Assembly: GCA_005777155.1 (NCBI GenBank)
Contig: SXNM01000392.1
Coordinates: 1 to 38,640, forward strand
Length of the DNA: 38,640 nucleotides
Reading direction: 5' to 3'
Origin: Pseudomonadota bacterium
GTDB lineage: Bacteria; Myxococcota_A; UBA9042
Shown in pieces: positions 1 to 38,640 of this stretch. The notes under the pieces are model-generated. The model searched no databases, was not told where the DNA came from, and saw only the letters and a program-made list of their open reading frames with translations. How positions within the stretch are numbered: position 1 is the stretch's first letter; every line of letters begins with the position of its first letter. Position numbers and translations under genes: made by a program.

Positions 1-1051
1 CCAGCTCGACGAGCTGTTCGATGGTGTGGACGCCGTCGCCGACGACGTGGCCCGGAACGCGCTTGCTCGCCGCGACGAGCTGGCCGTCGACGACGAGCAT
101 GCGGTGATCGAAGCCGTGGATCAGGCTCTCGACCAAGACGCCGCGGCTGTGCTCGCGGGCTTGGGCGAATGCGGTCTCGACGGCGGAGTCGCTGTCGAGG
201 CCGATGCTGACGCCGCGGCCGTGGTTGGCGTCGAGCGGCTTGACCACCACCGGGTGGCCGATGCGCCGGGCGGCGCGCGCGGCGTCGCGGCTGTTGTAGA
301 CCAGCTCCTGCTTGGGCACCGGCAAGCCCATGTCGTGCAGGATGCGGCGCGTCTCCTCCTTGTCTGAGGCGATGCTGACCGCGATGTGCTTGGTCTCGCT
401 GGTGATCGTCGCCTGGATGCGCTGCTGGTGCCGCCCATGCCCGAACTGGACGAGGCTGTACTCATTCAGGCGCAGCCATGGGATGCCGCGCCGCTCGGCG
501 GCCTTGATCAGGCTCGCGGTCGAGGGCCCAAAGGCGCGCTTTTGCGCCCGACGGATGAGGCCTTCCAGCTCGGCGGCGAAGTCCCATTCGCGCTCGCGGC
601 CTTGATGCGGCCACAGGACGACGCCGTCGGCCTCATCGGGGCACAGGTGGCGCAGCAGCCGCAACGCCAGCGCGCCGGCTTCCTCGCCGACCGCGGCCTC
701 TTCATACTCGTAGACGACGTCGTAGACGCCCGGCTCGCCGGTCGAACGGGTCTTACCGAAGGTCACCGGCGTGCCGGCGAGCGTCTGCAGCTCGAGCGCG
801 ACGTGCTCAAAGATGTGGCCCATCCAGGTGCCGCCCTCCTCGCGCAGCCGCCGTACGAAGCCGCCGGGCTCGCCATAGCTGCAGCCGTGCTCGCGGAGTG
901 AAGGCAGCGCCGTCAGGAGGCCGTCGACGAAGCCGGGGATGCGCGCCGAGGGCCACTCCTCGAGCGGTCCGAGGTCTACCGTGGCGCGAATGACGCGGAA
1001 GTTCGCGTAGAGATTCGGTCCTTGATAAGCGCGCGTCTCGCGAACCTGCAT
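1..1051 (-). CDS. cphA: Cyanophycin synthetase, N-terminal 350 residues (3' end cut by window edge)
   Basis: The enzyme makes cyanophycin, a poly-Asp backbone with Arg on the side-chain carboxyls, in the cytoplasm using ATP. Reading starts at the ATG whose complement is 1049-1051, seven bases after the cyanophycinase stop, with GAGGAAG just upstream. The N-terminal domain (about 1-160) opens MQVRETRAYQGPNLYANFR, like other CphA proteins, and carries an HxxEH motif (H79, E82, H83). From memory, this motif matches the metal-hydrolase site proposed to make primers in some CphA N domains. The ATP-grasp domain begins at about residue 210 and shows the glycine-rich loop VVKPLDANHGRGV. The C-terminal Mur-ligase half lies outside the window. 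It is the last visible gene of the cyanophycin operon. Identity is firm; the presence of a complete gene cannot be seen. Confidence 0.93.
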   Translation of the reverse strand, partial: MQVRETRAYQGPNLYANFRVIRATVDLGPLEEWPSARIPGFVDGLLTALPSLREHGCSYGEPGGFVRRLREEGGTWMGHIFEHVALELQTLAGTPVTFGKTRSTGEPGVYDVVYEYEEAAVGEEAGALALRLLRHLCPDEADGVVLWPHQGREREWDFAAELEGLIRRAQKRAFGPSTASLIKAAERRGIPWLRLNEYSLVQFGHGRHQQRIQATITSETKHIAVSIASDKEETRRILHDMGLPVPKQELVYNSRDAARAARRIGHPVVVKPLDANHGRGVSIGLDSDSAVETAFAQAREHSRGVLVESLIHGFDHRMLVVDGQLVAASKRVPGHVVGDGVHTIEQLVEL

Positions 1052-1058
1052 GTCTTCC

Positions 1059-1904
1059 TCACTCGTCTGCGATGCGCGCTGGCATCGGCGGTGCCGTGGC
1101 CACCCGACGGTCCATGTGGAACCCGCAGCCATCGGTCAGTACGTGCAGCTTGACGCCGACCAGCGGCACGGGCGCGCCCTCTTTGACGTCGGCGATGCCC
1201 GAGAAGTCGAGGTTGCTGACGTCTAGGATCGTGATCGCGCCGGCGCCAACGATCTCCACGGCTCCGTTGCCTTGGATGAAGGCCGCCGTGTCCTCGTCGA
1301 GGCCGAAGCCGATGATGAACGGGTTGTAGGCGAGCGCGGTCAGCAGCCTACCGATGCGATCGCGCTGGCGAAAATGCTGGTCGATGATGACGCGGTTGGT
1401 CAGGCCGAGGCCAGGCGCCATGCTGACGGCGCCGGCGTGCGGCGTCGCCCCGGAGGCGCCGTAGGCGATCATGTGCTCTGAGAGGAAGGCCGCGCCCGCC
1501 GACGTCCCGGCGATCGGGACCCCCGCGGCGTTGCGCTTCCGTAGCAAGCTGGCGACCTTGGTGCCGCCGAGGATGGTCGACAGCCGCAGCTGATTGCCGC
1601 CGGTCAGGAAGACCCCGGTGGCGGCCGCCAACGTCGCCAGCCAGTCCTCGCGTTCGCAGTCGGTGCGGTCGCGGAAGTCGAGGTCGTCGGCCTGAGCAGC
1701 GCCAAGCTTCTTGAACAGCTTAGCGTACTTGGGACCGGTCGAGCTCAGCTCGCTGGCGGTGGGAATGATGGCGATGCGGGCGTCGTCGCCGCCGGCGATG
1801 TCGACGAAGCGCTGCAGGATTCGCCGGTCGTGCAGCTTGTCTTCGGCGCCGCCGATGGGGACGATCGCGCCGCGCGAGCCGGGGCTGGTTTCAGGGCTGG
1901 GCAT
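1059..1904 (-). CDS. cphB: Cyanophycinase (peptidase family S51)
   Basis: This 281-residue protein should hydrolyse cyanophycin to beta-Asp-Arg dipeptides. Family S51 features are visible: the nucleophile motif GTSAGA with Ser135, the TGGNQ loop at 101-105, IIDQHFRQRDR with His177, and GFGLDEDTA with Glu204. Length matches cytoplasmic cyanophycinases of about 270-290 residues, and no signal peptide is seen, so it should act on internal granules. The start ATG follows a CCGGAG stretch. It lies immediately upstream of cphA (7-base gap), so synthesis and breakdown enzymes are translated from the same message. A 114-base gap separates it from the upstream gene, enough for an internal promoter, though none is obvious. 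Confidence 0.95.
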   Translation of the reverse strand: MPSPETSPGSRGAIVPIGGAEDKLHDRRILQRFVDIAGGDDARIAIIPTASELSSTGPKYAKLFKKLGAAQADDLDFRDRTDCEREDWLATLAAATGVFLTGGNQLRLSTILGGTKVASLLRKRNAAGVPIAGTSAGAAFLSEHMIAYGASGATPHAGAVSMAPGLGLTNRVIIDQHFRQRDRIGRLLTALAYNPFIIGFGLDEDTAAFIQGNGAVEIVGAGAITILDVSNLDFSGIADVKEGAPVPLVGVKLHVLTDGCGFHMDRRVATAPPMPARIADE

Positions 1905-2018
1905 CTGGCTCCGGAGAGGGCGCGCACGCGCTGAGGCGGCGGAGAGGTAGCACAGATGGCGACGCGGCGGAAGGTGGGTGAAGGTGGGAAGGTGGGTCGC
2001 GCGACGCGCGCCCCGCGC

Positions 2019-2954
2019 CTAGGCGAGCCAGCCGGCGGCGATCGGCGCCGCCATCGCCTTGGCGCGCGACTCGGGCACGTGCATCTCGACGAAGGGGTCG
2101 AAGGGATCGGCGAGCAGGTCGCGGCGCAGCTCGATGGTGAGGGCCTGCTGCGGGGCCCGCAGCGCCATGGCGCCGGCAAAGGTCGCCGGGTGCAGCTTGT
2201 AGCTGACGCTCTGCGCCACCTCGATGCCCACCGCCGCGAAGGCCGCCGTGGTGGCCGCCACCCAGGCCGCGTCCGCGTGCACGACGCCGGCCGGGTCGGT
2301 GTGGATGAGATCGACCTCGGGGCGCAGCGGCAGCGCCTCGGGGTTTGCCCAGTGGTGGCGCAGCTCGGCGACGATGGAGGCCGTGACCCGCTCGATGGGC
2401 ACGCTGCGCGGGGCGTAGCTGTGCAGCGAGAGGCCGCGGCCAGGGCGATCGCCCGGCGCTTTGGCGGCCAGCACCTCGTCCCAGGCGGCGAGGGCGACCT
2501 CGCAGTAGGCGGCGTGCAGCGACTCGAGCAGGGCGCGATCGGCGTCGTCGGTGACATAGTCCGGCACGCGCCCGGTGAGCCCGCTGCCCTGCCCTGGCTC
2601 GGCGACGCGGTTGCAGTCGATGAGCGTGCGCGGCAGGTGCGATCGGATGATGAGGACCGAGCGGCCTGGGGCGAGCCAGCCAAAGCGCGCCGGCTCCACC
2701 AGCATCGCCGCCAGCTGCAGCGCGACCTCGGGCGTGCCGATGTCGGTATTGACGCAGAAAAACGCCTGGAGATCGGGTGGCAGCGTCGAACGCATTCGGC
2801 TGGCGAGGGCGTGATAGTCGTGCAGGCGCGTGGCGCCGTGTGGCAGCTCGAGCAGCGCGGCCGCTGGCCCAGCCGGAAAGCCGGGCGCGGCGACGCGGAT
2901 GACATCGACGACGCCTGGGATGGAGGCGAGGCGTCGCTCCGGGGCGAGCGTCAT
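2019..2954 (-). CDS. N-formylglutamate amidohydrolase-like protein in cyanophycin operon
   Basis: A 311-residue soluble protein with the pattern of the N-formylglutamate amidohydrolase superfamily, which are zinc amidohydrolases. The visible motifs are ELPHGAT near residues 36-42 (usual PHSGT), LIDCNR at 111-116 (usual D-x-N-R) and SLHSYAPRSVP at 176-186 (usual DxHS). Its start overlaps the iadA stop by four bases (ATGA), so the two are translationally coupled. Its substrate is not known. In a cyanophycin operon it could act on an Arg- or Asp-derived acyl amide or another product of polymer breakdown; that is inference. The family motifs are partly diverged (PHG rather than PHSG), so a substrate other than N-formylglutamate is likely. 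No histidine-degradation genes are nearby, which argues against a HutG role. Confidence 0.7.
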   Translation of the reverse strand: MTLAPERRLASIPGVVDVIRVAAPGFPAGPAAALLELPHGATRLHDYHALASRMRSTLPPDLQAFFCVNTDIGTPEVALQLAAMLVEPARFGWLAPGRSVLIIRSHLPRTLIDCNRVAEPGQGSGLTGRVPDYVTDDADRALLESLHAAYCEVALAAWDEVLAAKAPGDRPGRGLSLHSYAPRSVPIERVTASIVAELRHHWANPEALPLRPEVDLIHTDPAGVVHADAAWVAATTAAFAAVGIEVAQSVSYKLHPATFAGAMALRAPQQALTIELRRDLLADPFDPFVEMHVPESRAKAMAAPIAAGWLA

Positions 2955-4207
2955 GGCGGGTCTCCTTGGCCAGCTGGCTCCAGCGGCCCGCGCACGCAGG
3001 CCTCACCGTCGCGCACCAGCACACGGCCGCCGGCGATGACGTGGCGCACCGCGAGCGTTGCGTCGACCAGTAGCAGATCCGCGGCGGCGCCGACCGCGAC
3101 GCGGCCCTTGCCGTGCAGGCGCAAGGCGTCGGCCGGATGCAGCGTCATGGCGGGCAGCAAGGCTTCGAGCGGCCGGACGGCGGCGCACCAGCGGCGCAAG
3201 GTGGCGAGGAGCTCGCCGCTGCTGCCGACGTCCATGTGCAGCATGTGGCCGTCGGCGTCGAAGCAAGGCAAGCAGCCGCCGGCGTCGGAGCTGATGGTCA
3301 GCTTGGCGGCGGGCAGACCAGCGTCGAGGTACCGCGCCGCCGCCACCTCTGCCGGCAGGGCCGCGTCGTCGGGGTCTGGCGGGAAGGCGGTGAGATCGAA
3401 GGCGACCCCGAGGCCCTCGGCGGCGAGCGCCAGGACCTCCTCGAACAGGCGCGGGTTGCGGTTGCAGTGCGTCGGCTGCAGCACGCGTCCGGGGATCTCG
3501 GTCTCGGTGGCGACGCGGCGCACCAGCGCGAGGCCGCGGGCGCCGTCGCCGACGTGCAGGTGCAGGACGCCGGCCTTGCCCCCGAGCATGCCGCCGACGT
3601 GGCACTCGCCTGCTAGGCGCGCCAGCTCCTCGAAGGTCGGCTGGCTGCTGCGGTGATCGCTGATAGCGACCTCCCCGGCACCGATGACCGCGTCGCAGAG
3701 GGCGATGTCGTCGCGGACGTTGCCGAGCAAGGTGGGGGTCGGCACCGGATAGCCGCCGGTCCACATCTTGGCGGTGAGGCCGAGCCGCCGCAGCGCGTTG
3801 ACCGCCGCGAGCAGCTCGCGTGGGCTGCGACTGCTGGTGTCTGTGCCTAGCAGGCCGACGACGGTGGTGACCCCGGCGCGTGTCAGAGCGCTCAACGGCA
3901 GCGGCGGCACCTTGGTCTCAGGGCCGCGTTCGCCACCGCCGCCGCAGAGGTGGACGTGGCCGTCGACGAGGCCAGGGAGCAAGAGCAGGCCGCTGGCGTC
4001 CAAAGTCTCGCAGGGCCAGCCGGCGGCCGGCGCTTCGATGTTGGGCGACAGCGCCGCGACGACGCCGCTGGCGACCAGGACGTCGCAGCGACCGCGCGGC
4101 TGTGGGTCAAATACGGTGGCGCCGCGCAAGAGCAGCAAGGGCTGGCTCGCGGCGCGCGAGTCGGGCTTGGCAGGCGGGAAAGGCGGCCTGTTCTGAGCGT
4201 GATGCAA
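2951..4207 (-). CDS. iadA: Isoaspartyl dipeptidase (amidohydrolase superfamily)
   Basis: The enzyme cleaves beta-aspartyl dipeptides. Here the natural substrate is probably beta-Asp-Arg from cyanophycinase, giving free Asp and Arg. The 418 residues follow the E. coli IadA pattern closely: GLVDGHVHLCGGGGERGP with H84 and H86, VVGLLGTDTSSR, AISDHRSSQP, GGKAGVLHLHVGD with H218, PTHCNRN with H247, and SSDAGG with D308. The bridging ligand, a carboxylated Lys in E. coli, is Glu179 here. The only suitable in-frame start before the conserved region is a TTG at 4207, preceded at a good distance by GCGGAG; no ATG is available. It is the first gene of the operon and overlaps the next by four bases. Confidence 0.93.
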   Translation of the reverse strand: MHHAQNRPPFPPAKPDSRAASQPLLLLRGATVFDPQPRGRCDVLVASGVVAALSPNIEAPAAGWPCETLDASGLLLLPGLVDGHVHLCGGGGERGPETKVPPLPLSALTRAGVTTVVGLLGTDTSSRSPRELLAAVNALRRLGLTAKMWTGGYPVPTPTLLGNVRDDIALCDAVIGAGEVAISDHRSSQPTFEELARLAGECHVGGMLGGKAGVLHLHVGDGARGLALVRRVATETEIPGRVLQPTHCNRNPRLFEEVLALAAEGLGVAFDLTAFPPDPDDAALPAEVAAARYLDAGLPAAKLTISSDAGGCLPCFDADGHMLHMDVGSSGELLATLRRWCAAVRPLEALLPAMTLHPADALRLHGKGRVAVGAAADLLLVDATLAVRHVIAGGRVLVRDGEACVRGPLEPAGQGDPP

Positions 4208-4265
4208 GGCGACACTCCGCGGCGGCGAGCGCTGGCTGCCGAGCGCCGCACGGTAGCGAGCCTTG

Positions 4266-4287
4266 TGTCAACCTGCCAGCGTTGACA
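4266..4287. promoter_or_regulatory. Inverted TTGACA pair in the divergent iadA / ktrB promoter region
   Basis: TGTCAA (4266-4271), ten bases, then TTGACA (4282-4287) form a perfect six-base inverted repeat between two divergently read operons. Each arm is also a consensus sigma-70 -35 hexamer facing its own operon: rightward for the potassium genes, leftward for the cyanophycin genes. The matching -10 positions at 16-18 bases are GC-rich and poor on both sides. The element could therefore be two back-to-back promoters, a dimeric repressor site, or both. What is seen is only the repeat; function is inferred. Confidence 0.4.
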
Positions 4288-4368
4288 GCCCCGGGTCATC
4301 GGGCCAGCCTCGGGTGTCGACCGGTCCGGCGCCAGAGTAGGCCCTGGCACCGGCTCAGCGAAAGGCCC

Positions 4369-6459
4369 ATGGCGCGCCACCACCTCGAAGTCAACCCCGC
4401 CGAACGCGCGACGCGCCGCCGCCGGGCGTTGCTCATCGTCACCGCGCCGACTTGGCTCTGGGTCTGCGAGCGCGCCTGGCTGGGCGCCGCCGAGCCCTCG
4501 TCCAGCGCCGCCGCCGGGGCCGCGATCGGCGCCGCTGCCGCCTGCCTGCTACAGCTCGCCGCCGGCCTGTCCTGGACCGACGGCGACCGCACGGCGCGGG
4601 TGCTGGCCATGGGCGCGCTCCTCGTCGGCGTCGTGACCGGCACAGTTGGCGCCACGGACCAGCCCGGCTCGTTGCTGGCGCTGTGGACCATCGCGCTGTG
4701 CCTCGGGGCTTGGCTGCTGGCGCGGCCGATGTTCGACGGCATCGACGAGCGGCGACGCAGCATCGACCTCATCGATCCGACCTCGCACGACCCCACCTCG
4801 CAGGGCCTCAGCGAGCTGCGGGCGGCGGTCGTCAGCTTGCTGGCGATGTGGCTCTTGCAGGCGCTGCTCGGGGCGAGCGACAGCGCCATCGCGTGGGCGT
4901 CTTCGGCGGCGTCGCTGGGGTTCGCGCTGGTGCTCGGCCTGCCGACCGTGCGGATGCTGGTCGAGGGCTTTCCCCTGCGGGCGGCGACCATCGCCGCGGC
5001 GTGGCTGGTGAGCGGACTCGGCGCCTGGCGCTTCGGCGAGAGCGCGTTCGCCATCACCACCTGGCTCTTGATTGGCCCGCTGGCGACGCTCGCCTGGACC
5101 TACAGCGTCGAGCAGGCGAGCGTTGGCACCGGCGCCCTCGCCGAGCTGCTGCGCGACCCGGCCCGGCTGATGCTCGTCACCTTCGCCGGCGGCGGCCTGC
5201 TGGGCGGTGTCTCGCTCAGCTTGCCGATCGCGGCGACGGGCGGGGCTGCAGAGCCGGTGCCTCCGATCGACGCGATGTTCACGTCCTTCTCAGCGATCTG
5301 CGTCACCGGCCTCGCGGTCTTTGACCCCGGGACCGTGCTGAGTCCGGTCGGCCAGGTGCTGCTGCTCTGCATCATCCAGATCGGTGGCCTCGGCATTTTG
5401 ACCTTCAGCACCGGGGCGATGCTGCTGGCGCGACGTCGCCTGTCGCTGCGTCACGAGAGCGCCGTCGCCGAGCTCGTCGGCGCCGAGCACCGCGGCCAGG
5501 CCCTCGCCGCCCTGCGCCGCATGTTGCTCGTGACGTTCGGCACCGAGGCCATCGCCGCGCTGCTGCTGACCGGGCTCTTCCTCAAGCACGGCGATCCGCC
5601 CGGCATGGCGGCGTGGCGCGGCGTCTTCACGGCGATCTCCGCCTTCTGCAACGCCGGGTTCGCGCTGCAGGTCGACAACCTCGTGCCCTACAACACCGAT
5701 CCGGCGGTCTTGCACGTCATCGGCGCCACCATCGTGCTCGGTGGCCTCGGTCCGATGGTCGTCACCAGCCTGCCGCAGATCGGCCGTCAGCGCCTGCAGC
5801 CCGCGATCTGGCTGGCGATCTTCATGTCTCTGCTGCTGATTTTCGTGCCGGCGATCTTGTTCTTGGCGCTGGAGTGGAGCCACTCCCTGGCGAACCTCTC
5901 GTGGGCCGACCGCATGCACAACGCGCTGTTTCAGTCGGTGACCACCCGCACCGCCGGCTTCAACTCCATCGACATGCTCCAGCTCCGGCCGGCGACGGCG
6001 AGCATGTTCATCATCCTGATGTTCATCGGTGGCAGCCCCGCGTCGACGGCGGGCGGCATCAAGACCACCACGGCGGCGGTGCTGTCGCTGTCGATGTTCG
6101 CGGCGCTGCGGGGTCGCACCACCGTCGAGGCGTTCGGCTACCAGCTGAGCCACGCCACGGTCTACCGGGCCGGCGCGGTCGCCTCTGCCGGCATCGCGTC
6201 GGTCGCCGCGGTCGTGATCGCGCTGCAGCTCACCCAGAGCCTGACGCTCGAACAGGCGGCCTTTGAGTCGGTGAGCGCGCTGGGCACGGTCGGCTTGACC
6301 ATCGGCACGACGCCGCTGCTCGACGACGTAGGCAAGATCATCATCATGATCGCGATGTACGCGGGCCGGGTCGGTCCGCTGACGCTTTTTGTCTTGCTGA
6401 CCAGCCAGAAAGACGCGAGCCGATGGAAGCGGCCAGAGGTGACGGTGCCGGTCGGCTGA
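4369..6459 (+). CDS. Trk/Ktr potassium uptake channel subunit with extended N-terminal membrane region
   Basis: Potassium-translocating inner-membrane subunit, TrkH/KtrB type. Residues about 262-690 form the usual core, with four pore loops recognisable as SAICVTGL (309-316), AFCNAGFA (425-432), TRTAGFNS (526-533) and ALGTVGLTIG (637-646), plus IQIGGLGILTF and GGSPASTAGGIKTTT. About 260 residues with roughly eight hydrophobic stretches precede the core, so the 696-residue protein is much longer than the usual 450-480. The ATG at 4369 was chosen because it follows GAAAGG and begins just before the first hydrophobic segment; the open frame upstream is Arg-rich and looks non-coding. The RCK partner follows after 58 bases. 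Substrate specificity (K+ alone or K+/Na+) cannot be read from the sequence. Confidence 0.9.
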   Translation: MARHHLEVNPAERATRRRRALLIVTAPTWLWVCERAWLGAAEPSSSAAAGAAIGAAAACLLQLAAGLSWTDGDRTARVLAMGALLVGVVTGTVGATDQPGSLLALWTIALCLGAWLLARPMFDGIDERRRSIDLIDPTSHDPTSQGLSELRAAVVSLLAMWLLQALLGASDSAIAWASSAASLGFALVLGLPTVRMLVEGFPLRAATIAAAWLVSGLGAWRFGESAFAITTWLLIGPLATLAWTYSVEQASVGTGALAELLRDPARLMLVTFAGGGLLGGVSLSLPIAATGGAAEPVPPIDAMFTSFSAICVTGLAVFDPGTVLSPVGQVLLLCIIQIGGLGILTFSTGAMLLARRRLSLRHESAVAELVGAEHRGQALAALRRMLLVTFGTEAIAALLLTGLFLKHGDPPGMAAWRGVFTAISAFCNAGFALQVDNLVPYNTDPAVLHVIGATIVLGGLGPMVVTSLPQIGRQRLQPAIWLAIFMSLLLIFVPAILFLALEWSHSLANLSWADRMHNALFQSVTTRTAGFNSIDMLQLRPATASMFIILMFIGGSPASTAGGIKTTTAAVLSLSMFAALRGRTTVEAFGYQLSHATVYRAGAVASAGIASVAAVVIALQLTQSLTLEQAAFESVSALGTVGLTIGTTPLLDDVGKIIIMIAMYAGRVGPLTLFVLLTSQKDASRWKRPEVTVPVG

Positions 6460-6517
6460 AGGCCGAGGCCCAACGAGCCTGGACGCGGTCGCCGGTCACC
6501 TACCGGTGGGGGTTTCG

Positions 6518-7186
6518 ATGCGCAGACAAGCCTTGGTGATCGGCGTCGGCCAGTTTGGTCTCGCGATGGCACGCACCCTCGCCGCCCGCGGCGCCGACGT
6601 TTTGGCCGTCGACATCAGCGAGCGGAAGCTCGAAGACGCCGTGCGTGCCGGCTGTGAGGGCGCGGTGTTCGACGCCACAAGCGAGGAGGCGCTGTCGCAG
6701 GCGTCGCCGCAGAAACGCGACCTCTGTGTGTGCGCCGTCGGTGATGAGGCGCGCGAGTCGGCCATCATCATCACCGCGCTGCTGCGGCAGATGGGCGCCC
6801 GCCGTATCGTCAGCCGCGCCACCGACGAGCTGACCGAGCGCATCTTGCGACTCGTCGGCGCGCACGAGGTCGTCAACCCAGAGCGCGCCTACGGTGAACG
6901 CTTGGCGGCCCGCATCTTCCACGCCCGCATCCTCGAAGAGCTGCCGCTGGGCGAAGACATGGTCATCACCGAGCTGGAGGCGCCGCCGGCGACGGTCGGC
7001 CGCACGCTGTCGACCCTCGATCTGCCGAGGCGCTTTGACATCAACGTCGTGGCGATTCGACGCGCCCTCGGCGAGCGAGGCACCCTGGTTTGGCCGCAGC
7101 CGAATGAGCCGATCGAGCGCGGTGACATCCTCGTCGTCGTCGCCCGTGAGGGCTCAACGCAGGCGATGATCGAGAGGATGGGATGA
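6518..7186 (+). CDS. ktrA: Ktr/Trk system RCK regulatory subunit
   Basis: A cytoplasmic gating ring protein of 222 residues that pairs with the channel encoded just upstream. The RCK N-domain (about 1-120) has a Rossmann glycine motif GVGQFG at 9-14 and an acidic residue, D32, at the end of the second strand, where NAD(H) or ATP/ADP ribose is bound. The RCK C-domain (about 140-222) follows, including ELEAPPATVGRTL and a terminal GDILVVVAR strand. One RCK pair, as here, is the KtrA layout; TrkA carries two. The ATG at 6518 is preferred over the GTG at 6506 because a run of G bases sits at ribosome-binding distance before it. The stop codon overlaps the start of the next gene. Confidence 0.93.
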   Translation: MRRQALVIGVGQFGLAMARTLAARGADVLAVDISERKLEDAVRAGCEGAVFDATSEEALSQASPQKRDLCVCAVGDEARESAIIITALLRQMGARRIVSRATDELTERILRLVGAHEVVNPERAYGERLAARIFHARILEELPLGEDMVITELEAPPATVGRTLSTLDLPRRFDINVVAIRRALGERGTLVWPQPNEPIERGDILVVVAREGSTQAMIERMG

Positions 7187-8271
7187 TGCGCGCCCGCCTA
7201 GACGTCACCCTCGGCATCAGCGCGCTGCTGGTGCTCCTGGTGCTGCTCGGCTTTGGCTCCGTCGGCTTGCTCTCGCGCATGGGTCCAGCGATCTCTGTGC
7301 TCTTGCGTGAGAATGACGCCTCCATGGCGGCGGCGGAGGAGATGCTGGCCGAGCTGGCGATGCCGAACGGCGACCGCCGCGCTCGGCAGCGCTTTTTCGC
7401 CCAGCTGGAATTCGCCGAGCGCAACATCACTGAACCAGGCGAGACCATTGAGCTGGCGATCGTACGGAACGTAGCGTCGCGGGCGCTGGGCGGCGATCAG
7501 GGTGCGCGGCGAGAGGCGGTCGCGGCGCTGCGCTCGCTGTCTGCCATCAACCGCCACAGCATGGCGCTCTCGGGCGCCGCAGCCCGTCGGCTCGGCAGCG
7601 CTGGCGCATGGGCTGCGGCGCTGCTGGCCTTCGCCGGCGTGGCGATGGCGCTGCTGGTGATGCGTCGCCTCTACCGCCGCCTGTTGGTGCCGCTCGGCGA
7701 GCTGCACGCCACCTTGCGTGCCCGCGCTGAGGGCGACCTGCTGCGCCGGTGCCGCGTCGCCGACGCGCCGCTGGAGTTCATGGAGCTGCGCGACCACATC
7801 AACGCGCTGCTCGAATGCAAGCCGATAGACGCGCCGCGCGAGGACCGCAAGCGCGCGCAGATCGACCGCGCCGCCGTCCTCGCCCTGCTCGACCGCCAGC
7901 CGACCGCCGCCGCCGTCCTCGGCCCGGAGGGTGGGCTGGTCGCCGCCAACGACCGCGCGCTCGAGACGTTGGCTGCCGGCGAGGCCTTTCGCTTGGCGAT
8001 GAGCGAGGCCGTCACCGAGGCGGTCCGCACGGCCGGTGACACGCCGCTCGTGGTCCAGCGCAACGGCTTGCAGGCCCAGAGGCTCGAGGGCGATGTCGGC
8101 TGGCTCGTGTTCGCCCGCAGCGACGAGGCCACGCCGGACGCGACGCCAGGGCCGGACGCGACGCCAGGGCCGTCGACATCGGCCCTGCAAGAGCTGGCAG
8201 GCGCCGGCGGCGACGCCTCGGCTGTGTCGCCGCCGATCGTCGCGACTGGTGCCGAAGCGCTGCAGTCCTAA
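7183..8271 (+). CDS. Membrane protein with HAMP-like and weak PAS-like regions, coupled to ktrA
   Basis: A 362-residue protein with the layout of a transmembrane sensor but no output domain. Transmembrane helix 1 is about 9-31. An outer helical region spans 32-138, rich in Ala, Glu and Arg. Transmembrane helix 2 is about 141-160. A HAMP-like segment follows at 161-212, beginning RRLYRRLLVPLGELHATLRARAEGDL, and a weak PAS-like segment lies at about 236-310 (AVLGPEGGLVAANDRALE). The tail is low-complexity Ala/Pro/Asp and contains an 18-bp direct duplication. There is no histidine kinase, cyclase or methyl-accepting domain. Its ATG overlaps the ktrA stop (ATGA), so co-translation with the potassium system is likely. 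It may tune channel activity or bind a separate partner; this is inference. Confidence 0.65.
   Translation: MMRARLDVTLGISALLVLLVLLGFGSVGLLSRMGPAISVLLRENDASMAAAEEMLAELAMPNGDRRARQRFFAQLEFAERNITEPGETIELAIVRNVASRALGGDQGARREAVAALRSLSAINRHSMALSGAAARRLGSAGAWAAALLAFAGVAMALLVMRRLYRRLLVPLGELHATLRARAEGDLLRRCRVADAPLEFMELRDHINALLECKPIDAPREDRKRAQIDRAAVLALLDRQPTAAAVLGPEGGLVAANDRALETLAAGEAFRLAMSEAVTEAVRTAGDTPLVVQRNGLQAQRLEGDVGWLVFARSDEATPDATPGPDATPGPSTSALQELAGAGGDASAVSPPIVATGAEALQS
8133..8168 (+). repeat. 18-bp tandem duplication in the 3' part of the HAMP-protein gene
   Basis: The unit gccggacgcgacgccagg occurs twice back to back and encodes the repeated Pro-Asp-Ala-Thr-Pro-Gly tail segment. The two copies are identical, which suggests a recent slippage event in a disordered region. 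Confidence 0.8.
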
Positions 8272-8363
8272 CAATCGCTCGCATTGCCGCTTGGGGCGCC
8301 GTCTGGCACTCTGACGCAGCAGAGCCGCAGAGCACGTGCGGCGTGCGCTTGGAGGACGGCGGA

Positions 8364-11300
8364 ATGCGATTGAACCGGACAGAGCGGCTGCTGAAGGCCC
8401 AGATGGTTGACCGCGATGCGACACACGCGCCGCAGCGCCGCGCGGTGCCTCGCGACGCCGTGTTTGGACACGCCTGCCTGCCTTGGCTGGCGGCGCTCGC
8501 GATGCTGGCAGCAAGCTGCGGCACCGATGAAGTGGTGCCAGGCAATTCAGCCGCCGCTGACGGCGGGCTCGCCGGGGACGGCGCCGCCTCCGATGGCCTC
8601 GGCCAGGTCGACGTCGAGGCTGAGCTCCCCGAGGGTGATGCCGCTTCGACAGACTCGACGGACGCTGACGACGTCGCCGCGCCCGACGCCAAGCCCGATG
8701 TCAGCGTCGACGCTGGCCCAGACGGCCAGAGCGACCTGCCGCCCTGCGCCGCCGACCGCTGCGAGATCGATGGCAAATGCTACGACGCCGACGCACAGAA
8801 GGCCGGTGACCCCTGCCGCCGCTGCATGCCGATGGTGGCCGTGGACGCCTTCGTCGTCGTCAGCGGCCCCTGCGACGACGGCCAGCCGTGCACGACCGGC
8901 GACGCTTGCGACGACAAGGGCGGCTGTGTCGGCAAGCCGCTGGTGTGCGACGACGGCAACGGCTGCACCGCCGACGCCTGCAAGGACGGCGCCTGCGCCA
9001 AGACGCCGAACGCCGAGGCCTGCAGCGACGGCGACCTCTGCAGCGTCGGTGACGCCTGCAAGGACGGCGCCTGCAAGGCTGGTCCGTTGAAGGCCTGCGA
9101 CGACGGCAACCCGTGCACGACCGATACCTGCGACCCGAAGAAGGGCTGCGTCGCCACCAACGCCGACGGCCCCTGCGACGATGGCGACGCCTGCACCGGA
9201 GAGGGGAGCTGCCAGACCGGCGCATGCGGCAAGGGCAAGGCGATCTCATGCGATGACGGCGACGTCTGCACAGTGGACGCATGCAAACCGAAGAGCGGCT
9301 GCCAGAACACCTCAATCGCCGCGCAGTGCGTCGACGACAACCCGTGCACCGACGCCGGCTGCGACAAGAAGCTGGGCTGCGTGTTCCCGTTCAACACCCT
9401 GCCGTGCGACGACGCCGACGTCTGCAGCAAGGGCGACACCTGCGCGGTCGGCCTGTGCAAGGGCGTAACCTCCGCAGTCGACGACGGCAACCCCTGCACC
9501 GACGACAGCTGCGACAAGCTGGCCGGACCGCAGTATGTCGCCAACGCGCTGCCCTGTGACGACGGCAACGCCTGCACGCTCGGCGACGTGTGCGCCAAGA
9601 AGGCCTGCCAGCCGGGCGCCGACAAGCCGGTCTGCGACGACGGCAAGGGGTGCACGGCCGACAGCTGCGACAAGCTGAAGGGCTGCCAGTTCATCGCCAC
9701 CACCGCCACCTGCGACGACAGCGACGCCTGCACCAGCGGCGACGTCTGCACCGGAGGCGCCTGCCTCGGCAAGGCCCTCTTGTGCGACGACGGCAACGCC
9801 TGCACGACGGACAGCTGCGACAAGCAAAAGGGCTGCCAGCACGCCCTCATCGTCAGCAACGCCTGCCGGCCCATCATCGTCGTCGACTACCCGCCGCGCG
9901 GCGCGACCATCAAGAGCGAGCTGCCCTTCATCACGGTCAAGGGCAAGGTCACCTCTGGGGCGGGCGCCATCAAATCGCTCTCGCTCAACGGCAAGCCGGT
10001 CAAGGTCGGCGTCGACGGCGCCTTCAGCCACGAGGTCGTGGCGGCGATCGGCGGCAACACCCTGGAGCTGCTGGCCGAAGACACCGCCGGCGCCAAGCGC
10101 AAGCGGGTGCAGGCCTACCTCTGGTCAGACAGCTACCTGCTGCCCGACGCCGCCAAGCCGAAGAGCGGCATGGTTGACCCGGGCGTCGGCTACTTCCTCT
10201 CCAAGCAGGCGATCGACGACGGCGACCACAGCCTGCCGCCCAACGACCTAGCGACCATCTTCGAGCTGTTCCTGCAGGCCTACGACTTCGGCTCCATCAT
10301 CCCGAACCCGGTGTTCAGCGGCAACGGCATCACCGTCAACCTCACGGACCTGACGTACGGCAAGGCCAAGGTCACCTTGACACCGGAGCCCGGCGCGCTG
10401 CTGCTCACGGCGACCATCCCCAACGTCAAGGGCAAGGTCCAGGCCAAGGCATTCGTGCCCTTGAACGGCAATTTGACGATCGACGCCATCCAAATCAGCG
10501 CCAAGGTCAAGCCGAAGGTCGTCAACAACCTACTGGTGACCGACATCAGCGACGTCAAGGCGACGCTGGTCAACTTCAACCTGCAGCTCACCGGGGTCGG
10601 CTCGTTGCTGCAGTTCCTGGTCAATGGCCTCAAGGGCCAGCTGGTGACGAGCTTCGAGACCTCCATCGCCGACGCCCTCAAGACGCAGCTGGCCCCGGTG
10701 GTGTCGGACGCGCTCTCGGCCTTGGCTTTCGCCTTCGACATCGGCGTCGACAGGCTCGACGGGTCGGGCGGCAAGGTGACGGCGAAGCTGACGACGGACT
10801 TCTCCGAGGTGCTCATCGACGCCACCGGCGCCATTTTCCGCCTGCGCGCTGGGGTCTACGCCACCCAGGCCAACTCGTTGACCAACCTCGGGGTTCCCAA
10901 GCGCATCGGCTGTGGCAAGGGCGTCCAACCGCTGGTGGTCATCAAGGAGCAGCCGCTTGAGCTGTCGCTCGCCGACGACACCCTCAACGAGTTCCTCTTC
11001 GCGCTGTGGTTCGGCGGCCTGCTGGAATTTCCAGTCGGGCCTGAGCTCCTCAAGGGCGTCGACCTCGCCCAGTACGGCATCGGCGGCCTGAAGCTGACGA
11101 CCAAGGCGCTGCTGGCTCCGACTGCCTCGGACTGCAACGACAGCGGCGAGCTGCTCGCCCACATCGGCGACTTCCGCGTCGACGCCGCGCTCGACCTCTT
11201 TGGACAGCCGATGAACGTCGTCGTCCACGCCAGCTTCGTCGCCGGCATCAAGGTCACGGTCGAGGCCAATAAGCTCACGATCTCATTGACGGAGATCAAG

Positions 11301-11558
11301 TCCGTCAAGACCGACGTCGAGGTCCAGCAGGCCCACCTCGTCGCCAGCGAGGCCGTCATCGAGAGCCTCGTCGCCGACACGCTGGTGAAGAACCTGCTCG
11401 CCGTGCTCGGCGGATCGGCGCTTGGCGGCTTTGAGCTGCCGGTCATTGACCTGTCGAGCACGGTCAAGGGCCTGCCCAAGGGAACCGGCATCGCGATCGA
11501 TCCGAAGGTCCTGACGCGGGTGAACGGCAACACCATCATCGGCGGCAAGCTGAAGTAG
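8364..11558 (+). CDS. Surface lipoprotein: 13 cysteine-rich repeats, Ig-like domain, putative BPI/TULIP-type C-terminal domain
   Basis: About 1064 residues. A hydrophobic signal (LPWLAALAMLAASC) ends at lipobox Cys52, with Gly at +2, consistent with outer-membrane sorting. An Asp/Ala/Gly-rich tether reaches to about residue 130. A short Cys module (CEIDGKCYDAD...CRRC) is followed by 13 repeats of the CDDGNxCTxDxCD type at about 168-490. Next comes an Ig-like domain (about 495-590) with the pattern IKSLSLNGKPVKVGVDGAF. The last 470 residues are beta-rich and resemble BPI/LBP-like lipid-binding proteins: alternating hydrophobic strands, an amphipathic helix around LKGQLVTSFETSIADALKTQ, and LSLADDTLNEFLFALWFGGLL. 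The BPI match is by eye only. ATG 8364 has GGAGG upstream; ATG 8403 would give a shorter, more usual signal peptide. The second lipoprotein gene follows after 44 bases. Confidence 0.8.
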   Translation: MRLNRTERLLKAQMVDRDATHAPQRRAVPRDAVFGHACLPWLAALAMLAASCGTDEVVPGNSAAADGGLAGDGAASDGLGQVDVEAELPEGDAASTDSTDADDVAAPDAKPDVSVDAGPDGQSDLPPCAADRCEIDGKCYDADAQKAGDPCRRCMPMVAVDAFVVVSGPCDDGQPCTTGDACDDKGGCVGKPLVCDDGNGCTADACKDGACAKTPNAEACSDGDLCSVGDACKDGACKAGPLKACDDGNPCTTDTCDPKKGCVATNADGPCDDGDACTGEGSCQTGACGKGKAISCDDGDVCTVDACKPKSGCQNTSIAAQCVDDNPCTDAGCDKKLGCVFPFNTLPCDDADVCSKGDTCAVGLCKGVTSAVDDGNPCTDDSCDKLAGPQYVANALPCDDGNACTLGDVCAKKACQPGADKPVCDDGKGCTADSCDKLKGCQFIATTATCDDSDACTSGDVCTGGACLGKALLCDDGNACTTDSCDKQKGCQHALIVSNACRPIIVVDYPPRGATIKSELPFITVKGKVTSGAGAIKSLSLNGKPVKVGVDGAFSHEVVAAIGGNTLELLAEDTAGAKRKRVQAYLWSDSYLLPDAAKPKSGMVDPGVGYFLSKQAIDDGDHSLPPNDLATIFELFLQAYDFGSIIPNPVFSGNGITVNLTDLTYGKAKVTLTPEPGALLLTATIPNVKGKVQAKAFVPLNGNLTIDAIQISAKVKPKVVNNLLVTDISDVKATLVNFNLQLTGVGSLLQFLVNGLKGQLVTSFETSIADALKTQLAPVVSDALSALAFAFDIGVDRLDGSGGKVTAKLTTDFSEVLIDATGAIFRLRAGVYATQANSLTNLGVPKRIGCGKGVQPLVVIKEQPLELSLADDTLNEFLFALWFGGLLEFPVGPELLKGVDLAQYGIGGLKLTTKALLAPTASDCNDSGELLAHIGDFRVDAALDLFGQPMNVVVHASFVAGIKVTVEANKLTISLTEIKSVKTDVEVQQAHLVASEAVIESLVADTLVKNLLAVLGGSALGGFELPVIDLSSTVKGLPKGTGIAIDPKVLTRVNGNTIIGGKLK
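8868..9850 (+). repeat. Cysteine-rich coding repeats, 13 units of about 75-80 bp
   Basis: Thirteen copies of a unit of about 25 residues, each starting CDDG or a close variant. Two subtypes largely alternate: one with the CTxDxCDxxxGC spacing and one with CTxGDxCxxGxC. Many units share the DNA core tgcgacgacggcaac, so unequal recombination within the gene, or with the similar repeats in the next gene, is possible. Unit 9 lacks its first and last cysteines. Confidence 0.85.
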
Positions 11559-11602
11559 CGCCGCGGCGGGACCACGGCAGCAGCGGGGCAGGAGGCGTTT
11601 CG

Positions 11603-13723
11603 ATGAGTGAGCTTGCGACAGCGACGACGGGCGCGAGGCGGCGGGCCGCACAGGCTGCACTGCTCTTGGCGACACTGACGGCCCTCTGCGCCTGCAGCGG
11701 CGATGACGCGGGCGTTGAGGGCGCCGGCGGTGTGCTCGACGGATCCGCGCTCGACGCCACCGCTGACGGCGCGGCAAGCGCTGACGTCGGCGCCGATGGC
11801 GCGGCGGCAGAGGACACCGGCGCCGAATCCGACGCCGCGGCCACCGGAGACAACGCGGGCGGCGCCGACAGCGCGGCCGACAGCGAAGAGCCACCAGACG
11901 CCGCGGCAGACGCCGCTCCGGGTGTCTGCCCGGATCCCGCGGCCTGCGACGACAAGCGCAGCTGCACCGCCGACGACTGCGCGATGCCGGGCGCCGTGTG
12001 CTCCTGGCTGCTGCTGCCCGGTAACTGCCTCATCGCCGGCGCCTGCTACGCCAAAGACGCCGCCAACCCGGCCAACCCCTGCCAGGTCTGCCACCCCTCC
12101 CTATCGACGACGGCGTGGAGCGCCAAGGCCGACGGCGCCGCCTGCGAGGACGGCGTCACCTGCACCATCAAAGGCACCTGCAAGGCGGGCGCCTGCGCCG
12201 GGGTGCCGCTGGAGTGCGACGACGGCAACCCCTGCACCGCCGACATCTGCAGCGAAGGGGTGGGCTGCAGCTACCCGGCGTTGCTCGGCAGCGAGGCGTG
12301 CGACGACGGCGATGGCTGCACCAAGGCGGACGCCTGCACCGAAGGCATCTGCCTCGGCGTTCCGCTCGCCTGCGACGACAGCAACCCATGCACCAGCGAC
12401 GCTTGCGACGGCAAGGGCGGCTGCAGCCACGCCGCCAATGCCAACCCCTGCAGCGACAGCAACGCCTGCACCTTGGATGACGCCTGTGTCGGCGCGGCGT
12501 GCAAGGGCGGCGCGGCCACCCCCTGCGATGACGGCAACGCTTGCACGATCGACAGCTGCGACGTCCTCGCCGGCTGCGTCCACCTGCCGACGCAGAACCC
12601 CTGCTGCACCGGCGCCACCAGCATCTGCGACGACGGTGACCCCTGCACCACCGACCTCTGCCTGCCGTCGACGGGCGGCTGCACCAAGGCCTTCAACACT
12701 GCGGTCTGCAACGACGGCGACGCCTGCACGGCCAAAGACACCTGCGCCGGCGGCAAGTGCCAGGGCGCGGCGGCGGGCACGACAGGCAACCCGAAGGGCT
12801 GCGACGACGGCAACCCCTGCACGCTCGACGCCTGCGACAAGAAGAGCGGCTGTGTCGCCAGCCCGACCGCAGAGGGCAAGGCCTGCGACGACGGCAACCC
12901 CTGCACCAAGTCCGACGCCTGCAAGTCGGGCGCCTGCAAGGGCACGGGCGCATGCGCCTGCACCCCGACGTTCAGCCCGACGGTCGCCAAGGTGACCTCG
13001 CTGCAGATCGGCAAGGGCGGCCAGATCGGCCAGGGCCTCGACCTCGACGGCAATCCCAAGACGTGCGCGCCGAAGTCGAGCTGCACCGGCGGCATCGACA
13101 ACGCGCTCGGCGCCATCGCAGGCTTGGTCAACGGCCAACTCGTCAAGCCGGTCACCGACGGCTCGATCCTGCTCTTGGTCGAGGTGATGGACTTCAAGCA
13201 GGGTCCGGTGACGCTGGCGATTCACCAGGGCAAGCTCGACCCTGCCAACGCCAGCTGCGACATTCAGAAGGCGGGCTGCCTGTACACCGCCGACGCGAGC
13301 CTGCTCGACGCCCTGACCTGCAAGCCCAAGGCGAGCTTGGCGGGCAAGGTCGTCGGCGACACTCTGACCGCTGGCGGCAAGGGCACGGTGTTTCCGCTCA
13401 GCCTGCCGCTGCAAGACGGTGTCTACCTGAACCTGACCCTCTACGACCTCCAGCTGACCGGCACGATCAGCGTCAGCGACAAGAAGGTCGTCTCCTTCTC
13501 GGGCATCCTCGGCGGCGCCGTGCCCAAGGTGCAGCTGATGGCGGCCATCGACGCCCTACCCAACGAGGGCCTGCCGCTGCCCAAGGACGCCATCAAGACG
13601 CTGCTAGACAGCACGGTCGAGACCGACATCGACGCCGACGGCGACGGCAAGAAGGAGTCGTCCAGCATCGCGCTGCTGGTGCAAGGCGTGGCCGGCAAGC
13701 TCAGCGGCGTCACCCTCAAGTAG
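11603..13723 (+). CDS. Second cysteine-rich lipoprotein with a distinct C-terminal domain
   Basis: A 706-residue lipoprotein. The signal peptide (ARRRAAQAALLLATLTALCAC) ends at lipobox Cys31, with Ser at +2. The acidic Ala/Asp tether runs to about residue 110. Eleven CDDGNxCTxDxCD-type units lie at about 115-452, with the same Cys module (CLIAGACYAKD...CQVC) near the start as its upstream neighbour. The C-terminal 250 residues, from ACTPTFSPTV, are beta-rich. They contain GQGLDLDGNPKTC, GGIDNALGAIAGLVNG and GSILLLVEVMDF, a pattern I associate with myxobacterial lipoproteins of unknown function, and end in an acidic, calcium-loop-like DIDADGDGKKE. The start has AGGAGG seven bases upstream. Closeness and shared architecture suggest it is co-expressed with the upstream lipoprotein; its role is unknown. 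Confidence 0.8.
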   Translation: MSELATATTGARRRAAQAALLLATLTALCACSGDDAGVEGAGGVLDGSALDATADGAASADVGADGAAAEDTGAESDAAATGDNAGGADSAADSEEPPDAAADAAPGVCPDPAACDDKRSCTADDCAMPGAVCSWLLLPGNCLIAGACYAKDAANPANPCQVCHPSLSTTAWSAKADGAACEDGVTCTIKGTCKAGACAGVPLECDDGNPCTADICSEGVGCSYPALLGSEACDDGDGCTKADACTEGICLGVPLACDDSNPCTSDACDGKGGCSHAANANPCSDSNACTLDDACVGAACKGGAATPCDDGNACTIDSCDVLAGCVHLPTQNPCCTGATSICDDGDPCTTDLCLPSTGGCTKAFNTAVCNDGDACTAKDTCAGGKCQGAAAGTTGNPKGCDDGNPCTLDACDKKSGCVASPTAEGKACDDGNPCTKSDACKSGACKGTGACACTPTFSPTVAKVTSLQIGKGGQIGQGLDLDGNPKTCAPKSSCTGGIDNALGAIAGLVNGQLVKPVTDGSILLLVEVMDFKQGPVTLAIHQGKLDPANASCDIQKAGCLYTADASLLDALTCKPKASLAGKVVGDTLTAGGKGTVFPLSLPLQDGVYLNLTLYDLQLTGTISVSDKKVVSFSGILGGAVPKVQLMAAIDALPNEGLPLPKDAIKTLLDSTVETDIDADGDGKKESSSIALLVQGVAGKLSGVTLK
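11945..12957 (+). repeat. Cysteine-rich coding repeats, 11 units
   Basis: Eleven units of the same repeat family as in the preceding gene, again largely alternating two spacings. One unit is followed by an inserted CC-containing segment (NPCCTGATSI), and one linker is lengthened (AAAGTTGNPKG). DNA cores such as gacgacggcaacccctgcac recur exactly within and between the two genes. Confidence 0.85.
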
Positions 13724-13735
13724 GGCCACGGCGCC

Positions 13736-16561
13736 TCAGCCCGGCGGCGCGCCCGGCTCTGGGTCGGTGTCCGCCGTCGTGATGGGGCAGTCGCGCATGG
13801 CGAGGGTCAACGCCTCGGCGCCGCGTGCGTTGCCGTCCTCGCCCGTCGGGCCGCGCCGCTCGCGCCAGCGCATGTCGCTGGCGATCGGCAGCAAGATGCG
13901 GTCGAGGATCGCGATGAGCACCTCGGCCGACGCCGGACGCATGTCGGGATCGCGGGCCAGCAGCGACGCCAGCAGCTGCTCTACGCCGGGTGGCATCGCC
14001 TCGTTCGTCACCTGCGACAGCAGCAGGGCTGTGTCCTGCAGGCGCGCCATCAGCTGCTCGAAGCCCGTTCGACCGACGAAGGGGAGCTTGCCGGTCAGAC
14101 ACTCGAACAGGACGACGCCGAGGGCGAACAGATCGGCGCGGCTGTCGGCGGGCCCGGCGCTGGCCTGCTCGGGCGCCATGTACTGCGGCGTGCCGACGAG
14201 CAAGGAGTCGGCGCCGAGGAGCGCCAGCGCCTCGCCCTCTGCCTTGGCGATGCCGAAGTCGATCAACCTAGCGCACGGCCTGGTATCGACGAGCGTCGCC
14301 GGCGCAGCGGCGTTCCGAGACGCGTCAGGCGACGGCGGATCCAGGACCATGATGTTGGCTGGCTTGATGTCGCGATGGACCAAGTCGGCGGCGTGAACAT
14401 CGCGCAGGGCGACGGCGACGTCGCGACACAGCGTCAGGGCCTGCCAGGGATCCAGGGCTCGCTGGCGACGCAGCCGGGCGTGTAGCTCTTCGCCGTCGAG
14501 CAGCTGGCTCGCCAGGTAGACGCGCCCGGCCTCGTCGACACCGTAGTCCAGGACCCGCGCCACCGCTGGGCTCTGCACCCGCGCCGCGAGCCGCCCCTCG
14601 TTGTAGAAGCGCTGCAGATGCGTCAAGTCTTCGGTGAGCGCCGGGTGCAGCAGCTTCAAGACGGCGCCGTCAGGCTGGCTGGGCGGTGCCAGCTCGTCGC
14701 GGGCGCGCAGGACCATGCCGAAGCCGCCGCTGCCGAGCGGGCCGATGACGCGAAAGCGGCCGGCGACGCAATCGCCAGCGACAGGCGGCGGAGCCTGCGG
14801 CTGTTCGCGCAGGGCAGGCGAGCTCCGCAGCGGAGGACCGATGCGCAGCTGCAGCGAGGCCTCTCGCTCGTCCAATGGCTCGACGCTGGCAGCGCTGCGG
14901 CGGACGCCCTCGCGTTGCAAGGCCAAGTGCAGGGGGGCGCGGTCGGCGTCAGCGAGGGGTGTCCGTAGCTCTCCGCCGCCTGAGGCTAGGGCGAGCGCGC
15001 GCTGCACGGTGTAGCCGAGCGGCAGCGCCTCATCGCGCTCGCCCAGCGTCACGATGCTCCCGGCGCAGAGGCCGCTGCCGAGGTGCAGCGCTCCCTCGAC
15101 CAGGCTGGCCGCCTCGACCGCCACCGCCGGGTCGCTAAAGGCCGCGATGACGGCTCCGCCGCGCTCGACGAGCACATCGGGCCGATAGCTCTGCAGCGCT
15201 TGGAACACGTCCTTGCAGTGGGCGTCGCCGCCGCGACATCGGCGGACCGCGAGCACGACGGCAGAGGTCGTCTGGACGCTCACCCCCTTTGCGATGGCGT
15301 CGGCGGGCAACAGCGAGACGGCCTCGGGGATCTCAAGCAGGCGACCGACCGTGAGCAGGTCCGGATCGTCGTCGAGGCGCTCGATGAGGAGCTGGACGCG
15401 GACCTGAGTGCGGTTTCGCAGGGCCAACCGCAGGCGGCCCGGCGCGGCGCGGAGCAGCGGTGGCTGTGGCCCCTGTGGCGTCAAGTCGACGGCGAGCGTC
15501 CGCTCGTCGCGGTCGGGCCGGACCTGCAGGCTGGCCGCGCCCAAGGCTGGCAGGGTGCGGACGCGGTAGCTGCCGGCCAGCAGCGCCAGCTCGATGTCGA
15601 GCTCGGCGCCGCTCTCGACCAGTTGCGAGGCCCGGACGTGAGCTGTCCGGGCTGGGCTGCCGATGCAGCGCTCGGCGTCGTCGACGTCGCGGATCCGCAG
15701 GTCGGGCGACAAGGTGACCACCAGCGAGTCGGGGAGCGAGCCGTCAAAGCCGATGTTGCAGGACGGACAGTGGACCTGCTGCCGCTCGGCGTTCAGACGT
15801 GGCGCCTCGGCCTTGCCGACGCGGCACGACGGGCAGCGCAGCGTCCAGCGCAGCTGCAGGAGCCCGCCTCGCACCGCCTGCAGGCAGGCGCGTACCGTGG
15901 CGTCAGCGCCGAGCCGCCAGCGTCGCGCGAGGCGCAGGGGCGCCAACGACCGCAGCTCGGACGCCGCTTCGTGGCGCAGCAGGTCGCCGATCGCGGCGCG
16001 GAGGGCGTCATCCTCGATCGCCAACAACCCTGCCTGCAGCCTCCGCTCGGCGTCGGCCGAGAGAGGCGGTGGCGCGAGGTCAAAGCTGGCGATGCGACCT
16101 TCGAGCACGGCGACCGCCCGCCGCAGCGTCATGTCTACGGCCGGACGGGTGATCAGCGCCAGGTCAGCGAGGACGATCGGCCGCGTCCAGACGCTGCGTG
16201 GCGTGATGCAGATCTGGTAATTCAGCACGCAGTGGTTGGAGTTGCCCGCTGGGTCCTCTTCCAGCCGGACCTGGACCGAGTAGCGGTCGGCGGGGCCACC
16301 CAGGAAGACGCGCAGGACGCCGTAGCTGACGGGCGCGATCCAGTCGAAGGGCTCCTCGTGCCAGTCGAGCGCGATGCCGAGCCGGTTGCTGTGGCCGAAG
16401 CGGTCGACGCCGCCGTCGGGCCGCGCCTTCTCTTGGTACTGGTGGTGGAGTCCAGCGACGCGGTTGATGCGATCGGTGTCAGCGAGCAGGTCCCACGCCT
16501 TGGCGCGGCTGGTCCCGATCGGCAAGTGCCAACGCAGCACCACGTCTTCTACCGCCGCCAT
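13736..16561 (-). CDS. Ser/Thr protein kinase fused to SRPBCC, zinc-ribbon (DUF5939-like) and degenerate cyclase domains
   Basis: A 941-residue cytoplasmic protein without membrane segments. Residues 1-160 look like an SRPBCC/START-like domain. Residues 160-300 hold helices and a zinc ribbon (C243, C246, C265, C268) with the DUF5939 pattern usually found before adenylate cyclases. Residues about 430-548 resemble a class III nucleotidyl cyclase but lack the metal-binding Asp and have lost the hairpin before FSDP. The Hanks-type kinase (598-863) looks active: GSGGFG at 610-615, Lys636, Glu655, HRDIKPAN with D731, DFG with D768, and GTPQYMAPEQ. ATG 16561 is preferred to the upstream GTG/TTG-type starts because it directly precedes the conserved domain and follows a G-rich site. 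It converges on the lipoprotein gene with a 12-base gap. Confidence 0.88.
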   Translation of the reverse strand: MAAVEDVVLRWHLPIGTSRAKAWDLLADTDRINRVAGLHHQYQEKARPDGGVDRFGHSNRLGIALDWHEEPFDWIAPVSYGVLRVFLGGPADRYSVQVRLEEDPAGNSNHCVLNYQICITPRSVWTRPIVLADLALITRPAVDMTLRRAVAVLEGRIASFDLAPPPLSADAERRLQAGLLAIEDDALRAAIGDLLRHEAASELRSLAPLRLARRWRLGADATVRACLQAVRGGLLQLRWTLRCPSCRVGKAEAPRLNAERQQVHCPSCNIGFDGSLPDSLVVTLSPDLRIRDVDDAERCIGSPARTAHVRASQLVESGAELDIELALLAGSYRVRTLPALGAASLQVRPDRDERTLAVDLTPQGPQPPLLRAAPGRLRLALRNRTQVRVQLLIERLDDDPDLLTVGRLLEIPEAVSLLPADAIAKGVSVQTTSAVVLAVRRCRGGDAHCKDVFQALQSYRPDVLVERGGAVIAAFSDPAVAVEAASLVEGALHLGSGLCAGSIVTLGERDEALPLGYTVQRALALASGGGELRTPLADADRAPLHLALQREGVRRSAASVEPLDEREASLQLRIGPPLRSSPALREQPQAPPPVAGDCVAGRFRVIGPLGSGGFGMVLRARDELAPPSQPDGAVLKLLHPALTEDLTHLQRFYNEGRLAARVQSPAVARVLDYGVDEAGRVYLASQLLDGEELHARLRRQRALDPWQALTLCRDVAVALRDVHAADLVHRDIKPANIMVLDPPSPDASRNAAAPATLVDTRPCARLIDFGIAKAEGEALALLGADSLLVGTPQYMAPEQASAGPADSRADLFALGVVLFECLTGKLPFVGRTGFEQLMARLQDTALLLSQVTNEAMPPGVEQLLASLLARDPDMRPASAEVLIAILDRILLPIASDMRWRERRGPTGEDGNARGAEALTLAMRDCPITTADTDPEPGAPPG

Positions 16562-16758
16562 GTCCCCCCGGAGCGCCGAATCGATCGCGCAGCTGTCGGC
16601 ACCCGGACCAGCGCCCAAGCACCAGGGCCGACGCCGACGCGGGGCCGCCGCGCACACTGTACGGCGGCCAGCGCAGAGGGCAACCTCGCGGCGGCTGCTC
16701 GCGCCATTGCTGCCTCGGGTGGTCCGCCAAGGCGCCAGCGGCGTCCAAGGAGCGCGCG

Positions 16759-17778
16759 ATGGTAGAGGACGCGAGCGACGGGCGAGACGCCCAACGAGGC
16801 CGAGCGGCCGTGCAATGGACCGGTGGCCACCAATCGCTCCTGCGCATCGGCGTCAGCCTGTGGCTGCTGCTGCGGGCGGCGGAGGGTATCGGCGCCAGCG
16901 GCGCCGGCGCGAGTGAGCTGCAGGCGCTGGGCCAGCTGGCGGCGATGCCGACCCCAGTCGCGCTGCTGTGGCTGCAGCCGCGCCTGCTCTTGATCGCGGC
17001 GTTGTGCCTCGGCGTGGGCGTCCGCAGTCGCGCTGCGGCAGCGCTCTGCGCGGCGCTGATCGCCGGCAGGGCGGCCCTAGTCTTCGCTGGTGGCGGCCAC
17101 ATGGCGCCCGCAGACGCCGCGATCGCTGCCTTGCTGACGCTGCAGTGGCTGGCGCCAGCCGCGCCCTACGGGTCGCTCGATGCCCGAGGCAGGCTCGATC
17201 CTGGCGGCGGCTGGCAGCGCCCAGCGTGGCACGGCAGCGCGGCGATCGTCGTGCTGGCGGGGACGACGGTCGGGGCCTCGCTGATGGGGCTCGCCCCGGC
17301 CATGGCGCTCGCCCTGCTCCTCGCCGCCGCCGCCGCCGCCCGCCCTGCTTGGGTGGGACGCGTCGATTGCGACGGGCCGGACGTCGTCTTCTTCGATGGT
17401 CATTGCGGATTGTGCCACCGCACCGTGCGCTGGCTGCTGGCCGAGGACCCGGTCGGCGCGCTGTTTCGCTTCGCGGCGCTCGACAGCGCGACCCTGCAGG
17501 ACCGGGTCGCCGCCGACACGCGGGCCGCCCTGCCGGACAGCGTCGTGGTGCTCACCTGCGACGGGCGGTTGCTGACGCGCTTCGCCGCCGTGCGCTATTT
17601 GCTGGCGCGGCTCGGCGGCGTGTGGCGTGTGCTCGGCGCGGGGCTGATGATCGTGCCCCAGCGGCTCGGCGATCTGGGCTATGACGCGGTGGCTCGGGTG
17701 CGCCACCGGATCTTCAAGTCGCCCGCGACGGCCTGTCCGCTGATGCCGCCGGCGCTGCGGGCCCGCATGCTGCCCTGA
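16759..17778 (+). CDS. Membrane protein with C-terminal DCC-family thiol domain (DUF393)
   Basis: A 339-residue protein. Residues about 25-195 contain four to six hydrophobic segments of the HTTM/DoxX kind. Residues 205-335 form a DCC family domain with the signature VVFFDGHCGLCHRTVRWL (Cys216, Cys219), followed by a predicted thioredoxin-like fold ending in LGYDAVARVRHRIF. DCC proteins are described as thiol-disulfide oxidoreductase-like, but their substrates are poorly known. AAGGAG lies six bases before the ATG. It diverges from the kinase gene (197-base gap with nothing notable seen) and converges on rpsN. The membrane-plus-DCC fusion occurs elsewhere; its job here is unknown. Confidence 0.78.
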   Translation: MVEDASDGRDAQRGRAAVQWTGGHQSLLRIGVSLWLLLRAAEGIGASGAGASELQALGQLAAMPTPVALLWLQPRLLLIAALCLGVGVRSRAAAALCAALIAGRAALVFAGGGHMAPADAAIAALLTLQWLAPAAPYGSLDARGRLDPGGGWQRPAWHGSAAIVVLAGTTVGASLMGLAPAMALALLLAAAAAARPAWVGRVDCDGPDVVFFDGHCGLCHRTVRWLLAEDPVGALFRFAALDSATLQDRVAADTRAALPDSVVVLTCDGRLLTRFAAVRYLLARLGGVWRVLGAGLMIVPQRLGDLGYDAVARVRHRIFKSPATACPLMPPALRARMLP

Positions 17779-17814
17779 GGCGGCCGCACAGCGCGCTGGA
17801 GGCGTCGTCGTCGA

Positions 17815-18120
17815 CTACCAGGAGCTCTTGGTCACGCCGGGCAGGTCGCCGCGGAGGGCGAGCTCGCGGAGGGCGAGGCGAGACAGGCCGAACTTGCGGT
17901 AGTAGCCGCGCGAGCGCCCGGTGAGGACGCAGCGGTTGCGGACACGGACGGGCAGCGCGTTGCGCGGGATCTTGCCGAGGGCGCGCTGGGCGGCCTCTTG
18001 CACGGCCGGCGCCACGTTGGGGTTGCTGATCGTCGCCTTGAGCTTGGCGCGCTTCTCGGCGTACTTGGCGACGAGCGCCTTGCGCTGCTCGTTGCGGGCG
18101 ATCTTGCTCTTCTTGGCCAT
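17815..18120 (-). CDS. rpsN: 30S ribosomal protein S14, zinc-free type
   Basis: A 101-residue uS14 protein of the small subunit. It has the long form of the family and lacks the CxxC...CxxC zinc knuckle: the region reads [27 protein letters not shown], with a single Cys, then the conserved C-terminal PGVTKSSW. The start is the ATG before [13 protein letters not shown]. It lies 128 bases downstream of the L31 gene, read in the same direction, and away from any large ribosomal operon. Isolated zinc-free S14 and L31 genes are often zinc-regulated paralogues, but no Zur-like operator is apparent. Confidence 0.95.
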
Positions 18121-18248
18121 GGTCTTGGTCTCGTCTTCGCGGGCCTGCTGCCCACTCGGTGATCGATGAAGGGAGGTAGGGTGAGACTGGGCGCTCGCAG
18201 CCCGGCGCGGCGGCGTGGACGCGTCGCGCCCGGCCGCCACGACGTCGC

Positions 18249-18491
18249 CTAGCCCTTGGCCCACTTGCGGCGGAACCGATCGATGCGGCCCTCGGTGTCG
18301 AGCAGGCGCTGGCGACCGGTGAAGAACGGGTGCGAGTCGCTGGAGATCTCGAGGGTCACCACGGAGTGCTCGACGCCGTCGATGGTGCGCTTCTGCGGGG
18401 TCGAGGTCGTGGAACGGCTCACCCACTCTTTGCCGGTCGAAGCGTCGACGAAGAGGACTGGGCGGTACTTGGGGTGGATGTCGGGCTTCAC
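18249..18491 (-). CDS. rpmE2: 50S ribosomal protein L31, type B (zinc-free)
   Basis: An 80-residue bL31 protein of the large subunit. It starts at a GTG giving [21 protein letters not shown], with AGGAG six to seven bases upstream. The type B features [16 protein letters not shown] and DRFRRKW are present, and the CxxC pair of the zinc-binding type A is absent. It is probably transcribed with rpsN downstream. Whether the genome also has a zinc-binding copy cannot be known from this window. Confidence 0.94.
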
Positions 18492-18571
18492 GTCGGATCT
18501 CCTCGGGCACGGGCCCGCAGGGCGAGGGGTACGGGCCGCGCCAGACCCAATGGGCCTTTGGCGGGGGCGAG

Positions 18572-18600
18572 GTTGTAGCTGAGCGCCAGCGCGATTGCAA
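18572..18600 (-). promoter_or_regulatory. Candidate sigma-70 promoter for rpmE2-rpsN
   Basis: On the minus strand TTGCAA (18600-18595) and TACAAC (18577-18572) are separated by exactly 17 bases. They match four to five and three to four positions of the consensus hexamers, in an otherwise GC-rich intergenic stretch about 80 bases before the L31 start. Prediction only. Confidence 0.4.
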
Positions 18601-18665
18601 GGGTATCTCGACGTCGTGGCGGCGCGGGCCGCTCGGGCCTCCACCGTCCGGTCGCTGCGCGTCGG

Positions 18666-19862
18666 TCAGGCGCCTTGGGCGAGCGCCCGTTCGAGCTCGG
18701 GGGGCAGCTCGCCCTGCCAGAGCGGCACACCGCGCCGTTGCAGCCCCTGCCGCAGGGCCAGCGACCTCGCCTGCTGCCATGCGCCGGTGGCGACCGCCGC
18801 GAAGGGCCCGCGGAAGTCGGCGCCGGCGGCGTAGAGCCCACGCAGGACGTCGAGGCTGGCGCTGTCACAGTGGGCGGCGATGGCGTCGCAGAGCGCGTCG
18901 ATGGGGCCCGGCAGCATCGGCTGGACGACGGCGAAGGCGCGGACGCCCTGGCGGCGCAAGGCCTGTAGGGTCGCTAGGCGCTGCTCCACGCTGGCGGCGC
19001 GCGGCTCAAAGTGACGTCGCACCTCGTCGTCGAGCGTCGGCAGCGACACGCCCACCCAGACCGCGGGCATGGCGGCGAGGGTTGCGAGATCGTCCAGGAC
19101 ATAGGGTGAGCGGCTCAGCGCAATGACGGGCACCGCCGGCACCGTTCGGGCGAGCACCTGCAGGCATGCACGTGTCAGGCGTAGCCGGCGCTCGGGGCCA
19201 TGCCATGGGTCGCTGGCGATCGGGGTGAGCTTGATCGGCCGCGGCGGGCGACCGACGAGCTCGCGCTCGAGCTGCTCGGCGGCGTCGACGCGGGCCTCGA
19301 CCCAGCTACCCCAGGGCGCCGGGCCGTGACGGTGGGCCCACCAGGCGCCGGCCCGCTCGCCGGCGTAGCAGAACCGGCAGCCGATGGCGCAGCCGACATA
19401 GGGCGAGAGAGCGTCGAACGCCGGGCCAGGCGCGGCGACGCGGGTGAGCAGGGGCCCGCCCTGGCGGAGTCGCAGGCCGCGACCGTCAGCGTCTACGGCT
19501 GGGCCCGCGTCGCCCCGGCTGGCGACCAGTGCGGCGAGGATCTGGCAGAGCGCGCGTCCGGCCGACTCGTCGATGGCGCCGCGGGCGTGCCACGACAACG
19601 TGTAGCCAGCGACCTCGATCGCGAACGGTCGATCGGCGGCGCGCGGCGCGATCTCGACCTGAACCGCAGTGGCGCCGAGGCGGAGCTGAACCGCGAGGCC
19701 GATGTCGTCGGCGATGCCCTCGACCACAGCGGCGCCGCAATCGGCGGGACAATGGATGGCGAGGGCGGCCAACACAGGCTGATCGGCGAGCGCGCGGCCG
19801 ACCTCCAGGCCGGCGAGCAGCGCGCCGGGAGGTGGGCTGGCTGCGCGGGCGTGGGCCGTCAT
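18666..19862 (-). CDS. Radical SAM protein (SPL/Rv2578c-like)
   Basis: A 398-residue protein with the radical SAM cluster motif [20 protein letters not shown] (C158, C162, C165; CxxxCxxC). This resembles the spore-photoproduct-lyase-like and Rv2578c-like group (usual NPYxGCxxxCxYCYA). The following TIM-barrel region includes [27 protein letters not shown] and [18 protein letters not shown], typical of the group. The N-terminal 140 residues, rich in Ala and Val, precede the barrel and have no assigned role. Its ATG overlaps the stop of the TMTC-like gene by four bases, so the two are translated together. The reaction is not known, and a link to glycan or protein modification is only suggested by the coupling. 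Confidence 0.8.
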
Positions 19863-21643
19863 GGGGCTCGCCCTGGGCGCACCGCCGCTGGGTCCACAGC
19901 GTCTGGGTCGGTGGAGACGGACAGCGAGCGCGCCGCCGCCGCCGTCTGCGGCTGACGAACCCGCTCGGCGACGGCGGCGAGCTGGCGCCAGTAGCCTGCA
20001 GGAGCGGCGCCGACGGCCAAAGGCAACCGCTCAAGCGCCGGGATCGCGGCGTCGTCACCGAGGGCTGCGCGCGCCTCGGCCTCCATGGCGAAGGCTGGCA
20101 GCTCCAGCGGCCGCGGGAACGCACGTTGACCGGCTGTGGCGACGCCAAGGTGCCAGAGGGCGCGGCCGAGGTCGCCGGTGCGAGCGTACTCTTGGCTGAG
20201 GTTCAGGCGGTTGTGGACGGCGGCAGGGCAGCGGATCGCCGACGCCTGGTGCAGCGCGAGCCGGTCGCGCCACTCCAGCCCACGGCCGGCGGCGACGCTG
20301 GCGAGCGAGACGGCCCAGACGCCTGCGGCGACGACGAGGACCCGTCTCCTACCGGCGCTGCCGCCATCGGAGGCCCGGTAGAGCGCGCCAAGGGCGCCAC
20401 AGAGGGCGAGCGCGAGCCAGAGGCTCGGCCACAACGCCAGCCGCTCGGCCGCCACCACCGAGAGCGGCACGACCCACTGGCCGACGACCACATAGGCCAG
20501 CGCGGCCGCGACAAGGAGCCCAGGGCCTCGTCGCCGCAAGGCCAGATGGCCGTCGACGCCGGCCACCGCGATGGCAGCGACGCCGACCGCGAGACACAGG
20601 GCGTCGGGCAGCGCGAGAATATCGACCGCGACGCGATCGGCGTAGGTGTGATCGACGCACAGCGAGGCGCCGACCAGGCTCCAGTCGAGGTAGTCGGCGA
20701 CGAGCCGCAGTCGCAGCAACAGGGCCGGCGCCGGCGCCAAGGCGGCGAGCAGGTTGTCGGCGGCGACGAAGTCCGGCGGCAAGCCGACCGGCAGCTGGGT
20801 CTGGCGCCAAAGCAGGTAGCAAGCCCCCGTGGCTGCGATGGGCCAAAGACAGACCCCGAGCGCTAGCCAAACGTGGCGCGGCGACGCCGTGCGATGCAGG
20901 TGCAGAGCGCAGAGCCAGGCGGCGAGCGCCGGCAGCAGCGCCATCGACTCCTTGCAGAGGAGGGCCAGCAGGTAGAGCCCGCCAGCCGCCGCGCTCGGCC
21001 AGAGGGCGCCACGCCACGGCGCGCCCCGCAGCGGACGCACGACGGCCTCGGTAGCTCCGGGACTCGTGGCGGCGGGACCGGCGGCGATGGGACCGGCGGC
21101 GGCGGCGATGACGTCCGTCGCCCGCAGCAGCATGAGGAGGGCCGAGACGCCAAAAAGCGCGCCCAGCGTATCGGCGCGGCCGACGATGGAGGCGGCGTTG
21201 TCGGCGTGCGCCGGCATGAGGGCAAAGAGCGCGCCGGCGCCGAGGCTGGAGGCCGGCCCCAGCCAGCGGCGAGCGAGCACGACGACGACGCCGCAGAGCA
21301 GCGCGTAGCAGAGTAGGCCGACGGCGCGCGGCAACATCGGCCCCGGCCAGAGCCGCTGCTCGACGGCGAAGGACAAGGTCACGAGCGGACGGTAGGAGCT
21401 TGACCAGCCCTCGCTCAACGGTCGGCCCCAGAACTCGCGCGTAAACGCCTCGACGAGCGGCGCGTCGCCACGGACGACCGGGTGCCCACGCAGGGCGGCG
21501 TCGTCATCGAGGGTCCAGCCGCCGCCAAGGCTCGGCAGGTAGAGCGCCAGGCCGAGCGCCGCCGCCAGCCACGGCCCAGCGCGCCGCAGATCTCGCCCGT
21601 GAGAGCCGTCGCCCGCGCGTGAATAGAGTGCGGACGTCGGCAA
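19859..21643 (-). CDS. TMTC-like GT-C glycosyltransferase with C-terminal TPR-like region
   Basis: A polytopic membrane protein of about 594 residues resembling the TMTC/DUF1736 O-mannosyltransferase-like family. The visible pattern includes GWTLDDDAALRGHPVV with an acidic triad (46-48) in the first outer loop, SSYRPLVTLSFAVEQRLWPG (81-100), HADNAASIVGRADTLGALFG (146-165), and a later LLCKES motif. Around ten hydrophobic segments follow. The last 100 residues look TPR-like (HNRLNLSQEYARTGDLGRALWHLGVA). The start is placed at TTG 21643, which has GGAGGG eight bases upstream and lies five bases after the UspA stop; longer starts would run into uspA. It may mannosylate exported proteins from a lipid-linked donor. 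Substrate is inferred from family only. Confidence 0.65.
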   Translation of the reverse strand: MPTSALYSRAGDGSHGRDLRRAGPWLAAALGLALYLPSLGGGWTLDDDAALRGHPVVRGDAPLVEAFTREFWGRPLSEGWSSSYRPLVTLSFAVEQRLWPGPMLPRAVGLLCYALLCGVVVVLARRWLGPASSLGAGALFALMPAHADNAASIVGRADTLGALFGVSALLMLLRATDVIAAAAGPIAAGPAATSPGATEAVVRPLRGAPWRGALWPSAAAGGLYLLALLCKESMALLPALAAWLCALHLHRTASPRHVWLALGVCLWPIAATGACYLLWRQTQLPVGLPPDFVAADNLLAALAPAPALLLRLRLVADYLDWSLVGASLCVDHTYADRVAVDILALPDALCLAVGVAAIAVAGVDGHLALRRRGPGLLVAAALAYVVVGQWVVPLSVVAAERLALWPSLWLALALCGALGALYRASDGGSAGRRRVLVVAAGVWAVSLASVAAGRGLEWRDRLALHQASAIRCPAAVHNRLNLSQEYARTGDLGRALWHLGVATAGQRAFPRPLELPAFAMEAEARAALGDDAAIPALERLPLAVGAAPAGYWRQLAAVAERVRQPQTAAAARSLSVSTDPDAVDPAAVRPGRAP

Positions 21644-21647
21644 GAGG

Positions 21648-22103
21648 TCAGCCCTCCGGCGGCACGGCCAAGACCGGCACGTGGGCGTGACGCAGCACCG
21701 CCTCGGCGACGCTGCCCAGCACGAGACGGCGGAGGCCGCTGCGGCCATGGGTCGACAGGACGATCAGGTCGCATCCCAGCGCCGTGGCCTCTGCGGGCAC
21801 CGCCGGACCGACCTCGCCGGCGACCAGCGCGGCGCTGGCGATGCTGAGGTGGGGCGCGGCGGCCTGGAGGCGCACGACATCGAGCTGGAGGCGCTGCTCG
21901 GCGTCTTGCACCAAGGCTTCAAGTCCAGGCATCGGCAGCGGAGCGGCGAATGGCGCCGCGTGCGGTATGGCGCGAATGGCCTCGACGACGTGCACCAAAG
22001 TCAGCTTGGCGTCATCGCGGCGGTTGAGGCGCAGCGCGAGGTCGAAGGCGCGGCTGGCGTCGTCGGAGAAGTCGGTCGTCAACATCACGTGGGCAAAGGC
22101 CAT
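21648..22103 (-). CDS. Universal stress protein, UspA family
   Basis: A 151-residue single-domain Usp protein. It starts [21 protein letters not shown] and has the ATP-binding signature [31 protein letters not shown] (G-2x-G-9x-G-S pattern), so it is of the nucleotide-binding type. It precedes the TMTC-like gene by only a few bases and is probably in the same operon. It is preceded by a 120-base gap after the large lipoprotein gene that contains the short palindrome aggggcccct but no clear promoter. Its specific role is not visible. Confidence 0.92.
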
Positions 22104-22223
22104 GGGGACGCTCGCTTGGGCTCACTGCGGCTGGCGGTCATCGCCTCGCGGAGTAGGGGCCCCTCTGTGTCCTCACGCTAGGATCGGCGGAGGGGGCTAC
22201 AAGCACAATCCCCGCTTGCCGTC

Positions 22224-25200
22224 TCACTTGACGCAGGTCGACAGCAGCGCCACGTCGTCGATCATGACACCGAACCCGCTGTTCGCTGCGCCATCGACGG
22301 TGTTGAAGAAGGCTTCCACCGCCACGGACTTGCCGACATGGCTGCTGACGTCGAGCGACACCTTCTGCCAGACCTTCGGCTGACTGGCCTGGACGCCCTT
22401 GGTCCAGAACGCGCCGTACGTCGGCTGCGCGTTGGCGGTGACGGGCGTGCGGACGCCATCGACCATCAGGAAGAGCTGCAGGCGATCGTAGGCGGTGCCT
22501 TGCTCGCTGTCCCAATAAATCCAAAGGCTCAGTACGCTGACGCCGGGCTGCACCACGAGGGCCTTGCTGGTCGCCGTGCCGGCGCTGGGCGCCCAGGCGA
22601 AGTTCTTGGCCGTACCGTCGCCGTAGTAGAGGACACCGGCGCCGCCGTGGGCGTTGGGCGCCGGCGTCAGGAGCTGCCAGCCCTGCGCGGGGGCCTGCCA
22701 CGGCGCAGGGATGCAGCCTGCCGGTAGCGCCTGGCCGCTGGGGCTGCAGGTCTGCCGCTTCCAGTCGTTGATAGACGCCGCGCTCTCGAAGGTCCATTCG
22801 CCCTGCGACGCGAGGCAGCATCCGGCCTCGGCCTTCCAGGTCCAGCTGCAGAAGCCAGCATTGCAGATCTCGGTGCTGCAGGGCTGGCCGTCGTCGCAGT
22901 CTTTGGCGGTCTGGCAACAGATCTCCTTGTACTTGCAGGAGCCCTTGCCTGTGCCATCGCTAGCGAGGGCGCAGCTGTCCTGCGTGCACGGCTTGCCGTC
23001 GTCGCACTGGGCGTCCTGGCTGCAGCAGCTGGGGCTTAGGCCGAAGCTGCACGCGCCGCCGGCGACGGGGCAGGTGGCGGTGAGGCACGGGTCCGCGTCC
23101 TTGCAGTCGCTGGCCTGCTGGCAACAGCCGGCGACCGGGAGGTTTTGGCAAGCGCCGTTCGAGCAGGCGTCGAGCGTGCATGGCTTGCCGTCGTCGCAGG
23201 TGCTCGCCGGGCCGCAACAGGTATCGGGCCACTGGCAGGTGCCGCTGACGCAAGCGCCCTGGAGGCAGCCGAGGCCACCGTTGCCACACTCGCCAGGGGC
23301 GCTGCAGGGCTTTGGCTTGCAGGTCGAGGCCACCACGACGTCGTCGATCCAGATGCCGGTCCCGCTGATGCCCGCCTGGATCTGGCCGGTGAATTCGACC
23401 TGGACGCTGCGCCCGCCATAGGCCGAGATGTCTGCCGTGATGGTCTGCCAGCCCGGCTTGTTGGCGTAGACGACGGCAAGCTGCGGCGCCGCCAGCGCGT
23501 GGCGAATCGAGAGCGTGACGCGGGACTGGGTAGTCGCCGGCGCGACGGTGAATTGCACCTGTGCCGTCAGCGTCAGCTTCGCGCCCTTGGGTAGCACGAC
23601 GGGTGCCAGCCGTACATAGGACGTCAACAGCGACGGCAGCGGCGCAAACGCCTCGGCGGAGAGGCGGCCGTAGTGCAGCATCGCCTTGCCCTCCTTGGCG
23701 GGCAGCGCATCGGTGGCGGGCTGACGGTGCCAACGCAGGTCGATGGAGGGCGCACTGGTCTCGAGCGGCGCATCGGCGACCTCAAAGCCGTCGGCGAACG
23801 GCGTCACGGCGCAGCAAGCCTCGGTGTCGCCGATGGGGGTGTGGCTGCAGGCGCCGGTCGCTGGGGTGCAGGCATCGGCGGTGCACGGCTTGCCGTCATC
23901 GCAGACGACCGGCTTGGCGCCGACGCAGAGCCCACCGGCGCAGGCGCCCAGCAGGCAGCTGCCGGCGACGCACGGCGTGTCGTTGGCCAGCTGCGCGGAC
24001 TTGCAGCCGCCGGTCTTCGGGTCGCAGACGCTCGAGACGGCGCAGGGCCCGTCGCCAGGCTGGCAAGCGGGCGCCGCCATGGTCAGCCGTCGCAGCCGCT
24101 GGCTAGCGACGTCGGCGACCAGGACGTCTTCACCGAACATCCAGAGGCCAGACGGCTGGTTGCAGCGTGCGCTGGTCAGCGCGCCGTCCGCGAAGCCGTT
24201 GCCCGCCTGGCCGACGTGACGCAACACCTGTGGGCCCTTGGCGGTCGGGCGCGCCTCCAAGATGTGGCCGGCGGCGCTGGCGATCCAGACGCGGCCGCCG
24301 GGCCCGAGGGCGAGGCCAGATGGCTGCGCCACCGACGACAACAAGCCTACACCCTCGTTGACGGAGTTCTGGCCGCTGCCGAGCCAGGTGTCGACGGCGG
24401 CGGTCGCGAGCGACACCCGGCGCACGCGGTTGCCGCTGCGATCGGCGACGAGCAGGTGGTCGCCGCGCCAGAGCAGCGCTGTGGGGGCCATGAACCGCGC
24501 GACGCCGGCGGCTCCGTCGAGGTGGCCGTTGACGCCGCTGCCGCAGAGCGTCGTGACGGCGCCGTCCGTGCCGAGGCGACGGACGCGCAAGTTCCCGAGA
24601 TCGGCGACGTAGACCACGCCCTTGGCGTCGCAGGCGACGTCGCTCGGCGTGTGAAAGCGCGCCGATTTGGCCGGACCATCGAGCATCGCCGCCACTCCCT
24701 CGCCGGCAGCGGTCTCGACCGCGGTGGCCAGGCCATCGGCGCCGAGCGGGATCCGGCGCAGGCGGTGGTTGTTGGCGTCTGCGACGAAAAGCACCTGATC
24801 GCCGCAGAGGGTCACTCCGCGCGGCGAGGCGAACCGGGCCTGCGCCGGCGCGCCGTCGAGGTAGCCGCTGGTGCTGCCAGCGATGGTCGTGACGGCCCAG
24901 GCCTTGGTCTCGACGCGGCGCAGGCGATTGCCGTCGCGCTCGCTGACGTAGACGACGCTGGGCGTGGCCGCAGGGGCCTTCTGCGGATCAGCGACGAAGG
25001 GCCCAGCGAGGCCATAGGGGCCGTGGAGCTGGGCAGCGACGCCCACGCCGTCTGCCGCCCCAGCCTGAGCGCCGCCGACCGTGGTGCGCAGCAGGCCCTT
25101 GCCGCCCTGGCAGACGCCGCCCTGACAATGGTCGCCGAGAGCGCACGGCTGGCCGTCGTCGCAGAGGAGGTCGGTGAACGCTTGGTAGCAAGCGCCGAGC

Positions 25201-28046
25201 CAGGGGTCGCAGCCGTCCAGGGTGCAGACGCTGCCGTCGTCGCAGGCCTTCGCTTTGCCCGCGCAGGCGCCCAGCGCCGTGCAGGCGTCGGCCGAGGTGC
25301 AGGCGTCGCCGTCGTCGCAGGGGGCGTTGGGGGCGCCGGCGACATGGCTGCAGGCGCCGGTCTGGGACACGCAGGCGTCCTTGGTGCAGGGCGAGCCGTC
25401 GTCGCAGACCTTCTGTGCGGGCTGCAGTCGGCGCAGACAGGGGTTGGATTGCTCCGCGAAGCCGATGCCCGCGGCGGTGGCGAACAGCGCGCGCGGAGCC
25501 TGCAGCGTCGCCTTGTCGGCCGCGCCGTCGTTGATGCCGCCGCCGCCATTGGCGCCGAGCACCGTCTTCACCACGGGACTGGCGCCCAGCGTCAAGCGGC
25601 GGAGGCGGGCGTTGCCGGCGTCGAGGATCCAGACCGCGCCGGCGTGCCAGAGGACGTCGTTCGGCGCCGTGAGCGTTGCCTGCGCTGTCGGGCCATCGAC
25701 GGCGCCCGGCCCGCTGGCGCCGCAGACAGTCGTCACGGCGCCGCCGGCGTCGATCTGGCGCAGGCGGTGGTTGCCAGTGTCGGCGAGGTAGAGCAGGCCG
25801 TTCGGATCGACGGTGAGGCCGCCTGGGGAGTTGAAGCGCGCGATCGCCCCGACGCCATCGACCGCGCCAGGCTGTGGCGCGCCGGCCAGGGTCGTGACCG
25901 TGCCGTCGCTGGCGACGCGGCGCAGGCGATGGCGGGTGGGTTCGACGACGTAGACGGTGCCTTTGGCGTCGATCGCCACCGCCTCAGGTTGATGGAGTTG
26001 CGCCGCGACGCCCTTGCCGTCGAGATCGCCGCCGACGCCGCTGCCGCAGAGGGTGTCGACCTGCTGCTGCTTTGAGACGCGCCGCAGCCGGTGGTTGTTG
26101 CGATCGCTGACGATGATCCAGCCAGCGCCCTGGGCCAAACCGCTCGGCGACGCAAACATCGCCAAGGCAGCTGGCCCATCGAGGTAGCCCGAGGTGCCTG
26201 CGCCGGCGTAGGTCGTGACGCCGCCGTCGAGCGCGACGGCGCGCAGGCGGTGGTTGCCGCGATCGGCGACGACGAGCGTGCCATCTGGGCGGGCGACGAC
26301 GGCGTAGGGCTGGGAAAAGCGCGCCTTGTCGGCGGGGCCGTCGAGCATGCCCGGGATCTTCGCGCCGCTGAAGCTGACGACCGTGGCCGCGCCAGGCTTA
26401 CAAGCGCCTTGCTGACAGGCGTCACCGCTGGTGCAAGCGTCGTTGTCGTCGCAGGCGCCGGGCGCTGGCGTGTGGCTGCAGAGGCCCGTCGCTGGGACGC
26501 AGGCGTCGACGGTGCAAGGATTGTTGTCGTCGCAGGTCTTTTGCGCGCCCGACTTGCAGGCCTTGGTGGCCGCGTCGCAAGCCGAGACCGAGCACTTGTC
26601 GGCCTCGCCGCCGCAGTCCTGCAGCTGCCAAGACTTGCCGTCGGCGGCGCACACCAACCGCTTCTCTCCCTTGCACTTGGCGGCCCCAGGGGTGCACGGC
26701 AGCTCGGCGCAGGCGCCCTCGGCACAGTGGCCGCCGCTGCCGGCGGGCCCGGTCTTGGCGCAGTCGGTGACGAGCGCGTGGATGGTGCCGCTCGGGTTGC
26801 AGAGCCAGAGGGCGTCGCCGACGCAGCTGCTGGTGCCGCCCTGGCAGACCTTGGGCTGGCAGGCGCCGAGGTAGCACGCCTCAGTCGCGCCGCAGGCCGC
26901 CAGCTCGTAGCCGCTGCCGTCTGGTTTGCAGCTCTGCACCTTGCCGTCGCTGCTGCAGAAGGCGCTGTTGGGCGGGCAGACCGCCTTGGTGCAGGCGCCC
27001 TCGATGCACAGTTCACCAATGGCGCAGGCTTTGCCCACCTGCCAGGCAACGCCGTTGGGCGGGCATTGGGTCGGAACGCCGCCGGCACATGCTTTTTGGC
27101 CTGGTACGCAGACCCATGGCTTGCAGGCGCCGTCGTCGCAACCCTGGCCGGTGGTGCAGGACTCCATCAGCCAGTTGGTGCCGCCATTGGCGCAGACCGC
27201 GCGGCTCGCCGGCCCGACACACAGGCTCGCCCCAACGCTGCAGAAAGGCGGCGTGCACAGGTCCTCGCTGCAGAGCTCTCCGGCAGGGCACTGCACGCTG
27301 CCGATGCAGGCGACGCAGGTGCCGGCGCTGCCGCACTGAGGGGTCGCGCCGCTGCAGTCGGACTTCTGCCCGCAGGTTGGCGCCGCGGCGATGCACTGGA
27401 ACAGCGTGCAGGCGCCGCCGCCTGGGCAGGCGCCAGCGTTGACACAGTCGACGCAGAAGCCGAAGGGCGCGCACACGCCTCCGTCTGCCAGGCACTCGGC
27501 GTCCACGTTGCAGACGCGCGGCGGCAGGCACTGTTGGGCGACGCAGCGGGCGAATTCACCGGGACAGTGGCCGGCGACGAGGCACGCCACGCACTGGCCG
27601 GTCTTGGCGTCGCACTGCGGGGTCGGGCCGCCGCAGTCTGTCTTGGCGCTGCATTTCACCGGCCCGCTGTCCACTTCGGCGGCGTCGGGCGCGGCGTCGG
27701 CCTCGACGTCGCCGGCCACCGCGTCGGCGTCAGCGTCGAGGGCGTCGGCTGGGCCTGTCTCGGCGGGGTCAGCGTCAGGGGCGGCGTCGCCATCGTGTTC
27801 GGCGTCGCTGTCGGCGTCACTGTCAGTGGCGGCGTCGGCGGTGGTGTCGCCGGGGAGCGCGGCGTCGACTGCATCGGCCTGGACGTCGCCAGCGCCAACG
27901 TCGCCCAACGCTGCGTCGCTGCCGCCGTCCTCGCCGACGGGATCGCCATCGGCGTCGACGACGCGGACCTCGCCACACGCCGCAGAGGCCGCCAAGCTGA
28001 AGCCGACCAGGGCCTTGAGCGCGATCTTCAGAGAGTACTTCCTCAT
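22224..28046 (-). CDS. Giant cysteine-rich lipoprotein with two NHL propellers and two C-terminal jelly-roll-like domains
   Basis: A 1940-residue exported lipoprotein. The signal peptide MRKYSLKIALKALVGFSLAASAAC has lipobox Cys24, Gly at +2. An Asp/Ala-rich tether spans about 28-130. Cysteine-rich modules cover 130-550, the last two of CDDNxxCTxDxC type. NHL block 1 (about 555-880) has six repeats with GNHRLRRV motifs. Four cysteine repeats follow, then NHL block 2 (about 980-1328), also six repeats. More cysteine modules lead to a beta domain at 1415-1573 (FADGFE ... GIWIDDVVVAST), then further Cys repeats, then a second beta domain at 1745-1940 (GEWTFESAASINDW ... MIDDVALLSTC). The ATG at 28046 gives a proper signal; the open frame continues upstream without one. 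A surface binding or adhesion role is inferred; no enzymatic motif is visible. Confidence 0.88.
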   Translation of the reverse strand: MRKYSLKIALKALVGFSLAASAACGEVRVVDADGDPVGEDGGSDAALGDVGAGDVQADAVDAALPGDTTADAATDSDADSDAEHDGDAAPDADPAETGPADALDADADAVAGDVEADAAPDAAEVDSGPVKCSAKTDCGGPTPQCDAKTGQCVACLVAGHCPGEFARCVAQQCLPPRVCNVDAECLADGGVCAPFGFCVDCVNAGACPGGGACTLFQCIAAAPTCGQKSDCSGATPQCGSAGTCVACIGSVQCPAGELCSEDLCTPPFCSVGASLCVGPASRAVCANGGTNWLMESCTTGQGCDDGACKPWVCVPGQKACAGGVPTQCPPNGVAWQVGKACAIGELCIEGACTKAVCPPNSAFCSSDGKVQSCKPDGSGYELAACGATEACYLGACQPKVCQGGTSSCVGDALWLCNPSGTIHALVTDCAKTGPAGSGGHCAEGACAELPCTPGAAKCKGEKRLVCAADGKSWQLQDCGGEADKCSVSACDAATKACKSGAQKTCDDNNPCTVDACVPATGLCSHTPAPGACDDNDACTSGDACQQGACKPGAATVVSFSGAKIPGMLDGPADKARFSQPYAVVARPDGTLVVADRGNHRLRAVALDGGVTTYAGAGTSGYLDGPAALAMFASPSGLAQGAGWIIVSDRNNHRLRRVSKQQQVDTLCGSGVGGDLDGKGVAAQLHQPEAVAIDAKGTVYVVEPTRHRLRRVASDGTVTTLAGAPQPGAVDGVGAIARFNSPGGLTVDPNGLLYLADTGNHRLRQIDAGGAVTTVCGASGPGAVDGPTAQATLTAPNDVLWHAGAVWILDAGNARLRRLTLGASPVVKTVLGANGGGGINDGAADKATLQAPRALFATAAGIGFAEQSNPCLRRLQPAQKVCDDGSPCTKDACVSQTGACSHVAGAPNAPCDDGDACTSADACTALGACAGKAKACDDGSVCTLDGCDPWLGACYQAFTDLLCDDGQPCALGDHCQGGVCQGGKGLLRTTVGGAQAGAADGVGVAAQLHGPYGLAGPFVADPQKAPAATPSVVYVSERDGNRLRRVETKAWAVTTIAGSTSGYLDGAPAQARFASPRGVTLCGDQVLFVADANNHRLRRIPLGADGLATAVETAAGEGVAAMLDGPAKSARFHTPSDVACDAKGVVYVADLGNLRVRRLGTDGAVTTLCGSGVNGHLDGAAGVARFMAPTALLWRGDHLLVADRSGNRVRRVSLATAAVDTWLGSGQNSVNEGVGLLSSVAQPSGLALGPGGRVWIASAAGHILEARPTAKGPQVLRHVGQAGNGFADGALTSARCNQPSGLWMFGEDVLVADVASQRLRRLTMAAPACQPGDGPCAVSSVCDPKTGGCKSAQLANDTPCVAGSCLLGACAGGLCVGAKPVVCDDGKPCTADACTPATGACSHTPIGDTEACCAVTPFADGFEVADAPLETSAPSIDLRWHRQPATDALPAKEGKAMLHYGRLSAEAFAPLPSLLTSYVRLAPVVLPKGAKLTLTAQVQFTVAPATTQSRVTLSIRHALAAPQLAVVYANKPGWQTITADISAYGGRSVQVEFTGQIQAGISGTGIWIDDVVVASTCKPKPCSAPGECGNGGLGCLQGACVSGTCQWPDTCCGPASTCDDGKPCTLDACSNGACQNLPVAGCCQQASDCKDADPCLTATCPVAGGACSFGLSPSCCSQDAQCDDGKPCTQDSCALASDGTGKGSCKYKEICCQTAKDCDDGQPCSTEICNAGFCSWTWKAEAGCCLASQGEWTFESAASINDWKRQTCSPSGQALPAGCIPAPWQAPAQGWQLLTPAPNAHGGAGVLYYGDGTAKNFAWAPSAGTATSKALVVQPGVSVLSLWIYWDSEQGTAYDRLQLFLMVDGVRTPVTANAQPTYGAFWTKGVQASQPKVWQKVSLDVSSHVGKSVAVEAFFNTVDGAANSGFGVMIDDVALLSTCVK

Positions 28047-28122
28047 CCAGCCCCCCTGCTGGGTTCGCCTAGGGGCCCGGCTTCCAAGACCTTCGACCCA
28101 GGCTGGGCAGCGTACCCCTTGC

Positions 28123-28136
28123 GCTGGCGCGCCAGC
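28123..28136. promoter_or_regulatory. Perfect 14-bp palindrome between divergent lipoprotein and S1 genes
   Basis: gctggcgcgccagc is its own reverse complement. It lies 77-90 bases upstream of the giant lipoprotein start and about 170 before the S1 gene, in a 262-base divergent intergenic region that shows no other clear signal. It could be an operator, but GC-rich palindromes arise by chance in such DNA. Confidence 0.25.
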
Positions 28137-28308
28137 AAGTTGCCACGTCCCCGCGCAGGCAGCAGCGCCGCAGAGACCGGCCAGCGCGGCGTGCCCCGCA
28201 GCGGAGGCGCAAGACGCCACGCGGCGGGCCTTGCCAGCCGAGCGATCGGCGCTACCCTGCGCGGCGCGCGCCACGATCTGCATTCGGCGCCGAGGCGAGG
28301 TGCCGACC

Positions 28309-29910
28309 ATGGCGACACAGCAAGCGCAGAAGCCCGCAGGCAGCGGCGACGGCAAGTCCGGCGAGTTCGAGCTCGAGTTCGAGGCCATGTTTGAGGCCGC
28401 CGGGGGCGCCCGCGTCCGCCCACGCCGCCCCGGCCCTGGCGACGAGGTGCAAGGCGTCATCGTCCGCGTCGGCGACCGCAGCGCCGAGGTCTCGCTGGAG
28501 GGCGACGGCGGGCCCTTTGACGCCTTGTTCGACCTTGGCGGTGCGGCCGAGCTGCCCAAGCCCGGCGATCGCTTCCGCGGCTACGTCCTGCGGGTCCGCG
28601 ATCGCACGCTGGAGGTCGCGACCGGCGTGGCGCGCGGCGCCGTCGACCTCGGCGTGCTCTATGACGCGCTGGCTGGCGGGCTGCCGATCGAGGGCAAGGT
28701 CGTAGAGGTCAACAAGGGCGGCCTCGTGGTCGAGTGCGGACCGGTGCAGGGCTTCTGCCCGCTCGGCCAGATGGACATCCGCCGCATCGAAGATCCGTCG
28801 GTGTTCGTCGGCCAGAAGCTGATGTTCCAGGTCACGGAGATGCGGGAGGGTCGCTCGCCGGTCCTCAGCCGACGCCGCGTGCTGGAGGCGGAGGCGGCGC
28901 AGAAGGCGGAGGAGACCCGCAAGAAGCTGGTGCCCGGGGCGCGGCTGCGCGGCGTCGTGACCTCGGTGCGCGACTACGGGGCGTTCGTCGACCTCGGCGG
29001 CCTGGAGGGGCTGCTGCCGCGCAGCGAGCTCGGCTATGGCCGCAAGCACCCGTCCGAGGTGCTGCAGATGGGCCAGGTGCTTGAGGTCGAGGTGCTGCGC
29101 CACGAGCCAAGCGTCGACGGCGGTCGCGACCGCACGACCCTCTCGCTGCGGGCGATGGCCACCGATCCCTTTGAGGCCGCGGCGCAAGAGCTGCCCGAGC
29201 GCGCCATCTGCCGCGGGCGGGTGCTGCGCATCCAGCCGTACGGCGCCTTCATCGAGCTCTGCGACGGCGTCGAGGGCCTCGTCCACGTCAGCGCCTTCGG
29301 CAAGCGCATCGGCACGCCGCGCGACGTCTTCAAGGAGGGCGACGCGACGCTGGTGCGTGTCCGCAGCATCGACCAGGTGGCGCGGCGAATCGCCCTCGCC
29401 TACGTCGACGGTGCCCAGCTCGACGTCGTCCGCGACCCGGCGCTCGTCGTCGGCGGCAACTCGCTCGGCATCGACGTCGTCGGCGTCGCCTTCGACCAGG
29501 GCGACACCGATGAGGCCGGCGAGGCGGGGGCCGTCCGCGCCCACGCCCCAGCGAAGTCGTCGCTGCCGGCTGTGGGCAGCCTCGTGCAGGGCGCCGTCGA
29601 CCGCCACCTGCGCTTTGGCCTACTGGTCGGCTTGACCGGCGGCCACGAGGGCTTCGTGCCCTACAACGAGCTCGGCGTCGCCAGCATCAACGAGGCGCGC
29701 CGCAAGTACCCGACCGGCGCGGCGATTGAGCTGCTCGCCTTCGAGGTGCGCGAAGATGGCCGGATTCGGCTGTCGGCCACCCGCGCCGCGGAGCAGAAGG
29801 AGCGCGACTCGGCGCGCGAGTGGCTGTCGGCGCAGCAGCCACCCAAGCCGGCGTCGGCGATCGACATCGGCAGCTTTGGTGAGCTGCTCAAGCAGAAGCT
29901 CGGGCTGTAG
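28309..29910 (+). CDS. S1 domain RNA-binding protein, five repeats (ribosomal protein S1-like)
   Basis: A 533-residue cytoplasmic protein with five S1/OB-fold modules: about 43-110 (divergent), 126-191, 207-283, 299-366 and 444-515. Typical strands are visible, for example RLRGVVTSVRDYGAFVDLGGLEGLLP and CRGRVLRIQPYGAFIELCDGVEGLVHVS. E. coli S1 has six modules and 557 residues, so length is close. The first 40 residues are charged (EFELEFEAMFE) and differ from classic RpsA. It could be the ribosomal S1 or a second, S1-like translation or RNA factor; no cmk gene, the usual neighbour of rpsA, is nearby. ATG 28309 is chosen as the first Met after the intergenic region; the longer open frame is antisense to the lipoprotein gene. 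Confidence 0.85.
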   Translation: MATQQAQKPAGSGDGKSGEFELEFEAMFEAAGGARVRPRRPGPGDEVQGVIVRVGDRSAEVSLEGDGGPFDALFDLGGAAELPKPGDRFRGYVLRVRDRTLEVATGVARGAVDLGVLYDALAGGLPIEGKVVEVNKGGLVVECGPVQGFCPLGQMDIRRIEDPSVFVGQKLMFQVTEMREGRSPVLSRRRVLEAEAAQKAEETRKKLVPGARLRGVVTSVRDYGAFVDLGGLEGLLPRSELGYGRKHPSEVLQMGQVLEVEVLRHEPSVDGGRDRTTLSLRAMATDPFEAAAQELPERAICRGRVLRIQPYGAFIELCDGVEGLVHVSAFGKRIGTPRDVFKEGDATLVRVRSIDQVARRIALAYVDGAQLDVVRDPALVVGGNSLGIDVVGVAFDQGDTDEAGEAGAVRAHAPAKSSLPAVGSLVQGAVDRHLRFGLLVGLTGGHEGFVPYNELGVASINEARRKYPTGAAIELLAFEVREDGRIRLSATRAAEQKERDSAREWLSAQQPPKPASAIDIGSFGELLKQKLGL

Positions 29911-29960
29911 CGGCCCTTCGGCGGCGCTGCGACCTCGAGCCGTCCCTCGCTGCCTGACCG

Positions 29961-30968
29961 CTACTTGAGGGCGTTGGCGAAGGTTCGGACCATCACCTTC
30001 GACTCGCCCCACTGGCTGGACTTGAACACGCGCACCCGCGCCACGATGACCAGCCAACGGTTGCACCACTCGTAGATTTGCAAGCTGGAGACGGGGAACT
30101 GGATCCACGATCCCGGCAAGTTGACCTTGCTGGTGCGGAAGATCGGGCTGCCGGGCGCCTCGCGGTAGGCGTACTGCACCGGCGCCTGATTGGTCGCGAC
30201 CTCCTTCGGGCCATCGTAAGCCGCGGCCTCCACCTGGATCTTTACGATGTCTTGGGTCTCCTGCGGCAGCGAGAGGCGGAGGCCAAGCCAGATGTGGAAG
30301 GCCAGCTGCGGGCCGACGAAGAGCCCGACCCAGCCGCCCTGCTGGTAGCCGACGAACTCGGCTTCGCCGTACGGCTGGTAGCCGATGGTCGGCGTCAGCG
30401 TCGGCGCGGGCACCGGTTCATCCTTGAAGAACTTGGGCTTGCCGTAGTCACAGTCGCAGGTCGCCGGCAGCGGCAGCTCGGGGACCTGCTCGCCGGCCCC
30501 AGGCGCCTTGCATTGAAAGCAGCCCTGATATGGCGCGCAGGCGTCGACCGTCGGTGCGTCGATCTGGGTGTCGCCGGCCTCTTGCGCGTCGACCAGCGCC
30601 GCGTCGCCGTCGCTGCCACCTGCGGCGTCGGCGTCGGCGTCCTCGGCGAGGTCGCCCGCCCCGGCGGCATCGACGTCGTCAGCGCTATCGGCCGCGTCGG
30701 TGGCGCCGTCGAGGGTCTCTGGTTGGGCTGCGGCGTCCTGGTCGGCGTCGCCGCTGTCGCCGCCGTCGCCGCCGTCGCCTCCGTCATCCGTCGCTGCGGC
30801 GTCAGCGCTGTCAGCGCTCTGTGCCTGATCGCCGCCGCCCTGCGTCGCGTCGGAGTCGGACGTCGCCCCGGTGCAGCCGACGAGCAGCGACAGCGCCGCG
30901 GCCAGGAGCCAGAGGCCCGTGTCGCCATCGCGTTCGCAGCCGCCGCTCGCCCTTCGAGTCATGCCCAT
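29961..30968 (-). CDS. Small lipoprotein with acidic tether and unknown C-terminal domain
   Basis: A 335-residue lipoprotein. The signal GLWLLAAALSLLVGC has a good lipobox at Cys32, Thr at +2. An Asp/Ala/Gly-rich tether of about 120 residues follows, then a Cys-containing hinge (CAPYQGCFQC ... CDCDYGK) and a 150-residue C-terminal domain rich in aromatic residues (YQPYGEAEFVGYQQGGWVGLFVGPQ, FHIWLGLRL). I do not recognise the domain; predicted strands suggest a beta-sandwich. ATG 30968 or 30962 are both possible starts and neither has a strong ribosome site. It converges on the S1 gene (50-base gap) and diverges from ubiB. Confidence 0.75.
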   Translation of the reverse strand: MGMTRRASGGCERDGDTGLWLLAAALSLLVGCTGATSDSDATQGGGDQAQSADSADAAATDDGGDGGDGGDSGDADQDAAAQPETLDGATDAADSADDVDAAGAGDLAEDADADAAGGSDGDAALVDAQEAGDTQIDAPTVDACAPYQGCFQCKAPGAGEQVPELPLPATCDCDYGKPKFFKDEPVPAPTLTPTIGYQPYGEAEFVGYQQGGWVGLFVGPQLAFHIWLGLRLSLPQETQDIVKIQVEAAAYDGPKEVATNQAPVQYAYREAPGSPIFRTSKVNLPGSWIQFPVSSLQIYEWCNRWLVIVARVRVFKSSQWGESKVMVRTFANALK

Positions 30969-31085
30969 GTCGGCAACATCGTCTTCGCCTACCACGCCGT
31001 CAAGCGATGGACCCGAGGGCTGCGGTCGGCATGGTGCCAGGCGCGCCGGGACCATCGGCCTGCCTCGGCCGTGGACCGCTTGGCC

Positions 31086-31121
31086 CCTGCGCGGCAACCT
31101 GCGCGGCCAGCTGCGCGGACG
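31086..31121. repeat. Three imperfect 12-bp repeats upstream of ubiB
   Basis: cctgcgcggcaa, cctgcgcggcca and gctgcgcggacg stand in tandem in the 259-base region between the small lipoprotein gene and ubiB. Nothing else is clear there apart from the ubiB ribosome site (AGGAGG at 31217-31222). Confidence 0.55.
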
Positions 31122-31227
31122 GCGCCGACGCTGCGGTGGCGCTCCTGGCGAGGGCGCGGCGAGGGCGCCCTGGCGTTCCCCGCCACCGGCACGCTACCCT
31201 CGGCGCCGCGAAGTCGCAGGAGGCGTG

Positions 31228-32922
31228 ATGCCGGTCCTCAGCCTGGTGAGCAGCGTCCGCGGAATCACCACGGCGATCAAGGACGTCGGGCGCCTGCGCG
31301 AGATCGCGACCGTGCTGGCGCGTCACGGCTTCGGCGAGGCCGTCAATCGCCTCGGGCTGGCCGACACCGCCGGCCTCGGCTCGCTGGTGCCGGCGCTCGA
31401 CGCGTCGAAGCACCCGATCCCGACTGCGCGACGAATCCGCCTCGCGATCGAAGAGTTGGGCCCGACCTTCGTCAAGCTCGGCCAGATTCTGAGCACCCGC
31501 CCCGACCTCGTCCCCGAGGACGTCGTGGCCGAGCTGCAGCACCTGCAAGACCACGTCCCCGTGCTGCCCTTTGCCGACGTCCGGCGCATGCTAGAGGCTG
31601 AGCTTGGCGAGTCATTCTCTACGCATTTCAACCACATCGACGAGGCGCCCCTGGCGTCGGCCTCCATCGCCCAGGTCCACCGGGCGGTGTTGGCGCACGA
31701 GACCGAAGAGGTCGTGCTCAAGGTGCAGCGGCCCGACATCGCCCGTCGCATCGACGCCGACCTCCACATCCTGCATTTCCTGGCGCGGCAGGTGGAGCAG
31801 CGGCTGCCCGACCTCGCGCTCATGGACCCGGTCGGCATCGTCACGGAGTTCGAGCGGGCGATCTTGCGCGAGCTCGACTTCAGCCAGGAGCGCCGCAATA
31901 TCGCTCGCTTTCGCCAGAACTTCGAGAACTTTCCGAGCGTTCGGGCGCCCCGTGTCTTCGACGCCCACTGCACGACCCGGGTGCTGACCCTGGAGTACGT
32001 CGCCGGGGTCAAGGTCACCCGCGCTGCCCAAGAGCTCGGCGTCGACGCCCACGTCGTAGCCCGACAGATGCTGCAGGCGATCCTGAAGATGATCTTCCAG
32101 GACGGCTACTTCCACGGCGACCTCCACCCAGGAAATGTGCTGATTCAGCCGAGCGGCCAGATCGTCCTCATCGACTTCGGCCTCGTCGGCAGGCTCTCGC
32201 CGCGCCAGCGCGAGCACATCCTCGACCTGCTCATTGGCCTCGCGCGGCAGGACTGGTCGCTGGTGGCGCGGACCTTCTTCGAGCTCGGCGTCAAGGTGCC
32301 CGGTGTCATCTACGACTTCGAGGCGTTCGAGGCCGACGTCATCGACATTCTCGAGCGACACCTCGCCGGCCGCACGCTGTCGGAGATCGACGTCGGCGGC
32401 TACTTCGCCGAGCTGGTCCAGGGCGCGATTCGCCATCAGATCAAGATGCCTCCGACCTATACCTTGGTCTTCAAGGCCCTGATGACGGTCGAGGGCATCG
32501 GCAAGACCTTGGCGCCGGACATCCAGCTGGTCGAGGAGGCGCAGCCCTTCGTCGCCGAGATGGCGGCCGAGCGCTACAGCCCGAAGCGCCTCGTCAAGGA
32601 CGCGATCGACAGCCTCGACGGCATCACCCGCTTCGCTCGCGCCTTTCCGCTGCTGGCCAACTCGCTGCTGCGCGACCTCGCCGACGGCAGACTCACCGTG
32701 CGCGTGGAGCCGCAGGGTGTCGAAGCGGCGATCCAGGCGGCGCGGTCGATCGCGCGACGGCGGAACCGCGCCCTGCTGGCGGGATCGCTCTTTGTCGCCG
32801 GCAGCTTGGCGTTGCCACATGGCGGCCGCGATGTACTCGGCGTGCCGCTGCTGGCCTTGGCCTTCTATGTCGTGGGCGCCGGCTTGGCGCTGCTCTCGCT
32901 CGGCACCGCCTGGCGCGACTGA
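31228..32922 (+). CDS. UbiB/ABC1/AarF-family atypical kinase
   Basis: A 564-residue member of the ABC1 atypical kinase family; bacterial relatives support ubiquinone biosynthesis or lipid handling at the membrane. Key motifs are present: VKLGQILSTRPDLVP (KxGQ at 83-86), PLASASIAQVHRA (Ala-rich loop region, 141-153), VVLKVQRP with K165, ELDFSQE, HGDLHPGN with D298, and IDFGLVG with D316. Two C-terminal hydrophobic segments (about 512-555) would anchor it in the inner membrane. ATG 31228 has AGGAGG at ideal spacing. No quinone-biosynthesis gene is adjacent, so the pathway cannot be assigned from context. Its stop codon lies within the first unit of a 12-bp tandem array. Confidence 0.93.
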   Translation: MPVLSLVSSVRGITTAIKDVGRLREIATVLARHGFGEAVNRLGLADTAGLGSLVPALDASKHPIPTARRIRLAIEELGPTFVKLGQILSTRPDLVPEDVVAELQHLQDHVPVLPFADVRRMLEAELGESFSTHFNHIDEAPLASASIAQVHRAVLAHETEEVVLKVQRPDIARRIDADLHILHFLARQVEQRLPDLALMDPVGIVTEFERAILRELDFSQERRNIARFRQNFENFPSVRAPRVFDAHCTTRVLTLEYVAGVKVTRAAQELGVDAHVVARQMLQAILKMIFQDGYFHGDLHPGNVLIQPSGQIVLIDFGLVGRLSPRQREHILDLLIGLARQDWSLVARTFFELGVKVPGVIYDFEAFEADVIDILERHLAGRTLSEIDVGGYFAELVQGAIRHQIKMPPTYTLVFKALMTVEGIGKTLAPDIQLVEEAQPFVAEMAAERYSPKRLVKDAIDSLDGITRFARAFPLLANSLLRDLADGRLTVRVEPQGVEAAIQAARSIARRRNRALLAGSLFVAGSLALPHGGRDVLGVPLLALAFYVVGAGLALLSLGTAWRD

Positions 32923-33058
32923 CGACGCGACTGACGACGCGACTGACGACGCGACTGACGACGCGACTGACCACGCGACTGACCACGCGACTGACCACGC
33001 GACTGACCACGCGACTGACGACGCGACTGACGACGCGACTGACGACGCGACCAACGCC
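32915..33058. repeat. 12-bp minisatellite, 11 near-identical units plus one decayed unit
   Basis: The unit is gcgactgacgac or gcgactgaccac, differing at one base. Units 1-4 have G, 5-8 have C, 9-11 have G, and unit 12 (33047-33058) is diverged. Unit 1 overlaps the last codons and TGA stop of ubiB, so in that frame each unit encodes Arg-Asp-stop. The array fills the space between two convergent genes. Confidence 0.95.
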
Positions 33059-33072
33059 GGCGGCTGCGGGGC

Positions 33073-33124
33073 GTTGGGGCGAGGCGTCGGGGCGAGGCGG
33101 TGGGGCGAGGCGGTGGGGCGAGGC
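33073..33124. repeat. Four 13-bp G-rich tandem repeats
   Basis: Units gttggggcgaggc, gtcggggcgaggc, ggtggggcgaggc and ggtggggcgaggc, followed by a partial fifth, lie just after the 12-bp array. Each has a run of four G on the plus strand, so four-stranded G structures are possible. No clear hairpin terminator is seen between the convergent genes. Confidence 0.85.
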
Positions 33125-33146
33125 GCCGGGGGTAGGGACAAGGGCG

Positions 33147-35600
33147 CTAGCGCACCGCGACCCACTTCTCGAGCTCGGCCTGCAGCGCCGGCTTGGCGGT
33201 GTCGCCGTAGCCGACCGAGCGGAAGCGGACGACGCCTTTGCGGTCGATGACGTAGCCTGTGGGCATGTTGGCGACGTCGAAGCGGCCGAGGATGAGGCTC
33301 TTCGGGTCGTAGTCGACCTCGTATTCGAGGGCGCCGAGGCCGGCGACGAAGCTGCGGCCCTCAGCGGGATCGGTGTCGACGCCGATAGCGATGATCTCAA
33401 AGCCTTTGTCGCCATAGCGCCGCTTGAACTCGTTGAGCTCGACCAGCTCGCGGCGGCACGGGCTGCACCAGCTGGCAAAGAAGGTGACGAACAGCACCTT
33501 GCCGCGCAGGTCGCGCAGGGTGCGCTTGCTGCCGTCGCGGCCGAGGAACTCGAAGTCTGGCGCGGGCTTGTCGACCAGGGGCGCCGGCTCGGCCTGGGCC
33601 ACGGCGCTGGCGCTGGCGTTGGCGACGTCGCGGTCGGCGCAACAGCGGAATCCGACGCCGGGGGCGTGGTGTCCGGGCCCGTAGCTGCGGTGGCCGCGGA
33701 CGCAGCTCGCCTTGTCGCCAGCGCGGTAGTCGCCGCCGGCGAGCTGGGCTTTGTCTTCTTGGAGTTCGATCCACTCTTCGACGTTGCCGGCGAGATCAAA
33801 CACGCCCTCGGTCGTGCGGCAGTTCGACAGGGCGCCGGTCTCCCGCGGCTTGCCATTGATGCGGTCGCCGTCGTCGTTGCAGTGGCCGGGCTCGTGGAAG
33901 TCCGCGTAAGGGAACTGGTTCCCCTCGACGTAGTCGTCGATGTAGTCGCCGTTGCCATCGTCATCGTGCGCCGGCTGGCCGGTGCAAGCCGACGCCCACT
34001 CGGCGCTGCCGCAGAGGCGCTTGCCGGCCTTCTCGCAGGCGCCCTTGGCCGCGTACCAGCTCGCGGTGGCCGGAACGACGCCAGCGAGCGAGAGCGCCCG
34101 GCCTTCGGCGTCGAGCGACGCCTCGTAGCGGTCGATGAAGCTGCGTTGGCCGCCTGGACCGGTCAGCGCGGCCATGCCGGCGGGCGGCACCTGCGACCAC
34201 GCCTGCGTGGCCTCACTGGGTGGCGCCACCTCGCCCGAGATCGGCACCTGGACCGGCGGCGGCGCCATGCCTGCTTTCTCCAGCTCGGTGTCGATCATCT
34301 TCGACAGCACCTCTTCGGGCAGCGCGCCAGACAGCATCAGGCCGTTGAGGAAGGTGCGCGGCGTCGCCTTGAGGCCGAGGTCGACGCCGGCCTCGTCGAT
34401 GCTGCGCTTGAGCGCGTCGCGCGCCGCCGGATCGCGCAGGCAGGCCTTGTAGGCGTCCATGTCGAGGCCGACGCCCTCGGCGTAGTGCCTGAGATCGCTT
34501 GACTCGAGTTTGTGCTGGTTCTTGAACATGATGTCATGCATCGGCCAGAACTTGCCCTGTCGGCGGGCGCACTCAGCGGCGAGCGAGGCGTTGCACGCCC
34601 ACTTGTGGCGGTTGTTTTGAATGTGGGCGTTGCAGAGCGTGTTCATCGGGAAGTGCTTGAACACAAAACGCACCTTGCCGTCATAGCGCCGCTTTAGCGT
34701 CTGCATGACGTAGAAGAGCTTCTTGCAGTAGCCGCACTGGAAGTCCGCGTACTCGATGATCGTCACTTTGGCGTCCGCCGGTCCGATGCTGGCGTCGTCG
34801 GGGTGCACCGGGATTTCAAACAGGGAGTCGCTGAGCTTGCGGGCCTTGGCGCCGGCAGCGACCGGCGGGCTCAGGGCGTCGCGCTGGGCGCTGGCGCCGG
34901 TGCCTGCCGCGCTCGCCTCGGCCGCCAACTTGGCGCGGGCGACGTCGGCGGCGGCCATGGCCTGGTCGGCGGCCTTCAGCTGCACGGCGAGGAGCTCGCG
35001 GCGGGTGCCATCGGCGAGCTGCCACGTCACGCCGACGCTCACGAGGCCGATGGCGACGGCCAGCAGCGTCGGCGCGATGAGGCGGAAGGGCTCGCCCTTG
35101 CGCTGACGTAGGCCGAGGTGACTGGCGGCGAGCGTCACGGCTGCGGCCACGTCCATGGTCAGGCAGAACAGGCAGTACGTGCGCTCGATGGCCACCATGA
35201 CGTAGAAGAGCAGCAGGCCGTAGCCAAGGGCCAGCGCCGCGCCGAAGCGCAGCAGGTGCAGGGCGCCGACCGCGTGGGCGCTGCGGCCGAGCGCCTGCAC
35301 CGCCAAGGCGGCGAAGGCGATCCAGGTCGGGATGGCGAACACCGTAATCGGCGTGTCGAAGAGCTTGCCCCAGCTGGAGGTGGTGATCTTGTCGCAGTCG
35401 AAGGTCTCGTTGATGGAGCAGACCGAGTCGACCACCTCGGCGCCATAGGTCTTGCGCAGGTAGATGTGCAGCAGGTAGCCGGCGGCCGTGATGGCGACGG
35501 CGGCAGCGGCCAAAATCGCGAACACCGGCGCGCGGCTGGGCGTCGACGCCTTGTCGGGCGCGGCTGGCGCACCAAGTTCGCTCTGAGGCTTGGACTCCAT
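33147..35600 (-). CDS. Four-domain redox fusion: VKOR - DsbA - FGE-like - TlpA thioredoxin
   Basis: An 817-residue membrane protein. Residues 20-200 are a five-helix VKOR domain with both Cys pairs (C61/C69; CLFC at 143-146), which passes electrons to quinone. Residues 255-445 are a DsbA-like domain with CGYC (289-292) and cis-Pro motif TP (413-414), plus extra Cys in the helical insert. Residues about 475-655 resemble formylglycine-generating enzyme/sulfatase-modifying factor (DLAGNVEEW, VGFRCC) with eight Cys. Residues 670-817 are a TlpA/ResA thioredoxin with WCSPC (711-715) and cis-Pro780. Five helices would put the soluble domains in the periplasm. The start has AGGAGGG at good spacing. 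VKOR-DsbA fusions are known; I know of no family with all four parts. Confidence 0.92.
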   Translation of the reverse strand: MESKPQSELGAPAAPDKASTPSRAPVFAILAAAAVAITAAGYLLHIYLRKTYGAEVVDSVCSINETFDCDKITTSSWGKLFDTPITVFAIPTWIAFAALAVQALGRSAHAVGALHLLRFGAALALGYGLLLFYVMVAIERTYCLFCLTMDVAAAVTLAASHLGLRQRKGEPFRLIAPTLLAVAIGLVSVGVTWQLADGTRRELLAVQLKAADQAMAAADVARAKLAAEASAAGTGASAQRDALSPPVAAGAKARKLSDSLFEIPVHPDDASIGPADAKVTIIEYADFQCGYCKKLFYVMQTLKRRYDGKVRFVFKHFPMNTLCNAHIQNNRHKWACNASLAAECARRQGKFWPMHDIMFKNQHKLESSDLRHYAEGVGLDMDAYKACLRDPAARDALKRSIDEAGVDLGLKATPRTFLNGLMLSGALPEEVLSKMIDTELEKAGMAPPPVQVPISGEVAPPSEATQAWSQVPPAGMAALTGPGGQRSFIDRYEASLDAEGRALSLAGVVPATASWYAAKGACEKAGKRLCGSAEWASACTGQPAHDDDGNGDYIDDYVEGNQFPYADFHEPGHCNDDGDRINGKPRETGALSNCRTTEGVFDLAGNVEEWIELQEDKAQLAGGDYRAGDKASCVRGHRSYGPGHHAPGVGFRCCADRDVANASASAVAQAEPAPLVDKPAPDFEFLGRDGSKRTLRDLRGKVLFVTFFASWCSPCRRELVELNEFKRRYGDKGFEIIAIGVDTDPAEGRSFVAGLGALEYEVDYDPKSLILGRFDVANMPTGYVIDRKGVVRFRSVGYGDTAKPALQAELEKWVAVR

Positions 35601-35943
35601 CGATCCCTCCTAAACTCCAGCGCGCCATCCCTGGCCCGGCGGAGCATGTCGCGACGGGCCTGCTTCTGCAAAGTAGGCGCAGCGCCCCTGCTCTGCAGGG
35701 ATTGGATCATCGCCTGCGTCCGAGTTGTTCGGGAGCGCAGTCGTCTGCCGCGGCCCGGACTCGACCGCGGCGATGTGCGCTGCTTGGTTCGCTTCGACGC
35801 CCGACCCGCGTCGGAGCCTCGACGCGACGACGCCTGGGCTTGGCAACACGCCGAGGTCGATCGAGATTCCAAGGCCGCCGCGGCTGGCCCGCCGCGGCAA
35901 GGTGCGCGCGGCGATGACGAGCCAAGGGCGGCGCGCAAGATCG
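35601..35943. other. Intergenic region, no gene recognised
   Basis: This is the only stretch over 300 bases without a gene. It lies between the amidohydrolase-like gene and the VKOR fusion, both on the minus strand, and should hold the fusion's promoter, although no convincing hexamer pair is visible. Short open frames on both strands are Arg-rich and look like GC artefacts. No tRNA, hairpin terminator or repeat was recognised. Confidence 0.6.
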
Positions 35944-37251
35944 TCAGCGCTGTCGAGGCTCGAGCTCCAGCTGGCCGCCGACGGCGACCCCGGCGATCTG
36001 GCCGTCCAGCCCGAGCAGGTCGCCACGGGCCAGCACGAAGAGCGGCGGCTTGCCGGCGCGCACGCCGAGGCGATCGGCGAGCCCAAAGAGCCCGGCGGGC
36101 ACGGTCGAGATCGCCGCCAACGCCGCCGGTGCCGACATCCCGAGGCCGACGAGCGCCCCGGCCTCCCCGCGCAGGTTGCGCAGCTCGTGGGTCCGACCAC
36201 TGGCGATGGCGACCTGGACGCCGGCGCGCTGCAGGATGAGCGCCGCATCGTCGCGGGCACGGGCGGTCTCGAAGCGGTAAGGCTTGGCGCGACCGGGAGA
36301 CAGCACGACCGGCACCCGGGCGGCGGCGAGCTCGGCCGCCACCAACCACGCCTCGGCGCCGCCGAGGACGATCAGGCGCAGGCCAAAGAGGCGCCGCAGC
36401 TCAAGCGCCGCCGCGATGTCCTCTGCCCGGTGCGCCTGGACCACCAGCGGCTGGCGGCCACCGACGACCTCGGCCAGGGCCAGCAGCGCCTCGCGATCGC
36501 TCGATCGCTCGAGGCCCCGCGGCACGGCCTCACGGGCGTCGCCGGCCGACAGCTCGGCGGCGGCGCGCAACCGGGCGCGCAGCATGGCGATCTGGCCTGA
36601 CCGCGCGCCAACCAGCGGCCGATCGTCGCGGCGGCCGGCGTCGCCCAAGCGGACGAAGACGCCGGCCGACTCGATGAGGGTGGCCGCCGCGGCGCCCGGC
36701 CCCGCCGTGCGAAACGCCACCGCCGTGCCCGCCACCAGCGCGCCGCCTTGGGGCGCTGTCACGGCCACCAACACACCGCCCCAGCGCGCCGCGGCGACCA
36801 CCGCCGAGTCCACGGCGAGGCCGTCGCGGGCGCGGACGTGGGCCAAGTTCTCGGCGTGGCCGGCGACGCCGTCGTGGCTGTGCGGCTCGAGGCTGACCTC
36901 GACGAGGCCGAGCTCGCTGCCGACCTCGACCAAGCCTGGCAGGAGCCTTGCGCCTTGTGCGTCGTGCACCGGGATCCCAGGCGGTAGCGCACAGACGCCG
37001 ACGCAGCGCACGACGCCGCCCTCGATGACCACGGAGGCGTCGTCGAGGGCCTTGCCGTCCGCCGTGGCCGAGGCGTCGACCGTGACGTGGGTCAGCGCCC
37101 AGCGCTCGCGGAGCACCTTCGCCGGGCCGCCAGTGGGCCGGGCGCCCGCCGCAACGCCAGCGCAAGCGAGGCCGCAGCATAGCGCCAGCCAGCCAGCGCC
37201 TCGTGCCCGGCGGCGCGTCGCGGCGAGGAGCGTCAGAGTCCGCAGCCGCAT
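35944..37251 (-). CDS. Exported amidohydrolase-like protein lacking metal ligands (probable pseudoenzyme)
   Basis: A 435-residue protein with an N-terminal signal-like region ([25 protein letters not shown]). It has the overall amidohydrolase pattern (beta-sandwich strand, [11 protein letters not shown] in place of PGxIDxHxHLG, later [23 protein letters not shown]) but the HxH pair is replaced (VEVGSELG at 108-115) and the late Asp motif is IASGRTHE. Catalysis of the usual metal type is therefore unlikely. Its start overlaps the upstream amidohydrolase by 19 bases, with GGGGGAAG before the ATG, so the two are coupled and may form a complex. It could be a structural partner or an ordinary decayed paralogue; the intact, long frame favours a retained function. 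Confidence 0.75.
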
Positions 37252-38640
37252 GGGCTTCCCCCCTCGGCGCGTGGCGGGCCGGCATAGGCCTGTTGGTGGT
37301 TGCGGCTAGGCTCGACCCAGACGGCGCCGTCGACGACGACGTGGCTGGGACGGACGGCGACGGTAGTCAGCGGCGGCGCCGGCCAGATGGCGACGTCTGC
37401 CTGTTTGCCGACCTCAAGGCTGCCGATGCGGGCGCCGAGCCCCATGAGCTGCGCTGGCACTCGGGTCACGGCCGCCAGGGCCGCCTGCGCCGGCAGCCCG
37501 TGGTGGTGCGACTTGGCGGCCTCGAACATCAGGTCGCGGGCGTCCAAGACCGGATGATCGCTCTTGATCGCCACCTCCACGCCGGCGGCTGCCAAGATCG
37601 CCGGTGCGCGCACGCTGGCGTCCTGGGCCTCCATCTTGAAGCCCCAGAGATCGGCGAAGGTGGCGACGCCGATTTCCCGAGCCTGCAGCAGCTTCGGCAC
37701 CTTCCACGCCTCCAGCGCGTGGTGGATGGCGGCCACCGGGACGCCGAACTCGGCAGTCACCCGCAACAGCGTCTCGATGTCGTGGACCTCATAGCAGTGG
37801 ACGTGCAGCCGGACCTCGCCGCGCAGCAGCGCCACCAGGGTGTCGAGGGCGCGATCTCCGGCACCTGGGCCTGTGGCGCTGGCGTCGGCAGGGCTGGCGC
37901 CGGGCATCGACCGCTGCAGCTGCGCGCGCGCCGCGGCGAAGCGCTCACGCATCAACCAGGCGTGGCCCATGCGCGTGCTCGGCAGCCGGCCCTTGCCGCC
38001 GTGGTTGCGCTTGGGGTTCTCGCCCATCGCCATTTTCATCTGCAGTGGCGCGTCAGCGATGACCATGTCGGCGACGGTGGCGCCGCGCAGCTTGACCGGC
38101 ACGCCGAGCCCACCCATCACGTTGCCGCTGCCGGGCAGGACCAGGGCGGTCGTCACGCCGCCGGCCAGGGCGCGGGCGATGGCGGGATCTTCGGGGTCAA
38201 AGGCGTCGATGGCCCGCACCATCGGCGTCAGCGGCTGCGCCATCTCGTTGCCGTCTTGGCTGGCGATGCTGGACGGCGCGGCGTAGACGCCGAGGTGGGA
38301 GTGCAGATCGACAAGGCCCGGTGTGACGACCATGCCGCCGGCGTCGATGGTCAGCGACCCAGCGGGCGCGGCGAGGCCCTTGCCGATGGCGGCGATGCGG
38401 CCATCGACGATGAGCAGGTCGTGGTCTGGCAAGACGCGGCCAGCGGCGTCGGCGGTCCAGAGCGTGGCGGCGCGGATCAAGATCGACGGCCGCTCGGTCT
38501 GGCCCGGCGGCAGGGGCCCGAGGCTGCGGGCCGCAGCGGCGGCGACCGGCAGCGGCGGGGCTGGCGGCGGCGCGCTCGTCGGTTGGACCTGGACCGCTTG
38601 TTGGGGCCCAGCGCAGGCGGCGATCGGCCAGAACAGCACG
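37233..38640 (-). CDS. Exported amidohydrolase, probably lipoprotein (5' end at window edge)
   Basis: At least 468 residues of an imidazolonepropionase-like amidohydrolase. Metal motifs are intact: [12 protein letters not shown] with H113 and H115, [19 protein letters not shown], and a late [12 protein letters not shown] with the catalytic Asp. The visible N-terminus ([11 protein letters not shown]) ends a lipoprotein-like signal with lipobox AAC, but the positively charged start is missing, so the true start is probably just beyond base 38640. A Pro/Ala linker follows before the enzyme domain. The substrate is unknown; relatives act on cyclic amides, dipeptides or similar. It precedes and overlaps the degenerate paralogue. 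Confidence 0.85.

Follow-up and report, generated by a model that had tools for sequence, protein, structure and literature searches.

Thioredoxins of the TlpA/ResA/CcmG type are generally kept reduced, and E. coli keeps its oxidase (DsbA/DsbB) and isomerase (DsbC/DsbD) pathways separate. The closest described relatives of the protein reported here are the two-domain VKOR-DsbA or VKOR-Trx fusions, such as Synechococcus VKOR and the Clostridium protein CsVKOR-DsbA. Known bacterial VKORs have a fifth transmembrane helix and a C-terminal Trx domain (PMC4555120), and the Clostridium protein is able to complement E. coli that is doubly mutant in dsbA and dsbB (PMC12453122). Within the window, which is the whole stretch of 38,640 nucleotides analysed, we identified a gene whose predicted product shares with these fusions a VKOR of five transmembrane helices, four redox cysteines and then a periplasmic thioredoxin fold, and adds to them a pseudo-FGE module, a TlpA domain and four invariant cysteines in the DsbA domain. 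No published description of the VKOR-DsbA-FGE-TlpA architecture was found in a literature search of limited coverage, which agrees with the original prediction that it was undescribed. The four-domain protein is a real and so far undescribed variant of the VKOR-DsbA disulfide generators.

The four-domain protein and its distribution

The claim that one genuine polypeptide carries all four domains was borne out by a single open reading frame (Table 1) and by four Pfam domains above their curated cut-offs. These are VKOR (PF07884, 6e-15, residues 28-158), Thioredoxin_4/DSBA (1e-25/2e-17, residues 268-437), FGE-sulfatase (PF03781, 8.5e-8, residues 510-653, a partial match covering profile positions 92-253 of 255) and AhpC-TSA/Redoxin (2e-19, residues 676-801). 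Among solved structures, residues 247-445 matched DsbA-type proteins and residues 667-811 matched TlpA/ResA/DsbE-type proteins.

Table 1. Coordinates of the four-domain gene, its parts and the cysteine-rich proteins in the window
Feature	Position in window	Strand	Details
Four-domain protein CDS	33147..35600	(-)	817 aa, ATG start; ORF 35600..33147
Shine-Dalgarno AGGAGG	35606..35611	(-)	5 nt ahead of ATG; read in sequence
VKOR domain, residues 26-160	35121..35525	(-)	loop C61/C69, S75, active site C143xxC146
Fifth transmembrane helix, residues 174-196	35013..35081	(-)	hydropathy and positively charged loop RQRKGEPFR
DsbA-like thioredoxin domain, residues 258-447	34260..34829	(-)	CGYC 289-292, P414; further invariant Cys 323, 336, 344, 387
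FGE/SUMF-like module, residues 470-658	33627..34193	(-)	8 invariant Cys, without catalytic Cys pair
TlpA/ResA-type thioredoxin domain, residues 672-812	33165..33587	(-)	WCSPC 711-715, P780
Cys-rich protein, Dicty_CTDC repeats	8343-11558		64 Cys
Cys-rich protein, Dicty_CTDC repeats	11603-13723		60 Cys
Cys-rich protein, Dicty_CTDC repeats	22224-28559		144 Cys

Each of the other 21 family genomes carries the four-domain protein, which makes 22 of 22 with its own genome. The latter has another intact copy (C171, 882 aa), which includes VKOR, as well as a third that is truncated at a contig end (C254). In a sample of the phylum, 52 of 284 genomes, belonging to 15 families, matched the four-domain protein at E<=1e-60; this count is a lower bound, with three candidates scored per genome and a single protein as the query. 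Six divergent homologues each independently passed the curated cut-offs for all four Pfam domains. Related database records are MAGs labelled Polyangiaceae, Myxococcales and Oligoflexia, four relatives that are mostly distant. A search of 198 genomes of another phylum, run without a positive control, gave no strong match. A mobile or plasmid origin was rejected, as none of the plasmid records matched the query over 80% of its length.

An assembly, frameshift or chimera error joining separate genes had to be considered, the own genome being a fragmented assembly that is 59% complete. However, the same architecture is present in two paralogues of the own genome and in dozens of other homologues, and third-position GC is uniform along the entire reading frame (0.87-0.94, no break). 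Because dozens of independent homologues share the architecture, recurring in both the family and the phylum, we consider an artefact excluded, with a negligible probability.

Two further kinds of protein were noted in these searches. Three divergent DsbA-FGE proteins in family f26 (L077, L078 and L079) have an N-terminal part that does not score as VKOR and a TlpA part below threshold. In addition, the own genome encodes a different VKOR protein of 741 aa (C179, L082:6821-9043), in which the VKOR lies mid-chain (residues 259-402) and is followed by a weak DsbA-like match.

Redox motifs, topology and the FGE-like module

Hydropathy placed transmembrane helices at residues 26-44, 85-103, ~120-138, ~141-160 and 174-196; the positively charged loops lie where an N-in orientation would put them. 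Given an N-in topology with five helices, the DsbA, FGE-like and TlpA domains are therefore predicted to face the periplasm, which matches the known bacterial VKOR layout. Residues C61, C69, S75, C143 and C146 of the VKOR domain are conserved in 27-29 of 28-29 alignment rows, and their spacing matches that of human VKOR (C43-C51-S57 plus CxxC). In the DsbA domain, C289, C292 and P414 are conserved across the family and C323, C336, C344 and C387 are all invariant. Both CxxC cysteines of the TlpA domain (C712 and C715) were found in 31 of 31 rows and P780 in 30 of 30. With these cysteines conserved in the family alignment, the redox motifs of the VKOR, DsbA and TlpA domains proved intact, as had been predicted.

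The protein thus shows the features of a VKOR-DsbA fusion, namely a fifth helix followed by a thioredoxin domain with CxxC and cis-Pro, and it shares with TlpA/ResA/CcmG periplasmic thioredoxins the WCxPC motif, the trailing cis-Pro and an AhpC-TSA/Redoxin-type domain. Unlike those thioredoxins, TlpA is here joined to a disulfide-generating VKOR-DsbA unit, either by fusion or by translational coupling. The active-site dipeptide of the DsbA domain is GY in the window protein and PY in most relatives; the classical DsbA active site is CPHC. Since these dipeptides are as similar to those of DsbC/DsbG as to that of classical DsbA, we infer the oxidase direction of this domain from its fusion to VKOR. 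A VKOR-DsbA oxidase core is a well-supported reading.

The FGE-like module resembles FGE/SUMF1 and SUMF2 (PF03781) over the C-terminal two thirds of the profile, in the GNxxEW and GFRC motifs, and in four cysteines. These four (C522, C539, C633 and C653) align with the cysteines of the two structural disulfides of SUMF1 (C218-C365 and C235-C346), and the corresponding bonds in the module are putative. In contrast to FGE/SUMF1, the module has a shorter N-terminal part, four extra invariant cysteines (C530, C574, C594 and C654, all eight being invariant) and no catalytic cysteine pair (C336/C341 in human SUMF1). In the segment that holds this pair in FGE, a cysteine was found in none of the 36 homologues. 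The best PDB match of a profile of the 36 modules was human SUMF2 (1y4j, 3e-11), with SUMF1/FGE weaker, and SUMF2 (pFGE) is a paralogue of FGE that has no enzymatic activity (PMC13199485).

Because the catalytic-segment cysteines are absent in 36 of 36 homologues and the best match is an inactive protein, we read the module as an FGE fold that is non-catalytic by the known mechanism. The original prediction had allowed for cysteine modification by this part, and an enzyme acting on clients, by formylglycine formation or another oxidation, would fit the Pfam match above cut-off and the retained equivalents of the cysteines in FGE's two structural disulfides. However, the residues responsible in FGE are missing throughout and the nearest structural relative is SUMF2, which makes an active cysteine-modifying module very improbable; an active formylglycine-generating enzyme was rejected on these grounds, while some chemistry unlike that of FGE is conceivable, if improbable. 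The module is best read as a putative disulfide-braced, non-enzymatic binding or scaffold module, and such a catalytically dead FGE fold inside a disulfide machine would parallel SUMF2 in the ER. A single-sequence AlphaFold prediction of the module had a pLDDT of 38. In the own genome, the sole other clear relative of the module, of the same cysteine-rich non-catalytic FGE-like type, forms the end of a 722-aa protein (L106:881-3049) with a lipoprotein-like N-terminus.

Linkage and possible redox direction of the TlpA domain

At ten loci in other families (f20, f23, f33 and f47), the protein stops after the FGE-like module (VKOR-DsbA-FGE, three domains), and TlpA is encoded by a gene of its own, immediately upstream and in the same orientation. 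At seven of these ten loci, the TlpA stop codon and a start codon share a 4-nt overlap. The separate TlpA proteins mostly have hydrophobic, signal-peptide-like N-termini, and WCxPC is present in all of them. As TlpA is upstream when split and C-terminal when fused, the loss of a stop codon cannot account for the fusion. Genome context therefore ties TlpA to the VKOR-DsbA-FGE unit in two different gene arrangements. Five genomes (G064, G087, G202, G242 and G273) carry a fused and a split copy together, and the split sequences form one clade in the tree of the DsbA-FGE core and one in the tree of TlpA. Fused and split TlpAs group apart from ten other TlpAs of these genomes with weak support (0.457).

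Further thioredoxin-like genes were observed. In family f16 (L086-L089), a second, lipoprotein-like TlpA gene with WCGPC directly follows the fusion and overlaps its end in L086 and L087, where this was measured. Proteins with two to four tandem DsbA-like domains are encoded in the own genome (C428, L109:2410-4494; C455, L110:856-3093; C260, L007:1474-2637) and at L039:5722-8436, where four such domains are immediately followed by a TlpA gene.

We consider it fairly likely that the chain is a self-contained periplasmic disulfide-generating machine, in which a quinone-driven VKOR-DsbA oxidase is combined with a scaffold module and an arm of the TlpA type. Following established VKOR-DsbA chemistry, quinone would oxidise C143/C146 of VKOR, the loop pair C61/C69 would pass the disulfide on to C289/C292 of DsbA, and the DsbA domain would oxidise secreted clients. 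The FGE-like module, with up to four stabilising disulfides and without the FGE catalytic cysteines, would serve as the non-enzymatic binding or scaffold part. The TlpA arm, the least certain step, may act on the same clients, either as a reductase/isomerase recharged via a DsbD/CcdA-type protein or as a second VKOR-fed oxidase.

TlpA may instead be another outlet of the one VKOR, with both thioredoxin domains acting as oxidases on different clients, though we lean against this. It would be in keeping with the presence of TlpA in the same chain as VKOR, with the translational coupling of the split TlpA to VKOR-DsbA-FGE, and with the absence of a dedicated reductant gene adjoining the fusion at the window locus. 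However, TlpA-type proteins are as a rule reduced, and a DsbD/CcdA-type membrane domain (DsbD_TM) was found in 20 of the 22 family genomes; this reductive membrane route could serve TlpA, a link that we infer. It is also conceivable, though less likely than not, that one chain combines an oxidising VKOR-DsbA arm with a reducing or isomerising TlpA arm and holds clients on the pseudo-FGE between them, and so both makes and proofreads disulfides. If true, oxidase and isomerase pathways that are apart in E. coli would be physically joined. A VKOR-DsbA oxidase tethered to a TlpA-type thioredoxin makes the rule of pathway insulation testable within one molecule.

Disulfide pathway, candidate clients and neighbourhood

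All 22 family genomes have a VKOR, whereas DsbB was absent from all 22 in a search that finds DsbB in control genomes. The fusion was the only VKOR match in ten of them (G001, G003, G004, G005, G009, G010, G013, G018, G019 and G020), six of which are at least 92% complete. Since DsbB is absent and the fusion is often the sole VKOR, many of these cells probably depend on it as their main disulfide generator, and surface proteins with cysteine repeats are very plentiful in this family. Some redundancy may come from the tandem DsbA-like proteins of the own genome and from extra VKORs in some genomes.

The original prediction also proposed three proteins of the window, putative lipoproteins packed with cysteine repeats, as natural clients. 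The cysteine repeats are indeed present (Table 1), and Dicty_CTDC repeats are extremely abundant across the whole family; as clients of the fusion, these proteins are plausible candidates. Outside the family the correlation is weak: counts of cysteine-repeat candidates, a loose first-look measure with statistics that ignore relatedness, were higher in fusion carriers (median 649 vs 330, p=0.011), and the difference between carriers and non-carriers per Mb was not clear (p=0.065). The largest of the three window proteins also contains NHL repeats.

At the window locus, an amidohydrolase gene and a 435-aa open reading frame without a Pfam match lie upstream of the fusion on the same strand, and the fusion faces a convergent ABC1 kinase gene, a neighbour shared with genome G015. 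Another orthologue group, which comprises C171 and most of the family, has the conserved run fusion - NAGPA - PEGA - kelch - DUF11 giant. Such a run might be expected if the fusion were a dedicated assembly factor for surface proteins encoded alongside it and not a general disulfide generator. This is unlikely, because neither the window locus nor the split loci have this run, the neighbours are cysteine-poor (2-12 Cys each) and the fusion is the sole VKOR in many genomes. As the neighbourhood varies, the fusion more likely acts in a general capacity than in the service of any one neighbour. Two repeats lie between the stop codon of the fusion and the convergent ABC1 gene: a 12-bp tandem repeat of 11.5 copies with 98% match (window positions 32914-33051) and a 13-bp GC-rich repeat (33058-33146).
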